Source: Thermaerobacter marianensis DSM 12885
Lineage (GTDB): Bacteria > Bacillota > Sulfobacillia > Thermaerobacterales > Thermaerobacteraceae
Reading direction: 5' to 3'
DNA length: 64,000 nucleotides
NCBI RefSeq assembly: GCF_000184705.1
Contig: NC_014831.1
Coordinates: 2,480,001 to 2,544,000, forward strand
The notes under the pieces were generated by a model. The model was not told where the DNA came from, did not search any database, and saw only the letters and a program-made list of their open reading frames with translations. This document shows positions 1 through 64,000 of this stretch, one piece after another. Position 1 is the first letter of the stretch; every line of letters starts with the position of its first letter. The position numbers were made by a program, and so were the translations under genes.

Positions 1-17
1 GAGCGGCCCGCGCGAAC

Positions 18-1160
18 GTTTGTAGAGTGCCTATGAGGAATCGAAACATGTTGTTCGCCGGGTCCTGGCCGGGCAGCGAGTAGGTTTGTAGAGTGCCTAT
101 GAGGAATCGAAACGACCCGGCAGGGAGCGGCACCTGAAAACCGGCAATTTGTTTGTAGAGTGCCTATGAGGAATCGAAACGGGAGCCACCATGACGGCCG
201 GGGCGGTCTGCCGGTCCGTTTGTAGAGTGCCTATGAGGAATTGAAACTATTTACGAATGGTCCAGCGGTATTTTTGGGCGATGGGTTTGTAGAGTGCCTA
301 TGAGGAATCGAAACCAAGGAACCTGAAAGCCCTTCTAGTTCTCGTGCTACGTTTGTAGAGTGCCTATGAGGAATCGAAACACCGAGGCGGGTATCACGGA
401 CCAGGACCTGCTGCCGTTTGTAGAGTGCCTATGAGGAATCGAAACCTGATCGTCGGCCACCGGCTCTCCGAGCGTGAGGCGGCCAGGTTTGTAGAGTGCC
501 TATGAGGAATCGAAACGCGCCCATTGCGTAGATCCGGCGGCCGAACAGGTACGTTTGTAGAGTGCCTATGAGGAATCGAAACACCCCGGCACATGGCGCA
601 ACCTGCAGGACGTGGTGCGTTTGTAGAGTGCCTATGAGGTATCGAAACAGGCGGCGCTTGGTCGCCCCGTCCGAGTCGACGAGGTTTGTAGAGTGCCTAT
701 GAGGAATCGAAACATCTTCTACGTGGAGGACGAGACCAGCGCGGCGCCGGGTTTGTAGAGTGCCTATGAGGAATCGAAACGTCACCGTCACGGTGGACGT
801 GGGCCAGGCCACCGAGTTTGTAGAGTGCCTATGAGGAATCGAAACTCAGCTGGACCGCCGGCGCTCATCCCCTCCGTCGCAGTTTGTAGAGTGCCTATGA
901 GGAATCGAAACCTCCATCCCGGCCTGCGGCACGGCAATGCCAACTGGGTTTGTAGAGTGCCTATGAGGAATCGAAACATGTGGACGGCGTCCTAGCCGCT
1001 TCGGCTAGTAACGTTTGTAGAGTGCTTATGAGGAATCGAAACCCGCATTGTCATACGTCCATCGCAAGGCGCTGCGTCGTTTGTAGAGTGCCTATGAGGA
1101 ATCCAAACGCGGTTCAGCGGGGGCTGCAAAGCAGGACATGAACTGTTTGTGGAGTTCGTG
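18..1160 (+). CRISPR. CRISPR array, 17 repeats plus a decayed terminal repeat
   Basis: A 30-bp repeat that begins GTTTGTAGAGTG and ends GGAATCGAAAC recurs at 18, 84, 151, 218, 285, 351, 416, 487, 553, 619, 684, 751, 816, 882, 948, 1013 and 1079. Spacers are 35-37 bp apart from one of 41 bp (446-486). Variants: 218 has T for C at repeat base 25, 619 has T for A at base 22, 1013 has T for C at base 14, 1079 has C for G at base 26. A half-decayed copy starts at 1144 after a normal 35-bp spacer. Decay at the right end and the GAAAC-type end on this strand place the leader, and probably the cas genes, to the left of the window, with transcription rightwards. The repeat resembles the ATTGAAAC-ending class usual for type I-B and type III systems; the subtype is inference. 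Confidence 0.97.
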
Positions 1161-1313
1161 TCGTCGCGGGCCGGGAGTGGGTCAGCCGCCGGATCCTGCG
1201 CGCCATCGAGGAAGCCGGCATGGAGTCGACGCGCCTGGGCGTGGGAAAGGTACCCGGACCCTGGAGCAGGCGGCCGCTTGAGAAAGCCCTCCCTTTACCG
1301 GTCTCGTCACGCC
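1161..1313 (+). other. post-array stretch with a possible coding remnant
   Basis: No complete gene is visible. One + frame (about 1165-1290) stays open and reads as a charged helix-like segment (RRILRAIEEAG) with GC-rich third positions, but it has no start codon or Shine-Dalgarno site and its upstream end is the decayed CRISPR repeat. It may be the tail of a gene cut by the array. I do not recognise the family. Confidence 0.25.
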
Positions 1314-2252
1314 TTACGTCACCGCTTCCCCCGACGCCGCCTCCGGTGTCACCGGGTGCAAGAGCTTCTGCAGGTCTCCAAGCGCCTCCCGAAGAGCGCG
1401 AGCGCCCGCCTCGATGCACTCCGGTACCCGGTGCAGGTCCGTCAGTTGAACGTCCGGCAGGTCCGGCTGAAGCACCAGGTCGGCAAACCGCTCCAGCTTG
1501 AAGGCCGCCAGGTCCCGTGCCATGAGGTCGAAGGCCTGCCCGAGAAAGTCCAGCAGCCCCGCCGGTTCCCGGCGCCGGCGAGATGAGACGTCCACCGCCA
1601 GGACCACTCGCGCCCCCAGAGCGCGCGCCGCCTCGGCTGGCACCTTGTCCTTGACGGCGCCGTCCACCAGGATGTACGGCCCCAGCCGCTTGGGTTCGAA
1701 GATCCCGGGAATCGCAATGCTTGCCCTCACCGCCGCCGCCAACGTCCCCTTGTCCAGCACGATGGCCCCCGGCATGGCCCGCTGCACCCGTTCCTTGTAC
1801 ACCGGCGGGCAGAACACCGCCGCGCGACCCGACCGCACGTCGGCCGCCATGATGGCCACGGGCCGCTCCAGCTGCTCCAGCCGGGCGCCGCGCGTCCACA
1901 GGCCGAGGAGCCGTTCCAGCTTCTGCCCCTGGATCATCCCCTGGGGAACGGGCCGGCGCGGGCGCCACCGGAACCCCAGCACCTGGGCCAGCACGGCGAG
2001 AGCCGATCCCCATGTCAGGTTGGAATCGTACAGTTCGGCGGACCGCAGGCGCCGCGCGACCTCTTCCATCTGGGCAGGGGTCCAGCCGCACGCCCAGAGG
2101 GCGGCCAGGATGGCGCCGCTGGAGGTCCCGGTGACGATGTCGGGCGAGTACCCGGCCTCCTGCAGCGCCTTGAGCACCCCGACGTGGGCGAGCCCTCGCA
2201 GGCCGCCCCCACCCAGGGCAATGCCGAATCCGTAGCCGTGCTCGCCGTTCAC
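1314..2252 (-). CDS. patatin-like phospholipase (RssA/NTE family)
   Basis: Serine acyl hydrolase of the patatin family, 312 aa, expected to cleave acyl esters of phospholipids; the natural substrate is unknown. The oxyanion-hole motif GGGGLRG is at residues 14-20, the nucleophile elbow GTSSG at 42-46 (Ser44) and the second dyad residue in VDGA (Asp197), so the catalytic Ser-Asp pair is complete. There is no signal peptide, so a cytoplasmic or peripheral membrane location is likely. I chose the GTG at 2252 because a GAGAGGGGTGA Shine-Dalgarno lies just before it and the Gly-rich motif then sits near the N terminus, as is usual; an ATG at 2351 would add 33 low-complexity residues. Confidence 0.88.
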   Translation of the reverse strand: MNGEHGYGFGIALGGGGLRGLAHVGVLKALQEAGYSPDIVTGTSSGAILAALWACGWTPAQMEEVARRLRSAELYDSNLTWGSALAVLAQVLGFRWRPRRPVPQGMIQGQKLERLLGLWTRGARLEQLERPVAIMAADVRSGRAAVFCPPVYKERVQRAMPGAIVLDKGTLAAAVRASIAIPGIFEPKRLGPYILVDGAVKDKVPAEAARALGARVVLAVDVSSRRRREPAGLLDFLGQAFDLMARDLAAFKLERFADLVLQPDLPDVQLTDLHRVPECIEAGARALREALGDLQKLLHPVTPEAASGEAVT

Positions 2253-2492
2253 CGTCTCACCCCTCTCCCGTCGCCCCGCTCGCTCGCAGCCGCTCCTTCC
2301 ACCCCTATTATTTCCTGCCCTGCATGCTCTGTGGCGCGGGCTTGGACGCAAAACACCTTCTACCGTCAGCCCCTCGGGACGACCGCCGGTCCAGGGGCGG
2401 CCGCGTCCCCGGCCACCCCATCCACACCCCGCCCCGCACCCCTCGCATCAGCCGCTGCCGGGCCGCCCCTCTCGCAGGGCGCCACGGCGCCC

Positions 2493-4424
2493 TCACCGGC
2501 GTGCCAGGGTCCGGTCGAGCACCGTGGCGAATATCGCCGCCCCCCGCTCCGCGCGGATGCGGCTGTTGGTGTGGGCGCCCACCTCGATCAGCAGCGTCCG
2601 CGGTCCCAGGTCCTGGTTATAGTTCCCCCGTCCGTAGTAGATGCCCTTGACGAGGCCCGGGAAGCTGCGGTCGGCCTCGGCCTTCAGGCGCCGCGCGAAA
2701 GCCAGGTTCGTCCGCCGGAAGGGGTTCTCGCGCCCGACCACCAGGCGGATCTGGGTCACCGGCTGGCCCTTGACCACCTCTCGGTAGAATTCAGGCGGCG
2801 TGGCATCCCGGTGGACGTCCAGCAGGACCAGCGGGTTCTTCGGTATCATCTTGAGGGCCGTGCGCCGCGAGCGCCGGTAGGCGCCGCGGTCGTGGGGCAG
2901 GTGGAGTGCCTCGGACTTGACCACCCGGAACCCGTGCTGCGCCAGCTCGCGCCCCAGCACGTCACCGACCCGGTGGATACCGCCGCGCCCGTCCACGCTG
3001 GCCGTCCCGTCGGTGGGGATGTACGACTCGTCGTTGTGGGTGTGGTAGATGCCGATGAACCCCTGGCCCCGCGGTGTCGGACGAACCGGCGCCGGGTCGA
3101 CCACCTTCTGGAACCAGGCGCCGAGGGGCAGCGCTGCCGCCAGCGAAGCGGGGCCGGGCCGGGGTCCGGGTCCCCACCTGCCGAGAGGATCGGCGGCCCC
3201 GGCCGGCGGCAGATCGCCATCCCCGCCGATGGCGCCCCAGGGATCGGGGACCAGACCGGGCGGGGCCAGCCGCCAGGCGGAGAAGAGCCCCGGGAGCGGC
3301 GGTGGCACCACGCTTGCCAGCTGGGCACCCGCCGGGTGGGCGGCGGCCGCGTCGCCGCCGGTGCCGGGACGCTCCGCTTCAGGACCGGTTGGTCCGGCCA
3401 GCGTTCCGCCGGCGCGGGTTCGTCCGGTCCGGGTGCGGTATGCGCCGGTTCGCCCCGCTAAGGTGCCGTCTGCTGGCTGGAGCAGCGCCCGGGCGTAGGC
3501 GGTGTGGCCCTCGACCCGGACGATCCGGTACCACCGGTCGGCGGTGTCGATCCAGATGTCGCCAATGGCCATTACCCGGGCCGAGGCGAGCAGCAGTCGC
3601 TCGGTACCGATCTCCCGCAGTTCCATGTGGGTGTCGAAGAGCTCGTCGCCCGTGGGGTTCTGAAATCGCGGCCCCAGCCAGGCGGTGACCCCTACCACGC
3701 CCAGGGCGAGGCCGGCCAGGAGCCACGAGGCGGCCACGGACGGTGCCGTCGGCTGTTCGGCCACCGACGGGGGCAGGGCGGGCTGCGCCTTGCCGCGGCG
3801 CCAGGGCGCCCGGCGGGTGAGCCACTCGCGGCTTTCGCCCACCAGTTCCGCCAGGGCCACGGCACCCACGCCGGCCAGCACGACGGCATCGAAGACCCCG
3901 CCGCCGCCCAGGTTCATCCAGGCGCCGGGGATGCCGCGCAGGCTGTTGGTCACCGCGCCGATGAGGTCGACCAGCAGGACCCCCAGCGTGGCGGCGATGA
4001 AGGCCGCCCGCCGCGACCGGCCGGCCAGGTAGCCGAACAGGCCCGCCACCGCCACCGGTGTCCACAAGGGGTCCATGAGCCACCAGCGCCCGCCGCCCGG
4101 GTCGCTGGGGAGGAACCAGTCGGTGGCGTACACCGCAGCCGCCGTCCAGAGGGACGCCACCAGGGCGCGGCGGCGCTCGAAGGCGTGGTCGGCGGTCAGC
4201 AGCAGGTAGATCGCCACGGCCGCCGGCACCAGGGCGCCGCCGGGGTCGACGCGGACCCCTGCTCCCAGGGGCAGCTCGGGCAGGAAGGTGCCCGCGATCA
4301 TCAGCCCCAGGAGGGCCAGGGCCGCCCCCTTGCTGAGCCGCATGCGGTCCAGCACCCGGTGGGTCACGCCCAGCAGCACCAGGACCGCCAGTCCCACCAG
4401 CAGCGCCGTGGTTCCTGTCAACAA
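2493..4424 (-). CDS. polytopic membrane domain fused to a SpoIIP-type amidase
   Basis: 643 aa if started at TTG 4424, which has GGGAGGTGG eight bases upstream. About the first 250 residues form several hydrophobic segments and contain a GGALVP motif resembling DUF1614 membrane proteins (moderate confidence). A Pro/Gly/Thr-rich linker follows. The last 200 residues match the SpoIIP peptidoglycan amidase/endopeptidase domain: YHTHNDESY near its start and LLIEVGAHTNS near its end carry the zinc-binding His and Glu residues. SpoIIP works with SpoIID in septal peptidoglycan removal during engulfment. Bacillus SpoIIP has one N-terminal membrane anchor, so this polytopic version is unusual. The linker carries two copies of the GGTTCGTCC 9-mer. 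Confidence 0.82.
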   Translation of the reverse strand: MLTGTTALLVGLAVLVLLGVTHRVLDRMRLSKGAALALLGLMIAGTFLPELPLGAGVRVDPGGALVPAAVAIYLLLTADHAFERRRALVASLWTAAAVYATDWFLPSDPGGGRWWLMDPLWTPVAVAGLFGYLAGRSRRAAFIAATLGVLLVDLIGAVTNSLRGIPGAWMNLGGGGVFDAVVLAGVGAVALAELVGESREWLTRRAPWRRGKAQPALPPSVAEQPTAPSVAASWLLAGLALGVVGVTAWLGPRFQNPTGDELFDTHMELREIGTERLLLASARVMAIGDIWIDTADRWYRIVRVEGHTAYARALLQPADGTLAGRTGAYRTRTGRTRAGGTLAGPTGPEAERPGTGGDAAAAHPAGAQLASVVPPPLPGLFSAWRLAPPGLVPDPWGAIGGDGDLPPAGAADPLGRWGPGPRPGPASLAAALPLGAWFQKVVDPAPVRPTPRGQGFIGIYHTHNDESYIPTDGTASVDGRGGIHRVGDVLGRELAQHGFRVVKSEALHLPHDRGAYRRSRRTALKMIPKNPLVLLDVHRDATPPEFYREVVKGQPVTQIRLVVGRENPFRRTNLAFARRLKAEADRSFPGLVKGIYYGRGNYNQDLGPRTLLIEVGAHTNSRIRAERGAAIFATVLDRTLARR

Positions 4425-4499
4425 CGGCTGCCCCACCTCCCGGTTTCGCCGCGGATCCGGACCACCCGGGCATAGGATGCCTCCAGGCAAGCGGAGGAT

Positions 4500-4728
4500 T
4501 GAGCCAGATCTTGCAGCGCCGCCGCATTGGCGCAGTTTTCCCCATCAGGTCCACACCCGACGCCGAGATACGACGTCCGCCCGATTGGGCCGTCTTCTGC
4601 AAGGCTGCTATCTTTAGACTTGCAATCGGGCCCAACACCCGGCCCGGTTGCAGCCGATAAGCGGGCAAAACCGCTGTCGGTACACCCCTCTCGCGGGCGG
4701 CCGCACCGCCCCGTGACGCATCCCCCAG
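4500..4728 (+). ncRNA. possible structured small RNA ending at an intrinsic terminator
   Basis: No + strand gene lies between the divergent start of the SpoIIP-like gene and the strong + strand terminator at 4729, yet such a terminator implies a transcript. The stretch can fold: CCCGATT near 4580 plus TGCAAG pairs with CTTGCAATCGGG near 4617-4630 around a bulge, and CCGATAAGCGG ... CCGCTGTCGG near 4655-4682 forms a second hairpin. I could not match it to a riboswitch class, 6S RNA or T-box, and found no convincing promoter. The 5' end is unknown. Confidence 0.35.
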
Positions 4729-4767
4729 ACACAACAAGCCTCCTGACGGAGGCTTGTTGTGTTTTTT
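4729..4767 (+). terminator. intrinsic terminator with U tract
   Basis: A perfect 15-bp stem (ACACAACAAGCCTCC at 4729-4743 with GGAGGCTTGTTGTGT at 4748-4762) closes a TGAC loop and runs into six T on the + strand. On the other strand no U run follows, so it acts on rightward transcripts. It is the only hairpin of this kind found in the window. Confidence 0.9.
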
Positions 4768-4847
4768 CGTGATGGATTTCACAAATCGTGGACTTGCAAA
4801 ATGGGCCAGCCCGCGCTGGCGGCGGCCTGCGGGCCGGAGGGGGTCCG

Positions 4848-5720
4848 CTAGGGACTGAGCGGCATCGCCTGCCACCGCGCCAGGACGAGCATCAGCGCCA
4901 TGGCGGCGGCCATAGCCAGGGTGAACGCCCACTGGGCCTCGCCCCGCCGGCGGCGCGCTCCGGGCACCAGCCGCCCGCCGGCCAGGCCCGCCAGGATGAG
5001 CCCGGCCACCGCGGCCCGCAGGACCAGGCTCCACGCCACCAGCCCGGCTCCGGCCGGCAGGGCCCCCACGGCCAGGGGCGGTACGCCCGCCACCAGCCCT
5101 GCGGCCAGCAGGCCCCGGCGCGCCGGCCGCCGTCCTTCGGCCAGCAACAGGCCAAGACCCCATCCTAGCGCCATGCGCGATCCCGCCAGCGCCGCAGCAG
5201 GCGCCAGCAACAGGCCGCCGGCCTCCAGCGCCGCCCGCACCGTCCAGGCACCGGCCGCGCCGTCGAGCCCCAGGGCGATGGCCCACGTCCACCCCACCCG
5301 GCGCCCCACCCGCCCACCCGGCCGCATCCACCCGAGGTACGCGGGGATCAGGAAGGCGGCCAGGAAGGCGGCCTGGAGCCACAGCGCCTGCATCCAGCCC
5401 GGCCCCTCCACGCCCAGCCCCAGCGTGGCCTGGAGGTTGGCCATCCACAAATAGGTGAAGAACCCGGCCGCCAGGCCGCGGCCGCCGGTGGTGCCGGCGG
5501 GCCAGCTGCGCGGCGCCCGCGGCGCCCGTAGCTCCCGCGGCGCGCCCGCGGTCAGTGGGATTTCCGGTGCGCCATCCGGCGTCCCGGCCGGGCGGGGCGC
5601 ACGAGGATCGGCCACCCGCGCCAGGGCCAGACCCAGCGCCAGGGGCAACGCATAAAGAATGGCGACCCAGCCCGCGGCCGCCAGCGGAAACCACCACTCG
5701 CTCACCGGAATGCGGATCAC
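4848..5720 (-). CDS. multi-pass membrane protein of unknown function
   Basis: 290 aa with about seven hydrophobic segments (for example GWVAILYALPLALGLALA near the N terminus and MAAAMALMLVLARW at the C terminus). A hydrophilic Pro/Arg-rich loop near residues 40-75 separates the first segment from the rest. It starts at GTG 5720 behind GAGGGCGGTG. It lies upstream of, and in the same direction as, the SpoIIP-like gene, separated by 420 bp, so an operon is uncertain. I recognise no family. Confidence 0.65.
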   Translation of the reverse strand: MIRIPVSEWWFPLAAAGWVAILYALPLALGLALARVADPRAPRPAGTPDGAPEIPLTAGAPRELRAPRAPRSWPAGTTGGRGLAAGFFTYLWMANLQATLGLGVEGPGWMQALWLQAAFLAAFLIPAYLGWMRPGGRVGRRVGWTWAIALGLDGAAGAWTVRAALEAGGLLLAPAAALAGSRMALGWGLGLLLAEGRRPARRGLLAAGLVAGVPPLAVGALPAGAGLVAWSLVLRAAVAGLILAGLAGGRLVPGARRRRGEAQWAFTLAMAAAMALMLVLARWQAMPLSP

Positions 5721-6072
5721 CCCGTGCCACCGCCCTCACGGTGCCGCGTTCCTCCCGGGCGGCTCCGCGTCCCCGCGAGGCCGCCCGGATCGCGGCGCGT
5801 CGCGCCCGGCGGTCTGCGTGTCCGGCGCCGCGGTATCCGGCGCCGGGCTGGCCACGGCTTGCCGCATGCCCCGCGTTCCGCGCGGCATGCGACGAGGCGT
5901 TGCACCCCGTCCTGGCCGGCGTTCCGCGCCTTCCGCCCACGTTCGGGCGCGTCCCACATTAGGACATGTTACCACGCCGTTCCTCCCCGCGGGACCGCGG
6001 CGTTTCCCGCCGGCGCCCGGGGCGGTAGAATTCGCGGTGGAGGGGACGAATCCACGTCCGGAGGGATGACGC
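5721..6072. other. intergenic region, divergent promoter space
   Basis: About 350 bp between a leftward membrane-protein gene and a rightward small gene. It contains the AT-richer stretch ACATTAGGACATGTTACC at 5958-5975, a plausible place for promoter -10 boxes on either strand, but no clear -35/-10 pair. No coding sequence is supported; the open frames here are by-products of high G+C. Confidence 0.4.
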
Positions 6073-6513
6073 ATGCAGAACGTCTCGGCCCGCTTGGACG
6101 AGACCTTGTTCCGGCAGACCATCGAGGAGCTGGAGCGCCGCCGCGTGACCGGGACGGCCTTCGACCGGCTGGCGGACGATGCGCCGGAGGGAGAGATGGC
6201 GCCGCGGGTGGCCCGCTTCCGTGAGGCGATGGAGGCCCGCTTCGGCGCGCCGCGGGTCGATGCCGAAGCCGGCCAGCCCAACTTCCGCTTCCTGCTCGAG
6301 CTCTCGCCCAACACGGCGTACATCGAGGTGGGAACCGAAGACGGCCGCCGCGTCTTCGTCGATTTTCTGACCACGCACCTCTTCATGCGGTCCATCACGC
6401 CCAGCAAGGAGACGTGTCGCGCCCTGTGGCTGCCGGCCTACGTGCAGGACGCCATCGCCGAGCTGAAGCGCATCGCCATCGAGGCGGGGGCGCTGGACCG
6501 GCCCGCGGCATGA
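6073..6513 (+). CDS. conserved-looking cytoplasmic protein, function unknown
   Basis: 146 aa, soluble, without a signal peptide. The ATG at 6073 has a GGAGGGATG Shine-Dalgarno. The N-terminal third is charged and helical; the middle holds an alternating beta-like stretch (FRFLLELSPNTAYIEVG) followed by FVDFLTTHLFMRSI. A 22-bp gap leads to the ccdA-like gene on the same strand, so the two may be co-transcribed. I recognise no domain; codon use and the ribosome binding site argue that the gene is real. Confidence 0.7.
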   Translation: MQNVSARLDETLFRQTIEELERRRVTGTAFDRLADDAPEGEMAPRVARFREAMEARFGAPRVDAEAGQPNFRFLLELSPNTAYIEVGTEDGRRVFVDFLTTHLFMRSITPSKETCRALWLPAYVQDAIAELKRIAIEAGALDRPAA

Positions 6514-6535
6514 CCGCAACGGAGGCGACTTTGGG

Positions 6536-7396
6536 ATGACCGGCGCTGAAACCCAGGTCACGATCGGGATCGCCGTGCTGGCCGGGCTGGCGTACTTCTT
6601 CTCCCCGTGCGTCTGGCCCTTGTACCCGGCCTACCTGGCCTGGCTGGGCGGGACGGCACCCGGCACCGGCGACCCTGCCCATGACGGCGAAGGCAGCCGG
6701 CGGGACGCCACGGCCACAGCGGGAGGTGGCCTGGCAGGCTTTGGAGCCGCAGCGGTGGGCCGTCCAGGCCGTGGTGCGGTGACCGGGCAGCGCGCGGTGG
6801 CATCCCGCCGCCTGGCCGGCGCAGCCGGGTTCGTCCTGGGGCTGGGGCTCGTGTTCATGGCCACGGGGGCCAGCCTGTCGACGGTGGGCGCGCTCCTGAC
6901 CTACTACCGCCCCGTCCTGGAGAAGATCGCCGGGGTCCTCATCGTGCTCTTCGGGCTGCACATGCTGGGGATCCTGCGCTGGCGGTTGCTGCAGCGAGAG
7001 TGGCGGCCCGGCTGGGCGAGGTCACCCCAGACGGGCGGGGCCGGCGGGTTCTTGCGAGGCACCTTGATGGGAACCGCCTTCGCCGTGGGATGGACGCCCT
7101 GCGTCGGGCCGGTCCTCGGTTCCATCATGCTGCTGGCCTCTTCCGCCGGCACGGTGACCCAGGGCATGATGCTGCTGGCTGCATTCACCGCCGGGTTTGC
7201 GGTGCCCTTCCTCACCCTGGCGGTGCTGATCGACCGGCTCCAGCCGGGGTGGCTGCGGCGGACCGGCCCCTTCCTCCGGCGGGTCGAACAAGCCAGCGGG
7301 GTGGCGCTGGTGCTGCTGGGGGTGCTGGTGCTGACCGGCCGGCTCGCCTACCTCTCGTCCTGGCTGTGGTACACCCTGGTGCCGCAAGGATCTTGA
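6536..7396 (+). CDS. ccdA: CcdA-type thiol-disulfide membrane transporter
   Basis: 286 aa, about six membrane segments. CcdA passes reducing equivalents across the membrane to extracytoplasmic thioredoxin-like proteins, keeping apocytochrome c haem-binding cysteines reduced. Both family cysteines are visible: FSPCVWPLYPAYL near residue 24 and GWTPCVGPVLG near residue 187. Between the first and second membrane segments there is a Gly/Ala-rich insertion of about 50 residues (residues 40-90) that CcdA proteins normally lack. CcmF and CcmH are encoded 20 kb away, which fits a role in cytochrome c maturation. Confidence 0.9.
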   Translation: MTGAETQVTIGIAVLAGLAYFFSPCVWPLYPAYLAWLGGTAPGTGDPAHDGEGSRRDATATAGGGLAGFGAAAVGRPGRGAVTGQRAVASRRLAGAAGFVLGLGLVFMATGASLSTVGALLTYYRPVLEKIAGVLIVLFGLHMLGILRWRLLQREWRPGWARSPQTGGAGGFLRGTLMGTAFAVGWTPCVGPVLGSIMLLASSAGTVTQGMMLLAAFTAGFAVPFLTLAVLIDRLQPGWLRRTGPFLRRVEQASGVALVLLGVLVLTGRLAYLSSWLWYTLVPQGS

Positions 7397-7411
7397 CGGA
7401 AAAGGGAAGAC

Positions 7412-7461
7412 GGGCCTTGTCGCCGCCCCGCCGGGAGACCGGGTCGATGTCGCCAAGGCCC
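7412..7461. terminator. possible bidirectional hairpin between convergent genes
   Basis: GGGCCTTG at 7412-7419 is matched by CAAGGCCC at 7454-7461 around a 34-base loop, between the convergent ends of ccdA and the spore-protein gene. The loop is long and there is no U tract, so this is tentative. Confidence 0.3.
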
Positions 7462-7505
7462 GCAGCCTTCTTCCGATCCCTCGTTCGCGCTTCCGCCGTC
7501 ACACC

Positions 7506-7826
7506 TCAAACTCGGGGAGCCGGCTGGAAGGCGTCGGCCCGGCCAGCCGCCCAGTTGGCCGCCCCGAAGGCCGGCGCCGCGGCACCGCGGGTCACGTCCG
7601 CAGGCGGCAGGGTCCCCCGCTGAGCCAGCTGCTGCTCGGCCAGCGCGATCATGCGCCGGACCATGTGGCCGCCCACGGCACCCGTCAGCCGGGTGGGCAT
7701 GTCACCCCAGTACCCGTCGGGAGGAATCTGGATTCCCAGCTCCCGCGCCACCTCATACTTGAACTGATCGAGGGCCCGTGACGCGCCCGGGACCAGGTGC
7801 CGGTTGCTCTGCTGACCACGAGCCAA
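7506..7826 (-). CDS. alpha/beta-type small acid-soluble spore protein
   Basis: 106 aa. SASPs coat and protect spore DNA from UV and heat and are degraded at germination. The family signature is clear: ALDQFKYEVARELGI (residues 18-32) followed by YWGDMPTRLTGAVGGHMVRR (about 39-58), the two conserved blocks of alpha/beta SASPs. A 40-residue Ala-rich C-terminal tail extends beyond the usual 60-75 residue length. Translation begins at TTG 7826 behind GGAGGAGGTGACAGG. A candidate forespore (sigma-G) promoter lies at 7879-7908. Confidence 0.95.
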   Translation of the reverse strand: MARGQQSNRHLVPGASRALDQFKYEVARELGIQIPPDGYWGDMPTRLTGAVGGHMVRRMIALAEQQLAQRGTLPPADVTRGAAAPAFGAANWAAGRADAFQPAPRV

Positions 7827-7878
7827 GGCCTGTCACCTCCTCCCGAGGCCCGTGCCTTTTTGCCGAGGCTGGCAGTCG

Positions 7879-7908
7879 TAATATGATCCGTCGTTCCTCC
7901 CCTCACGC
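7879..7908 (-). promoter_or_regulatory. candidate sigma-G promoter for the spore-protein gene
   Basis: Read on the minus strand: GCGTG, 18 bases, CATATTA. CATATTA fits the sigma-G -10 consensus CATNNTA exactly; the -35 box is a weaker match to GNATR. It lies about 55 bp upstream of the start codon of a gene family that is sigma-G controlled in Bacillus. Confidence 0.5.
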
Positions 7909-8012
7909 CGGCAAGTGATGGCAAGGCCTCTGACAACACCGGCCGCGGGCCCTGGACAAGACGCGCAACGGCTCGAGCGCTACACAATTAGATCGAAGGT
8001 TCCCGAAAGGGG

Positions 8013-8924
8013 ATGGACGCCTTGGAAGTGGGCATCCTCGGGGTCCCCATGGACCTGGGCAGCAGCCGCCGGGGGACCGACATGGGCCCCAGTGCCATCC
8101 GCTACGCCCGCCTGACCGAGGTGCTGCGCCAGGTCGGCCACCAGGTGCGGGACTTTGGCAACCTGGACGTGCCGGTCGCCGAGAGCCTGGACGCGGGCAA
8201 CCCGCGCCTCAAGCACATCGAGGCCATCGAGCCCGTTTGGCGGGTGCTGGCCGACCGCGTGGCGCGCCTGGCCGGGGAGAGGCGCGTGCCGCTGGTGCTG
8301 GGAGGGGACCACAGCCTGGCCGTGGGCTCCATCGGCGGGCTCCTGGCCGCCGGTTGGGACGACCTCGGCGTCCTGTGGTTCGATGCGCACGCCGACTTCA
8401 ACGACACGGCCACCACACCGTCGGGGAACGTGCACGGCATGCCGGTGGCGTGCATCGTCGGGCAAGGCAGCGCTGAACTCCTGGCCCACACCCGCTGGCT
8501 CCCCCGGTACCTGCCCGCGGAGCGCCTGGTGATGATCGGCCTGCGCGACGTGGATCCCGGCGAGCGGGAGAAACTGCGGGAAAGCGGCATCATGACCTAT
8601 ACCATGCAACAGATCGACGAGCTGGGCATCGCCGAGGTGACCCGCCGCGCGCTGCAGTACCTGCACGGCCGCGGCGCCCGCCGGCTGTACGTCAGCTTCG
8701 ACATGGACGTGGTCGACCCCGATGTGGCGCCGGGCGTCGGTACGCCGGTGGTGGGCGGGCTGACCTACCGCGAGTCCCACCTGGCCATGGAGATCGTGGC
8801 GGAGTCCGGGCTGCTGGCCGGCATGGAAGTGGTCGAAGTCAACCCCATCCGCGACGTGCTCAACCGCACGGCGGAGGTGGCGGTGGCCCTCGTCGCCTCG
8901 GCCTTCGGCAAGCGCATCCTATGA
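8013..8924 (+). CDS. rocF: arginase
   Basis: 303 aa ureohydrolase that splits L-arginine into ornithine and urea using a binuclear Mn centre in the cytoplasm. Metal-ligand motifs are intact: GGDHS (near residue 97), DAHADFND (near 124) and [10 protein letters not shown] (near 230); the substrate loop SGNVHGMP and the C-terminal EVNP are also present. The ATG at 8013 abuts its AAAGGGG Shine-Dalgarno, so the TTG at 8022 may be the true start. No other arginine catabolic gene is adjacent. Confidence 0.95.
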
Positions 8925-8941
8925 GGGGCCGGCGGCGCGGC

Positions 8942-8958
8942 CCGGCGCCTTGCGCCGG
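8942..8958 (+). terminator. GC hairpin after the arginase gene
   Basis: CCGGCGC and GCGCCGG form a 7-bp stem with a 3-base loop 18 bp after the stop codon. There is no U tract. Confidence 0.4.
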
Positions 8959-9132
8959 CGCCAGGACGGCGGGGACGTGCTAAAGTATAGCTAGTGTGGA
9001 CAGGCTTGCCGGCCGAAGAGCGCCGCGGGACGCTGGCGGGGCAGGGTGGCGCAGGGCATGTCCTGCCTGCCCCCACGCCGGCCCGCGCCACCGCCGGCAG
9101 GCCCATCTGGGTGTGCCAAGGGAGGGTTTGCG

Positions 9133-9378
9133 GTGAGCGAGCGCGTCGAGGTGCGCATCGAATACTGCACCTCTTGAGGGTACCTGCCACGAGCCGCCCG
9201 TGTGGCGGAGGAAATCCTGGCAGCCTATCCGGACCGCGTGGCGTCGCTGACGCTGGTGCCCTCGTCGGGAGGCCGGTTCATCGTCACCGCCGCGGGCCGG
9301 GAGGTCTACAACAAGGCGGAGACGGGCCGGTTTCCGGAAGAGGGCGAGGTCCGCAAGCGCATGGCGGAACTCTGGTAG
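9133..9378 (+). CDS. SelW/Rdx-family selenoprotein (in-frame TGA read as Sec)
   Basis: 81 codons from GTG 9133, behind GGGAGGG seven bases upstream, to TAG 9376, with a single in-frame TGA at 9175-9177 (residue 15). The flanks read YCTSU-GYLPRAARVAEEIL, the CxxU redox motif of SelW/Rdx thioredoxin-like proteins, and the second half has the family pattern GGRFIVTAAGREVYNKAETG then GRFPEEGEV. Length matches the family. Right after the TGA, CTGCCAC (9184-9190) pairs with GTGGCGG (9202-9208), leaving an 11-base loop that begins with G, as bacterial SECIS elements require. Codon use is normal on both sides of the TGA, which argues against a pseudogene. Sec machinery genes are not in this window. 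Role: small thiol/selenol oxidoreductase with unknown partner. Confidence 0.85.
9184..9208 (+). promoter_or_regulatory. candidate bacterial SECIS hairpin
   Basis: The 7-bp stem CTGCCAC/GTGGCGG (one G-U pair) begins six bases after the TGA and closes an 11-base loop, GAGCCGCCCGT. SelB-binding hairpins in bacteria sit immediately 3' of the UGA with a G in the first two loop positions. The UGA-to-loop distance of 13 bases is slightly short. Confidence 0.55.
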
Positions 9379-9434
9379 GACGAAAGGCCGCCGGCAACCG
9401 GCAGGCTCTGGGGATGGAATGGCGAAGCGGATGC

Positions 9435-9455
9435 GGGGCCGGGAACACCGGCCCC
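9435..9455 (+). terminator. GC hairpin after the selenoprotein gene
   Basis: GGGGCCGG (9435-9442) pairs perfectly with CCGGCCCC (9448-9455) around GAACA, followed by GTCTT. It lies between the convergent selenoprotein and mutY genes. Confidence 0.5.
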
Positions 9456-9471
9456 GTCTTCGTCCTCGGCT

Positions 9472-10761
9472 TCATCGGGGAAGGGCCCGGTGCCCGGGTG
9501 GCGCCCCTCCGAACCGGGCCACCTCGGCCACCACCCGCCGGTCCAGGGAGGCCATGGCCAGCCCGTCCAGATCGGCCAGCGTCACCCAGGCGACGGCCCC
9601 ACCGCCCCACTCGGCCGGCGCCTCGGCCACGGCGGGGGCACCGCCCGGCATGCCGCCGGGCGTCCCGCTGTCGCCGTCCCGACCACCGGACGAACCCGGC
9701 CCGGGCGTTCTGCGCCCGGCGGCGCGGCCGGCCGGACGCCCGGTTTGTCGCTCGCCGCCACGCCCGTTCCACCCGGCCCCACAGCCGGCAGACGCCAGGT
9801 ACAATCGCCAGTGCCACCGCCGGTGGCTGAAGTCCCACCGGCCCTGCAGGTGCTCCCGCCGCCATTGCAGCGGCTGGCCCAGGGATGCCTCCAGGACCGC
9901 CCCCAGGCGGGCGCGTGCGGCGAGCCACGTCTCGCCCTCGGCCCGCCGCGTGTAGGGCAGCGCCCACAGGCCGCCCAGCAGCCCGCCCTCCGGTCGCCGC
10001 ACCACCGCCACCCGCCCGTCCTGGATGCACCAGGCCATGACCACGTCCTCTTCCGCCCACCGGGTGGACCGGCGGCGCACCGGCCAGGCCTCGGGCTGCC
10101 CGGATCCCGCCGCCACGCACAGGCCCGCCAGGGGGCACTGGGTGCAGACAGGCTTGCGGGGCGTGCAGACCGTGGCGCCCAGCTCCATCACCGCCTGGTT
10201 CAGGGCGCCGGGCCGCGGCCCGTCCACCAGCCGCCGGGCCAGTTCCGCGATGCGCCGGCGGCCGGCGGCGCGGTCCGCCGGTTCGTCCACGCCGAAGACG
10301 CGGGAGAGGACCCGCTGGGCGTTGCCGTCGACGGCGGGCACCGGCAGGTCGAAGGCGATGCTCAGCACGGCGCCGGCGGTGTAGTCGCCCACCCCGGGCA
10401 GGGCGCGGACGGCCTCGGGATCGGGAGGAACCTGCCCGCCGAACCGCTCCACCAGCACCCGGGCCGCCTGCTGCAGCTGGCGCGCCCGGCGGTAGTAGCC
10501 GAGCCCCTGCCAGAGGCGCAGAACCTCTTCCTCGGAAGCCGCCGCCAGGTGGAAGGCCGACGGAAAGCGCTGGAGAAACCGAAGGTAGTATGGGAGGACG
10601 GTATCGACCCGGGTCTGCTGGAGCATGACCTCCGATACCAGCACGGCGTACGGGTCCCGGGTGCGCCGCCAGGGAAGATCCCGGCGGTGCCGGTCATACC
10701 ATTCGATTAACCGGGAGCGGACCTCCTGGGGGTCCGGTCCCTGTACTGGAGCGTCGTTCAT
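9472..10761 (-). CDS. mutY: A/G-specific adenine glycosylase MutY
   Basis: 429 aa. MutY removes adenine mispaired with 8-oxoguanine. In order: helix-hairpin-helix core with LPWRRTRDPYAVLVSEVMLQQT (catalytic Glu), LPGVGDYTAGA and the catalytic Asp in AVDGNAQRVL, then the [4Fe-4S] ligands in CTPRKPVCTQCPLAGLC, then a NUDIX-like 8-oxoG domain. A Gly/Pro-rich insertion of roughly 60 residues interrupts the C-terminal domain. ATG 10761 is the assumed start; ATG 10794 has a closer AGGAG but overlaps the divergent lepB start. Confidence 0.93.
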   Translation of the reverse strand: MNDAPVQGPDPQEVRSRLIEWYDRHRRDLPWRRTRDPYAVLVSEVMLQQTRVDTVLPYYLRFLQRFPSAFHLAAASEEEVLRLWQGLGYYRRARQLQQAARVLVERFGGQVPPDPEAVRALPGVGDYTAGAVLSIAFDLPVPAVDGNAQRVLSRVFGVDEPADRAAGRRRIAELARRLVDGPRPGALNQAVMELGATVCTPRKPVCTQCPLAGLCVAAGSGQPEAWPVRRRSTRWAEEDVVMAWCIQDGRVAVVRRPEGGLLGGLWALPYTRRAEGETWLAARARLGAVLEASLGQPLQWRREHLQGRWDFSHRRWHWRLYLASAGCGAGWNGRGGERQTGRPAGRAAGRRTPGPGSSGGRDGDSGTPGGMPGGAPAVAEAPAEWGGGAVAWVTLADLDGLAMASLDRRVVAEVARFGGAPPGHRALPR

Positions 10762-10792
10762 GGTCCGATATCGCGCACTAGGAAGCGTTCTC

Positions 10793-11284
10793 ATGGAACT
10801 CCTGCAAACGCTGGTCCTATCCCTGCTGCTGGCCCTGGCGATCCGTACTTTCGTGGCCGAGTCCTTCGTGGTCCAGGGTCACTCCATGGAGCCCACCCTC
10901 CACCACGGCGAGCGGGTCCTGGTGGTGAAGCTGGGCACCCGATGGTGGGAGCCCCGGCCGGGGGACATCGTGGTGTTCCGGCCGCTCCAGCAGCCGGGCG
11001 GCGAGTACATCAAGCGGGTGGTGGCCGGCCCCGGCTCCACCGTGGCCCTGGAGGACGGCCGCGTGATCCGGGACGGCACCGTCCTGGAGGAGCCGTACGT
11101 GGTCTACGGCGACACGTCGGACCTGCCGCCCGTCACGGTACCGCCGGGGACCGTGTTCGTCCTGGGGGATAACCGGCCCAGCAGCTACGACAGCCGCTCC
11201 TTCGGCCCCGTGCCGGTGGAGCGGCTGGACGGCCGGGCGGTACTGGTCTTCTGGCCCCCCTGGCGAATGCGGTGGCTGCGCTGA
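10793..11284 (+). CDS. lepB: signal peptidase I
   Basis: 163 aa, type I leader peptidase with one N-terminal membrane anchor (residues 3-22). The Ser/Lys dyad is visible: QGHSMEPT (Ser31) and GEYIKRVVA (Lys74), followed by the conserved GDNRPSSYDSR box. It cleaves signal peptides outside the membrane. An alternative ATG at 10760 adds 11 residues. The gene is divergent from mutY with starts about 30 bp apart or overlapping. Confidence 0.95.
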   Translation: MELLQTLVLSLLLALAIRTFVAESFVVQGHSMEPTLHHGERVLVVKLGTRWWEPRPGDIVVFRPLQQPGGEYIKRVVAGPGSTVALEDGRVIRDGTVLEEPYVVYGDTSDLPPVTVPPGTVFVLGDNRPSSYDSRSFGPVPVERLDGRAVLVFWPPWRMRWLR

Positions 11285-11433
11285 GCGGTGAGGGGTGATG
11301 GGCGACGGGCGCGGGCCGCGTCCCGAGCAGCCGCTGTCCTGCGGCCGCCACCCTGAGGCCGGGGATGCCCGCCACGCCCCTCGGCGCCGGAGAAGGCGCC
11401 GGAACGTTCTCCACCGGTCTCGTCCGTCCCAAG

Positions 11434-11898
11434 CTACACGCCGAACCGGCCCGGTCCCAGGCGACGGCGCCGCTCGGCCGGCCGGGCCCCGATGGTCGCG
11501 CCGGCCAGGGCCAGCAGCAGGCCCGCGGCCCACAGCGGCCGGGAGCCCAGCAGGGCGAGGAGAAGCGCCGGGGCGGTCGGAGTTCCGGCGGTCGCCGGTT
11601 CGACCCGCACCATCCCGCGCACCGCGGCCAGGACAAACAGCGCCGCCAGGACCGCCCAGATCAGGGCCAAGGGCAGCCGCAACCAGACGCTGCGCCCGTC
11701 CATCCACCGCCCCCATGCCGCCGCCAGGATGCCATAGCCTCCGGCCGCCCCCAGCAGGGCGACGCCCAGGGCGGGCCATGCCAGCTGGGGAAAGGCCTCG
11801 CCGCCCTGGCGCACCACCGGCTCGATCACGGCACGGGTCGCGGCCAGGCCGCCCAGCCACACCACCACCGACAACACCAGGCGGAGGATCGCCGCCAC
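11434..11898 (-). CDS. small membrane protein, unknown
   Basis: 154 aa from GTG 11898, which follows AAAGGATG at a good distance. Four or five hydrophobic segments fill most of the length (LRLVLSVVVWLGGLAATRAVI; PLALIWAVLAALFVLAAV; LWAAGLLLALAGATIGA). It is convergent with lepB. I recognise no family. Confidence 0.6.
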   Translation of the reverse strand: MAAILRLVLSVVVWLGGLAATRAVIEPVVRQGGEAFPQLAWPALGVALLGAAGGYGILAAAWGRWMDGRSVWLRLPLALIWAVLAALFVLAAVRGMVRVEPATAGTPTAPALLLALLGSRPLWAAGLLLALAGATIGARPAERRRRLGPGRFGV

Positions 11899-12116
11899 GG
11901 CATCACATCCTTTCTTGTGCCACATTCCGCGGAGGAACGCGGCTCTCCTCCCGGCCGCGCCGCCCGGGCCGGGCCCCCGCCGGACCGGTGCCGGGTGCGG
12001 CCGGGACGAGGACCTGCCATGTCCGCCCCACCGCCGGCATAGGCTGGGGTGAAGACCTTCGGTTGCGAGCCCGTCCTTAGATTGTACGAGCGGTCCTGGG
12101 ACGAGGAGGTCCGCGC

Positions 12117-14297
12117 ATGGCACCGCCAGGTTTTGTCACACCCTCTCGCCGCCCCGGGCAACCCCGTGCGGCGGGCGATGCCCCACGGGTGGTCCCTCGC
12201 CCCGCCGCATCGACCCCGGCGTCGCGCCGGCGCCGGCGGAACGCCCCGCACACGGGGTCGGGCGGCGGTGTGCCCTCCCCGCCCGCTGTCTCCGCCCCAC
12301 CAGGACGGGGTACCCCCACCCTGCTTCTGGAAGGCGCGGGCGACCCGCCCCTGATCCGCGGGCGGGTCCCGGCCCGGGACGGGCGGGACGAACCGGCCGC
12401 AGCAGCCGGTGACCCTCCCCCGCCCGCCTGGGCCTGGGCGGGCGCGGCGGGCACGGTGCTGGCCACCGCGGGCCTCTACCTCGGCCTGGCGGCGGGCGTG
12501 CGCCACCCCGGGGCGCCGCCGCAGCCCCACGCCGTGCTGGTGGTGGGTCTGGCCCTCCCGACCGCGGGGATGGCGCTGCAGATCCTGGGGGCGGCGGCCC
12601 GGGTGAGCGGCGCGACCGCCAGGATGGGGGCGGCGGTGGGGTCGACGGGGACTGCGGGGGCCGCGGCAGCTCCTGGCAGGGCCACCGGGGGGATCCTTGC
12701 CCGCGGGCCCCGGCGGCCGCTGCGCCGGTTCGTCCCGGCGGCGGTTGCCGTGGCCGGATACTTCCTGGCGGCCGCCACGTGGCTTGGCTGGCTGGGTCCG
12801 GCGGCCCTCCCGGCGCTGGGCCAGGGGTTGTGGACGGGTCGCGCCCTTGCGGCCCTGGCCGCGGCCGCGTTGGCGGCCCTGGCCGCCGGTGACCTGGTGG
12901 CCCCCGCCGGTACCGGCCAGGCGGCGCGGGTGATCTTGCGCTGGATCTTCCACGGCGGCGCCCTGACCCTGGCCCTGGCCGCCCTGGCCCCGTGGGAGTT
13001 CGCCGCGTTGCCGGCCGATCACCCCGCCCGCCAGCTGGGACCCGGCCTCTTCGCCGCCGGGTCGGTGGCCCTGGCGGCCTGGGTGCTGGTCCACGCCGCC
13101 GCCTCGGCCCGCCGCCCGGACGACGCCCCCGCCGCGGCCGCGTCGTACACCGTCCTGCGCACCGGGATCATGCTGGCCCTCACCGGGAAGGCGGAGGTCC
13201 CGGCCCCGGCCCAGCCCGTCATCCTGTCCGGCCTCCTGTGGCTCCTGCCCGGACGAACCGGACGCCCCATCCCCGGGTGCCGCCCTGTCCCCGGTCGCCG
13301 CCGGGGCACCGGACGGCCTGCCCCCCACGCTGGGGAGGGAACGTCCCCGGCGGTGGTGGTGCCCCGGGCGGAAGCGGCGTGCCGAAAGGCGGAACGGGGG
13401 CAAGACCCGGCCCGGCGGCGGCCCCTCGGCCGCTCCCTGCGGCCCGTGGCGGCCGGTGTCGTCGCCGCCGCCTTGTTTGGGCTCGCCCATGCGGCGCTGC
13501 TCGGGCTGACGGGCCACTGGCAGGCGGGGCCGGCGCTGGACGGTGGAACCGGCCCCCTGATGGCCGTGGCGGCCGTCACCGCCGTGGAGAACGGCGGGGC
13601 GGTGGCCGGCGATACGGGGGCTCGGGCCCGCCACGGGCCTGCCGGCTACGCCCTCCTCGCCGTATTGGCGGCGCTCCTGGGTTACGGAGCCGGCTCCCTG
13701 ACCGCCGCGGGCAGCCGGTGGTGCCTTGCGCCGGGTGGCGCTGCGGGCGGCGGGCAACCCCTCGCGCCGCCGGGAGCGGCACCGGACGACCGTACCCCGC
13801 CGTCGGCCGGTAGCACGCCGTCCGCGTCGCGGCCGCCCGCCGTACGCGAGCCGGGCGCACCGCCGGCCCCGGTTGCGCCGCCGGCGCCCCTTCCACCGGG
13901 GGCGCCCGGCCGGGGGCAACCGGCCCCGCCGCCTTCGGCCCCGGCGGCCGGTGCGGAGGAACCCGCGTCCCGGTCCCAGCCCCCGACCGGGCCCGCCGTT
14001 GCTCCGCAGGGGCCTGCACCTGCGGCACCCGGTCCGGCGGCCGCTCCCGTGACGGCCGGTCCGGCGGCTGCCAGCCTCGGCCGGGTCGCGTGGCCCACGT
14101 GGGCCGGTTGGCGGTTCCGCTCCGAAGCCCCGGGGTCTGCCGGCACCCCACCACCGCCCGCATCCGGTCCGTCGTCGGGCTTCCCTGCGGCACCTGCCGC
14201 GGCCAGGGGCCCGGCCGGTGCGCACCCGCGTCCCGGTCACGCCCTGGGGCGGCCGGCTCTTCCGGGACGATTCCGCGACACGGTTCGCCGCATCTAA
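12117..14297 (+). CDS. large membrane protein with long Pro/Ala-rich tail, unknown
   Basis: 726 aa. ATG 12117 has GAGGAGGTC upstream, and third positions are almost all G/C in this frame only. Residues 1-100 are Pro/Arg-rich; about eight hydrophobic segments lie between residues 100 and 530 (for example AGTVLATAGLYLGLAAGV and AAGVVAAALFGLAHAALLGLTG); the last 190 residues are Pro/Ala/Gly-rich and probably disordered. It carries three copies of the GGTTCGTCC 9-mer. No family is recognisable and no neighbour explains it. Parts of the tail could be over-extended reading. Confidence 0.55.
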   Translation: MAPPGFVTPSRRPGQPRAAGDAPRVVPRPAASTPASRRRRRNAPHTGSGGGVPSPPAVSAPPGRGTPTLLLEGAGDPPLIRGRVPARDGRDEPAAAAGDPPPPAWAWAGAAGTVLATAGLYLGLAAGVRHPGAPPQPHAVLVVGLALPTAGMALQILGAAARVSGATARMGAAVGSTGTAGAAAAPGRATGGILARGPRRPLRRFVPAAVAVAGYFLAAATWLGWLGPAALPALGQGLWTGRALAALAAAALAALAAGDLVAPAGTGQAARVILRWIFHGGALTLALAALAPWEFAALPADHPARQLGPGLFAAGSVALAAWVLVHAAASARRPDDAPAAAASYTVLRTGIMLALTGKAEVPAPAQPVILSGLLWLLPGRTGRPIPGCRPVPGRRRGTGRPAPHAGEGTSPAVVVPRAEAACRKAERGQDPARRRPLGRSLRPVAAGVVAAALFGLAHAALLGLTGHWQAGPALDGGTGPLMAVAAVTAVENGGAVAGDTGARARHGPAGYALLAVLAALLGYGAGSLTAAGSRWCLAPGGAAGGGQPLAPPGAAPDDRTPPSAGSTPSASRPPAVREPGAPPAPVAPPAPLPPGAPGRGQPAPPPSAPAAGAEEPASRSQPPTGPAVAPQGPAPAAPGPAAAPVTAGPAAASLGRVAWPTWAGWRFRSEAPGSAGTPPPPASGPSSGFPAAPAAARGPAGAHPRPGHALGRPALPGRFRDTVRRI

Positions 14298-14434
14298 GCC
14301 GCATTCGACGGGTCACGCGTCGCCTGGTACCTGATCTGCCAAATTTCGAGCAAGGATCCCGGCCCTGGAAGCCGTACCCTTTTGCTGTAGGCCATGCTCC
14401 AGGCCAAGCTCTACCCAGCGAGGAGGGGTCCTTG

Positions 14435-16663
14435 GTGGAACATCGTCCTCCGCGGTGGCGCTACCGCCGCTGGGCGGCGGTGGGGCTCGCCGCAACCATC
14501 CTGGCCACGGCCGGGATCGGCTGGGCCGGCAGCCCATCCCGCGCCCTGGCCGCCGGCACGGAAGGTGCGGGGAATCCCGCCGGGATCGCGGTCGCAGGCA
14601 CCGCCGTCGCCGAGCCGCAGCCCGTGGACATTGGCCCGCAGGTGCGCCACAAGGTCTTCCCGGTGGAGCGCAAGGGCCAGATCGTCGGGGTCGAACCCGG
14701 CGGTGGCAGAGGCGTCGTCACCCTTGCCGCCAGCAGCGGATACGAGCCGGTTCCCGGCACCCGGCGCACCTTCTTCACCCTGAACTACGCCACCGGCCGC
14801 TACGTGGCGACGACCTTCACGCTGCGGGGCGTCAGCGAGCACGCCGAGGTCTGGGTGGCGAACAACCTGTCCTTCCCCGAAGGCGATCCCCGCAACGACC
14901 GGGTCGCCATCACCGACGAGCAGGTCGCCTACCTGCTGCGCGAGTTCGACAACAACATCCGTCCCAAGGAAGAGGCCTTCTTCGGCCCGTGGGACGTGCA
15001 CGACGGTTCACAGGCCTACCTTTACGACATCGGCGTCGTGCCGCGGGGTTACTACTCGCCGGCCGACGGCAAGGCCCGGGACATCATCCTGGTGGAGAAC
15101 GTCAAGGACGAGAACTACTTCGATCCCACGTACCCCTCGTACGTCGCCGGGTTCTACACCGCCGCGTACGAGCTGTTGATGGACCGCAACATCGTCACCA
15201 TCGACGCCTTCGACTGGGCGCAGCGCCTGGGCCCCAACGACGCCCCCTGGCGCCGGGATCCGGGTACGGGGCGGCCGTACCTCTACGAAGGCACCCTGGC
15301 CCACGAGTTCCAGCACCTGATCCACGACGATTACGACAGCGACGAAGACAACTGGATCAACGAGGGGATCTCCGACTTCGCCGAGTTCCTGGTGGGATAC
15401 GGCCACCCCGACAGCCACGTGGGCTGGTACCTGGACCACCCTGAGAACTCCCTGACCGCCTGGGGCGACCAGGGGGACCGGCAGATCCTGGCCGACTATG
15501 GCATCGCGTACCTGTTCCAGCTCTACCTGTACGACCACTACGGGGGTGGCGAGGTGATCCGCCGGCTGGTGGCCAACCCCGCCAACGGCATCCAGGGCGT
15601 GGACGCGGTACTGGCCGAGCTGGGCTACAAGGAACGGTTCCCCTCCATCTACCGTGATTTCCAGGTAGCGGTGATGGCGGCCGGGCAGGCCCGGGCGGCG
15701 GACCGGTACACGTTCAAGAGCATCGACCTCACCCGGTTCGGCAGCCGCGGCGGGGTCAACCTGGATACGCCGACCTATGGCGACGGCGAGGTGGTCGGGT
15801 GGGCGACCGACGTGGCCGCCACCTGGACCCGGGCGGACCGTCCCGCAACGCGGGTGCAGTTCAACGGCGACGACTACCTGCCCATTCCCTGGTCGGTGGT
15901 GCCCGCACCGGCCGGCGGTGACGGCGACGCCCTGTGGAGCGGATCAGGCGATCTCCTCGACCAGTGGCTGGTCGTGCCCCTGGATCTGCGGGGGGTCCGG
16001 GGGACCATCTTGAGCTTCGACCACCTCTACGACATCGAGGAGGGGTGGGACTACGGGTTCGTCCAGGTGTCCACCGACGGCGGCAAGACCTGGACCAGCC
16101 TGGCCAACGAGAACACGCGCGACGTCATCGCGCCCGAGGCGCACCCCCGGGTCCGTGAGAACCTGCCCGGGTTCACCGGTTCGTCCGGGGGATGGAGGCG
16201 GGAGACCTTCGACCTGTCGGCCTACGACGGCCGGGAGGTGCTGCTCGCCTTCCGCTACATCACCGACTGGGCCGTCGCGGGCAATGACGACGACCCGGGC
16301 AACGACGGCTGGTTCATCGACAACGTCATCGTTCGTGCCGGCGACCGGGTGGTGGCCGGCCCGTTCGACGGGAGCACCCTGGACGGGTTCCTGAGCCTCA
16401 GTGAAGCCACCGGCCAGCCCGTGCGCTACCTGGTCACCGTCGTCCAGCTGGATGCCGACGGCAAGGTCCAGGCCCGGGACTTCCGGATGCGCAGCCGGCC
16501 GACGGCGGACGACCTGAACGCCCTTCAGGCCACCCTGGGCAACGGCCGTGCCGAACGTCAGCTGGTGCTGGTCACCCACATGAGCCCCACCGATGCGGCC
16601 ATACCGGTGCACTACCGGCTGGAGCTGGAGTTCCCCGGGAAGGGACGCGGGCGCGGGCGGTAG
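14435..16663 (+). CDS. secreted M6/immune-inhibitor-A-like zinc metallopeptidase
   Basis: 742 aa. GTG 14435 lies behind GAGGAGG; TTG 14432 is an alternative. Residues 1-40 form a signal peptide (RRW AAVGLAATILATAGIGWA, Ala-x-Ala region SRALAA). The zinc site is HEFQHLIHDDYDSDEDNWIN followed by EGISDFAEF, an HExxH motif with downstream Glu. The C-terminal third is a beta-rich domain (GTILSFDHLYDIEEGWDYGF; VSTDGGKTWTSL) like that following the catalytic domain in immune inhibitor A proteins. It likely degrades extracellular protein. A strong hairpin lies 84 bp after the stop. Confidence 0.85.
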   Translation: MEHRPPRWRYRRWAAVGLAATILATAGIGWAGSPSRALAAGTEGAGNPAGIAVAGTAVAEPQPVDIGPQVRHKVFPVERKGQIVGVEPGGGRGVVTLAASSGYEPVPGTRRTFFTLNYATGRYVATTFTLRGVSEHAEVWVANNLSFPEGDPRNDRVAITDEQVAYLLREFDNNIRPKEEAFFGPWDVHDGSQAYLYDIGVVPRGYYSPADGKARDIILVENVKDENYFDPTYPSYVAGFYTAAYELLMDRNIVTIDAFDWAQRLGPNDAPWRRDPGTGRPYLYEGTLAHEFQHLIHDDYDSDEDNWINEGISDFAEFLVGYGHPDSHVGWYLDHPENSLTAWGDQGDRQILADYGIAYLFQLYLYDHYGGGEVIRRLVANPANGIQGVDAVLAELGYKERFPSIYRDFQVAVMAAGQARAADRYTFKSIDLTRFGSRGGVNLDTPTYGDGEVVGWATDVAATWTRADRPATRVQFNGDDYLPIPWSVVPAPAGGDGDALWSGSGDLLDQWLVVPLDLRGVRGTILSFDHLYDIEEGWDYGFVQVSTDGGKTWTSLANENTRDVIAPEAHPRVRENLPGFTGSSGGWRRETFDLSAYDGREVLLAFRYITDWAVAGNDDDPGNDGWFIDNVIVRAGDRVVAGPFDGSTLDGFLSLSEATGQPVRYLVTVVQLDADGKVQARDFRMRSRPTADDLNALQATLGNGRAERQLVLVTHMSPTDAAIPVHYRLELEFPGKGRGRGR

Positions 16664-16746
16664 GGGGACCCCGCCGGCCGCAACCCTGCAACCCCGCTCC
16701 TGCGCCTCCCGGACGGGTGAGCGCGTCAAGCAACAGGTGCCCGCGT

Positions 16747-16782
16747 CACGGGGCACGCCGGTCCGAACCGGCGTGCCCCGTG
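16747..16782 (+). terminator. perfect 16-bp hairpin after the metallopeptidase gene
   Basis: CACGGGGCACGCCGGT (16747-16762) and ACCGGCGTGCCCCGTG (16767-16782) pair without mismatch around CCGA. No U tract follows. Confidence 0.6.
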
Positions 16783-16869
16783 CGCCTGGATGCCCGTGGC
16801 GGCCCCCCATGGGTCCCACCGGCGCCACGGCCGGTTACGGCCGGTTCGTCCCGGCGTGGTACGAAGCCT

Positions 16870-18027
16870 ATGGTTGGAGCCATGGGTGACGCGTTGCAAG
16901 GCAAGACGACGACACCAGCGGCCACGGGCCCCCATGGGGCGTGGACGGGCTCTCCGCGGGCGACGCCGGGCCGGCTGGCCGCCCTGGACGTGGCCCGCGG
17001 GTTGAGCATCAGCCTGGTGGTGCTGGGGCACACGCCCCTCCCCGCATGGCTCAACGGACCCCTGACCACCGTGCGGCTCCCCCTGCTCTTCTTCATATCC
17101 GGCTACCTGTTCAACTGGGAGCGGTACCGCCACCGGCCGGGCCGGCTGGCCTGGGAGCGGGCGCGGCGGCTGCTGCTGCCGTACGTGACGGCAGGCCTGG
17201 CCACCTTCCTGTTCTGGCTGGTGGCCCGCCGCCCGGTGGATCCCGCGGCCCAGGCCGTCCCCTGGTACCGCCCCCTCCTGGGGTGGCTGTACGGGAGCAG
17301 CAGCGACGAGTGGATGGTCTTCAACCTGCCGCTGTGGTTTCTGCCCGCGTCCTTCTGGGGGCAGGTGATCTTCTGGGGACTGTTGCGTGCGGTGGGGCAC
17401 CGGTCTTTTGCCGTGCAGGCAGCGGTGGCCGTGGCGGCCGGGCTGGGCGGCGCGGGTCTGGGTCGCTGGGCGCACCTGCCCTGGTCGGTCGACGTGGCGC
17501 TGGCCACGCAGCCGTTCTTCTGGGTGGGCTGGTTCGTCCGGCAAAGGGTCGGACTGCGGCTGCCGGCGACGGCCTGGCTGGCGGGGACCGCCTTGTGGCT
17601 GGCCGCCCTGGGGATGAACGGGCCGGTGGCCGTCAACGCCCGGGCGTACGGCCAGCCGCTGTGGTTTTACGCGGGAGGACTGGGGGCCTGCTTGCTGGCC
17701 CTGCGCCTGGCGGCGGCCCTGGCAGCGTGGCATCCCGCCCGGGCCGTGCTCGGGTTCCTGGGGCGGCACTCCATGGTGGTGCTGGCGTTCCACGTCGGCC
17801 TGGCCTTCCCCGTCCTCGCCCACCTGTTGCAGTGGTGGCTGGGCGACGCCCTGCTGGGGGCATGGGGCCTGTACTGGCTGTGGGGCCTGGCGATGACGGC
17901 GGGCCTGGGGTGGATCGTGGAGCGGTCCCCGTGGCTGGCGACGTTGCTGGAGGGAGTTCCGGTCCCTGCCCGCACCGCCAAGGCAGAACGCGTCCCGCCA
18001 CGGCCAGCGGAGCAGGTCACGGCGTGA
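16870..18027 (+). CDS. membrane acyltransferase, acyltransferase-3 family
   Basis: 385 aa, about ten membrane segments. The N terminus has the family signature LDVARGLSISLVVLGHTPLP (catalytic-type His) and PLLFFISGYLFNWERYR. This resembles the short fucose 4-O-acetylase-like branch of acyltransferase 3, which transfers acyl groups to cell-surface sugars. The target is unknown. ATG 16870 and ATG 16882 are both possible; neither has an ideal Shine-Dalgarno. It converges with the next gene with only 5 bp between stops. Confidence 0.85.
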   Translation: MVGAMGDALQGKTTTPAATGPHGAWTGSPRATPGRLAALDVARGLSISLVVLGHTPLPAWLNGPLTTVRLPLLFFISGYLFNWERYRHRPGRLAWERARRLLLPYVTAGLATFLFWLVARRPVDPAAQAVPWYRPLLGWLYGSSSDEWMVFNLPLWFLPASFWGQVIFWGLLRAVGHRSFAVQAAVAVAAGLGGAGLGRWAHLPWSVDVALATQPFFWVGWFVRQRVGLRLPATAWLAGTALWLAALGMNGPVAVNARAYGQPLWFYAGGLGACLLALRLAAALAAWHPARAVLGFLGRHSMVVLAFHVGLAFPVLAHLLQWWLGDALLGAWGLYWLWGLAMTAGLGWIVERSPWLATLLEGVPVPARTAKAERVPPRPAEQVTA

Positions 18028-18032
18028 ACCCT

Positions 18033-19097
18033 TCAGCTGCCCGCACCATGCCACGCCCGGTGGAACCGCTCCGCCGACGCCGCCAAGCCGGCGTCATCGT
18101 CCACCTCCAGCACCACCGGCCCCGCGAACCCGGTCTCCCGCAGCGCCGCCACCAGGCCGTCCAGCGGCAGGCGGCCCGCCCCCAGGGGGAGGTGCGCCCG
18201 GCCCACCGCCGGCTGGGAGGCGGCGCCGGCCGGCGCCACCGGGGGCGGCACGGCGTCGTGGAGGTGCAGGCCGCGGATCCGGCCCGCCAGGGAGCGGGCC
18301 AGGGCGACGGGATCATCCCCGTTGCTGAGGGCGTGCCCCACGTCGAAGCACACGGCCACCCCCGCCTCACGGCAGACGGCTTCAAACAGCGGCCACGCCA
18401 CACCCTCCAGGTTTTCCAGGGCCAGCGCCTCTGCGGCGCTGGCCGGGGCTCCGGACGCCAGTCGCCGCAGCGCCCGGACCAGCCGCGAGGCCAGTTCGTC
18501 CATCAACGCCGGCCGCTGGCCGGGGGGCGTGGCCAGCACCAGGGCCTGGGTGGCGAAATTGGCCGGGTGGACCGCGGCCAGGCGCGGCCGCAGCGGTGCC
18601 ACGGCCCGCAGCGCCGTGGCGATGGAGGTCACGCTTCCCTCCCAGACCGCCGCGTTCAGGGCGGTCAGATCGGGCCAGACGTAGGGCAGGTGGACGGTGG
18701 CCGCCAGGCCCTCCGCCTCCAGGATGACCGCCGCCTCGCGCCAGGGAGCCGGGTCGGCGTACCGGTCGTCCAGCAAGCAGGCGTCGGCGTGGAACTCCAG
18801 GGCGCCGGCGCCTTCCGCCCGGCGGCGCCGCGCCTCGTCCGGCAGCGCCGCCAGGAAGCGGCGGGGGTCCTCCGGCCGGTGGCGATGGCGCCACAGGGAC
18901 CGGCAAGGCAACGCCAGGACCGGGGAGGCGGAGGAACCCGGCCGCGCTTCCTCCAGGCCGGCGGCTGGCCCGGGGGGCGTGGCATCACGACGTCCGGGCG
19001 GGTGGGAGCGACCGCCCGGCGGGTCGAGTTGACCCGCAGGCTGCGCGTGCCCGCGGGAGGGCCGGCCGGTGCCACCGGCGGGCGGGCGACCTGGCAT
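18033..19097 (-). CDS. sugar phosphate isomerase/epimerase-like TIM-barrel protein
   Basis: 354 aa. Start ATG 19097 has GGGAGGATCC upstream. The first 70 residues are Gly/Pro-rich; the rest fits the AP-endonuclease-2/xylose-isomerase-like TIM barrel: ATVHLPY, LAAVHPAN, ALENLEG, VCFDVGHALS, GLHLHD and VVLEVDDD are the expected metal-facing strand ends (His, Glu, Asp, His, Glu). The reaction is unknown. It could also be described as a xylose isomerase domain protein. Confidence 0.78.
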   Translation of the reverse strand: MPGRPPAGGTGRPSRGHAQPAGQLDPPGGRSHPPGRRDATPPGPAAGLEEARPGSSASPVLALPCRSLWRHRHRPEDPRRFLAALPDEARRRRAEGAGALEFHADACLLDDRYADPAPWREAAVILEAEGLAATVHLPYVWPDLTALNAAVWEGSVTSIATALRAVAPLRPRLAAVHPANFATQALVLATPPGQRPALMDELASRLVRALRRLASGAPASAAEALALENLEGVAWPLFEAVCREAGVAVCFDVGHALSNGDDPVALARSLAGRIRGLHLHDAVPPPVAPAGAASQPAVGRAHLPLGAGRLPLDGLVAALRETGFAGPVVLEVDDDAGLAASAERFHRAWHGAGS

Positions 19098-19281
19098 GGC
19101 GGATCCTCCCTTGTTTCCCTGGGGGGTGGATTTCCGTCCACCTCGCCGGGACCACTTCGCCACGGCGGCGCCATGGCCCTACCGGACGCCATGGCCCTAC
19201 CTTACGATAAACGCCACGATAAACGCCGGGCCGGGATGCCGCGCCGCACCGCGCGTCAGGCATCCCGGCCCTGCCATCCCG

Positions 19282-19671
<390 letters not shown>

Positions 19672-19985
19672 CAAAACGAAGAAACCTGCGACCACCGCCA
19701 TTCTACGGGGCGGCACGGCGGGCCACAAGGTCGGGACGAACCAGCACCACCGCCGCCTGGTGCCGCCGCCACGGCCGACCACCGCAGCGGCGGCCAGCCA
19801 TGGATCACCGGGGCCTGGACCCGCGGACCGTGGCCGGCCGGGGCCGCAGGGGTGGACGGGCCCGGCCGCGCGGGCGCCGCTGGCGGGGCACCGTGGCCCC
19901 GGCGTGGCCGCCATGTCCCCAGCGACCGGAGCGAGGGCGCGGGCCACGCACCGGACGCCCCCGTCGGCGCGGCCCGGGACCTGGC
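19672..19985. other. intergenic region without recognisable genes
   Basis: About 310 bp of very GC-rich sequence between the 5' end of rnpB and the end of rnhA. It holds one GGACGAACC copy at 19734-19742 and probably the rnpB promoter (AAACGAAGAAACC region near 19674), but I see no clear boxes. Confidence 0.4.
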
Positions 19986-20408
19986 TCACCGCTCCCCGGC
20001 GTCGTCGATCCCCTGGTTGGCCAGCCGGTCCGCGTCCTTGTTGCGCTCCCGCGGCACGTGGACGAACCGCACGGCGTCGAACCGCGCCACCAGGTCGAGG
20101 ACCTGGCGGTAGAGCGGCTTGAGCCCGTCGTTCTTGACCCGGTACTGGCCGTTGAGCTGGCGCACCATGAGCTCGCTGTCGGAGTACACCTCGAGCCGGC
20201 GGGCACCGTGCTCGAGGGCGCGCTGCAGACCGGTGATCAGGGCCGTGTACTCGGCCACGTTGTTGGTGGCCGTGCCGATGAAACGCGCCACGCGCTCGGC
20301 CACCTGGCCGCGCGGGTCGATGAGCACGACCCCGATGCCGGCTGGGCCCGGATTGCCGCGCGCGGCCCCGTCGGTGTGAAGGCGCCAGATCCCGACTTGC
20401 TGGTCCAC
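19986..20408 (-). CDS. rnhA: ribonuclease HI
   Basis: 140 aa. RNase HI cuts RNA in RNA-DNA hybrids. The DEDD metal ligands are present: HTDGAARGNPG (Asp13), NNVAEYTAL (Glu53), VYSDSELMV (Asp77) and the final Asp in NKDADRLAN. It starts at GTG 20408 behind AGGAGGGTGATTT. It is the bacterial/archaeal form related to Bacillus YpdQ-like proteins rather than the longer E. coli type. Confidence 0.95.
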   Translation of the reverse strand: MDQQVGIWRLHTDGAARGNPGPAGIGVVLIDPRGQVAERVARFIGTATNNVAEYTALITGLQRALEHGARRLEVYSDSELMVRQLNGQYRVKNDGLKPLYRQVLDLVARFDAVRFVHVPRERNKDADRLANQGIDDAGER

Positions 20409-20508
20409 AAATCACCCTCCTGCCGTCGCATCCGGTGTCGGCCGCGTTTCCGCCGCGTGAAGCGGGCCGCCCTTCCCGGTCTTGGACCCCGCCCCACTTC
20501 GGGACGGG

Positions 20509-21564
20509 CTACCGCCCCTCCATTTTCACCCCGGTTTGCCGCGCGACCTCCTGAAGGTAGGCCACCCAGGCCCTGGCCTTGTGGCGGGCCGCCGCCGCCC
20601 GGGAGGTTGAACCGGTGTTCGCCCGCAGGGCGCGCCGCCATGGCCGGGCCAGTTCCTCCAGCCAGGCGCCAAGCAGCGGGTCGGGCTGCCCGCCGCGCGC
20701 GACCAGCAGGGCCGGGCCGACGCGAGCGACGGCTTCCCACGGGTCGAGGTCGGACCGCCGCGCCAGCTCGGCCAGCCAGCCGGCCGCCTCGGTCGTGGGC
20801 CGGTCCCACCACCAGATGAACGCCGGTTCGTCCACCATGGCAAGAGCCGGCGGGATGAACTCAAATTCAGATCGATCCCGGGCGGTGGGCGCGCCCCACG
20901 CCCCCGCCACGCGGCCGGCGATGAGCACGTAGGTGTGGCGGCCCTCGGCGACCAGGCTCTCCCCCTCCAGGGTGAGGACCGGGAGAGGTCCGGAAGGAGC
21001 GGGAACGGCATGGGCGGAGGCGGGCAGGTCCACCAAGCCGTCGCGGCCGCGCATGGGCCCCGCCGAAGGGGCGTTCCGCGCCAGGGCGGCGGCCGCAGGA
21101 TCTTGGGGCCGGACGGGGCCGGCGGCCTCCAGGCCTCCACGGCGAGGGGCCAGGGCGGGCAGCCGCAAGGTGTCTGCACCCCGGGTGGGCTGCAGCAGCA
21201 GCCGCGTCCCGGGGACCAGTCGCCCGCGGCCGTCCCGCAGGATGGCGGCGATGGTCTCGCCGTGCAAACCCGCGATGACCACGGCGTCCGCCTCACCGGG
21301 TGCCAGGGGCTCGAGACCCGGGCCCTGCCGGAGCTGGACGGCCTCCCCGACGCCCGCCTGGCACACCAGGCTGTGGGCCCCTTCCAGGGGGCCGGCGCGC
21401 AAGTCGGTGGCGATGGCGCGCTTCACCTGGCCGCGCTGCACGGCCGCCACGGGGAGCAAGGCGCGGTCGGTCCCCACGTCGGCCAGGACCCGGGCCTCGC
21501 CCAGCGCCTTCAAGATGTGCTCGAGTCTCGGACCCAACCGCCCGGCCGCCCTGCCCTCGCCCAC
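20509..21564 (-). CDS. trmK: tRNA (adenine(22)-N(1))-methyltransferase TrmK
   Basis: 351 aa SAM-dependent methyltransferase that methylates A22 of tRNA. The N-terminal Rossmann domain reads VLADVGTDRALLPVAAVQRG (SAM motif I), AIATDLRAGPL and ADAVVIAGLHGETIAAIL, matching the TrmK signature. The middle has an Ala/Pro-rich insertion of about 50 residues (150-200). The C-terminal helical domain follows. The start GTG/ATG choice at 21564 is supported only by reading frame and position of motif I. Confidence 0.85.
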   Translation of the reverse strand: MGEGRAAGRLGPRLEHILKALGEARVLADVGTDRALLPVAAVQRGQVKRAIATDLRAGPLEGAHSLVCQAGVGEAVQLRQGPGLEPLAPGEADAVVIAGLHGETIAAILRDGRGRLVPGTRLLLQPTRGADTLRLPALAPRRGGLEAAGPVRPQDPAAAALARNAPSAGPMRGRDGLVDLPASAHAVPAPSGPLPVLTLEGESLVAEGRHTYVLIAGRVAGAWGAPTARDRSEFEFIPPALAMVDEPAFIWWWDRPTTEAAGWLAELARRSDLDPWEAVARVGPALLVARGGQPDPLLGAWLEELARPWRRALRANTGSTSRAAAARHKARAWVAYLQEVARQTGVKMEGR

Positions 21565-21711
21565 CGCGCTCTCCCCTTCGTCTTCGTCCCCTCGCTCCGG
21601 CCCCGGCCGCCTCGCGCGGACCTGCGGCCCGGGACGCCCTTCCTTGCTGCTTCCATGCCGCCGCTGCTATCATGGGCACGCAAGGGACGATCCCGTAAAG
21701 GGGGCCCGCTC

Positions 21712-21933
21712 ATGAAGGTCACCGTCCCCATTCCCGTGCGCAAGGTGTACGAGATCAAGGGCCCGAAGCGCGTTCAGGAGATCCTGGACGAGCTCGGCCT
21801 GCCGTACGAGTCGGTCATCGTCATCTACGAGAAGCGGCTGCTGACCCCCGACGCACGGGTTCCGGACGACGCCGAGATCGAGGTACGGCCGGCCATCTCG
21901 GGCGGATCGGGCGGCACAGGCGGCACCGCCTGA
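21712..21933 (+). CDS. ttuB: ThiS/MoaD-type sulfur carrier, TtuB-like
   Basis: 73 aa beta-grasp protein with ATG 21712. It sits 193 bp upstream of a ttuA homologue, so it is best read as TtuB, whose C-terminal glycine is thiocarboxylated to donate sulfur for tRNA 2-thiolation. The ubiquitin-like core runs to EIEVRPAISGG (about residues 55-65). Eight residues, SGGTGGTA, follow, so the protein does not end in Gly-Gly as carriers must; trimming would be needed. It could also serve other sulfur pathways. Confidence 0.8.
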   Translation: MKVTVPIPVRKVYEIKGPKRVQEILDELGLPYESVIVIYEKRLLTPDARVPDDAEIEVRPAISGGSGGTGGTA

Positions 21934-22126
21934 GGTCCCCCCGCCCGAGTGCCCCAGGGTGAGGCGGGCAGGCTGGAGCCTCCGCGCACCACGACGGCGC
22001 CCCTGGTGCACCTGAACCGCCAGGCGCAGGAGCACCGGCGCATCGGGAGCGTCGGAAGCAGGCCCTGGGATCCGCCCCACCGGCCGGCGGGCTCTGCGGT
22101 CGCCGGCGGGAAAGGAGGTGGCGCCA

Positions 22127-23041
22127 GTGAAGTGCACCAAGTGCGGCGAGCAGGCGGTCGTGCCGATCCGCCGGCACAACGCGGCGTTCTGCACCGAGCA
22201 CTTCTTCGAGTACTTCGAGAACCAGGTCCAGCGTGCCATCAAGGAACACCGCATGTTCACCCACGACGACAGGATCCTGGTGGCCGTCTCGGGCGGCAAG
22301 GACAGCCTGGCCATCTGGGACGTGCTGCTGCGCCTGGGTTACGAAGCCCACGGCCTCTACATCGACCTGGGCATCGGCGAGTACTCCAAGCGCTCCACCG
22401 AGAAGGTGCGCCGGTTCGCCGAGGAACGCGGTGCCGTCCTGCGCGTCGTGTCGGTGGAGGAGGAGTACGGCCTGGGCACCACAGAGCTGGCGCGCAAGGC
22501 CGGCCGGCCCGCGTGCTCGGCTTGCGGGCTCAACAAGCGGTACCTGTTCAACCGCGAGGCCCTGGCCGGCGGGTACGACGTGATCGTCACCGGGCACAAC
22601 CTGGACGACGAGGCCGCCACCCTCCTGGGTAACGTGCTCCACTGGAACACCGGGTACCTGGCGCGCCAGGCGCCGGTGCTGGAGGCCAGCGCGCCCAACC
22701 TGGTCAAGAAGGTCAAGCCGCTGTACCGGCTGACCGAACGCGAGATCGCGTCCTATGCCGTCCTGCGGGGCATCGACTACATCGTCGAGGAGTGCCCCAT
22801 GGCCAAGGGCGCCAAGTCCATCCAGTACAAGCACATCCTCAACCAGCTGGAAGAACTCTCGCCCGGCGCCAAGGCGCGCTTTTTGTTCGGGTTCCTGGAG
22901 CACGGGCGGCCCCACTTCGAACAGGAGCGCCAGCAGGTGGAGGTGCGGCCGTGCCGGATCTGCGGCCAGCCCACCACCGCGGAGATCTGCGCCCACTGTC
23001 GCATGATGCAGCGCGTGGGCGTCGCGGTGGCGGGCGACTGA
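22127..23041 (+). CDS. ttuA: tRNA-5-methyluridine(54) 2-sulfurtransferase TtuA
   Basis: 304 aa. TtuA uses ATP and TtuB thiocarboxylate to make 2-thioribothymidine at tRNA position 54, which stabilises tRNA at high temperature. Visible: N-terminal CTKCGEQAVV zinc finger with a partner His/Cys, the PP-loop AVSGGKDS (near residue 46), the Fe-S cysteine pair region RPACSACGLNKR and EECPMAKG, and a C-terminal zinc ribbon CRICGQPTTAEICAHC. GTG 22127 is chosen because GGAGG at 22114-22118 is eight bases away; the GTG at 22118 overlaps that site. Confidence 0.93.
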   Translation: MKCTKCGEQAVVPIRRHNAAFCTEHFFEYFENQVQRAIKEHRMFTHDDRILVAVSGGKDSLAIWDVLLRLGYEAHGLYIDLGIGEYSKRSTEKVRRFAEERGAVLRVVSVEEEYGLGTTELARKAGRPACSACGLNKRYLFNREALAGGYDVIVTGHNLDDEAATLLGNVLHWNTGYLARQAPVLEASAPNLVKKVKPLYRLTEREIASYAVLRGIDYIVEECPMAKGAKSIQYKHILNQLEELSPGAKARFLFGFLEHGRPHFEQERQQVEVRPCRICGQPTTAEICAHCRMMQRVGVAVAGD

Positions 23042-23370
23042 GTCTTGACCGGGCGGGGGATGGGGCCCTCATCCCGTCTGGATGCGCCCAAGAAGGGGTT
23101 GCGGGCCCGGGTGCCGGCCATGGCGCTCGGGCCCGTGCTTTTCGTGGTACGGCCCGCGGCGGGACGGGGTGACGCCGGCCCGCCCGGCACCGCTTCCGGG
23201 AGGGCGGCAACCCTTGCGGGAGCCGGAACCGCTTGGGGGAGACCGGCACCACAATCCGCCCGCGCCGCCTGCTGCCGGGCCTCGTCGCCTGGTGGAAGGT
23301 GGAAGCTGTCGCAGGGAGCACCACGTCGCCGCCGCCCGTCCGGGGCACGTTAAGAACGGGGGTGAGTCCC
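23042..23370. other. intergenic region, nothing recognised
   Basis: About 330 bp between ttuA and the zinc-ribbon gene. It is GC-rich and has short inverted repeats but no RNA family, promoter or gene that I can support. Confidence 0.4.
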
Positions 23371-23592
23371 ATGGCCCGTACGGGCGAAGAACCCGGCCCG
23401 GGGATCTACACCTGCACCCGGTGCGGGCAGTCGGTGCGGCTGGACGACGCGGGCGATCGCCTGCCGCCCTGTCCCGACTGCCGGAACACCGAGTTCGTCC
23501 GCGCGGTGGGCGACCCGGCGGCGGCCGGGACCAGCGCCCGGCTGGACGAACCGGCATGGCGCAACGACCGGGGCCCGCATGGCCGGCCCTGA
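23371..23592 (+). CDS. small zinc-ribbon protein
   Basis: 73 aa from ATG 23371 behind GGGGGTGA. Residues 12-45 form a two-knuckle zinc ribbon, YTCTRCGQSVRL then LPPCPDCRNTEF. The C-terminal 25 residues are low-complexity and include a GGACGAACC copy (reading LDEPA). Such small ribbons are common and of unknown function. Confidence 0.75.
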   Translation: MARTGEEPGPGIYTCTRCGQSVRLDDAGDRLPPCPDCRNTEFVRAVGDPAAAGTSARLDEPAWRNDRGPHGRP

Positions 23593-23789
23593 CGGCTGCG
23601 GCGGGTGGGCGCAACGTGCGGGTGCAACGTGCGGGTGGCCGGCGGTCCTGCGGTGTGTTCCCCGCCGCCACCTGGGCGGTGCAGCGGCATGGATGCCCGC
23701 GATCAGGTGGGGAAGGGAGCGGCCCGCTGGAAGGGACCCGCAGGGAGCAGCAGGGAAGGAACTCGGAAGTGACGGGCCACCGAAGGGAC

Positions 23790-23818
23790 GAGGCCGGCAG
23801 GTCAACCCTGCCGGCCTC
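23790..23818. terminator. perfect 12-bp hairpin between zinc-ribbon gene and tRNA-Gly
   Basis: GAGGCCGGCAGG (23790-23801) and CCTGCCGGCCTC (23807-23818) pair without mismatch around TCAAC, just beyond the 3' end of the leftward tRNA. It has no U tract in either direction. Confidence 0.5.
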
Positions 23819-23833
23819 ATCCCTTCCGTTTGA

Positions 23834-23904
23834 GCGGGAGACGGGAATCGAACCCGCGGCCTTCACCTTGGGAGGGTGACGCTCTACCACTGAGCTACTC
23901 CCGC
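23834..23904 (-). tRNA. tRNA-Gly (anticodon CCC)
   Basis: Full cloverleaf on the minus strand: acceptor GCGGGAG/CTCCCGC, D arm GCTCAGTGGTAGAGC, anticodon loop CTCCCAA (anticodon CCC), T arm GCGGGTTCGATTCCCGT. 71 nt without encoded CCA. Confidence 0.96.
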
Positions 23905-24234
23905 CCGTGTCTCGCTTGTTTGCCTCCCACGCGGCCTGCCCGCGCCCGGTGGCGCGCTGCTCATCCCAGGGCCGCGGCGCCGCGCGCAGCCCTTATAATA
24001 GCGCAGTGACAGGCGGGAGGCAAGCCGCTGCAGGCGCCAGCCGCTGCGGAAAGGAGCAGGTCGCTGAGGGCCACCGTGGTGCCTGCGGACATCGCCGGGG
24101 CGTGGCGGTGAGCGCCCCTGCGTCCGGCCGTCTGGGCGCCGTCCGCCGCCCCGCGCGGCGGCGCGTTCGGCCCGCGGCACCGCACTGCGGTGGCCGGGCC
24201 CCTCCCCCCGTCCCCGAAGGAGGGATCCCGCTCC

Positions 24235-25083
24235 ATGCCGGTTCTGCACGTGCTCTGGACCGCCGGCGATGTCGCCCGGCACCAGTTTGAGCCCGACGAA
24301 GCCGCCGTGGTCTTCGACGTGCTGCGCGCCACCACCACGATGACCGCCGCCCTGGCGGCCGGCGCCCGCGCCGTCGGCGCCGTGGCCGACCCGGAGGTCG
24401 CCTTCGCCCTCCGGGACCGGATCCAGCCGGCCCCCCTCCTGGCCGGAGAGGAGAACATGGTCCGTCGCCCCGGGTTCGATATGGGAAACTCCCCGCTGGA
24501 GATGGAACCCGGCCGCGTCCGGGATCGGATCGTCGTCCTGTGCACGACCAACGGCACGCGGGCAACTTCGGCCGCCCTGGCGGCCGGCTGCCGCCGGCTG
24601 CTGGCCGCATCCCTGCGCAACCGGACGGCCACCGCCCGCGCCCTCCTGGCCGGGCCCGAGCCGGCTCGCATCACATTGATCTGTGCGGGAACCAAGGGGG
24701 CGTTCTCCCTGGACGACGCCCTGGGCGCGGGGGCGGTGATCGAGGCCCTTCTGAACCTCACCGGCACCGCCGCCGGCGCCCTGGATCCGGCGGCCCCGGG
24801 GCAGGCGGGCCCGTGGCGGCTGACCGACGCTGCCCGCGCGGCCCTTGTTCTCTGGGAGCACCACCGCAGCGGCGTGGCGGCCGCCCTGGCGGGTTGCCAC
24901 CACGGGCGGCTGCTGGTGGCGGCCGGGTTCGGTCCCGACATCGACGCCGCGGCCCAGGTGGACGCGGCGGATTTCGCCATCACCTGGCAGGCCGCGCCGG
25001 GCGTGCCCGAATCCGCCGGCGGGGGCTGGTTCGTGCCGACACATTTCCCGGGAAATCGAGGGGCGTCGGACCGTGGCATGTAG
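24235..25083 (+). CDS. comB: ComB-family 2-phosphosulfolactate phosphatase
   Basis: 282 aa, ATG 24235 behind GAAGGAGGG. Family motifs: VVFDVLRATTTMTAALAAGA near residue 24, LAGEENMVRRPGFDMGNSP near 70 and LCTTNGTRATSAA near 103. ComB dephosphorylates 2-phospho-3-sulfolactate (coenzyme M route in methanogens); in bacteria the role is usually sulfolactate formation or unknown. No other com genes are nearby. It has a short insertion (TGTAAGALDPAAPGQAG) near residue 178. Confidence 0.85.
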   Translation: MPVLHVLWTAGDVARHQFEPDEAAVVFDVLRATTTMTAALAAGARAVGAVADPEVAFALRDRIQPAPLLAGEENMVRRPGFDMGNSPLEMEPGRVRDRIVVLCTTNGTRATSAALAAGCRRLLAASLRNRTATARALLAGPEPARITLICAGTKGAFSLDDALGAGAVIEALLNLTGTAAGALDPAAPGQAGPWRLTDAARAALVLWEHHRSGVAAALAGCHHGRLLVAAGFGPDIDAAAQVDAADFAITWQAAPGVPESAGGGWFVPTHFPGNRGASDRGM

Positions 25084-25114
25084 GCGTCGGAGCGTGGCGG
25101 GCCGTCGCCGGTAA

Positions 25115-25168
25115 GCGGCCGGGGACGCCGGGAAGCCATGCACCCGGCATCCCGGCGTCCCCGGCCGC
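25115..25168. terminator. perfect 19-bp hairpin between convergent genes
   Basis: GCGGCCGGGGACGCCGGGA (25115-25133) pairs without mismatch with its complement at 25150-25168 around a 16-base loop, between comB and the endonuclease IV gene. No U tract. Probably a bidirectional terminator. Confidence 0.6.
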
Positions 25169-25223
25169 CCCTGCCATGGGCCGGCGGCGTCCCCGGCGGC
25201 GCCGGGCGCCGGTCTCCCGGAGC

Positions 25224-26159
25224 CTACGTCTCCGCCGCCAGCGCTCGGTCCAGGTCCCGCAGCCAGCGGATCTCCGTAGCGTAGTCCAGCTCGCCGTCGA
25301 TGGGCGTCTCCAGCAGCATGGGCAGCGCCCGCAGCTTCGCGTGGCGCAGCAGGTTGGCAAAGCCGGCGCGTCCGATCGCACCCTGGCCCATCTTCTCGTG
25401 GCGGTCCCGCCGCGCCCCGCAGGGAAACTTGCTGTCGTTGACGTGCAGGGCCTGCACCCGCTCCCAGCCCACGGCGCGGTCCACGTCCTCCACCAGCCGC
25501 TCCACCGCCGCCGGATCGCGCCAGTCGTACCCGGCGGCGAACAGGTGACACGTGTCCAGGCACACGCCCACCCGCGCCGGCCAGCCCAGCCCCTCCAGGA
25601 TGGCCCGCAGCTCCTCCAGGCGGCCGCCCACCTCGCTGCCCTGGCCCGACATGGTTTCCAGCAGCAACCACGGCGCGCCGGGCTCCTCCAGCAGGGGAAG
25701 AACCGGCTCGATGGCCGCCACGATCCGCCGGATCCCGTCGGCAGGGTCGCCCTCCACGTAGCTGCCCGGATGGGTGACGGCCGCGTCGGCCCCCACCCAG
25801 CGGCACCGCTCCAGGTCTTCGCGCAGGACGCGGCGGGCGAACTCGTAGGCCTCGGTCTTGGGCGAGGCCAGGTTCACGGTGTAGGGAATGTGGGCGATGA
25901 CGTAGCGCAGGCCCACCTCCTCCCGGCGCCGGAACCACCGGTCCCGCTCCGCCTCGTCCACCTGGCGCTGGGCGCCGCCGCGGGGGTTGCGGGGGAAGAA
26001 CTGGAGGGCGTTGGCCTCCACCCGGGCCGCCATGTCCGCCGCCGCGGGAAAGCCTTTGGCCACCGACAGGTGGCAGCCCACCACCAAAGGCGGGCGGCCG
26101 TCACCGGCGCCATCGCCGGTCCGTCCTGCGGGGTCGGAAGGTGCGGGATGCGTGTCCAA
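25224..26159 (-). CDS. nfo: deoxyribonuclease IV (apurinic endonuclease)
   Basis: 311 aa. Endonuclease IV cuts DNA at abasic sites using three zinc ions. Metal-site motifs are in order: GCHLSVAKG, VTHPGSY, LLETMSGQG, CLDTCHLFAAGYD, HVNDSK and RHEKMGQGAIG, LLETP. TTG 26159 has AAGGAGG fifteen bases upstream and leaves about 25 Gly/Pro-rich residues before the core. An ATG at 26276 would need a longer low-complexity extension. Confidence 0.95.
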   Translation of the reverse strand: MDTHPAPSDPAGRTGDGAGDGRPPLVVGCHLSVAKGFPAAADMAARVEANALQFFPRNPRGGAQRQVDEAERDRWFRRREEVGLRYVIAHIPYTVNLASPKTEAYEFARRVLREDLERCRWVGADAAVTHPGSYVEGDPADGIRRIVAAIEPVLPLLEEPGAPWLLLETMSGQGSEVGGRLEELRAILEGLGWPARVGVCLDTCHLFAAGYDWRDPAAVERLVEDVDRAVGWERVQALHVNDSKFPCGARRDRHEKMGQGAIGRAGFANLLRHAKLRALPMLLETPIDGELDYATEIRWLRDLDRALAAET

Positions 26160-26294
26160 GGGCGCTGCCTCCTTGCCCTGATCTCCTGCCTGGCGGGCCC
26201 GCGCCCCGGGCGCCGATGGCCCGCGCGGCTTCCCCCGGCGGGCACCGTCCGGCACCGTTCGACCGGGCGCTTTCAAGCCGGAACGACTTCGCCT

Positions 26295-28454
26295 TTACGG
26301 CGCCGGCCGCTGCTCCGGCCCGCCGGCCGCGGCCAGGGCGTCGATCTCCGCCGCGACCCGCCGCTCCGCCTCGGACCAGCCGCTGAGCAGCGTCCCCACC
26401 GCCGCCGCCAGCCCCTGGCGCAACCGGGCGTAGTCGGCGGCGGCGATCTTGCCCGCCCGGTAGTCGTACTCCAGCTCCGCCAGCTCGGCCATCACCCGGG
26501 CGCGCCCGGTGGCCAGGGCGGGCCGCGGCCACAGGGAGAACAGGGTTCCGGCCACCACCAGGTACCCACCGACCCACACCCACGCCACCATGGGGTTCAG
26601 ATAGAACTCGAAGCCCGCCGTCTCCCCTTCCCAGCCGCCCAGCACCACGTACAGGTCGCGGCTCCAGGAGGTCAGCATGGCCACCTCCGGGATCGCGCCC
26701 ATGGTCTCGGTGAAGCCCGGGTAGAACCGCCGTTCAGGCTGCAGCCGCCCCAGCTCCCGGCCGTCCCGGGACACCGTCAGGTCGGCGTACACCGCGGGCA
26801 CGCCTTCGGCCACCCGCTGGCCCAGGCCGTGGTACGTGATGGTGAACGCGTCGATGGTGTAGCTCTCGCCGGGTTCGAGCCCCACCGCCCGAACCTGCTG
26901 GTAGCCGTACATGCCGGTCAGGCCGATCATCACCAGGACCACGCCCAGATGGACCACGTACCCGCCGTACCGCCGGGGGTTCCGGTTCAGCATCTGCCAG
27001 AAGCCCCGCAGGGAGCGGTCGCCGGTGGCGGCGACGCGGGCGGCGTAGGCGGCGGCCACGTCGGCCAGGGTCGCCGTGGCGACGAAGAAGGCGATGGCGA
27101 AACCGGCCACGATGGGCGGCTCCCGCAGCCCCAGCGCCACCAGGGCCACCGCCAGGGCCAGGGCCCCCACCACCGGCAGGGCCAGCAGCCGCCGCACCCG
27201 CGGCCAGGACGCCCGCCGCCAGGCCAGGACGGGCGCCACCCCCATGAGGATCATCATGGCGAAGAGCAAAGGCACGCCCACCCAGTTGAAGAAGGGCGGC
27301 CCCACCGACACCTGGGCGCCGAAGAGGGGCGTCACCAGAGGCAGGATCGTCCCCCAGAACACCGCGAAGGTCAGCCCCGTCAACAGCAGGTTGTTCAGCA
27401 GGAACCCGGTCTCCTTGGAGAAGGCCGACTCGGGCCGCCGGTCGTCGGCCAGCAGCGGCGCCCGGTCGATGAGCAGGTAGACCGTCACCGCCAGGGCGAG
27501 GCCCAGGAAGCCCAGGAACCACGGGCTGGTGGGGGAGGCGATGAAGGCATGGACCGACGAAAGGATGCCGCTGCGGGTGACGAAGGTTCCGAAGATGGTC
27601 AGGAGGAAGACGAAGATCACCAGCCCCACGTTCCACCGCTTCAGCATCCCGCGTTTCTCCTGCACCAGCGACGAGTGGATGAACGCGGTGGCCAGCAGCC
27701 ACGGCATCAGGGCGGAATTCTCCACGGGATCCCAGGCCCAGACGCCGCCCCAGCCCAGCTCGGTGTACGCCCAGCGCGAGCCGACCAGGATGCCCACCGA
27801 CAGGAACAGCCACGCCAGCAGGGTCCACCGCCGGGTCACGCGGATCCAGGTATCGCCGGCGTTCCGCGTCCACAGGGCGGCCATGGCGAAGGCGAAGGGC
27901 ACGGCCATGCCCACGTAGCCCAGGTAGAGGGTCAAGGGGTGGGAGACCATCCACGGGTTCTGCAGCAGCGGGTTCATCCCGCGACCGTCGGCGGGCGGGT
28001 TGGGCAGCACCTGGAAGGGGCCGGAGACCACGGCCACCTGCAGGGCGAAGAACGCGGCCACGATCCCCAGGGTGGTCAGGGCATAGGGCAAAAGGTTGGG
28101 CACGACCCGCCGGGCGGTGAAGGCCACCGCCGCCGTGTAGCCGCTGAGCAGCCAGAGCCAGAAGAGCAGGGACCCCTCCTGGCCCGACCACAGCGCGCTG
28201 ATCTTGTAGGGCGTCGGCATGTAACGGCTGGACTGGCTGGCCACGTAACGGAAGGAGAAGTCGTCGGTGAAGAGGGCGTACACCAAGATGGCCACGGCCG
28301 CCGTGACCGTGACGAACAGGCCCGCTGCCAGCCAGCGGGCAGGTGGCATGAAGCGCAGCCGCCAGCGCCATCGCCCCTCCAGGGGCGCCCAGACGGCCAG
28401 CGCCAGGGCCAGCACCAGGGCCAGGATGGTCAAGCCGTGTCCCACGTAGGCCAT
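26295..28454 (-). CDS. ccmF: cytochrome c haem lyase subunit CcmF
   Basis: 719 aa with about 15 membrane segments. In System I maturation CcmF receives haem from CcmE and joins it to apocytochrome c with CcmH. The tryptophan-rich WWD-type motif reads WGGVWAWDPVENSALMPWL (residues about 230-248). Conserved His residues lie in loops (MVSHPLTLYLGY; AFIHSSLVQ). ATG 28454. ccmH lies 138 bp upstream on the same strand. System I genes are uncommon in Firmicutes, which mostly use ResB/ResC. Confidence 0.95.
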   Translation of the reverse strand: MAYVGHGLTILALVLALALAVWAPLEGRWRWRLRFMPPARWLAAGLFVTVTAAVAILVYALFTDDFSFRYVASQSSRYMPTPYKISALWSGQEGSLLFWLWLLSGYTAAVAFTARRVVPNLLPYALTTLGIVAAFFALQVAVVSGPFQVLPNPPADGRGMNPLLQNPWMVSHPLTLYLGYVGMAVPFAFAMAALWTRNAGDTWIRVTRRWTLLAWLFLSVGILVGSRWAYTELGWGGVWAWDPVENSALMPWLLATAFIHSSLVQEKRGMLKRWNVGLVIFVFLLTIFGTFVTRSGILSSVHAFIASPTSPWFLGFLGLALAVTVYLLIDRAPLLADDRRPESAFSKETGFLLNNLLLTGLTFAVFWGTILPLVTPLFGAQVSVGPPFFNWVGVPLLFAMMILMGVAPVLAWRRASWPRVRRLLALPVVGALALAVALVALGLREPPIVAGFAIAFFVATATLADVAAAYAARVAATGDRSLRGFWQMLNRNPRRYGGYVVHLGVVLVMIGLTGMYGYQQVRAVGLEPGESYTIDAFTITYHGLGQRVAEGVPAVYADLTVSRDGRELGRLQPERRFYPGFTETMGAIPEVAMLTSWSRDLYVVLGGWEGETAGFEFYLNPMVAWVWVGGYLVVAGTLFSLWPRPALATGRARVMAELAELEYDYRAGKIAAADYARLRQGLAAAVGTLLSGWSEAERRVAAEIDALAAAGGPEQRPAP

Positions 28455-28592
28455 CGCGGTCCTCCTTCACCGCCCTCTTTCCGCGTTTCCGCGCCGTCCC
28501 CCGCTCCCGCCGCGCTTTTGCCCGTTCGCACCCCTCCTGCCGGTCCCGCCCGGCGCCCGGACCGCGTCCGAGGGCCCCCGGGGCCGGCGCGC

Positions 28593-29219
28593 TCACATCC
28601 ACCGGCGCACGTCGTCGTCCAGCGGGTCGCCGGCCGCGGGGACGGGACCACCCGTCGCGGAATGCGCGGCCTGCTCCGGGCCGCCGCCAGGGCTTTCAAG
28701 GCGAGCGGCCTTCCCATCGCGGGCCGGGGGGGCCGGTTCGTCCCCGGAGAGCGAGGATGCACCGGGATGCCACGCCCCGGCCGGTGCCGCCTGCGGTGCC
28801 CCCTGGGATGCCGGGCGCCGGCCCCGCCACCACCAGGCCAGCACGCCGGCCCCCGCGGCCACCGCCAGGAAGGGCCCGGCCCAGCCGAGAAGAAACCATC
28901 CGTGCCGGGGCGGCATGTACACCACCCAGGCACCGTAGCGGTCGGCGAAGGATTGCAGGATCTCGTCCCGGCTACGGCCTTCTTCCAGAAGCCGCCGGAT
29001 CTCCTGGCGCATCTCCAGGGCCACGGCGGAGTTGGAGTCGGCCACCGACTGCCCCTCGCAGACGGGGCAGCGCAGGGACCGCTCCAGGGAGCGGGCCTCC
29101 CGCTCCAGCGGATCCACCTGGCCCAGTTGCCAGGCCAGCAAGGGAGCCACCACCAGCGTGGCGGCCAGGACGACGATCCACAGCCAGGACGGGCGTGCCA
29201 CGGCGTCCACCCCGTCCAC
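28593..29219 (-). CDS. ccmH: CcmH/CycL-type thiol oxidoreductase
   Basis: 208 aa. N-terminal hydrophobic segment (residues 12-31), then the haem-lyase redox motif LRCPVCEGQSVADSNS, then EMRQEIRRLLEEGRSRDEI and YGAWVVYMPP, all typical of CcmH. A second membrane segment follows near residue 110, and the last 75 residues are a low-complexity tail with a GGTTCGTCC copy. It keeps apocytochrome CxxCH cysteines reduced for CcmF. GTG 29219 is assumed; the GTG at residue 7 is an alternative with GGGGTGG upstream. Confidence 0.9.
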   Translation of the reverse strand: MDGVDAVARPSWLWIVVLAATLVVAPLLAWQLGQVDPLEREARSLERSLRCPVCEGQSVADSNSAVALEMRQEIRRLLEEGRSRDEILQSFADRYGAWVVYMPPRHGWFLLGWAGPFLAVAAGAGVLAWWWRGRRPASQGAPQAAPAGAWHPGASSLSGDEPAPPARDGKAARLESPGGGPEQAAHSATGGPVPAAGDPLDDDVRRWM

Positions 29220-29285
29220 CAGTGTAACCTAGCCCCGGGAGCGCCGCCACGGGCGCCCACCCGATGGGAACGAGGAGTCATGCCG

Positions 29286-29939
29286 ATGGATGCGACGTCA
29301 CGCCCCCTCCCAACCCAAGGTGCCTCCGCAGGTGACCGGCCGCCGGGCCGGTTCCACCCGCTGCGAACGCTGATGGATCTGCCCTGCAACCGGCCGGCCA
29401 CCTGGCTGCTGGTGGCGGTCAACGCGGTCGGGTCCGTGTGGGGCTTCTGGTGGTATCGCGACCAGCTGGCCGCCACCCCCCTGTGGAAGTGGCCCGTGGT
29501 GCCCGACTCGCCCACGGCGTCGACCCTCTTCACCCTGGTGCTGGTGCTGCAGCTCCTGGGCCGGCGCCTGCCCGCCCTGGAGGCCTGGGCCTATCTGGTG
29601 ATGATCAAGTACGGGCTCTGGACGGTGGTGGTCCTGGGCGGATACGCGCTGAAGACCGGCATCCTCGGCCCCGAGGCGGCCCTGCTCATCGCCTCCCACG
29701 CCGGGATGGCCATCGAGGCCCTGATCTACCAGCGGGCCTACCCCGGATCGCTACGGGGCCTGGCCGCCGCCGTGGCATGGAGCCTGTTCAACGACGGCGC
29801 CGACTACCTGGCCGGGCTGCACCCCACGCTCCCCGGGCCCGAGGTGTGGAACCTGGCCGCGACGGCCGCCGTGGTTCTGACGATCCTCGGCGCCATGGCC
29901 GTGTACCGGCGCTCCGCCGCCGCACAGCGCGGGTCTTGA
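29286..29939 (+). CDS. DUF1405 membrane protein (YpjA-like)
   Basis: 217 aa, six membrane segments. Matches DUF1405 proteins, for example WGFWWYRDQL, VPDSPTASTLF and AWSLFNDGADYLAGLHP. Bacillus ypjA lies next to the menaquinol:cytochrome c reductase genes; here the neighbours are cytochrome c maturation genes on the opposite strand, which suggests a link to respiration. ATG 29286 is better spaced from GAGGAG than ATG 29280. Function unknown. Confidence 0.85.
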   Translation: MDATSRPLPTQGASAGDRPPGRFHPLRTLMDLPCNRPATWLLVAVNAVGSVWGFWWYRDQLAATPLWKWPVVPDSPTASTLFTLVLVLQLLGRRLPALEAWAYLVMIKYGLWTVVVLGGYALKTGILGPEAALLIASHAGMAIEALIYQRAYPGSLRGLAAAVAWSLFNDGADYLAGLHPTLPGPEVWNLAATAAVVLTILGAMAVYRRSAAAQRGS

Positions 29940-29973
29940 ACTGCACGCCGGCGCTGCCGCTCACCCGGGGCCG

Positions 29974-30834
29974 TCACCGGGCGAAGACGTGGTTGCCGAT
30001 GCGGGCGGTCACTTCGAGGGAGCAGAAGAAGTCGCCGCGGGCCGCTTCCCCCTCGCACGGGTGGCGGGCCGGGTTGTAGAAGAAGAGGGCGCCGTTGGAC
30101 GGATCCGCGCCGGCCAGGGCCTCGCGGGCCGCCTGGAGTTCGGACGAACCCGGCCTGGTGCGGGGAATCCGGTCGGCTGCGGTGGGAAATTGTCCGGGCT
30201 GGTAGATCACCGCCCGGATGGAGTCCGGGAACCGCGGGCTGCGCACGCGGTTGAGGATCACCGCCGCCACGGCCACCTTTCCCTGGAAGGGCTCGTTGCC
30301 GGCCTCGATCTCCACCATGCGGGCCAGCAGCTGCAGGTCGTCCAAGCTGGCCTCGGCCTGCTGGGGCGCGGACCGCCGGGCCGACGCCACCCGGGCCTCG
30401 GCCTGCGTCTTGTGCTGAGCCCCGGCCTGGACCTGGCGCGCGGCCGCGGCCTGCGCCTTGCGCACCGCTTCCTGCCGGGCCCGCTCGCGCTGGCGGGCTT
30501 CTTCCCGGCGCCGGGCCTCTTCCTGGGCCTTCTGGCGGGCCACGTGGTCCTGGCGGGCTCGTTCCTCCGGCCGAGCAGCCCGCGGGCGCTGCCCGGCGGC
30601 CAACTTATGGCGGCGCTCCGCCTCGGCGGCCGGCCGGGCCTGCCGGGCGGCCGCTTCCCGCCGCTGAACCTCGGCGGCCTCGGCCCGCTGGGATGCCGCC
30701 GGCACCGCGGGCGCGGGGGTCTGGGCCTGCACGCCGTGCCGCGGCGCCGCCGCGGTGAAGGCCCACAGCAGGATGCCCGTCAAGACGCCGGCATGGAGGA
30801 ACTTGGCGGTGAGACCGTCCCTGACACGTGCCAT
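29974..30834 (-). CDS. SleB-type spore cortex/cell wall hydrolase
   Basis: 286 aa. Residues 9-30 form a signal peptide or anchor (FLHAGVLTGILLWAFTAAAP). Residues 45-165 are a highly charged Ala/Arg/Glu coiled coil. The C-terminal 120 residues match the SleB/Hydrolase_2 lytic transglycosylase domain: LLARMVEIEAGNEPFQGKVAVAA (catalytic-type Glu), VILNRVRSPRFPDSI, VIYQPGQF and GALFFYNP. In spore formers SleB degrades cortex at germination. A strong promoter lies 10-38 bp upstream, so the mRNA may be nearly leaderless. Confidence 0.9.
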   Translation of the reverse strand: MARVRDGLTAKFLHAGVLTGILLWAFTAAAPRHGVQAQTPAPAVPAASQRAEAAEVQRREAAARQARPAAEAERRHKLAAGQRPRAARPEERARQDHVARQKAQEEARRREEARQRERARQEAVRKAQAAAARQVQAGAQHKTQAEARVASARRSAPQQAEASLDDLQLLARMVEIEAGNEPFQGKVAVAAVILNRVRSPRFPDSIRAVIYQPGQFPTAADRIPRTRPGSSELQAAREALAGADPSNGALFFYNPARHPCEGEAARGDFFCSLEVTARIGNHVFAR

Positions 30835-30843
30835 AGTGAGGCC

Positions 30844-30872
30844 ATAGTAACCGCGATGTAACAAAAATGCAA
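30844..30872 (-). promoter_or_regulatory. sigma-A-type promoter in front of the SleB-type gene
   Basis: On the minus strand, TTGCAT (30867-30872), 17 bases, TACTAT (30844-30849). The expected transcript start, near 30837, is only about three bases before the ATG at 30834. Confidence 0.6.
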
Positions 30873-30980
30873 GAGGCACGTGTCGGAAACTTTACCGCGG
30901 CGGGACGTTGTGGACGGGATCGTTACCGGATCATTACGCCGGCGCCCCGGACCCCGCCACCCGGTGGCCCGGTGGGTGCA

Positions 30981-32543
30981 TCAGGACGGCTGCCACCCCT
31001 GGGGCAGCCCCAGCATCGCCCGGAACTCCTCGGCCAGCTCGGCCGGAGCCGCCAGCAGCACGTACTTGGCCTGCTCGCGGAAGTTGCGGGCGATGTTGGG
31101 CGCCAGCACCGATACCTCGGGATCGGCGGTGGTGTACACCCGGTCCCCCGCCACCACCGGCACGTCGAAGAAGAGCTCCTTGCCGCCGCCCACGATGTCC
31201 ACCAGGAGGTGGTGCTCCTCCACGGGGCGGGCCAGCCGCCGGGCCAGGGCACGGCACGCGTCGCGGGACCACGCCTCCCGCTCCCAGTACCCCGCCCGCA
31301 CCAGGTTGCGGATCTCCGCCCCGTACTCGCCGGCCAGGGCCCGCGGGTAGCTGAGCCGTGCCACCCGCTTGTAAAGCCGGCGGCCGGACCCCGCCAGCCG
31401 TTCGACCAGATCGCGGGTCGCAGGATGGGGCACCGCCCGCAGCAGGGCCAGGGCCTGCTCGTCGTCCAGGTCGACGAAGTCGTCGATGGCGAAGGCCCCC
31501 GCCCGCAGGGCCTCCGTCAGGGCCCGGCGCAGCATGGCGCCGGCGATGCGGCTGGTATGGTGCCAGTAGACGTCGCGGTACATGATGTACGACGCGAAGA
31601 TCAGCGTCTCCACCGCCGACACGCCCTTGGGCGTCACCCCCACCCCCATCCCGTCGGGCGTCCAGCAGACGGCATCCAGGAGCCGCTGGTAGTCGATGCC
31701 GCGCCCGTAGGGGACGCCGATGTGCTCGCTGTCCCGGGCCAGGTAGTCCAACCGGTCGGGGTTGATGGGCCCCGCCAGCAGGTTGGCGAGCCGCGCCGTG
31801 GCGGGGTCGTCCGGGGCCGGTTCTTCCCGGATGATCCGGCAGACCCGCTCGGGGTCCACGCCCCAGAGATCGGTCAAAATCTGGCGGATCTCCGGATTCT
31901 CGCGGATGATGGCCGCGCCCCGCTCCTCGTGGCGGGGCAGGCGCCCGGCCAGGACCGGGTCGTCGTCCGGGATCTCCTCGATGGTGTGGGAGAAGGGATA
32001 GTGGCCGACGTCGTGCAGCAGCGCCGCCACCAGGAAGGTGGTGACGTCGTCGGGCGAGAGGAGATCGCCGGCCACACCCCTTCCGGACGCGGCCTTCTCG
32101 GGGAATCCGCCACCGGCCAGGCCGCCGGTCGCACCGCCCCGTCCCCGGTCCCCGGCCGCCGTCTCGCCCGGCCCGGTGCCGCCCGGCCCGTCGCCCGGCG
32201 CTTCACCTGGCGAGCCCGCGCCTGCGGACACCACCGCGCCGCCTGCCCCGGGGGAGCGGGTCAGCAGGGCTAGCACCAGCCGCCGGGCCATCTCGTAGGT
32301 GCCCAGCGAGTGCTCGAACCGGGTGTGGACGGCACCGGGGTAGACCAGATAGGCCGGTCCCGTCTGACGAACCCGGCGCAGCCGCTGGAAGGCAGCGCTG
32401 TCCACCAGGGCCCGCAGCCGCCGGGTGGTGGGGATGTTGCCGGTGACGGGGATGCGGATGGGCGGAAGTTCCCGGTCCCAGCCCGCCAGCTCGGGGACTT
32501 CCGCCGGATCCCAGGTTCCTTGGCGGGTGCAGGTGATCGTCAT
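30981..32543 (-). CDS. HD-domain phosphohydrolase (YwfO-like)
   Basis: 520 aa. N-terminal domain has LRRVRQTGPAYLVYPGAVHT and RFEHSLGTYEMARR, then LLHDVGHYPFSHTIEE with the HD metal pair, and downstream LARDSEHIGVPYGRGIDYQR, as in dGTPase-like YwfO proteins that hydrolyse (deoxy)nucleoside triphosphates. A Gly-rich insertion of about 75 residues (GAGSPGEAPGDGPGG and onwards) splits the HD domain near residue 95-170. ATG 32543 has a distant AAGGAAGGG. Confidence 0.87.
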   Translation of the reverse strand: MTITCTRQGTWDPAEVPELAGWDRELPPIRIPVTGNIPTTRRLRALVDSAAFQRLRRVRQTGPAYLVYPGAVHTRFEHSLGTYEMARRLVLALLTRSPGAGGAVVSAGAGSPGEAPGDGPGGTGPGETAAGDRGRGGATGGLAGGGFPEKAASGRGVAGDLLSPDDVTTFLVAALLHDVGHYPFSHTIEEIPDDDPVLAGRLPRHEERGAAIIRENPEIRQILTDLWGVDPERVCRIIREEPAPDDPATARLANLLAGPINPDRLDYLARDSEHIGVPYGRGIDYQRLLDAVCWTPDGMGVGVTPKGVSAVETLIFASYIMYRDVYWHHTSRIAGAMLRRALTEALRAGAFAIDDFVDLDDEQALALLRAVPHPATRDLVERLAGSGRRLYKRVARLSYPRALAGEYGAEIRNLVRAGYWEREAWSRDACRALARRLARPVEEHHLLVDIVGGGKELFFDVPVVAGDRVYTTADPEVSVLAPNIARNFREQAKYVLLAAPAELAEEFRAMLGLPQGWQPS

Positions 32544-32590
32544 GGTGCGTCGGTTCCGTACCCTTCCTTAAATCCTCAATCTTCGTCTCC

Positions 32591-33628
32591 TCAATCTTCG
32601 TCCGGGGCGCCGGCGGCCGGGCTCGGGTTCTCCGGGCCCGTTCCCACCCCGACCCATTCCACCCGGCCGTCGGCATAGTGTTCCCGCTTCCAGACGGGTG
32701 CCCGTACCTTGAGCTCGTCGATGGCATAGCGGGCGGCGGCGAAGGCGTCGGGCCGGTGGGGCGCCGCGGCGGCGACCACCACGCTGGCCTCGCCGATGGC
32801 GACGGGTCCCGTCCGGTGGCCGATGGCCAGCCGCACGCCGGGCCACCGGGCCTCGGCCTCCTGGCCGATGCGGGCCAGTTCCTCCGCAGCCATGGGCAGG
32901 TACGCTTCGTATTCTAAACGTTCCGTCTCCCGGGCGCCGGTGAACCGGCGCGTGATCCCCACGAAGAGGACCACGGCCCCGTGGGCGGGCCGGGCGGACA
33001 AGCGGAAGAGCTCGTCCAGGGACAGGGGTTCGACCGTCACGAAGAACCGGCCGTCTTCACCGGCGGCAACCCGCGGCGGCACCGGCGAGGTCGTCACCGG
33101 AGGCTGCGACGCCGGGGGCTGCGACGCCGGTGCCTGCAAGGCCGGCGGCTCCTCGCCGGCGGCGGGCCCTCCGCCGCTCACCGGCGGGATCAGCGCCACC
33201 TCGTCGCCGCCGGCCAGGGGCGTGTCGGGGTCGGCGTAGCGGCCGTTGACGGCGAGGCGGCACAAGTCCAGCAGGGGCCGGTGGCCGGGATGGCGGCGGG
33301 CCAGCTCGTCCCGTACCGTGCCCGCCCGGGCCCCGGGGGGAAGGGCCAGCTCCAGCCGGCGGGTACCCAGGCGGTCCGCCACCACGGCGAAGAGCCGCAC
33401 GCTGACGCATACGGCCGCCTCTGGGCCGGTGCCGGCTCCGGCACGGGCACCGGCGACCGGTGGCTGGCCGGGCGGCTGGCCCCGGCGCGGTATCCCGCCC
33501 GCCCCCGCGGAACCCTCTTGCCAGCCCCCTGTCCGGCTCTCCGGCCGTAGCTCGGCGCAAGCCCCCGCCTGCGGGGCACGGTCTCGTCCCGTGGCACTTG
33601 CCGCCGTGGAGTGCAAGGGTTCGGCCAT
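32591..33628 (-). CDS. fused MoaD-MoaE molybdopterin synthase
   Basis: 345 aa. Molybdopterin synthase inserts dithiolene sulfur into precursor Z. After a low-complexity N terminus the MoaD part runs VCVSVRLFAVVADRLG to ALIPPVSGG, then an Ala/Pro linker, then MoaE: VEPLSLDELFRL, GAVVLFVGITRRFT, YEAYLPMAAEELARI, IGHRTGPVAIGEASVVVA and the catalytic-type KVRAPVWKRE. The MoaD di-glycine is internal, so cleavage is probably needed, as reported for the fused mycobacterial MoaX. ATG 33628 follows GGGAGGG at eight bases. Confidence 0.9.
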   Translation of the reverse strand: MAEPLHSTAASATGRDRAPQAGACAELRPESRTGGWQEGSAGAGGIPRRGQPPGQPPVAGARAGAGTGPEAAVCVSVRLFAVVADRLGTRRLELALPPGARAGTVRDELARRHPGHRPLLDLCRLAVNGRYADPDTPLAGGDEVALIPPVSGGGPAAGEEPPALQAPASQPPASQPPVTTSPVPPRVAAGEDGRFFVTVEPLSLDELFRLSARPAHGAVVLFVGITRRFTGARETERLEYEAYLPMAAEELARIGQEAEARWPGVRLAIGHRTGPVAIGEASVVVAAAAPHRPDAFAAARYAIDELKVRAPVWKREHYADGRVEWVGVGTGPENPSPAAGAPDED

Positions 33629-33823
33629 GTTCCGTCCCTCCCGGCCGCGGAACCGCTCCGGCGGCACCCGGGCCGCCGGGGCCGGTTCTTCCCTCTGTCC
33701 CATGTTTCGGCCCGGACATCGCGGTACCTTCCGCCTGCGCACAACGGACCGGCGGTGGGCGTCCCGGCCCGGCGCTGTTATCCTAAATGGGGATTACAAG
33801 CAACCGCAGCCCGGGTGATCGAA

Positions 33824-35251
33824 GTGCGCATCGAGCGTGAGGGTCGTTACCGGTACCGCATCCCCCGCCACGGGGCCATGCGGGTCGACGCCATCTTCTA
33901 CGCCTCCCCCGCCATCGCCCGCGACCTGGAGGCGGAGGGAGGCCAGGCGCTGCAGCAGCTGGTCAACGTGGCCACCCTTCCCGGCATTGCCGCGCCGGCC
34001 GTGGCCCTGCCCGACATCCACTGGGGTTACGGCTTCCCCATCGGCGGGGTGGCGGCCTTCGACCCGCGGAAGGGCGGCGTGGTGAGCCCCGGTGGCGTCG
34101 GCTTCGACATCAACTGCGGGGTGCGGCTGCTGTGCAGCGACCTCACCCGGGACGACCTGGAACCCCGCAAGGAAGCCCTGGCCGACGCCCTCTTCCGGCT
34201 GGTTCCCGCCGGCGTGGGATCGGAGCGCCGGGAACTGCGCATCGGCGCCGCCGACTGGCCGCACCTGCTGACCCGGGGCGCCCGGTGGGCGGTGGAACGC
34301 GGCCTGGGCGATCCCGACGACCTGGAGTTCATCGAATCCACCGGTGCCCTGCCCGGCGCCGAGCCCGATCGGGTGTCCGCCCGGGCCCTGGAGCGGGGCG
34401 GTTCGCAATTGGGAACCCTGGGCAGCGGGAACCACTTCCTGGAGGTTCAATATGTCGAACACGTCTACGACCCCGAGGCCGCCGAGGTCTTCGGCCTCTT
34501 CCCCGGGCAGGTGACGGTGCTGATCCACACAGGATCCCGGGGCCTGGGACACCAGGTCTGCCAGGACTCCGTGGATCGCATGCTGGCGGCCGCGCGGCGC
34601 CACGGCATCGAGCTGCCCGACCGGCAGCTGGCGGCGGCCCCCATCGAGAGCCCCGAGGGGCAAGCCTACCTGGGCGCCATGGCGGCGGCGGCCAACTTCG
34701 CCTTCGCCAACCGCCAGGTGATCACCGCCTACGCCCGCGAAGCCTTCGCCCGGGTCTTCGGGCCGGGTTCGTCCCGGCTGCGGGTGCTCTACGACCTGGC
34801 CCACAACAACGCCAAGTGGGAGGAACACGGCGGCCGCCGGGTGCTGGTCCACCGCAAGGGTGCGACCCGCGCCTTCGGCCCCGGCCATCCTGACGTCCCC
34901 GCCCCGTACCGGGCCGTGGGCCAGCCGGTGCTGGTGCCCGGCGACATGGGGCGGTACTCCTACGTGCTGGCCGGGACCGCCGGCGCCATGGCGGAGACCT
35001 TCGGCTCCAGCTGCCACGGCGCCGGCCGGAGGCTCAGCCGCAGCCAGGCCAAGAAGGTGGCGCGGAAGAACGACGCCGTGGCAGCGCTCAAGCGCCAGGG
35101 GATCCTGGTGCGGGCCGCCACCCGGGCCACGGTGGACGAGGAGATCCCCGAAGCATACAAGGACGTGGCCGATGTGGTGGAAGCGGTGGAAGGCGCCGGC
35201 CTCGGCCGCCGGGTGGCTCGCCTGCGGCCGCTGATCGTGGTCAAGGGGTAG
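33824..35251 (+). CDS. rtcB: RNA-splicing ligase RtcB
   Basis: 475 aa. RtcB joins 2',3'-cyclic phosphate (or 3'-P) and 5'-OH RNA ends using GTP and Mn. Motifs: LPDIHWGYGFPIGGV, SPGGVGFDINCGVR (Cys/Asp metal ligands), LGSGNHFLEVQ (Asn/His), HTGSRGLGHQV and DLAHNNAKWE with VHRKGATRAF (His of guanylylation site region). GTG 33824 has GGGTGAT six bases upstream; GTG 33815 is possible. The partner archease follows 50 bp later. Confidence 0.95.
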   Translation: MRIEREGRYRYRIPRHGAMRVDAIFYASPAIARDLEAEGGQALQQLVNVATLPGIAAPAVALPDIHWGYGFPIGGVAAFDPRKGGVVSPGGVGFDINCGVRLLCSDLTRDDLEPRKEALADALFRLVPAGVGSERRELRIGAADWPHLLTRGARWAVERGLGDPDDLEFIESTGALPGAEPDRVSARALERGGSQLGTLGSGNHFLEVQYVEHVYDPEAAEVFGLFPGQVTVLIHTGSRGLGHQVCQDSVDRMLAAARRHGIELPDRQLAAAPIESPEGQAYLGAMAAAANFAFANRQVITAYAREAFARVFGPGSSRLRVLYDLAHNNAKWEEHGGRRVLVHRKGATRAFGPGHPDVPAPYRAVGQPVLVPGDMGRYSYVLAGTAGAMAETFGSSCHGAGRRLSRSQAKKVARKNDAVAALKRQGILVRAATRATVDEEIPEAYKDVADVVEAVEGAGLGRRVARLRPLIVVKG

Positions 35252-35301
35252 GCGGCGACGTTCCCCGCGAGCATGCCGCGGGGAAAGGGGGAGGCGCGGC
35301 A

Positions 35302-36141
35302 ATGAACGAGGGTCTTCAGGGGCATCCGGCACCCCCGGGCGACGACCGCGGCGATCCGGACGGTCCCGGTGGCCCCGGCGGTGCCGGCGGGCGGGTCCAT
35401 CCGGCCGGCCGCGACGCCGGCGAGGGCGCGCCGGAATCCACCACCGGCCGGTGGGGCGCCATCGACCACACCGCCGACGTCGCCTTCTGGGTGGAGGCAC
35501 CGACGCTGCCCGGCCTCTTTCACACCGCCACGGTAGCCGTCCTGGGGATCCTGCTGGAACGGCCGCCGCAGGTGGCGCTCGCCCGCGCTGCTGCGCTGGC
35601 GCCGGCCCAGCCTGCCGGGACGGCGCCCGTGGGCCCTTCCCCCGTGGCGGCCGGTCCCCCTGCCACCCCTGCCGGCGCCGGGCACCGGCACCAGCCCGAG
35701 TCGCCGGCCGCCAGCTCTGCAGAGGAACACCCGGCCGTGCACCTCACCGCCCCGGACATCGAGACCCTGCTGGTGCGGTGGATCAACGAGCTCCTTTACT
35801 GGGTCCAGGATCGGCGACGGGTCCCCGTGGCGCTGGCGTGGGACCTGCGCCCGGCCCCAGCGGCAGCGGCGGCGGGCAGAGGAGCCGCGGCGGGCCAGCC
35901 CGAGCACGGCGGACCCGGCGGCGCCGGCCGTTCCCCCCGGCCCGAAGACCCGTGTCGAGAGCCGTCCCAGGATGCGGAGCGTCCCGGGAACTGGACCCTG
36001 GACGTGGCGGGGCGGTGGATCCCGCTGGACCCGGACGCCATGGGCTGGCAGGGGGAGATCAAGGCCGCCACCTATCATCAGCTGGAGGTCGTGCGGAGGC
36101 CCGGGGGCGACTGGAGGGCGCAGGTCGTCCTGGACGTCTGA
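35302..36141 (+). CDS. archease (RtcB activator), enlarged
   Basis: 279 aa. Archease speeds RtcB guanylylation and turnover. Conserved blocks: IDHTADVAFWVEAPTLPGLFHTA, DIETLLVRWINELLYW and EIKAATYHQLEV, carrying the metal-binding Asp and His. Usual length is about 140 aa; here a 50-residue N-terminal extension and two Ala/Pro/Gly-rich insertions (about residues 95-150 and 190-230) double it. Operon with rtcB. Confidence 0.9.
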   Translation: MNEGLQGHPAPPGDDRGDPDGPGGPGGAGGRVHPAGRDAGEGAPESTTGRWGAIDHTADVAFWVEAPTLPGLFHTATVAVLGILLERPPQVALARAAALAPAQPAGTAPVGPSPVAAGPPATPAGAGHRHQPESPAASSAEEHPAVHLTAPDIETLLVRWINELLYWVQDRRRVPVALAWDLRPAPAAAAAGRGAAAGQPEHGGPGGAGRSPRPEDPCREPSQDAERPGNWTLDVAGRWIPLDPDAMGWQGEIKAATYHQLEVVRRPGGDWRAQVVLDV

Positions 36142-36271
36142 GAGATGAACCAGGGGGCACGCACCGTCCATTCGGGGCCCTCAAGGCCACCGGCGGCCGA
36201 AGGCCACGGCGCCGGAAGGGCCGGCGCACCCGTCTCAGGAGGACCGGGGCAGGAGGACAGGGTCCCGCAAC

Positions 36272-36328
36272 GCCCGGTGGCGCGGCGCCCGGTGGCGCGG
36301 GGCGCATGGCCGCCCCGCGCCACCGGGC
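36272..36328. terminator. 18-bp hairpin with duplicated left arm between convergent genes
   Basis: GCCCGGTGGCGCGGGGCG (36287-36304) pairs perfectly with 36311-36328 around CATGGC. GCCCGGTGGCGCGG is also repeated at 36272-36285, giving a tandem 15-bp duplication. It lies between archease and phnE stops; no U tract. Confidence 0.55.
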
Positions 36329-36337
36329 TTCACCGGC

Positions 36338-38176
36338 CTAGACCAGCCGGCCGCGCAGCCGGGAGCTGACGGCGTCGACCACCAGGACCGTGGCCAGGAT
36401 CCCCAGCAGCACCATGCCCACGTTCTCCCAGTTGCGCAGCTGGACGTTGAAGATCAGCGAGGTCCCGATGCCGCCGGCGCCGATCACGCCTACCACCGTG
36501 GCGGCGCGAATGTTGATCTCGAAGCGGTACAGCGCGTAGGAGAGGAACTCGGGCAGCACCTGGGGCAGCACGCCGTGCCAGAACGTCATGAGCGGCGAGG
36601 CGCCCACGGCCTGCAGCGCCTCGATGGGGTCGCGATCCACAGCCTCGACCGCCTCGGCATACAGCTTGCCCACGGTGCCGATGGAGTGGAACCCCACCGC
36701 CAGCACGCCGGCGAAGGGCGACGGCCCCACGGCCGCCATGAAGATGATGGCCAGCACCAGCTCGGGGAAGGTGCGGATGGCGTCCAGCAGCCCCTTGCCC
36801 ACCACCGATGCGGCAGCCGCCACGTTGCGCGCGCCCAGGAACCCGAAGGGCACCGCCGCCACCGACGCGATCAGCGTGCCCAGGAAGGCGATCTGCAGGC
36901 TCTCCGCCACGCCCTCCCAGACCTTGCCCGCGTAATCCCAGTTGGGTGAGAACAGCCCGCGGAAGACCGGGCCGGGATCCCCCACCAGGCTGAACGACAC
37001 ACCCTGGAAGGCCCACGCGTAGAGGGCCGCCAGCACCACCAGGCCCAGCCCCCAGCGCCACCGGGCCCGCCGGGGCGGCTCGGGCCACCGGGACCGGGAA
37101 GAGCCGGCCGGCGGCCGCTCCGGCACACCCGCCGGCCCGGCCGCCTTCTCCGGCCGGGCCGCCGCGTCCCCTTCGGCCGGGCCCGCCGGTCCGCTCCCCG
37201 CCGACATCGCCGCCGGGGGCGCGTCGCCGCCGGCCCCGGCCACCGCGCCCCCGGGCGAGGGGACCACCCCCGGTTCCTCCGCCTTCAGGATCGGGTCGCC
37301 GGCCGCCACGGCGGGAGCCCCCTCCACCAGGCGCTGGCGCCAGCGGGTGCTGATCCAGTCGACCACCACCACCAGCACGAACAGCATGATGACGATGGCC
37401 ATCAGGCGGTCGTACCGGAAGAAGGTCAACTGGGTCATCATGGTCGCGCCGATGCCGCCGGCCCCCACCAGCCCGAGCACCGTGGAGGTGCGCAGGTTGA
37501 TCTCGAACATGAACAGGGTGTAGGCGATGAAGTGGGGCAGCACCTGGGGCGCCACGGCGTAGACGATGCGGGCGAGCCTTGAGGCGCCCACGGCGTCCAG
37601 GGCCTCCAGGGGCCCCCGGTCGATGGCCTCCACCGACTCGCTGACCAGCTTGGCCACGATCCCCGTCGAAAACAGGGTGAGGGCGAGGACGCCCGCCGTG
37701 GGGCCGATGCCCACGGCGGGGACCAGCAGGGCCGCCCAGACCAGGTCGGGGATCGACCGGATCAGGTTCATGACGGCCCGCGAGACCTGATACGCCCAGC
37801 CGCGGCCGGCCACGTTGCGGGCGGAGAGGAAGCTCAGCGGCACGGCCAGGAGGGCCCCCAGCGTCGTCCCCAGCAGGGCCAGGCGCAGGGTCTCCAGCAG
37901 CGGCTCCAGGGTTTCGGGCAGGTAGGACCAATCCGGCGGCCACATCCGCCGCAACATGCGGGCGACGGTGTCCAGCCCCTCCCATAAGCTCAGCAGGCTG
38001 ACCTCGGTCCCCTCCGAGCTCCAGAGGTACAGGACGACCAGCACCACCAGCCAGAACACGGTCTCCGCCCGCGTGCGCAGGGCGACGGGCGGGCGGCGCC
38101 GGCGGTTGGGATCGCCCCCTCGGGAACCCCCGGCCCTTGCGGTTCCCATGCTTCCGGCTTCCTGCGCAGCCGTCAC
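36338..38176 (-). CDS. phnE: phosphonate-type ABC permease, two PhnE domains fused
   Basis: 612 aa. Two tandem PhnE-like permease halves (about residues 40-285 and 350-612), each with six membrane segments and its own EAA-type loop: [17 protein letters not shown] and [18 protein letters not shown] Gly/Pro-rich linker of about 60 residues joins them. Normally PhnE works as a homodimer, so the fusion supplies both halves. Its start overlaps the phnC stop by 4 bp, so it is translationally coupled. Confidence 0.93.
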
Positions 38177-39024
38177 CGGGTGCCTCCCTCCCCCGGCGCG
38201 GCGGCAGGCGCCGCCGCAGCGCCCAGGGGCGCCCTCTCGGCGCCGCCGCGGAAGTCCTCGGCGCGGACGGGTCGGCCGTAGATCTCCTCAAAGGTCTTCT
38301 CGGTGACGCCCGACGCCGGGCCGTCGAAGACCACCTGGCCGTTGCGCATGCCGATGATGCGGTCCGCGTAGGTCAGGGCCAGGTCGATGAAGTGCAGGTT
38401 GACGATGGTCGTGATGCCGTCCTCCCGGTTGATCCGGCGCAGGTCGCTCATCACCACGTGGGACGTGGGCGGGTCCAGGCTGGCCACGGGCTCATCCGCC
38501 AGGATGATCTTGGGCCGCTGGCAGAGGGCCCGCGCGATGGCGACCCGCTGCTGCTGGCCGCCGGAGAGCTGATCGGCCCGCACCCACGCCTTGTCGGCGA
38601 TGCCCACCCGGTCCAGGCACTCCAGGGCGAATTCCACGTCCTCCCGCGGGAACCAACCCAGCAGCCCCCGCCAGGCCGGGGTATGGGCGAGGCGGCCGGC
38701 CAGCACGTTCTTGATCACCGAAGACCGCTTGACCAGGTTGAAGGTCTGGAAGACCATGCCGATCCGCGACCGCAGCCGGCGCAAGTCCGCCCCCTTCAAC
38801 TTGCGCACGTCCACGCCGTCCACCAGGATCTCGCCCTCGCTGGGCTCGATCAGGCGGTTGATGCACCGGAGCAGGGTGGACTTGCCGGCGCCGCTCAGGC
38901 CCACGATGACCACGAACTCGCCGGGGTTGATCTTCAGGGACACATCCCGCAGGGCCCGGACGCCGCCCGGGTAGACCTTGCTCACGTGCCGGAACTCGAT
39001 CAATGGCTTCACCTTACCGTCCAT
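38173..39024 (-). CDS. phnC: phosphonate-type ABC ATPase PhnC
   Basis: 283 aa. Walker [10 protein letters not shown], signature [16 protein letters not shown], Walker B IILADEP and switch His in VNLHFIDLA are intact. Start ATG 39024, preceded by AGGAA. The last 30 residues are Ala-rich. Powers import with PhnE and PhnD; substrate may be phosphonate, phosphite or phosphate, since no C-P lyase genes are seen. Confidence 0.94.
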
Positions 39025-39269
39025 GGTTCCTGATTTCCTCGGCCGCCGCGGCCTCGCTGCGCCTGCACGGTCCGCGCGCCCTGGCCGCTCCCTTCGAGGA
39101 TGCCGCCGGCTCCCGGGATTCCGTCGGATCCCGGTGCACAGCCCACCGGCCGGAACGGATGGCGGGCAGGGGGACGGGGAGCGCACCACGCCCCCCGTCC
39201 TCGTCCCCGTACCTGTTGTCCATACCTATTGTCCATTGGGGGCCCGGGACCCGGCGTTCCGGGCGCGCC

Positions 39270-40190
39270 TCAGTCGGCCAGTTCCTCCAGATTGATGCCC
39301 ATGTCCTTGGCCACGCTGCGGATGATGTCGAAGTCGCTGTCCTGGGCGTCGGTCAGGCCCTCGATCTCATAGATGTCGAACAGGACCTGCTTGCCCTCTT
39401 CGGTCTCGGCGATCTTGACGAAGGCGTCGTGGATGCGCTTCTTGAGGTCGTCGCTGAGCCAGCTGACCACGGAGATGGTGTCGTTGGGAATGGGGTCGCT
39501 GTAGGCGATGACCTTCACCTTGTCCAGCACGTCGGGGTAGTCCTTCTGGACCAGGGTCCGCGCATCCTCGTAGCTGGCCCCGGCGTCGGTCTGCCGGTTG
39601 TACACGCTGAGCACGGCACCGTCGTGGCTGCCTGCCATGATCGGCTGGATGTCCTTCTCGGGATCGATGCCGTTACGCTTCAGCACGTGGGCGGCGAACA
39701 GGTAGCCGGAGGTGGACGCCGGGTCCACGAAGGCGAACTTCTTGCCCTTGAGCTGCTGCAGGTCGCTGATCCCGCTGTCGGCGTGGACGAAGATCTGCGC
39801 CCGGTAGCTGTCGCTGCCGTGGCGCACGCTCTTGAACATGACCTCCACCGGGTCGCCGCGATCCTTGGCAATCACGTAGGCAAACGGATTCAGGAAGCCG
39901 ATGTGGACCTGCTCGTTGGCCATGGCCTCGACGAGGCCGATGAAGTTGGTGGAGACGAAGACCTCCACGGGGATGCCCAGCTCCTGGGAGAGCATGTCCC
40001 CGAGCGGCTTGGCCGTCTCCTGCAGGGTGGTGGCGTTCTGGGACGGGACGAACCCCATCACCAGCTTGTCAGGGTCTTGCCGGGCGGTCGCCCCGCCCTC
40101 GGGCTGGTTGCCTCCGCCGCACGCGGACAGCAGGAACGCCGCCGCCAGCACGACGGCCATCACCATCGCCCCGCGCCTGCGCATGTGCAC
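39270..40190 (-). CDS. phnD: phosphonate/phosphate-type binding lipoprotein PhnD
   Basis: 306 aa. Lipoprotein signal with LSACGGG lipobox (Cys near residue 24). The binding-protein core reads LVMGFVPSQNATTLQETAKPL, NEQVHIGFLNPFAYVIA and LKGKKFAFVDPASTSGYLFA, as in PhnD and related phosphite binders. GTG 40190 has GAAGGAGG ten bases upstream. A 245-bp gap separates it from phnC, where a processing or attenuation site could reside, but I see none. Confidence 0.93.
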   Translation of the reverse strand: MHMRRRGAMVMAVVLAAAFLLSACGGGNQPEGGATARQDPDKLVMGFVPSQNATTLQETAKPLGDMLSQELGIPVEVFVSTNFIGLVEAMANEQVHIGFLNPFAYVIAKDRGDPVEVMFKSVRHGSDSYRAQIFVHADSGISDLQQLKGKKFAFVDPASTSGYLFAAHVLKRNGIDPEKDIQPIMAGSHDGAVLSVYNRQTDAGASYEDARTLVQKDYPDVLDKVKVIAYSDPIPNDTISVVSWLSDDLKKRIHDAFVKIAETEEGKQVLFDIYEIEGLTDAQDSDFDIIRSVAKDMGINLEELAD

Positions 40191-40585
40191 TGCCGACGAG
40201 CCTCCTTCGGGCAGAACTTGGGATCGGGCCGGGCCTGGCCCAAACCCAGAAGATGATTAGGGATATCCGGTCCACTTCCTGCCGGCCAGGCCGAACTCTT
40301 GGCTGCCTTCGCCTCCCCATGATTCCCCAAACCGCCGCTGGCAACGAATCCGGCTCGGAGCATCGGTGGGTGGTCACACCGCGGTGGCATGACCCAACCC
40401 AAGGACGCGTGCCGCGGGACGTACCCGGCGAGGCGAGGGCCTGGCGCCTGAAGGCACACGGGCCTCCCCTGACGCACGACACCGGGGCTTCCGCCCCGGT
40501 GTCGGTGCTCAACCGGTTCCCGCTCCCGCGCCATCATGCGCCGCAAGGCCTGCGATCCTTACCCCAGCGAGCCAATCCGCTCGCC
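40191..40585. other. intergenic region with hairpin, no gene
   Basis: About 395 bp between the MCP stop and phnD start. Apart from the hairpin at 40477-40504 and the phnD leader I see no gene. The ATGATTAGGGATATCC stretch near 40251-40266 is the AT-richest part and a plausible phnD promoter area, without clear boxes. Confidence 0.4.
40477..40504 (-). terminator. perfect 12-bp hairpin after the MCP gene
   Basis: CGACACCGGGGC (40477-40488) and GCCCCGGTGTCG (40493-40504) pair without mismatch around TTCC, about 80 bp beyond the MCP stop. No U tract. Confidence 0.55.
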
Positions 40586-42499
40586 TCAAGCCGCTTCTTC
40601 TGCCGATGCCTCGTCGTACGCCGCTTCCTCGGCTGCCGTCCCGTCGACGCGGAATCGCGCCATGTGTTCTTCGAGGATCTCCATCGAACGGTTCAGCCGA
40701 TCGGCCAGTTCGGCAATCTGAGCGGCAGCGGCCTTGAGGCGATCCACGCTGGCCGACACTTGCTCTGCCGCCGCCGCATTTTCCTGGGTCACGGCGGCAA
40801 CCCGATCGACGGACTTTTGCACCTGCGAGGCGCTCGCCGCCATCTCCTCCGCCGCCGCCGCGTTCTCTTCCGCCACGGCCGCAACGGTGTCAAACGTACG
40901 AACCAGCTGGGCTGTGCTGTCGTGCAACTCCTTGATGGACTCTGCAATCCCTTCAAGGTCGCCGCGGACGCCTTCCGCCGCATGCAGAATGTCTTGCAGC
41001 GCCGATTGCGTTTCACCGGCCAGGGCGGCGCTCTGTTCGACCTCCGTCATCACGGCGCCGGTCGAGCGCACGGCTTCCGCGGTGGCACCCTGGATCTGCT
41101 CGATCAAGCCGGCGATCTCGCGGGAGGAGTGAGCGGAACGCTCGGCGAGCTTGCGGACCTCGTCCGCCACCACGGCAAACCCGCGGCCGAACTCGCCGGC
41201 CCGGGCCGCTTCAATGGCGGCATTCAGGGCCAGCAAGTTGGTCTGCTCGGCAATTTCAGAGATCACCTCGGTGATCTGGCCGATTTTCTCCGAGAGCTGG
41301 CTCAGGGTTCCGATCCGTTCTGCCGTGCTTGATGCCGCTTCCCGAATGCGGCGGGCTCCGTCCAGCGTCTGCTGGATGACATTCGCTCCCCGAACCGCCG
41401 TCGCCGCCGCTTCTTCCGCACGCTGGGCCGTGCGCTGGGCGTTGGAAGTGGCGGTTTGGACCAGTTGGGCCACGCGGTCAAGAATCTTCTGGGTCGTCTG
41501 CAGCTCGCTCGCCGTCTGCTGGGCGCCTGCCGAGATCTGCGAGATGGCTTCGCTCAGCTGGTTCACCGCCTGGCGCACTTCATCCGACGCCTGCGCCTGT
41601 TCGGTCGCCCCGGCGGCCACCTGCCCGACCGCTGTGGCGGCTTCGGAAGCGCCCGTCGCCGTTTCCTGGGATGTCTGCAAGAGCTGGTCCGCGACGACCC
41701 GAACGGATTCCACCGACGCGGCCATGGTGCCGACCGTCTGCTTAAAGCCCGCCAGCATGTGATTCAGGGCGGACACGGTGTCTCCCACTTCGTCGCGATT
41801 GCGTACCCGCAACGCTTGAACCGTCAGGTCGCCCTCCGCCAGGCGCTGCGCTAACATCGCCATGCCGCGCAGCGGCCGCACGGTGGCCCGCCACATGAGG
41901 AACACAGCCAAAGTGCTGATCACCAATCCGGCCACGGCGGCGCTGACCATCGCCACCCATGCCCGGCGCTGGATGGCGGCCTGCTCGTTCACCCTCAGTT
42001 TGATCCGCTTATCCCCCAGCTCAACCAGCTGGCGAATGGTATGACGCAGGCGGGCGGCCGGTGCTTCCAGCCTGCCACGGGCACGGCGAGCATCAGGCAA
42101 CGCGTACGACGGCTTCGCCAGGATCGACGTCACGATCGAAGTGTACTCGTCTTTGGCAGCCACGATCTCATTGGCCATCCGCCGCTCGTCTTCCGTTGCC
42201 GCAAGCTCGCCAATGCGACCGACAATACGTTCCAGTTCGGAGGAATACTCTGTGCCTTGGTCTCGATAGATCCGCCTTCCGGTGAGAAGGAAGTCGCTTA
42301 CCGCGCTGACCTGGCGTTGCGCCATCATCTCGGCCTGATGAGCCACACTTTGGATCGCTCGGATGCGCTCGACCTCCTGGCTCACCGCCATCAGCTGAAG
42401 CATCGTGGAGAGCCCCATGTATGTGATCAAAGCAGCCAGTCCCATGACGAGCGCAAACGAAATCGTCAGCTTGAACGCCATTCCGTATCGCCGCTTCAT
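40586..42499 (-). CDS. methyl-accepting chemotaxis protein
   Basis: 637 aa. First membrane segment residues 9-31, helical sensor region to about 185, second segment near 187-210, HAMP domain ([20 protein letters not shown]) and a long signalling coiled coil with the hub [17 protein letters not shown]. The sensor has a short four-helix appearance. GAGAGGGG precedes ATG 42499. Base composition is clearly less GC-rich than neighbours. A sigma-D-like promoter lies 186-212 bp upstream. It would signal through the CheA/CheW encoded at 49-52 kb. Confidence 0.95.
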
Positions 42500-42936
42500 C
42501 GTTCAGTCCCCTCTCCCATCCTGAGCTGCTTCCCCAGCCGTGTTGCGTGGTAGCGTAACGTCGAGCGCGGCCCCGATTTCTTGTGGTGCGAAGGAAGTGC
42601 GGCTCCGACGGAATGCGAGATGCTTCACACGCCTCCCGACCACCTTCCAGACATCGACAGTCTTCCGTAGCTTCTCATTGGGGGTTATCGGCCGGCCAGG
42701 TGCACTGGTTAAGCATGGTTCGCGGTCGGCGAACGCCGGGAAGCGGCCGCGGTGATGGTCAAGCGGTGTCCCGGGGGAGGAACAGGCGCGGAAGGGAGCA
42801 AAAACACAGAGCCGGGCGCCCTGATGGGCTCCACCCGGCTCCGTAGCTTATGTCGCTCTCCTATTAGGCTTGGCTTCGCTGGGTTCCGTCGGCCCACGGC
42901 GCGGGCTCCGGACCCTCCAGCGGCCTGGCTTTTCTG
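42500..42936. other. lower-GC intergenic stretch between MCP gene and tRNA-Val
   Basis: About 435 bp, less GC-rich than the rest. It contains the MCP promoter and leader; no gene, known RNA or attachment-site repeat was recognised. Confidence 0.4.
42685..42711 (-). promoter_or_regulatory. sigma-D (sigma-28)-type promoter for the MCP gene
   Basis: On the minus strand: TAAC, exactly 15 bases, GCCGATAA. This is nearly the flagellar/chemotaxis consensus TAAA-N15-GCCGATAA and faces the MCP gene, giving a leader of about 180 nt. Confidence 0.75.
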
Positions 42937-43009
42937 TGGGCGCGGGAGGACTCGAACCTCCGACCTCTTGAATGTGAATCAAGCGCTCTAACCGCTGAGC
43001 TACGCGCCC
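42937..43009 (-). tRNA. tRNA-Val (anticodon CAC)
   Basis: Minus-strand cloverleaf: acceptor GGGCGCG/CGCGCCC plus discriminator A, D arm GCTCAGCGGTTAGAGC, anticodon stem CTTGA/TCAAG with loop TTCACAT (anticodon CAC), T arm GGAGGTTCGAGTCCTCC. 73 nt without CCA. Confidence 0.96.
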
Positions 43010-43137
43010 GCGCCGCGCCGAACGCGGCGTCACAGCGTCATTATAGTCGCCGCGGGGACGGTCGTCAAACGGCTCGCGCGGATCCCGCCACACCGGGGCC
43101 GCGCCACCGGTACACCGCACTCGGACCTCGCATTGCC

Positions 43138-44676
43138 CTAGGTTTCCGGCAGCACCTTGCCCGGATTGAGGATCCCCAGCGGATCCAGCAGCGCCTTCAG
43201 GGCCGCCATGACGGCGACCGCGGGGCCGTGTTGGTCCCGCAAATAGTCCCGCTTGCCCAGCCCGACCCCGTGCTCACCCGTACAGGTACCACCGCGCGCC
43301 AGGGCGTCGCGCACGATGGCCGCGCTCGCCTGCCGGGCCCGGCGGAGCTCGTCGGGGTCCGAGGGATCGATGGCGAACAGCACGTGGAAGTTGCCGTCGC
43401 CGGCGTGGGCCACGATGCCGGCGGCGAAGCCCAGAGCGTCAACGGTCGCCCGGGCGTGGCGGATGGCCGCCGGCAGCTGGGACAGGGGCACGCACACGTC
43501 GGTGCTTAGCTTCTTGCGGCCCGGTGCCACCGCGGTCACGGCCAGGCCGGCGTGATGGCGCGCGTCCCAGAGCCGGTCCCGGCCTGCCGGATCCCGCTCC
43601 ATGACGAAGCCCGTGCCGCCATAAGCCTCGCACGCCTGGCGGCCGCGCGCCGCATCGGCCTCGACGGCGGCCGGCATGCCGGACCACTCGAGGAACAGCG
43701 TGGGCCGCTCGGGATAGGCGGTCCCCCGGTAGGCGTTGACCGCGGCCAGGGTGCGCTCGTCGAGAAGCTCGATGCGGGTCGCGGAGGGACAGCGCCGGGC
43801 CACCTCCACCGCCGCCCGCGCCGCCGCCTCCAGCACAGGGAAGACCACCCGGGCTGCCACCACCGCCTCGGGCAGGGGATAGACGCGGACCTCCAGGGTC
43901 GTGATCACGCCCAGGGTTCCCTCAGACCCGACGAACAGCGGCGTGAGGTCCCAGCCGGGCAGTGCCGCATTGGGCCCGGCAACGGCTTCCCCTGCGCCGC
44001 GGGTCCCATCCGCACCGGTCGCGATGTCGCCCGTCACTCCCGTTGCCGCATCCCGGCCGGTCCCGGTGCAGGCCGTGCCACCCAGCGCCGCCGCCGTGCC
44101 GGTCCCGCGCGCCAGCGTGCCCGTACGCACCACACGCCCGCCGGCCAGCACCACCTCCAGCCCCAGCACCTGGTGCTTCATCGCCCCGTACCGCAGGGCA
44201 TTGGTACCGCTGGCATTGGTGGCCGCCATGCCCCCCAGGGTCGCGTCGGCGCCGGGGTCCACCGGGAAGAACAGGCCCTCCCGCGCCAGGTACGCGTTGA
44301 ACCGCGATCGGGTCAGCCCCGGCTGCACCCGTGCCACCCGCCCCACCGGATCCAGCGCCAGGACCGCGTCCATGCGCGTCAGATCGAGGCTGATGCCGCC
44401 ATGGACCGGGATCACGTGGCCCTCCAGGCTGCTGCCGGCACCGAAGGGCACGACGGGTACCCGCTCTTGGGCCGCCAGGCGCAGCACCGCTCGGACCTCG
44501 GACGTGCTCTCGGGATACACCACCACGTCGGGATCGTGCGGCGGGTGGACGGTCAGGTCGCGGCCGTGCTGCTGCCGGTCCGAGAGGCCGGTCCGCACCC
44601 GCCCGCGGTCGCCGAGGACCTCCACCAGGCGCCGGGCCAGCCGCCCCGGGTCGCCGGCCCACGGTCCTCCCGCCAT
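43138..44676 (-). CDS. FAD-linked oxidase, glycolate oxidase/D-lactate dehydrogenase type (GlcD)
   Basis: 512 aa. FAD_binding_4 domain with VVVYPESTSEVRAVLRLA, VVPFGAGSSLEGHVIP and GLFFPVDPGADATLGGMAATNASGT split by domain motifs, then a C-terminal oxidase domain with the FAD/metal motif GDGNFHVLF and GTCTGEHGVGLGKRDYL. It oxidises a 2-hydroxy acid; which one is unknown. A Gly/Thr/Ala-rich insertion of about 60 residues follows GGRVVRTGTLARG. ATG 44676 has GGGAGGGGAA upstream. It is divergent from the chemotaxis operon. Confidence 0.9.
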   Translation of the reverse strand: MAGGPWAGDPGRLARRLVEVLGDRGRVRTGLSDRQQHGRDLTVHPPHDPDVVVYPESTSEVRAVLRLAAQERVPVVPFGAGSSLEGHVIPVHGGISLDLTRMDAVLALDPVGRVARVQPGLTRSRFNAYLAREGLFFPVDPGADATLGGMAATNASGTNALRYGAMKHQVLGLEVVLAGGRVVRTGTLARGTGTAAALGGTACTGTGRDAATGVTGDIATGADGTRGAGEAVAGPNAALPGWDLTPLFVGSEGTLGVITTLEVRVYPLPEAVVAARVVFPVLEAAARAAVEVARRCPSATRIELLDERTLAAVNAYRGTAYPERPTLFLEWSGMPAAVEADAARGRQACEAYGGTGFVMERDPAGRDRLWDARHHAGLAVTAVAPGRKKLSTDVCVPLSQLPAAIRHARATVDALGFAAGIVAHAGDGNFHVLFAIDPSDPDELRRARQASAAIVRDALARGGTCTGEHGVGLGKRDYLRDQHGPAVAVMAALKALLDPLGILNPGKVLPET

Positions 44677-44866
44677 CCGTTCTTCCCCTCCCTGCCGGAG
44701 ACCTTGCGGAACCTGCGGCGAAGGCGGCGGCCGCCTTCCGTCGGGACCGGCGGAGCCGTCACAGCCCGGGCTGCGGGCCCGCCCCGCCCGGTCCCACGCC
44801 CCCGGGTCGGGCTCATACGGCACCATGCCCGTTCCCTCCCACCCCGCCCACGGCGCCCCAGCCGGC

Positions 44867-44894
44867 TAAATCCGCCCCCGGTCCCATCCGATAA
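44867..44894 (+). promoter_or_regulatory. sigma-D-type promoter for the chemotaxis operon
   Basis: TAAA (44867-44870), 16 bases, TCCGATAA (44887-44894), close to TAAA-N15-GCCGATAA. It precedes the first gene of the che operon by about 230 bp. Confidence 0.6.
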
Positions 44895-45124
44895 GGAGGA
44901 CACAAGCCCTACGAGGGTTCCACGATTTTCCGGGCGTGGCGTCGCCGGATCGCCGCGGATCGCGACCGGTGCCCCGATTCGACACCGCACGCCCTGCGGT
45001 GTGGCGCAAAGGACGCTGGACCGGCCGCGGGCGGCCGGCGGGGCTTGGCCGCGGCTCCGCGGACCGCCCTCTGCCGGCGGGTGGTGATCCGGCGAATCCG
45101 CCCACGCCCCCAGGAGGAACCGGA

Positions 45125-46363
45125 ATGCTGCGCGTCGCCGTGGACGCCGTCCCGACCGGCGCCGTCCTGGCCCGCACCCTGTACGCGCCGACCGGACAGC
45201 CGGTGCTGCGGGCGGGTCACCCATTAGACCATTCGGTACTCCCCCGCCTGGCCTCCTTCGGCATCCGGTTCGTCTGGGTGGACGAACCGGCCCTGGCCGG
45301 GCTCTCGCCGGTGGAGCCCCTCGCGCCCGTCACGGCCTGGCGCGCGGAACGGGCCCTGATCCGCACCGCCGAGGCGGCCCGGGGCGGCGTCCCCACCCTG
45401 CCGGCCGCCCTGCGGGAAGAGCTGGTCGACCTCGCCGGGCAGGTGGCGGACGAACTGGAAGCGCTGGGCGGGAAGATCCCCCTGCCCTACCCCGCGGGCG
45501 CCGGCGAGGACGGTGTTCTCGCAACCTGGATCGCCGGCGCCATGAACCGCGCGGTCCTGGCGGGCCTCACCGCCCTGGCCGGCCCGTACCGCACCTATGC
45601 CCGGGACTTCATCTTGGCGGCATGGCTCCAGGACGTGGGCCTCTGGCGGCTGCCCGGGATGGAGGACGCTCCGCCGGCGGGAACCTCTGCCAAGGTCCCG
45701 GCCGGGACGGGTGCCGAACCGGCGGCCCCGGAACCGGCCCCGTGCCATCCTGTGGCCGCCCTGGAACCGGCGGGCATCGCCGCCGCCCACCGGAGAGCGG
45801 CGGCCCACGTGGCCGCCACCCTCCGGTGGCTGTCGGGCGTCGACCTGGGCGGCCTGACCCGGGCCCTGGTGGCCCAGCACCACGAGCAGCGGGACGGCCG
45901 CGGGTACCCGGAAGGACTGCAGGGGGAGGCCATCCACCCCGCCGCCCGGCGCCTGGCGGCCGTCACCGCCTATACCCTGGCCGTCGAGGGCTGCGCCCAC
46001 CGGCCCGGCTGGCTCCCCCACGAGGCCTACGAATGGCTGCTGGCCGAGGGCCCCGTCCTCTGGGGCGACGACGTGGTCCACGAGCTGGCCGGCTTGCTTT
46101 ATCCCTACCCGCCGGGCTCCCTGGTCCAGCTGGACGGCGGTCCCTGGGGCGTGGTGGTCGACTGCGCCGGCGCCCGCCGCCTGCGGCCTCGGGTCCGGCT
46201 CCTGCCGGTTCATCCCGGCCCCGGCGAGGCCGGGGAAACCGGCGCCGGCGAGATGGGCATGATCGATCTCTTGTCAGAGCGCACCAGGCAGATCACCGCC
46301 TGGGCGCTGGCGTGGCCGGCTGCCCCGGCACGAATCCCGGGCCCCGCCGGCCAGGGGAGGTGA
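45125..46363 (+). CDS. degenerate HD-GYP domain protein
   Basis: 412 aa from ATG 45125 behind AGGAGGAACC. N-terminal region of about 90 residues (LRVAVDAVPTGAVLARTLYA) resembles the domain preceding HD-GYP. The HD-GYP part keeps HHEQRDGRGYPEGLQGEAIH but the HD pair is replaced (AAWLQDVGLW), and the downstream metal Asp residues are lost (LAAVTAYTLAVEG instead of VADxxDA). It is unlikely to hydrolyse c-di-GMP and may be a binding or scaffold protein. First gene of the che operon. It carries a GGACGAACC copy. Confidence 0.8.
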   Translation: MLRVAVDAVPTGAVLARTLYAPTGQPVLRAGHPLDHSVLPRLASFGIRFVWVDEPALAGLSPVEPLAPVTAWRAERALIRTAEAARGGVPTLPAALREELVDLAGQVADELEALGGKIPLPYPAGAGEDGVLATWIAGAMNRAVLAGLTALAGPYRTYARDFILAAWLQDVGLWRLPGMEDAPPAGTSAKVPAGTGAEPAAPEPAPCHPVAALEPAGIAAAHRRAAAHVAATLRWLSGVDLGGLTRALVAQHHEQRDGRGYPEGLQGEAIHPAARRLAAVTAYTLAVEGCAHRPGWLPHEAYEWLLAEGPVLWGDDVVHELAGLLYPYPPGSLVQLDGGPWGVVVDCAGARRLRPRVRLLPVHPGPGEAGETGAGEMGMIDLLSERTRQITAWALAWPAAPARIPGPAGQGR

Positions 46364-46369
46364 GATGGC

Positions 46370-46852
46370 ATGCGAGCAGAGTACATCCGCCCCTTCCTGG
46401 CCGCGGCGGTGGAGGTGCTCAAGACCGACTTCGGCGTCGACCGGGTGGAACGGGGCGAGCTGCGCATCGAGACCAGTTACTACACGACCCAGGAGGTCAC
46501 CGCCATCATCGGGATGACGGGCGAGATCGAGGGCACGGCCATGTTCGGCACCAACAAGACCACCGCCCGCCGCATGGTGGAGGCGGTGACGGGCACCTTG
46601 CCTCCCGTCTTCGACGAGCTGGCGGAGAGCGCCTTCGCCGAGTTCGGGAACGTGGTCTGCGGCCGCGCCTCGATGCTGTTCGAGCAGCAGGGATGGCAGT
46701 GCACCATCTCGCCGCCCACGGTGGTCATCGGGCGCGGCGCCATCATCTCCAACGGCGGCATCCAGCGACTGGTCGTTCCCCTGGAGACCCCCCTGGGCGA
46801 GGTCCAGCTGGCCGTGGCCCTGCGGCCCGCGGGCCAGCCGGCCCGCGCCTGA
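46370..46852 (+). CDS. cheX: CheY-phosphate phosphatase CheX
   Basis: 160 aa, ATG 46370 behind GGGGAGGTG and six bases after the previous stop. CheX dephosphorylates CheY-P. The catalytic ExxN pair is in AEFGNVVCGRA (Glu and Asn in the helix near residues 96-100), and the flanking folds GMTGEIEGTAMFG and ETPLGEVQLAVAL fit the family. No CheC or CheZ is present, so CheX is the only phosphatase in the operon. Confidence 0.92.
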   Translation: MRAEYIRPFLAAAVEVLKTDFGVDRVERGELRIETSYYTTQEVTAIIGMTGEIEGTAMFGTNKTTARRMVEAVTGTLPPVFDELAESAFAEFGNVVCGRASMLFEQQGWQCTISPPTVVIGRGAIISNGGIQRLVVPLETPLGEVQLAVALRPAGQPARA

Positions 46853-46869
46853 CGGGAGGAGGCATTGCC

Positions 46870-47232
46870 GTGGCAAAGATCCTGGTCGCTGACGACGCGG
46901 CCTTCATGCGCATGCGCCTCTCCAACCTGCTGACGGAAGCGGGCCACACCGTCGTGGAGGCCACCAACGGGGCCGAGGCCGTCGAGCAGTACCGCCAGGA
47001 GCGGCCCGACCTGGTGCTGCTGGACATCACCATGCCCGTGATGGACGGCCTGGCGGCCATCGAGGCGATCCGGGCGCTGGACCCCGCGGCGCGCATCGTG
47101 GTGTGCAGTTCCCTGGGCCAGCAGGCCATCGTGCTCAAGGCCATCCAGAGCGGGGCCCGGGACTTCATCGTCAAGCCCTTTCAGCCCGACCGCGTCCTGG
47201 GCGCGGTGGAGCGCGTCCTGAGCACCTCGTAG
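46870..47232 (+). CDS. cheY: response regulator CheY
   Basis: 120 aa single receiver domain from GTG 46870 behind GGGAGGAGG. Acidic pair in [11 protein letters not shown], phospho-acceptor in [11 protein letters not shown] (near residue 54), Thr/Ser switch VVCSSLG and Lys in FIVKPF. Carries the CheA signal to its target (flagellar motor or other output). Confidence 0.95.
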
Positions 47233-47273
47233 CGGGACGAACCGCTCGGCGGTCTCAGAAGGAGGCCCATATC

Positions 47274-49277
47274 ATGAGAGGAATGCGCTTTGGCGTGGCC
47301 GCCAAGCTGTGGCTGGCCTTCGGGACCCTGCTGGTCCTGCTGGCCTTCGTGGCGTACACCGGCATCACCGCGGTGCAGCAAATGGTCGGGATCACCGCCG
47401 AGGTCGACCGCATCGGCCGCACCCTGGCCCTGGCCGCCCAGGTCCGGGGCCTGGCCGAAGAGCAGACCTCCGCCGTCCGCGGGTTCCTCCTGACGGGCGA
47501 TCCCGCCTACCGCAATGCCTCCCAGGAAGCGGCTACCGCCATGTCCGAGGTGCTGGCCGAGCTGCGCAACCTGGCCACCCAGGGGGCAACGCAGGAGGCC
47601 GCCAGCGCCGTGGGCGTGGCCGCCAACAGCTTCCAGCAGGCCGTCGCCCCCGTGCTCGCCGTGCGCCCCACCACCCCCAGCGAGGTGCAGCAGGCCCTGG
47701 CCCGGCTGCGCGACCCCCAGGCCGCGCTGGACGCCGCCGTCGAGCGCCTGGTGCAGAACCGCGAGGCGCGCCACCAGGAGATCCTGGCGGAGGAACAGGC
47801 CACCGAGCGGCGGGTCCGGCTGATGATCCTGGTGCCGGCCGCCGCGGCCCTGGTGGTGGGCCTGCTGATCGCCTTCACCCTGACCCGCGCCCTGACCCGG
47901 CCCCTGCGGCGGGTAGCGGAAACCGCCCGCCGGGTGGCCGACGGCGACCTGACGGTGCCCTTCCTCTCCGTCCGCAGCCGCGACGAGGTGGGCGACATGG
48001 CCCGGGCCTTCAACGACATGCTCAAGGGGCTGCAGGAGCTGCTGCAGGCCGTTCAGGCCTCCAGCCGGGCGGTGCTGGCCTCGGCCCAGGAGCTGAGCGC
48101 CGCCGCCGACCAGTCGGCCCAAGGGGCGGCCGAGGCGGCCCAGGCCGTCAGCCAGGTGGCGGCGGGGGTCACCGAGCAGGCCCAGGCGTCCGACGAGATG
48201 CGCCAGGCCGTGGAGCAACTGCGCCAGACCACCGAGCAGATCGCCGCCGGGGCGCAGCAGACGGCGGGCGAGATCCAGGCCACCTCGCACCTGCTGGACC
48301 AGATGAACCGGGCCGTGGAGTCGGTGGCCACCAGTGCCAGCCGGGCCCAGGAGCGGGCCGAGCAGGCCGGCAGCACCGCGGATCTCGGGGCCGAGGTGGT
48401 CCGCCAGACCCTGGACGTCATGGCCGCCATCCGCCAGGCCGTGGAGGAGTCCGCCGAGCGATTGCGCGGCCTTGAGCAGCTCTCGTCCCAGATCGGCGAG
48501 ATCACCCAGGTGATCTCCGGCATCGCCGAGCAGACCAACCTGCTGGCCCTCAACGCGGCCATCGAGGCGGCCCGGGCCGGCGAGCATGGCCGGGGCTTCG
48601 CCGTGGTGGCCGACGAGGTCCGCAAGCTGGCCGAGCGATCCTCCGTCTCCGCCCGGGAGATCGCCGGCCTGATCGACCGCATCCAGGCCGGCACCACCGG
48701 CGTGGTGCAGGCCATGGAGGCGGCCACCGACCAGGTGGAACGCGGCGGCGTCATGGCCAACCAGACGGGTGAGGCGCTGCAGGCGGTCCTGGCCGCGGTC
48801 CAGGCGGTGGTGGACGACGTCCGCGCCATCGCGGCCACCGCCGCCGACCTGCGGGCCGGCACCGAAAAGGTGGTCCGGGCCTTCGACGCGGTGGCCGCCG
48901 TCACGGAGGAGAACACGGCCGCCACGGAGGAGATGGCGGCCGGCGCCACCCAGGCGGGCAAGTCGGTGGAGCGGGTGGCGGCGGTGGCCCAGGAGAACGC
49001 CGCCGCGGCGGAGCAGGTGTCCGCCGCCGTCGACCAGCTCAAGGCGGCGGCCGGCCGCGTGGCGGAGTCGGCGGGCGCCCTCAGCCAGGTGGCGACGCGC
49101 CTGCAGGAGCAGGTGGGCCGGTTCAAGCTGGCCGCCGCCGCGGGGGCTGCGGAGGCCGCAGAGGCCGGGGCGGTGGCGGCCAGGAGCAGCGCCGGTGCCG
49201 CCGGAACGCTGGCCGCGGCGGCAGGCGAGCCGGTCGCCGTGGGGGCCGGCACGGGAGGCGAGGCCCATGGCCGCTGA
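47274..49277 (+). CDS. methyl-accepting chemotaxis protein
   Basis: 667 aa from ATG 47274 behind AAGGAGG. Layout: membrane segment residues 13-33, helical extracytoplasmic region to about 180, second segment 185-206, HAMP ([20 protein letters not shown]), signalling coiled coil with [17 protein letters not shown] near residue 420, and an Ala/Gly-rich tail. It resembles the MCP at 40.6-42.5 kb in plan but is much more GC-rich. It overlaps cheW by 11 bp. Confidence 0.95.
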
Positions 49278-50013
49278 GACGTCCCGCTCGGCGGAGCTCC
49301 GGGTGCTGGTGCTCTTCCGCCTGGCCGGCGAGGACTACGGCATCGACGTGGACTACGTCCGGGAGATCATCACCTGGCAGCAGGCGACCCGGGTGCCCCG
49401 CACGCCGCCCTTCGTGGAAGGGATCATCAACCTGCGCGGGCACATCATCCCCGTGCTGGACCTGCGCCGGCGCCTGGGCCTGCCCGAAGGGGAGCGGGAC
49501 CGCAGCACCCGCGTGGTCGTGGTGGAACTGGACGGCACGGTGGTCGGCCTGGTGGTCGACGCCGTGTCGGAGGTGGTGCGGCTGCCCGCAGCGACCGTGG
49601 AGCCGCCGGCGGAAGTCCTGGCGGTGGATGCCAGCTTCATCGAGGGCATCGCCCGCCACGGCGACCGCCTGATCCTGGTGCTGCAGCCCGGCCAGGTGCT
49701 GGCCCCCGCCGAGTGGCAGGCGGTGCGGGCGGTGCAGGGGACCGAAGGCGGCGACGCGACCCTCCCGGCTGCCGGCGGCGACGACGCAGCCGGGGCGGTG
49801 GAAGGCGGTTCGGGCACTGCCGGGGACGGTGGGGCTGTACCTCCCGTGCCGGGGCCCGAAGGACAGGAAGGGGAGGGGGCCGGGGCGGCGGACGGGCACG
49901 GCCCCGGAGAGGAGAAGGGGGACGGCCGTGGGCCCGCTCCCGGTCCCGTGGGAGCGGGTGACGGCGCCCCGGGTTCCGGCACCCAGGGCCGGCCGGGAGG
50001 GACGGCATCGTGA
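49267..50013 (+). CDS. cheW: chemotaxis coupling protein CheW
   Basis: 248 aa from ATG 49267. The CheW domain fills residues 10-160: [42 protein letters not shown] and [11 protein letters not shown]. About 85 residues of Gly/Pro/Glu-rich acidic tail follow, absent from usual CheW (about 150 aa). It links MCPs to CheA. The stop overlaps the cheA start by 4 bp. Confidence 0.93.
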
Positions 50014-52352
50014 CCCCCGACCCCTGGTTCGAACTGAGTGAGGACGAGCGGCAGCTGTTCCTGGCCGAGGGCGCCGAGCTGCTGGACCAGCTGGAGGCAG
50101 GCCTGCTGGACCTGGAAGCCGGGCGGGCGGGAACCGAGACGATCCACGCGGTCTTCCGGGCGGCCCACACCCTCAAGGGTTCGGCGGCCACCGTCGGGCT
50201 GGACGGCATGGCGCGGCTGACCCACGTCATGGAGAACCGCCTGGACGCCTGGCGCCACGGGTACGAAACCCCGGGCCCCGCTGCCGTCTCGGCCATGCTG
50301 GCCGCCGTCGACGGGCTGCGGGAGATGCTGGCGGCGGTGGCGGCGGGCGGCGACCCGCCGCCACCGCCGGCGGCGCTGCTGGCCGCCTTGGAAGGCGGAG
50401 GGAGCGAGGACGAGGAGAACGGGCCACCGGCCACGGCGCCGGATGGAGCCCGCGCTGTGGTCCCCGCCGCGGCTCGGGATGGGGCCCCGGATGGCGCCCG
50501 GGATGGGGGCCTCGATGCCGCCCCGGGTGCAACCCCCGCTGCGGCCCACCCACCGGACCCGGTTGGAGATGGCGGGCCGGGCGAGGCCGCCGGCCCGGAA
50601 ACGGACCGCACCCGGGATGCCTGGCGGGTCGAGGCTGAGCTCGACCCGGGCTGCCTCATGCCGGCGGTCCGGGCCCTTCAGGTCCTCCTCGCCCTGGAAG
50701 ACCGCGGCCTGTTGATGGCCTCCGAACCCTCCCGGGAGGGCCTGGACGCCTCCTGGAACGGCCGGCTCGTCCGGGCGTGGGTGGCCGGCCGGGTGCCTGC
50801 TGCTGATCTGAAGGCGGCGGTTGCCGCGATCCCCGACGTGGTGGCCGTGCGCGTCGAGCCGTCCAGCGGTGACCAGGGAGACCGCTCCGCCGCGCCGCGT
50901 TCGCCCGCCGAGGAGGCCGTCCCCCCGGGGGCAGGGCCCGGCGCACCGGAAGCGGACGGCAAAGGCCGTCCGGGAGCCCCCGCGCCCGAGGGCATGCATG
51001 GGGCCCCCAAGCCCGCCCGGCGAACCTCGGGAGTCGTCCCCGCCGGTCCCGACGGGAGCGGCGGCCCCGCCGCCCACGCCGCCCCGAGCGCCGACGACCG
51101 CACCATCCGGGTCGACGTGGAGCTGCTGGACCGCCTGCTCAATCTGGTGGGGGAGCTGGTGGTCGAGCGCGGCCGGCTGAGCCAGCTCGGCCAGGAGCTG
51201 GCGCGGCGGCCGGCCGTACACGATGTGGCCGACGAGCTCTTCCGTCTCAGCGGGCAGATCGCCCGCATCACCGGCGCCTTGCAGGATGCCGTCCTCCAGG
51301 CGCGGATGCTGCCGGTGGCCCGGCTCTTCCGCCGCTTCCCCCGCCTGGTGCGGGACCTAGCCCTGATGCTCGGCAAAGAGGTGGAGCTGGAGCTGTCCGG
51401 CGAGGACACCGAGCTGGATCGCACCTTGCACCAGGTGGTGGCGGACCCCCTGCTCCACCTGGTCCGCAACGCCCTGGACCACGGCATCGAGCCGCCGGAC
51501 GAACGCCGCCGGGCCGGCAAGCCCGCCGCGGGCCGGCTGCGGCTGGCGGCGTCCCGCGAGGGACACCACGTGCTGATCCGGGTGGAGGACGACGGCCGCG
51601 GCATCGACCCCCAGCGGCTCCGGCGGGCCGCCGTGGAGAAGGGCCTCCTCACCCACGAGCGGGCAGCGGCCCTGACCGATCGCGAGGCCCTGGACCTCAT
51701 GTTCCTGCCCGGCTTCAGCACCGCGGCCCGCGTCACCGGGGTGTCGGGCCGGGGCGTGGGCCTGGACGTGGTGCGGCAGCGGCTGGAGCAGGCGGGGGGC
51801 CGGGTGGAGGTAGAGACCCGGCCGGGCGCCGGCACGGCCTTCATCCTGTTGCTGCCCCTGACCCTGGCCACCCTGCGGGCCTTGCTGGTGGAGGTGGACG
51901 GCCAGCTGTACGCCCTGCCCCTGGCCGACGTGGGCGAGGCCGTGCGGGTGGCACCGGAGGACCTGCGCTCCTTGCAGGGCCGCTGGGTCACCACGGTCCG
52001 CGGCCAGGTGGTGCCGCTGCTGTGGCTCCGCCAGTTCGGCGATCCCCGCTTCCGCCCGCGGCCGGACGGGGAGCCCCTGGTGGCCGTCCTGGTGGAGCGG
52101 CAGGGACAGCCCGTGGGGCTGGTGGTCGACCGCCTCCTGGGCGAGCAGGAGGTGGTCGTCAAGGGGCTGGGTGAACTCCTGGCGGGCACCCGGGGCCTGA
52201 GCGGCGCCACCATCCTGGGCGACGGGCGGCTGGCCCTGATCACCGATACGCCGGCCCTGGTCGCGGAGCTGGCCTTCGGCACCGCGGCGGCGATGGCACA
52301 GGGTCCGGAAGCCGCGCTACCGGGCCGGGGCCGGGAGGCGGCCCGCCCGTGA
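50010..52352 (+). CDS. cheA: chemotaxis histidine kinase CheA
   Basis: 780 aa from GTG 50010. P1 HPt domain with AAHTLKGSAATVGLDG (phospho-His near 48), low-complexity linker (about 125-200), a region resembling P2 (200-280), second linker, P3 dimerisation (VELLDRLLNLVGELVVERGR, near 375), P4 ATP-binding with LVRNALDHGIEPPDER, EDDGRGIDP and GRGVGLDVV, and P5 CheW-like end. Complete kinase. Confidence 0.95.
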   Translation: MTPDPWFELSEDERQLFLAEGAELLDQLEAGLLDLEAGRAGTETIHAVFRAAHTLKGSAATVGLDGMARLTHVMENRLDAWRHGYETPGPAAVSAMLAAVDGLREMLAAVAAGGDPPPPPAALLAALEGGGSEDEENGPPATAPDGARAVVPAAARDGAPDGARDGGLDAAPGATPAAAHPPDPVGDGGPGEAAGPETDRTRDAWRVEAELDPGCLMPAVRALQVLLALEDRGLLMASEPSREGLDASWNGRLVRAWVAGRVPAADLKAAVAAIPDVVAVRVEPSSGDQGDRSAAPRSPAEEAVPPGAGPGAPEADGKGRPGAPAPEGMHGAPKPARRTSGVVPAGPDGSGGPAAHAAPSADDRTIRVDVELLDRLLNLVGELVVERGRLSQLGQELARRPAVHDVADELFRLSGQIARITGALQDAVLQARMLPVARLFRRFPRLVRDLALMLGKEVELELSGEDTELDRTLHQVVADPLLHLVRNALDHGIEPPDERRRAGKPAAGRLRLAASREGHHVLIRVEDDGRGIDPQRLRRAAVEKGLLTHERAAALTDREALDLMFLPGFSTAARVTGVSGRGVGLDVVRQRLEQAGGRVEVETRPGAGTAFILLLPLTLATLRALLVEVDGQLYALPLADVGEAVRVAPEDLRSLQGRWVTTVRGQVVPLLWLRQFGDPRFRPRPDGEPLVAVLVERQGQPVGLVVDRLLGEQEVVVKGLGELLAGTRGLSGATILGDGRLALITDTPALVAELAFGTAAAMAQGPEAALPGRGREAARP

Positions 52353-53617
52353 GCGGTCGGCGCGAGGGGGCCGAATCCGCCGGCGTCCCCGGGCGTCCGG
52401 CCGGCCGGCCCATCCGGGTGCTGGTGGTCGACGACTCCGCCTTCATGCGCCGGGTGATCACCCGCATCCTGGAGTCCGATCCTGCGCTCGAGGTGGTGGG
52501 AACCGCCCGGGACGGGCTTGAGGCCGTGGCCCGGGCCGCTCAGCTGCAGCCCGACGTGATCACCCTGGACGTGGAGATGCCGCGCCTGGACGGCCTGGCC
52601 GCCCTGCCGCAGATCCTGGCGGTGCACCGCTGCCCGGTGGTCATGGTCTCCAGCCTGACCCAGCAGGGGGCCCTGGCGACCGTCCGGGCCCTGGCCCTGG
52701 GGGCGGTGGACTTCGTCGCCAAGCCGTCGGGCTCCGTCTCCCTGGATCTGGACCGGGTGGCGGGAGAACTGGTGGGGAAGGTCAAGGCCGCCGCTGCCGT
52801 CCCGCCGGAGCGGGTGGGCCTGGCCGCCCCGTCCGCTCCGGCCCGTCCATCCGGTCGAACCGGCCTGCGGTCGCCGGACCTGGCTCCCCCTCCCGCATCC
52901 GCGGATCCGGCGACGGGGGATCCCGCCCAAGCCCCGGCGCCGGTCCCGGCCGGTGGCAGCCTGGTACCGGCCGGCCCGGCCCCGGTGCCGCGTTCTTCCC
53001 CCGGGGCCGGATCCCGCCGGATCACCCACCTGGTCCTGGTGGCCGCCTCGACGGGCGGTCCCGGCGCTTTGTACCGGCTGCTGGGCGCGCTGCCCACCGG
53101 CCTGCCGGCGGCGGTGGTCATCGTGCAGCACATGCCGCCCGGCTTCACCCGGGCCCTGGCCGCCCACCTCGACGACGCCAGCGGCCTGACGGTGACCGAG
53201 GCGGCCGACGGCGACCGCCTTCACGACGGCGGCGCCTGGGTAGCCCCCGGCGACTACCATGTGCGGGTGACGCCGGGCGGCGTCCTGCGCCTCGACCGCA
53301 GCCCGCCCCGCCACGGCGTCCGGCCCGCCGCCGACGTGACCTTCGAATCGGTACCACCCGAGCTGGCCGGGCGGGCCATCGCCATCATCCTGACGGGGAT
53401 GGGGGCGGACGGCGCCCGGGGGGCCCGCTACCTGCGGGAGCACGGGGCCCGGGTGTGGATTCAGTCCCCGGCCAGCTGCGTGGTTCCCGGCATGCCCGGG
53501 GCCGCTGCCGCCCTGGGCGTGGTGGAACGGGCCGGCACGCCGGAGGAACTGGCCGCCTGGCTGGTCGAGGCCGTGGGCGGGCCGGGTCTCCCGGCGGATG
53601 GCAGGGCCGGCGGGTAA
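52349..53617 (+). CDS. cheB: protein-glutamate methylesterase/deamidase CheB
   Basis: 422 aa, overlapping cheA by 4 bp (GTGA). Receiver domain VLVVDDSAFMRRV with TLDVEMPRLDG, Pro/Ala-rich linker (about 150-220) and methylesterase domain with VAASTGGPGAL (Ser), VIVQHMPPGFT (His) and LTGMGADGARG (Asp), a complete triad. It demethylates MCPs during adaptation. Confidence 0.95.
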   Translation: MSGRREGAESAGVPGRPAGRPIRVLVVDDSAFMRRVITRILESDPALEVVGTARDGLEAVARAAQLQPDVITLDVEMPRLDGLAALPQILAVHRCPVVMVSSLTQQGALATVRALALGAVDFVAKPSGSVSLDLDRVAGELVGKVKAAAAVPPERVGLAAPSAPARPSGRTGLRSPDLAPPPASADPATGDPAQAPAPVPAGGSLVPAGPAPVPRSSPGAGSRRITHLVLVAASTGGPGALYRLLGALPTGLPAAVVIVQHMPPGFTRALAAHLDDASGLTVTEAADGDRLHDGGAWVAPGDYHVRVTPGGVLRLDRSPPRHGVRPAADVTFESVPPELAGRAIAIILTGMGADGARGARYLREHGARVWIQSPASCVVPGMPGAAAALGVVERAGTPEELAAWLVEAVGGPGLPADGRAGG

Positions 53618-53710
53618 GGAGACCTGCGGCCGCGGGGACGCCGGCAGCTTCAGCTGGAAGCCGGCGGCCAAGGCGGGACACCGCCGGCCCACTGGGAGGA
53701 ACCGGTTCGC

Positions 53711-54547
53711 ATGGCGGAATCCACGGACGACCTCGCCTTCGCCATCCTGGCCGCCACCGTCCACCGGCTGCTGGGGATCGACCTGGAGGCCTACCGATCC
53801 CAGCAACTGGACCGGCGGCTGCAGTTCTTCCGCACCCGGCACGGCCTGCAGGATAACGCCGACCTGGCCGCCCGCCTGCGGGACGACCCTCACCTGGTTC
53901 AGGAGTTCGCCAACTTCCTCACCATCAACGTCTCGGAGTTCTTCCGCAACCCGGACCGGTTCGACTTGCTGCGGGACCGGTTTTTGCCGGAGCTCTTGCG
54001 ACGGCAGCGGTCCCTGCGTATCTGGAGCGCCGGCTGCTCCGTCGGGGCGGAGATCTACTCGGTGGCGCTGCTGCTGCAGGAGCTCGACCCGACGGGCCGC
54101 CACGAGTTGCTGGGCACCGACATCGATGCCGGCGCCCTGGAGCGGGCCCGCCAGGGCGTCTTCGAGCCGCTGGAGGTCCGTGGCGTCCCGGCGCCGTGGC
54201 GCGACCGCTACTTCCGGCGGGAGGGCAGCGTCTGGGTCCTGAATCCGGAGATCCGCTGCCGCGTCCGCTTCACCCGGCACGACCTGGTCCGGGACCCCTA
54301 CCCCGCCGGGTGGGACCTGATCCTCTGCCGCAACGTGGTGATCTACTTCACCGAGCCGGTCAAACGGCGGGTGTGGATGAACCTGGCCGCCAGCCTGCGG
54401 CCGGGGGGCATCCTTTTCATCGGCGGCAGCGAGAGCCTCTACGGCGTGCCGGGCACGGGGCTCCGCTACGTGGCCCCCTGCTTCTACGTCCGGGAAGAAC
54501 CGGCCTCCACCCCGGACCACCCCGCGGGAGGTACGGGCGGGGCGTAA
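53711..54547 (+). CDS. cheR: chemotaxis methyltransferase CheR
   Basis: 278 aa from ATG 53711 behind GGGAGGAA. N-terminal helical domain (LTINVSEFFRNPDRFDLL), SAM domain with IWSAGCSVGAEIYSVAL, LLGTDIDAGALERAR and DLILCRNVVIYF. It methylates MCP glutamates with SAM. Last gene of the operon; the TRAP permease gene converges 5 bp later with no visible terminator. Confidence 0.95.
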   Translation: MAESTDDLAFAILAATVHRLLGIDLEAYRSQQLDRRLQFFRTRHGLQDNADLAARLRDDPHLVQEFANFLTINVSEFFRNPDRFDLLRDRFLPELLRRQRSLRIWSAGCSVGAEIYSVALLLQELDPTGRHELLGTDIDAGALERARQGVFEPLEVRGVPAPWRDRYFRREGSVWVLNPEIRCRVRFTRHDLVRDPYPAGWDLILCRNVVIYFTEPVKRRVWMNLAASLRPGGILFIGGSESLYGVPGTGLRYVAPCFYVREEPASTPDHPAGGTGGA

Positions 54548-54552
54548 ACCCG

Positions 54553-56568
54553 CTACGCTTGGGCGGCAGGCCGCCGGGGACGCTGCACCGCCAGGTGGGC
54601 CGCCAGCCCCAGAGCGGCCAGCGCCAGCCCCGTCACATCGCCCCGAGAACCCGGGTACATCAGAGCCAGGCCGCCCGCCACCAGCAGCACCCGCTCGTAC
54701 CAGCGGGCCGGTCCGCGCACCCAGCCGCTGACGCCTGCCACCAGGGCAGTCAGACCGGCAACGGCCGTGACCGAGGCCAGCAGCACCCCGTACCAGGGCC
54801 CGTCCCACAGCAGGTTCATCCCCGTGGGACTGAGGGTGAACAGGAAGGGCACCAGGAAGGCCGGCAGGGCGTAGCGCCACGTCAGCCACATGGTGCGAAA
54901 GGGGTTGCCGCCCGTGATGGCCGAGACGGCGAAGCAGGACAGGGCCGTGGGCGGCGACACCTCGGAGAGCACGGCGTAGTAGAAGGTGAACATGTGGGCC
55001 GCCGGCTCGGGCACCCCCGCCTGGACCAGGGCCGGCGCCACCGTCACCGCCGCCACGATGTATGAGGCGGTGATGGGCAGCGCCAGGCCCAGCAAGAGCA
55101 GGACCAGGGCCGCCAGGATCAGCGTGGGAATCAGATGGCCGCCCGACAGGGCCAGCACCAGGGACGAGAACTTGAGCCCGAGCCCCGTCAGGTTCAGCAC
55201 CCCCACGATGATGCCGGCCACGGCCGTCGTCGCCACCACCGACAGGGCCGAGCGGGCGCCGCGATCCAGGGCGTCCACCAGCTTGCGGGGCGTCAGGGCC
55301 GTATCCCGCCGCAGGTAGGAGACCGCAACGGCCAGCGCCATGGACCACATCACCGCGTAGGCGGCGGTGTAGCCCGCCAGCAGGAAGGCGACGATGGCCA
55401 CCAGGGACGTCAGGTGGAACCCGTACTGGCGCAGGAGCCGGCCCACCGGCGGCGCCTCCGCCGCCACGGGCCGGATGCCGGCCCGCACCGTATCCAGCTC
55501 GATCATCAGCAGGATGCAAAGGTAGTAGAGCACCGTGGGCATGACCGCCCAGCGGATCACGTCCAGGTACGAGACCCGTAGAATCTCGGCGATGATGAAG
55601 GAGGCCGCCCCCAGGATGGGCGGGGAGATCACGGCGCCGATGCCGCCTGCCGAGAGCAGGGCGCCGGCCCGCTCGGGGCTGTAGCCCGCCCGGCGCAAGA
55701 GCGGCCAGGTGATGGCCCCCAGGGTCACGGCGGTGGCCACCCCGCTGCCCGAGGGGCCGCCCAGCAGGAAGGAGGCCGCCGTCACCGCCCGGCCGGGACC
55801 GGCGCGGTGGCGCCCCGTCAGGGCCAAGGAGAGGTCCACGAAGAACCGGCCCGCCCCCGAGGCATCCAGCAGCGCCCCGTAGAGGGTGAAGAGGATGATG
55901 AAGGTGGCCGACACCCCCAGGGGGACGCCGAAGATGCCCTCCAGGGACAGATACATCTGGCCGATCAGCCGGGAGAAGCTGTAGCCGCCGTGGCCCCACA
56001 TGCCGGGGAAGTAGGGACCGAAGAAGCCGTAGGCTAGGAAGAACACGGCCAGTGCGGGCAGGACCCAGCCCGTGGTCCGCCGGGCCGCCTCCAGCACCAG
56101 CAGCAGGGCCACCGTGCCCAGCACCAGGTCGGCTGTCTCGGGCCGGATGATGCGGTAGGCCACCTCGCGGTAGAACACCACGAGGTAGGCCATGGTAAGC
56201 GCTGCGACCACGGCGAGCACCACGTCGGTCCAGGGGACGCGGCTGCGGTCTTGCCGCCGGCTGGCGGGGTAGAGCAGCAGGATCAGCGCCAGGCCGAAAC
56301 CCAGGTGGATGGCCCGCATGGGGTGGGCCGGGATGTAGGCGAAGGTAGCCCAAATGTGGTAGATGGCCATGGCCACCGCCAGGAACCGCACGATGGCGGC
56401 CATCGGGCCCGCCAGGCGCCGGGTGGCGCCTTCGAAGCGCTCTACCAGCTCGTCTACGTCGTCGAGGGCCGCTGCCGAGCCCGTGGCGGCCGTCTCGGTC
56501 CCTTTCGCGTCCACCCCAGCCTCCGACGGATGCACCCGCTGGACGTCCTCGCCTCGACCCGCTTGCAT
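54553..56568 (-). CDS. TRAP transporter fused 4TM/12TM permease
   Basis: 671 aa with about 16-18 membrane segments. The small DctQ-like and large DctM-like parts are fused, as in TAXI-type TRAP systems. Diagnostic stretches: GVPLGVSATFIILFTLYGALL, LLGGPSGSGVATAVTLGAI and SAGGIGAVISPPILGAASFI. It imports an organic acid using an ion gradient with the TAXI binding protein. Start ATG 56568 has only a weak GGGGG site. Confidence 0.92.
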   Translation of the reverse strand: MQAGRGEDVQRVHPSEAGVDAKGTETAATGSAAALDDVDELVERFEGATRRLAGPMAAIVRFLAVAMAIYHIWATFAYIPAHPMRAIHLGFGLALILLLYPASRRQDRSRVPWTDVVLAVVAALTMAYLVVFYREVAYRIIRPETADLVLGTVALLLVLEAARRTTGWVLPALAVFFLAYGFFGPYFPGMWGHGGYSFSRLIGQMYLSLEGIFGVPLGVSATFIILFTLYGALLDASGAGRFFVDLSLALTGRHRAGPGRAVTAASFLLGGPSGSGVATAVTLGAITWPLLRRAGYSPERAGALLSAGGIGAVISPPILGAASFIIAEILRVSYLDVIRWAVMPTVLYYLCILLMIELDTVRAGIRPVAAEAPPVGRLLRQYGFHLTSLVAIVAFLLAGYTAAYAVMWSMALAVAVSYLRRDTALTPRKLVDALDRGARSALSVVATTAVAGIIVGVLNLTGLGLKFSSLVLALSGGHLIPTLILAALVLLLLGLALPITASYIVAAVTVAPALVQAGVPEPAAHMFTFYYAVLSEVSPPTALSCFAVSAITGGNPFRTMWLTWRYALPAFLVPFLFTLSPTGMNLLWDGPWYGVLLASVTAVAGLTALVAGVSGWVRGPARWYERVLLVAGGLALMYPGSRGDVTGLALAALGLAAHLAVQRPRRPAAQA

Positions 56569-56664
56569 CCCGCAACCCCCCTCACCGGCTCTGCCGGGCC
56601 AAGCCGCTGCTCGGGCTCCGCCGGCCCAAGCGGCTGCTCGGCTTCGCCGGCCCGACGCTCCTCG

Positions 56665-57546
56665 TCACCAGACCGTCTCCCGCACCACCGTCACCAGGGC
56701 GGTGCCGCCGTCTCCTACCAGGCGGCGGAGTTCCATGCACCGGCCCTCCACCACCAGAGACCGGTGACCGGTTTCGGTCGCCCGTACCCGTAACGGGCCT
56801 GCCGGCGCGCCAGTGGCCGGCACCCAGGCGGTCGTGCCACCTGCCGTCGCCCCGCGGACGGCGGCAGCCGGCTCGTCCCCTTGGGCGGGCGCCAGCCGGT
56901 ACCACATTGCCGCCTCCGCCCACCCTGCCGCCTCCGCCGGCGCGCCCGGGAAATCGCCGGCCGGCGGTTCCCCTGACGGCCGGCCTGGCCACCCGAACCC
57001 GCCGCAGGCCAGAGGCGGGGTGGAGTGGAGGGCTTCAAGCCGCCACCCCGCCCCCAGCCCGCCACCGTAGTACCAGGCGATCTCCGGTGTCGGCGCTTCC
57101 ACGGCGGTCAACACCAGCCCGCCCGGGGTGACCCGGAACCGCTCCCGCACCGGAACGCGGAACATGGAGTGCAGGTACTCCATGACCACCTCCTGGCCCG
57201 GGCGCACCGGCCAGCGGGCCACCAGGTCGCTTGCCGGCGGGGTCGCCGGGCGGGCCGTCGAGCGGGTCACCGCTCCCGCCGCAGACCGGGAAACCGGGCC
57301 GGATCCGGGTTCACCCTGGACCTCCGCACCTGCAGCGCCGGCGGGACCGACCCGCCGGACCTCAAGAAACCACCGGGGCTGCCCGAGCCCTCCCGCCCAC
57401 ACCAGCACCGCACCGCTTGCAGCCAGCAAGGCCAGGAGGATCAAGCCCGCCAGCACGCCCCGCCCGCCGGAGGGGTCCAGGGCCCGGGACCGGGTACCCC
57501 GGGGATGGCCCGGCGTCCCGGCCGGATCGTCAGCGGTTCCATGCAC
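56665..57546 (-). CDS. DUF1850 protein of the TRAP cluster
   Basis: 293 aa. Hydrophobic N-terminal segment (GVLAGLILLALLAASGAVLVW), then the DUF1850 core RWPVRPGQEVVMEYLHSMFRVPVRERF and VEAPTPEIAWYYGGG split by a Gly/Ala-rich insertion; a second insertion lies near residue 190. GTG 57546 follows AGGAACAGG and overlaps the end of the binding-protein gene, suggesting translational coupling. DUF1850 proteins usually accompany TAXI TRAP genes; function unknown. Confidence 0.8.
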   Translation of the reverse strand: MHGTADDPAGTPGHPRGTRSRALDPSGGRGVLAGLILLALLAASGAVLVWAGGLGQPRWFLEVRRVGPAGAAGAEVQGEPGSGPVSRSAAGAVTRSTARPATPPASDLVARWPVRPGQEVVMEYLHSMFRVPVRERFRVTPGGLVLTAVEAPTPEIAWYYGGGLGAGWRLEALHSTPPLACGGFGWPGRPSGEPPAGDFPGAPAEAAGWAEAAMWYRLAPAQGDEPAAAVRGATAGGTTAWVPATGAPAGPLRVRATETGHRSLVVEGRCMELRRLVGDGGTALVTVVRETVW

Positions 57547-58555
57547 CCTGTTCCTGGTAGTAGCGGATGGCACCGGGGTGATACTCTACCACCTGGCCCG
57601 TCACCGCGTTCTCCAGGGTGAGCTTCTCGGCCTCGGGGTGCACGGCCACCAGCTCGTCCTTGTAGTCGAAAAGGGTCTTCAGGATGTCGTAGGCCCGCTG
57701 CTCGTCCATGCTGGCGGGCACCAGCAGGTAGTTGGGCACGGCCACGGTGGGCGTGTCCTGCTTGACGTCGCCGCTGTAGGCGCCGGCGGGGAAGACGTCC
57801 TCGACGTACACGGCGCCGTACTTCTGCACCAGGGTGTCGACCACTTCGCCCATGGGCACCAGGTAGATGTCAAGGCCCGGCGTGTTGGCCAAATCGCTGA
57901 TGGCGCCGGTGGGATAGCCGCCGGACCAGAAGAAGGCGTCGATGCGCCCGTCGCGCAGGGCGTCGGCGGATTCCTGCACGCCGAGGAACTCCCTCTTCAC
58001 GTCGGTCTCGGGGTCGAGACCGGCCGCTTCCAGGATGCGCAGGGCCGTCACCTCGGTGCCGCTGCCCGGTGCCCCGGTGGACACCCGCTTGCCCTTCAGA
58101 TCGGCCAGGGTCCGAATGCCCGAGTCGGCGCGGGTCACCAGGTGGTTGTAGTTGTTGTAGAGCACGGCCAGTGCCCGCACCGGCTGGGGCCCGTCGAAGG
58201 GATCCTGGCCCTGGGCCGCCAGGTAGGCGGTGTCCGCCAGGCTGAAGGCCAGTTCCGCCTGGCCGCTGGCCAGCAGGAGGATGTTGTCCACCGAGGCGGA
58301 GGTCACCTCGGCCACGGCGTTGACACCTTCCAGGTGCCTGGTCAGCACCTCGGCGATCGCCCCGCCGTAGATGTAATAGACCCCGCCCGTTCCACCCGTT
58401 GCGATGCGGATTTGCCCGCCCTGGGCCCCGCCTCCGCCGCCGCTGCCCCCGGCCGGGCTGGGACCGCTGGCCCCGCCGCAACCGGCCAGGACCCCCAGGG
58501 CCAGCACCACAACCAGCGCCGGAATTCCCCTCCGCACCGCCTTCCGCCACCGCAC
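57530..58555 (-). CDS. TAXI-family TRAP solute-binding lipoprotein
   Basis: 341 aa. Lipobox LGVLAGCGG, a Gly-rich spacer, then TAXI domain: IRIATGGTGGVYYIYGGAIAEVL, AELAFSLADTAYLA, LKGKRVSTGAPGSGTEVTA and DAFFWSGGYPTGAI. GTG 58555 is six bases after GGGAGGG, whereas ATG 58561 abuts it. The ligand is unknown (glutamate-like or other acids in relatives). First gene of binding protein, DUF1850, permease operon. Confidence 0.92.
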   Translation of the reverse strand: MRWRKAVRRGIPALVVVLALGVLAGCGGASGPSPAGGSGGGGGAQGGQIRIATGGTGGVYYIYGGAIAEVLTRHLEGVNAVAEVTSASVDNILLLASGQAELAFSLADTAYLAAQGQDPFDGPQPVRALAVLYNNYNHLVTRADSGIRTLADLKGKRVSTGAPGSGTEVTALRILEAAGLDPETDVKREFLGVQESADALRDGRIDAFFWSGGYPTGAISDLANTPGLDIYLVPMGEVVDTLVQKYGAVYVEDVFPAGAYSGDVKQDTPTVAVPNYLLVPASMDEQRAYDILKTLFDYKDELVAVHPEAEKLTLENAVTGQVVEYHPGAIRYYQEQGAWNR

Positions 58556-58661
58556 GTCCATCCCTCCCAGTTCCCGTGACGAGCTGCCGAAAACGTCTCG
58601 TCCGCAGGACGATGGTGTCAAAGTTCGCCACCCGAGCCCCATCTCCTGCCGCCCAACGACG

Positions 58662-58691
58662 TTACTACCAATAATTGGAATACCAGGGCAA
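58662..58691 (-). promoter_or_regulatory. promoter with palindromic operator for the TRAP operon
   Basis: Minus strand: TTGCCC (58686-58691), 18 bases, TAGTAA (58662-58667). The spacer holds the palindrome CCAATAATTGG (58668-58678), a likely repressor site. This is the most AT-rich spot for several kb and sits about 107 bp upstream of the start. Confidence 0.6.
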
Positions 58692-58900
58692 ATGGAACCC
58701 CGCGACGGACTGCGGCCCTCTGCGAGCAAGATGTCGAGCGCTGGCCAGTTGACACGGCCAGCCGGGGCGGCATCGTCGGCAGCCGGTCGTCCGCGTTCCT
58801 CAAGGAAGCGGTCCAGTCCCGGTTGCCGGGGCACGGGGGCCCTGAGCAGGGCACGGAGGCCCTGAGCAGTACGAGGCGCCCCTCGCCGGCCTCCCTTCGT

Positions 58901-59521
58901 CTATTCGCTGGCCCAGATCAACCAGTGGCCCTGGCGCTTGATGAGGTAGAAGTTGCCCACCAGGGAGGGCGCGTCGCCGGCGGTCCGGGCCCCGCGGGGC
59001 AGCACCTGCACCCACCAGCTGGCCTCCAGGACTTGGTCTCCGCAGTTGCTGGCGATCAGGTCCGCGTGCGGGGACGCGCGCGCCGGGCCCACTTCCCCGG
59101 CTGCGGTTGGGTCGATGCCCTCCACGTCGCCGGAACTCAACGGGCGGGCCGACTTCATCTGGTCCAGGATGGGCCAGAACGCCGGATCCGCGGTTCTCTT
59201 CGCCTGCTCGAACTCACCCTTGGCCACGGCCACCATGTGGTCGGTCACAACCTCCATCAACTCGGCGGCGCCGACCGATGGCGGGTATTCGATCCCCTCC
59301 GGGTTCGGGCACGCGGCAGCAAGCCCGAACCCCTCGTGCCGGGCCGGGACGGGCGGCGGGAAGACGTCGCCGGGCAAGGCATCGCCACCGCGTTCACCGA
59401 CGACTGCCCATTGCCCCACGCACCCGGCCAGCAGCAGCCCGGCTAGCACGACGAGAACGCCGCCAGCCCTTCGCCGGGCCCATCCCCGGTCTGGATGGCT
59501 CTTCCACCGCCACGGTTTCAT
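58901..59521 (-). CDS. predicted lipoprotein, unknown function
   Basis: 206 aa from ATG 59521. Lipoprotein signal GVLVVLAGLLLAGCVG (Cys near residue 34). The mature part has an all-alpha/beta look resembling NTF2-like folds (ELMEVVTDHMVAVAKGEFEQAKRTADPAFW and a final GNFYLIKRQGHWLIW), but this is inference. It is not obviously in an operon. Confidence 0.7.
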   Translation of the reverse strand: MKPWRWKSHPDRGWARRRAGGVLVVLAGLLLAGCVGQWAVVGERGGDALPGDVFPPPVPARHEGFGLAAACPNPEGIEYPPSVGAAELMEVVTDHMVAVAKGEFEQAKRTADPAFWPILDQMKSARPLSSGDVEGIDPTAAGEVGPARASPHADLIASNCGDQVLEASWWVQVLPRGARTAGDAPSLVGNFYLIKRQGHWLIWASE

Positions 59522-59843
59522 CCTGTGCACCCCCTGCCGGCACCCCCCACCGTACCGCACCGTGCCGGGCCACGCCCGGACGGTCCCGTGGCCGCGCAGG
59601 CAGCCGGCGGGCCGCCCGCCCGGCTCGACTTCGTTCCGTCTCTGTCAGCTTGAGGAAGAATCCGTCGGTCGTCGCGGGACTCCTGCAGCCATGAACGGTG
59701 AAAGGCAAAGAGGTGAACGAGGTGAAAGGCAAAAGTGACAAGGAAAAGAAAGCATGAACGGGACAAACCGGCCGCCGCCTTCCGGTTCGTCCCGCCCATC
59801 TCTGCCCCGTGAATCGCGGGGGGCGGAGACGCCGCGCCTGTCC

Positions 59844-61235
59844 TCAGTGAGGCGCCGCGACCCCGGCCGGGCCCCAGGGGTAACCTGCCTGCCCCCAGGC
59901 GCTCCCCCCCGCACCCCAGGGATCGCGGGCGGCTGTCCCGTCGGACCAGGATGCGGCCGCCGGCACGAAGCCCGTTCCCGCTCCCGTCCCCGGCGACCCG
60001 GCGGCCGGTGGCATACCCAGGGCCGGTGGCATGCCAGGCGGCGCCATCCCCGGCGGGGCGACCGGCCCGGTCCCCGGCACCGCTCCCGGCGCCGTCACCC
60101 CCACCCCCGGCATCGTCCATGCCCTCGCCGGCCCCGCCGCCGCCCGCGCCGGGGCCATGGCCTTCAGCGCGTCCACCGTGGCCGCATCGAGCCGCTGGAT
60201 GACCGCCACGATCAGCCGGGCGGCGTGTTCCAGGTCCGACAGCCGCAGGATCGACCCGTGGCTGTGGATGTACCGCACCGGGATCCCGATGGACAGCGTG
60301 GGCACGCCGGTCGAGGCCGTGTGGATCTTGCCGGCATCGGTCCCGCCGCCCGGCATCACGTCGAACTGGAGGGGGATGCCGTGGTCGCGGGCGGTATCGA
60401 CCACCAGGTCCCGCAGCCGCAGGTGGGGGATCATGCTGGCATCGTACAGGGAGACGGCGGGGCCGCCGCCCAAACGGCACGAGGCGGGCAGCCGGCTACG
60501 GTCGATACCCGGCGTGTCCGTGGCCACCGTGGTGTCGATCACCAGCGCCACATCAGGCGCCACCGCCCGCACGCTGGTGGTAGCCCCCCGCAGGCCCACC
60601 TCTTCCTGGACGGTGGCCACGGCGTAGACGGCATTGGGGTGCTGGACCGCCGCCAGCCGCCGCAGGACCTCCACCAGGACAACGCAGCCGGCACGGTTGT
60701 CCCACGCTTTGGCCAGGAAGGCCCCGGGCGGCCCCAGGGGCTCGAAGGCACTGGCGGGCACCACCGGGTCCCCCGGCCGGATGCCCAGGGCTTCGGCTTC
60801 TTGCCGGCTGGTGGCCCCCACGTCGACGAACATGTCGCGGATGTCCACGGGCCGGCTGCGTTCGTCCGCCGGGAGGATGTGGGGCGGCTTGGCGGCGATG
60901 ATGCCGGTCACCGGCCCGCGGGCAGTGTAGATCCGCACCCGCTGGGCCAGCATCACCTGGCTCCACCAGCCGCCGATGGGCTGGAACCGGACGAACCCGC
61001 CGTCGTCGATGTGGCTGACCATGAAGCCGATCTCGTCCATGTGGGCGGCCAGCATCACCCGCGGGCGGGCCGCGGCGCCCGGCCGCTCGGCGATGAGGGA
61101 GCCCAGGTTGTCCGTACCCAGACGCGGGGCCAGGGTGCCCAGGTAGCGAGACAGCACCTCCCGCACCGGCGCCTCGTAGCCCGAGACGCCGGGTGCCTCG
61201 GTGAGCTCGCGCAAGAGGGCCCAGTCGGTGGTCAT
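59844..61235 (-). CDS. M42-family aminopeptidase
   Basis: 463 aa from ATG 61235 behind GGAGGTGACGCC. Cytosolic binuclear zinc/cobalt aminopeptidase, often a tetrahedral dodecamer. Motifs: MLAAHMDEIGFMV, AKAWDNRAGCVVLVEVL, TVQEEVGLRGATT (catalytic Glu-Glu), VIDTTVATDTPGI, GGGTDAGKIH and RYIHSHGSI. The M42 core ends near residue 350; the last 110 residues are Pro/Gly/Met-rich and unlike the family (about 350 aa). Confidence 0.92.
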   Translation of the reverse strand: MTTDWALLRELTEAPGVSGYEAPVREVLSRYLGTLAPRLGTDNLGSLIAERPGAAARPRVMLAAHMDEIGFMVSHIDDGGFVRFQPIGGWWSQVMLAQRVRIYTARGPVTGIIAAKPPHILPADERSRPVDIRDMFVDVGATSRQEAEALGIRPGDPVVPASAFEPLGPPGAFLAKAWDNRAGCVVLVEVLRRLAAVQHPNAVYAVATVQEEVGLRGATTSVRAVAPDVALVIDTTVATDTPGIDRSRLPASCRLGGGPAVSLYDASMIPHLRLRDLVVDTARDHGIPLQFDVMPGGGTDAGKIHTASTGVPTLSIGIPVRYIHSHGSILRLSDLEHAARLIVAVIQRLDAATVDALKAMAPARAAAGPARAWTMPGVGVTAPGAVPGTGPVAPPGMAPPGMPPALGMPPAAGSPGTGAGTGFVPAAASWSDGTAARDPWGAGGSAWGQAGYPWGPAGVAAPH

Positions 61236-61385
61236 GGCGTCACCTCCGGGCCCTAACCTGCGCCGGCCGTGGGGTGGATATCCTATACCGCCGGACGGCT
61301 CCGGCCCCGCCGACGGGCGGGCAACCGGGGAAGAACCGGCACTCCGGGACTTGACGTGCCCTGGCCCGTGGATTCCGCCCGGCGA

Positions 61386-61414
61386 TTGACGCGCCCCCGG
61401 CCCCGGTGAACACT
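61386..61414 (+). promoter_or_regulatory. promoter for the CDGSH gene
   Basis: TTGACG (61386-61391), 17 bases, AACACT (61409-61414). Near-perfect -35, moderate -10, and the correct spacing, 47 bp before the start codon. Confidence 0.5.
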
Positions 61415-61460
61415 GGAAGACAGGAGCGCCATCGCCACCAAGCGGGAGGGATCCGCACCG

Positions 61461-61667
61461 ATGAGCCGGCTGGTTCGTCACGATCGCAATCGCCCGTACG
61501 AGGTACGCCCGGAAGGGGCCGAGAAGAGCATCTGGATCTGCGCCTGCGGCCTGTCCAAGAACAAGCCCTTCTGCGACGGTTCCCACCGCCGGACCCGCGA
61601 CGAGAAGGAAGGCGTGCTCTACATCTACGACGATGAAGGCCGGATCGAGGTCCAGTCCATGTACTGA
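61461..61667 (+). CDS. CDGSH iron-sulfur protein
   Basis: 68 aa. The single CDGSH motif [16 protein letters not shown] (residues about 28-43) supplies three Cys and one His for a labile [2Fe-2S] cluster, as in mitoNEET-like bacterial proteins. Role is probably Fe-S or redox handling. ATG 61461 follows GGGAGGG. Confidence 0.92.
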
Positions 61668-61698
61668 GCCGAGGAATGGACGCCGGTTACGGGCCACC

Positions 61699-61719
61699 GC
61701 GGCCGCCGGTGGCGGCCGC
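61699..61719. terminator. GC hairpin between convergent genes
   Basis: GCGGCCGCC (61699-61707) and GGCGGCCGC (61711-61719) pair around GGT between the CDGSH and methyltransferase stops. No U tract. Confidence 0.5.
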
Positions 61720-61730
61720 ATGCCGGCGGG

Positions 61731-62588
61731 CTACGGCTTGCGCGCCACCAGCAGCACCCGCCGCTTGACGTACACCCAGCCGCCGGGGCCCTCGGTCACC
61801 ACCTGCGTCCGGATGGCAGGTTCGTCCTGATTCCAGCGGGCCTGGAGCCGGGCCAGCACGCCCGGCTCCAGGGGAACCGGCGCCAGCCACGCCGCCAGCG
61901 GTTGGGGGTCGGGCAGGACCTCCAGCCGCTCCAGTTCCAGCCCGGCCGCCTCGACCATGGCCGCCCACCGGCCCGGTGGGTGGGCCCAGGCGTGGGAGGC
62001 GTCCCGGATCCGTTCCAGATCGTTGAAGAGTGCCGCCGCGGCGGGATGGGCGGGCGGGGTCATGTCGACCACCCCCAGGCGGCCCCCCGGGCGGAGGACC
62101 CGCGCCATCTCGGCCAGCGCCGCCGGCACGTCCCGGAAGTGGTGGGCCGCCCGGCGGCAGGTCACCAGGTCGAAGGACGCCGCGGGAAAGGGCAGGTCGT
62201 GGACGTCGCCCACCACGAACCGCGCGTTGCGGACGCCCCGCTCCGCCGCCTCCCGGGCAAAGGCCTCGCCCATGGCCGGGGTGAGGTCGATGCCCGTCGC
62301 CTCCGCCACCCGGGGCGCGAAGGTCAGGGCCGTGTGCCCGGTGGCTGTGGCCACGTCCAGCAGGTGCTGGTCGGGCCGGGGATCCAGGGCCTCGACCAGG
62401 GCGTAGAGGTCGGCGCCGGCCCGGTGCCCCGGGCTCCGGCGGTATGCTTCCGTATGCTGGCCGAAGAAGGTCTTGATGGCCTCGGGGTCGCCACCTCGGC
62501 CGGCCCCGGCACCGGCGGACGAACCGGCCGGGGGCGCCCCCGGTCGTTCCTGCCGTTCCTTTCGTTCGTTGCGTTCCGGCCGTTCCAC
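61731..62588 (-). CDS. class I SAM-dependent methyltransferase (UbiE-like)
   Basis: 285 aa from GTG 62588 behind GGGAGGCGG. The first 40 residues are charged and Gly/Ala-rich. Core: LLDVATATGHTALTFA (SAM motif I), ATGIDLTPAMGEAFAREA, FVVGDVHDLPFPAASFDLVTCRR and MARVLRPGGRLGVVDM, typical of Methyltransf_11/UbiE proteins. The substrate is unknown. Confidence 0.85.
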   Translation of the reverse strand: MERPERNERKERQERPGAPPAGSSAGAGAGRGGDPEAIKTFFGQHTEAYRRSPGHRAGADLYALVEALDPRPDQHLLDVATATGHTALTFAPRVAEATGIDLTPAMGEAFAREAAERGVRNARFVVGDVHDLPFPAASFDLVTCRRAAHHFRDVPAALAEMARVLRPGGRLGVVDMTPPAHPAAAALFNDLERIRDASHAWAHPPGRWAAMVEAAGLELERLEVLPDPQPLAAWLAPVPLEPGVLARLQARWNQDEPAIRTQVVTEGPGGWVYVKRRVLLVARKP

Positions 62589-62879
62589 GCTTTTCCGCCT
62601 CCCGTCGTGTTGCGCCAGCTCCGCGGATGGGGGCCTGGCCAGGCGGTTCGTCCACGTCGACCTTGGTTTGTCCTCGGGCCTACCTTGGTGTCTGTTCGGG
62701 CCGTTCGAACCGCACCGGTTCTCGCATCGGTTCTCGCACCGGTTCCTCCCCCGGCAAAACCCGGTTACGATGGTAGCATCGGGCCTGTCCGCCTTCCATG
62801 GTTCGACGGAGCCCGCCGGCCGGCGCACGGTGCGCGACGTGGCCGAAGCCGGCCTTGCACCGGTGAGGGAGGGACCACG

Positions 62880-63239
62880 GTGTCGACGTTGCCCTTTGTC
62901 CACGGCTTTCTCGGGCCCATCGTGTTTGCCTTTGCCGTGCTGCGGGTGATCTGGACCGGGTACCGCATGCTGACGGGCCGGGATCTGCCCGCCTCCCGCA
63001 TGCTGGGTGGGTTGTCCATCGGTTTGTTCGATTTGCAAGCGCTGCTGGGCATCGTCCTACTGGCTACGGTGGGGGTAGGTACCGTGACATGGCGTCATCC
63101 CCTGCTGATGCTGGCTGCGGCGGTCCTGGCCCACATGAGCGTGGCCACGGGCCGGCGCGCCGAGGGGCGGGCGGCGGCGCCCTTCGTCCTGGCTTTGATC
63201 AGCGCCGTCCTGGTGGCGGTGGCCTATCCCGCGCCGTGA
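62880..63239 (+). CDS. small membrane protein
   Basis: 119 aa, four hydrophobic segments, GTG 62880 eight bases after GGAGGG. Contains GPIVFAFAVLRVIWTGYRML and a His in TWRHPLLMLAAAVLAHMS, a pattern reminiscent of small haem-binding membrane proteins, but I cannot name a family. Confidence 0.65.
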   Translation: MSTLPFVHGFLGPIVFAFAVLRVIWTGYRMLTGRDLPASRMLGGLSIGLFDLQALLGIVLLATVGVGTVTWRHPLLMLAAAVLAHMSVATGRRAEGRAAAPFVLALISAVLVAVAYPAP

Positions 63240-63435
63240 CGGATCCCCGACGTCGCAGGGCGGATCCCGGATCGTAGCGTAACCCGTTCCCGCCCTGGGG
63301 CCCGGCGTGTCGCAGACCGCAGCGGATGACCTCACCGCAGCAGGCGGCGCTCCGGTGCGCCGCCAAGGGCGGTGCGGATTCTCCTGGGAACGCCTGTGGA
63401 GTCGACATCCAACGGCCTGTCAAGGAGGGCCTATC

Positions 63436-63912
63436 ATGCCGCGGGCATGGCGAAACCTGTACGTGCTGCTCATGGCCGCCTGGTTCGGCATCATGGGCTA
63501 TTACACGGGCATCCTGACCCCCACCCTGACCCGCGCCTTCCCCGCTGATTTCGGCACCATCGTGGCGGCCCTCTTCCCGGGCTACTTCCGGATGGGGGAG
63601 GTCCTCGCCTTCGCCGCCACCCTGGCGGCCCTGATGGAATACCGCGGCCATCGGGCCGGGGCGGCCCGGAACGGCGCTCCCGGCGCCGGGTGGCGCCTGG
63701 CCATCGGGCTGGCGGCCCTGGCGCTGGTGGCCGCCAACCGGGAGCTGGTTCTTCCCGCGGCCCACGCCGCCCGCGGCACCGAAGCCTTCGGCGCCCTGCA
63801 CGGCATCTCCATGGGGATCAACCTGCTGACCGCCCTGCTGGCCCTCTTGGGGACCGCCAGCGGTCTGCTGGCGGCGGCCCCAACCGAGGGCCGGCGCCCG
63901 GGGGCCCGCTGA
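63436..63912 (+). CDS. DUF4149/TMEM205-like membrane protein
   Basis: 158 aa, four membrane segments, ATG 63436 behind AAGGAGGG. The pattern WFGIMGYYTGILTPTLTRAFP, LFPGYFRMGEVLAF and LHGISMGINLLTALLALL fits DUF4149. The preceding gene may be in the same transcript (gap about 200 bp). Function unknown. Confidence 0.7.
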   Translation: MPRAWRNLYVLLMAAWFGIMGYYTGILTPTLTRAFPADFGTIVAALFPGYFRMGEVLAFAATLAALMEYRGHRAGAARNGAPGAGWRLAIGLAALALVAANRELVLPAAHAARGTEAFGALHGISMGINLLTALLALLGTASGLLAAAPTEGRRPGAR

Positions 63913-64000
63913 GACCGCCGTCCGGGATCACCCGGCGGCCGTGCCCGCAGCCCCGTTGGGGAACCACTCGTTCACGGGACCGGGCCGGCGGGGTGCCGCG

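Follow-up and report, generated by a model that had tools for sequence, protein, structure and literature searches.

Thermaerobacter marianensis carries a short reading frame that is broken by one in-frame TGA, which raises the question of whether the TGA encodes selenocysteine, records a mutation, or ends a short peptide. We address this question in a 64,000-nucleotide stretch of the genome (NC_014831.1, positions 2,480,001 to 2,544,000; hereafter the window), to which all coordinates refer unless marked as genome coordinates. The initial annotation had interpreted the frame as a SelW-type selenoprotein, and our analysis supports this interpretation. The gene almost certainly encodes a SelW/Rdx selenoprotein, in which a hairpin likely recruits SelB and Sec-tRNA, the UGA is most likely read as selenocysteine, and the product is probably a CxxU redox protein. 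The features of the locus and the genes of the selenocysteine machinery are listed in Table 1.

Table 1 Features of the selW locus (window coordinates) and selenocysteine machinery genes (genome coordinates)
Feature	Position	Strand	Basis or detail
selW-type gene, 81 codons + TAG, TGA as putative selenocysteine	9133..9378	+	Family matches, dN/dS
Shine-Dalgarno-like GGGAGGG	9120..9126	+	6 nt upstream of GTG start
CxxU redox motif (probable), TGC ACC TCT TGA (C12-T-S-U15)	9166..9177	+	Alignment of homologues
In-frame TGA (putative selenocysteine codon)	9175..9177	+	TGA at same place in 29 aligned homologues
SECIS hairpin core	9194..9208	+	5-bp stem 9194-9198/9204-9208, 5-nt loop CGUGU
tRNA-Sec	genome 395728-395820		82.8 bits; anticodon TCA (UCA) by ARAGORN
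SelA	genome 1380267-1381631	minus	572 bits
SelB	genome 1497516-1499441	minus	352 bits for joined pieces vs 242 cut-off
SelD	genome 961929-962864	plus	400 bits

Reading frame and family of the product

Read from the sequence, the frame extends from GTG 9133 to TAG 9376-9378 on the plus strand with TGA 9175-9177 as its sole internal stop, at the coordinates initially annotated. The coding span (9133-9375) corresponds to an Rdx/SelW protein of 81 residues, with the UGA at codon 15. With selenocysteine at the TGA, the product reads VSERVEVRIEYCTSUGYLPRAARVAEEILAAYPDRVASLTLVPSSGGRFIVTAAGREVYNKAETGRFPEEGEVRKRMAELW. The good Shine-Dalgarno sequence claimed for the gene is present ahead of the GTG. 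In the relatives L024 and L025, purine-rich sites likewise lie upstream of the equivalent start, and the ATG or GTG starts of the congeners align with GTG 9133. Same-frame upstream starts, for example ATG 9058-9060, were dropped because similarity to the relatives starts at GTG 9133. Scanning the region for promoters and terminators reveals none, and a phage search gives no match.

Two longer open frames overlap the gene (8994-9830, plus strand; 9284-10138, minus strand). We set them aside as by-products of the high G+C content because the Rdx match spanning the TGA and the third-position-dominated changes fit the selenoprotein frame; both overlapping frames were judged via that frame. Translations inspected by eye place an arginase-like frame (8013-8924, plus strand) and a MutY-like frame (9472-10794, minus strand) on the two sides of the gene, and short motifs suggest a comparable arrangement of neighbours in some relatives. 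Elsewhere in the window, a CRISPR array (12-1108) with at least 17 repeats (GTTTGTAGAGTGCCTATGAGGAATCGAAAC) at a spacing of 65-71 bases reaches the left end, and one of its repeats is labelled CRISPR-DR2 by Rfam.

The translated frame matches Pfam Rdx (PF10262) over residues 6-77 with E = 3e-23 (82.3 bits; cut-off, 22.6), NCBIfam NF041051 (SelT/SelW/SelH) with E = 1.9e-28 (98.5 bits; cut-off, 88), and TIGR02174 with E = 1.2e-17 (63.9 bits; cut-off, 34.2). The Rdx match runs across the TGA, in agreement with the family-like sequence noted initially on either side of it. When the whole genome is searched with Rdx, the sole match is the selW locus, flagged "1 TGA". The matches to Rdx and NF041051, together with this single genome-wide Rdx place, indicate that the frame is more than a chance occurrence.

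In 22 aligned homologues, with TGA read as C, C12 and residue 15 are invariant. In the AlphaFold model (mean pLDDT 91.8), C12-T-S-U15 lies at the end of strand 5-12, ahead of helix 18-31, which is the redox-pair site of the SelW fold. Foldseek ranks solved SelW-like proteins at the top, followed by the more distant mouse SelW (2npb) and then thioredoxins; the model agrees with the solved bacterial SelW-like proteins 2obk, 2fa8, 3dex, and 2p0g at TM 0.83-0.92 and ~0.9 Å. By its family models, CxxU placement, and thioredoxin-like SelW fold, the protein is a member of the SelW family. The fold and the motif suggest a probable role for the CxxU pair in thiol/selenol redox chemistry. Earlier authors likewise infer a redox role from CXXU and call the function unclear (PMC1088965).

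Conservation of the TGA and of the downstream hairpin

The gene and its TGA are present in 5/5 genomes of the family. In a sample of 398 genomes of the phylum, Rdx matches in 31, and 28 of these have the TGA; the remaining three comprise G354 (TGC), G149 (CGA), and G177 (partial match). Two complete non-TGA forms are found (L036, TGC; L051, CGA); L036 is the single complete Cys form found in the sample. SelA is above its curated cut-off in 28/28 TGA-form genomes versus 256/398 overall, which has a hypergeometric chance of 2.5e-6 if the genomes are treated as independent, which they are not. An alignment of homologues, as proposed initially, gives the same TGA in 29 of them. The genome with the Cys form L036 (G354) has no SelA above the cut-off (best E only 5.3e-5). 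A contig search returns only a single close relative, whose contig is that of G004, and an actinobacterium with a Cys form.

Compared with three relatives, the gene shows a dN/dS of 0.07-0.17, and substitutions are constrained before as well as after the TGA. Relative to L025, the changes downstream of the TGA number 1, 4, and 22 at codon positions 1, 2, and 3, respectively.

L051 (G149; match near 1500, minus strand), a relative of the long proteins described next, has CGA (Arg) in place of TGA. Its five SECIS pairs and its loop G are nevertheless preserved, and its genome has SelA; the CGA reflects either an error in the sequence or a Sec codon lost very recently. In L049, L050, L052, L053, L054, and L055 (match near 1500), the TGA-bearing Rdx is the N-terminal part of a protein of ~270-300 residues. 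In the two members tested, L049 and L053, Rdx is followed by DUF2703 (E = 1.6e-31 and 6.7e-38, respectively). In these long proteins the TGA and a SECIS-like stem occupy the same positions as in the short ones, and in some of them one pair of the stem is mismatched. A literature search found no paper linking DUF2703 to selenoproteins.

The SECIS-like hairpin that had been claimed after the TGA is real, as judged by covariation across homologues. When the 29 homologues are aligned from the TGA, they have in common a stem of 5 bp at columns 20-24/30-34, corresponding to window positions 9194-9198/9204-9208, and a 5-nt loop N-G-N-N-U in which positions 2 (G) and 5 (U) are invariant (29/29). In the stem columns, 95.6% of the cells are paired and 16 cells are double-changed, which 0/500 shuffles reach in a control that ignores the relatedness of the sequences (5/29 are from one bacterial family). 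Shifting the partner by 1-3 columns destroys the pairing. Paired changes fall mostly at silent codon positions. In particular, where the codons on both flanks encode Ala, their silent third positions (columns 21 and 33) pair as CG, TA, GC, or AT in 26/27 sequences, a pattern not readily explained by selection on the protein. The loop G occupies the second position of an Arg, Ser, or Gly codon and is retained while the residue varies. In the Cys form L036, 2/5 pairs are broken and the conserved loop G is absent.

The bacterial SECIS model comprises a stem of 4-16 bp, a loop of 3-9 nt with a G within the first two positions, a distance of 16-37 nt from the UGA, and an MFE of at most -7.5 kcal/mol (PMC13188914). 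The hairpin fits this model, with a 5-bp core stem, a loop of 5 nt with G at position 2 (9200), and 21 nt between the TGA and the loop; the folding energy of the 50-nt stretch is about -17 kcal/mol. Single-sequence folding does not settle on one structure: stretches of 40-45 nt give a different hairpin, stretches of 50-60 nt the conserved one, and RNAalifold prefers only a shifted 3-bp stem, giving weak support for the 5-bp stem. Free-energy folding is therefore not decisive, and we chose the stem on the comparative evidence. The alternative hairpin at 40-45 nt (UGCCACG with CGUGUGGCG) was dropped because it is broken in L024, where the 5-bp stem is intact, and the 5-bp stem covaries elsewhere. 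The covariance model R1, which was built including the window sequence and serves as a specificity check only, scores 56.1 bits at the hairpin, and its next best match in the genome scores 17.4.

Selenocysteine machinery and the reading of the UGA

The genome is a single contig of 2,844,696 bases. The initial annotation implied a selenocysteine system, which the absence of sel genes would have contradicted; in accordance with it, tRNA-Sec, SelA, SelB, and SelD are all in the genome, making a complete set of machinery genes. SelD is itself a selenoprotein candidate, with a TGA in GKAG-U-GCK (L020 1531-1533; genome 961959-961961) followed by a strong hairpin. A formate dehydrogenase-like gene and a HesB-like match in the genome are both below the cut-off and have no TGA. 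A search for GrdA gives no match, and its control queries are silent too. Among these targeted searches, the selenoproteins supported by sequence in the genome are SelD and SelW. It is conceivable, and in our view rather unlikely, that this strict aerobe keeps the Sec machinery for very few proteins, perhaps little beyond SelD and SelW, with SelW as the main reason for the pathway. If selenoproteins are indeed few, the organism would be a convenient, non-pathogenic thermophile for testing the function of bacterial SelW.

We propose that the ribosome would initiate at GTG 9133 and reach the UGA at codon 15, where the hairpin at 9194-9208 most likely recruits SelB and Sec-tRNA(UCA). Selenocysteine would then be inserted, and translation would continue to UAG 9376. 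The product would adopt the SelW thioredoxin-like fold with a Cys-x-x-Sec pair as its probable thiol/selenol redox centre.

Because TGC becomes TGA by a single-base change and Cys-form Rdx proteins exist (L036 and L029), the TGA might instead have arisen by nonsense mutation, or stand in the sequence in error for TGC/TGT, and the gene would then be either a pseudogene or one for an ordinary Rdx protein. However, 28 other genomes share this TGA, four of them from the same family, which for practical purposes excludes a TGC or TGT at 9175 that resequencing would reveal. In addition, the constraint on the protein persists past the TGA and the hairpin covaries, leaving decay or error with a negligible probability. 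It is also highly improbable that the UGA is read as another residue (near-cognate decoding could give, for example, Trp or Cys) and that the stem is a codon-driven pattern only. Such a reading draws on the weak RNAalifold result and on residue 15 being assigned from sequence, but the machinery genes are all present, TGA-form SelW occurs only alongside SelA in the phylum sample, and silent third positions covary.

In bacteria, termination at UGA competes with Sec insertion. Accordingly, a 14-residue peptide ending at the UGA could be the main product by number, with Sec insertion being minor or regulated and selenium-dependent. The constraint after the UGA shows, however, that selection acts on the long product, and we regard a predominance of the short peptide as quite unlikely, although less so than the two readings above. 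The most likely reading of UGA 9175-9177 is selenocysteine.

Comparison with known SelW proteins

The selenoprotein frame corrects the gene map at a point where standard gene calling stops at the UGA. The RefSeq record may already show the gene, since NF041051 is built for such genes. A literature search found no paper on Thermaerobacter selenoproteins, the only co-mention being in a paper on protein AMPylation.

Mammalian SelW (mouse, 2npb) and MIEN1 (2ljk) have the fold family in common with the window protein, and the sequence similarity to mouse SelW is low (E = 0.002). Eukaryotic SECIS elements differ in type from bacterial ones and are located in the 3' untranslated region, whereas the hairpin of the window sits directly after the TGA. 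The Cys-form bacterial Rdx structures 2obk, 2fa8, 3dex, 2oka, and 2p0g have a near-identical predicted fold at 27-40% identity. Unlike the window gene, they are not UGA-dependent, and the alignments show Cys in the Sec position in 2obk and 2fa8.

SelW-like proteins ranked first in abundance among the selenoprotein families of the Sargasso Sea set (PMC1088965). Zhang and colleagues describe SelW-like proteins with very few Cys homologues in Sec-using organisms (PMC1794560), and the phylum sample agrees with this scarcity. Sec-form SelW is reported in Symbiobacterium thermophilum, a thermophile, and in Desulfotomaculum reducens, Alkaliphilus, and Geobacter (PMC1794560). T. marianensis is described as a strict aerobe with a growth optimum of 75 C (PMC3035304), and with it an extreme thermophile from deep-sea mud joins the organisms with a SelW selenoprotein. 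The window gene shares with the bacterial SelW-like family (PF10262; TIGR02174; NF041051) the family match, the CxxU motif, the position of the TGA, and a SECIS directly downstream. Bacterial SelW selenoproteins have been known since about 2005; the Thermaerobacter gene adds a member, and the organism is its only difference from those already described.
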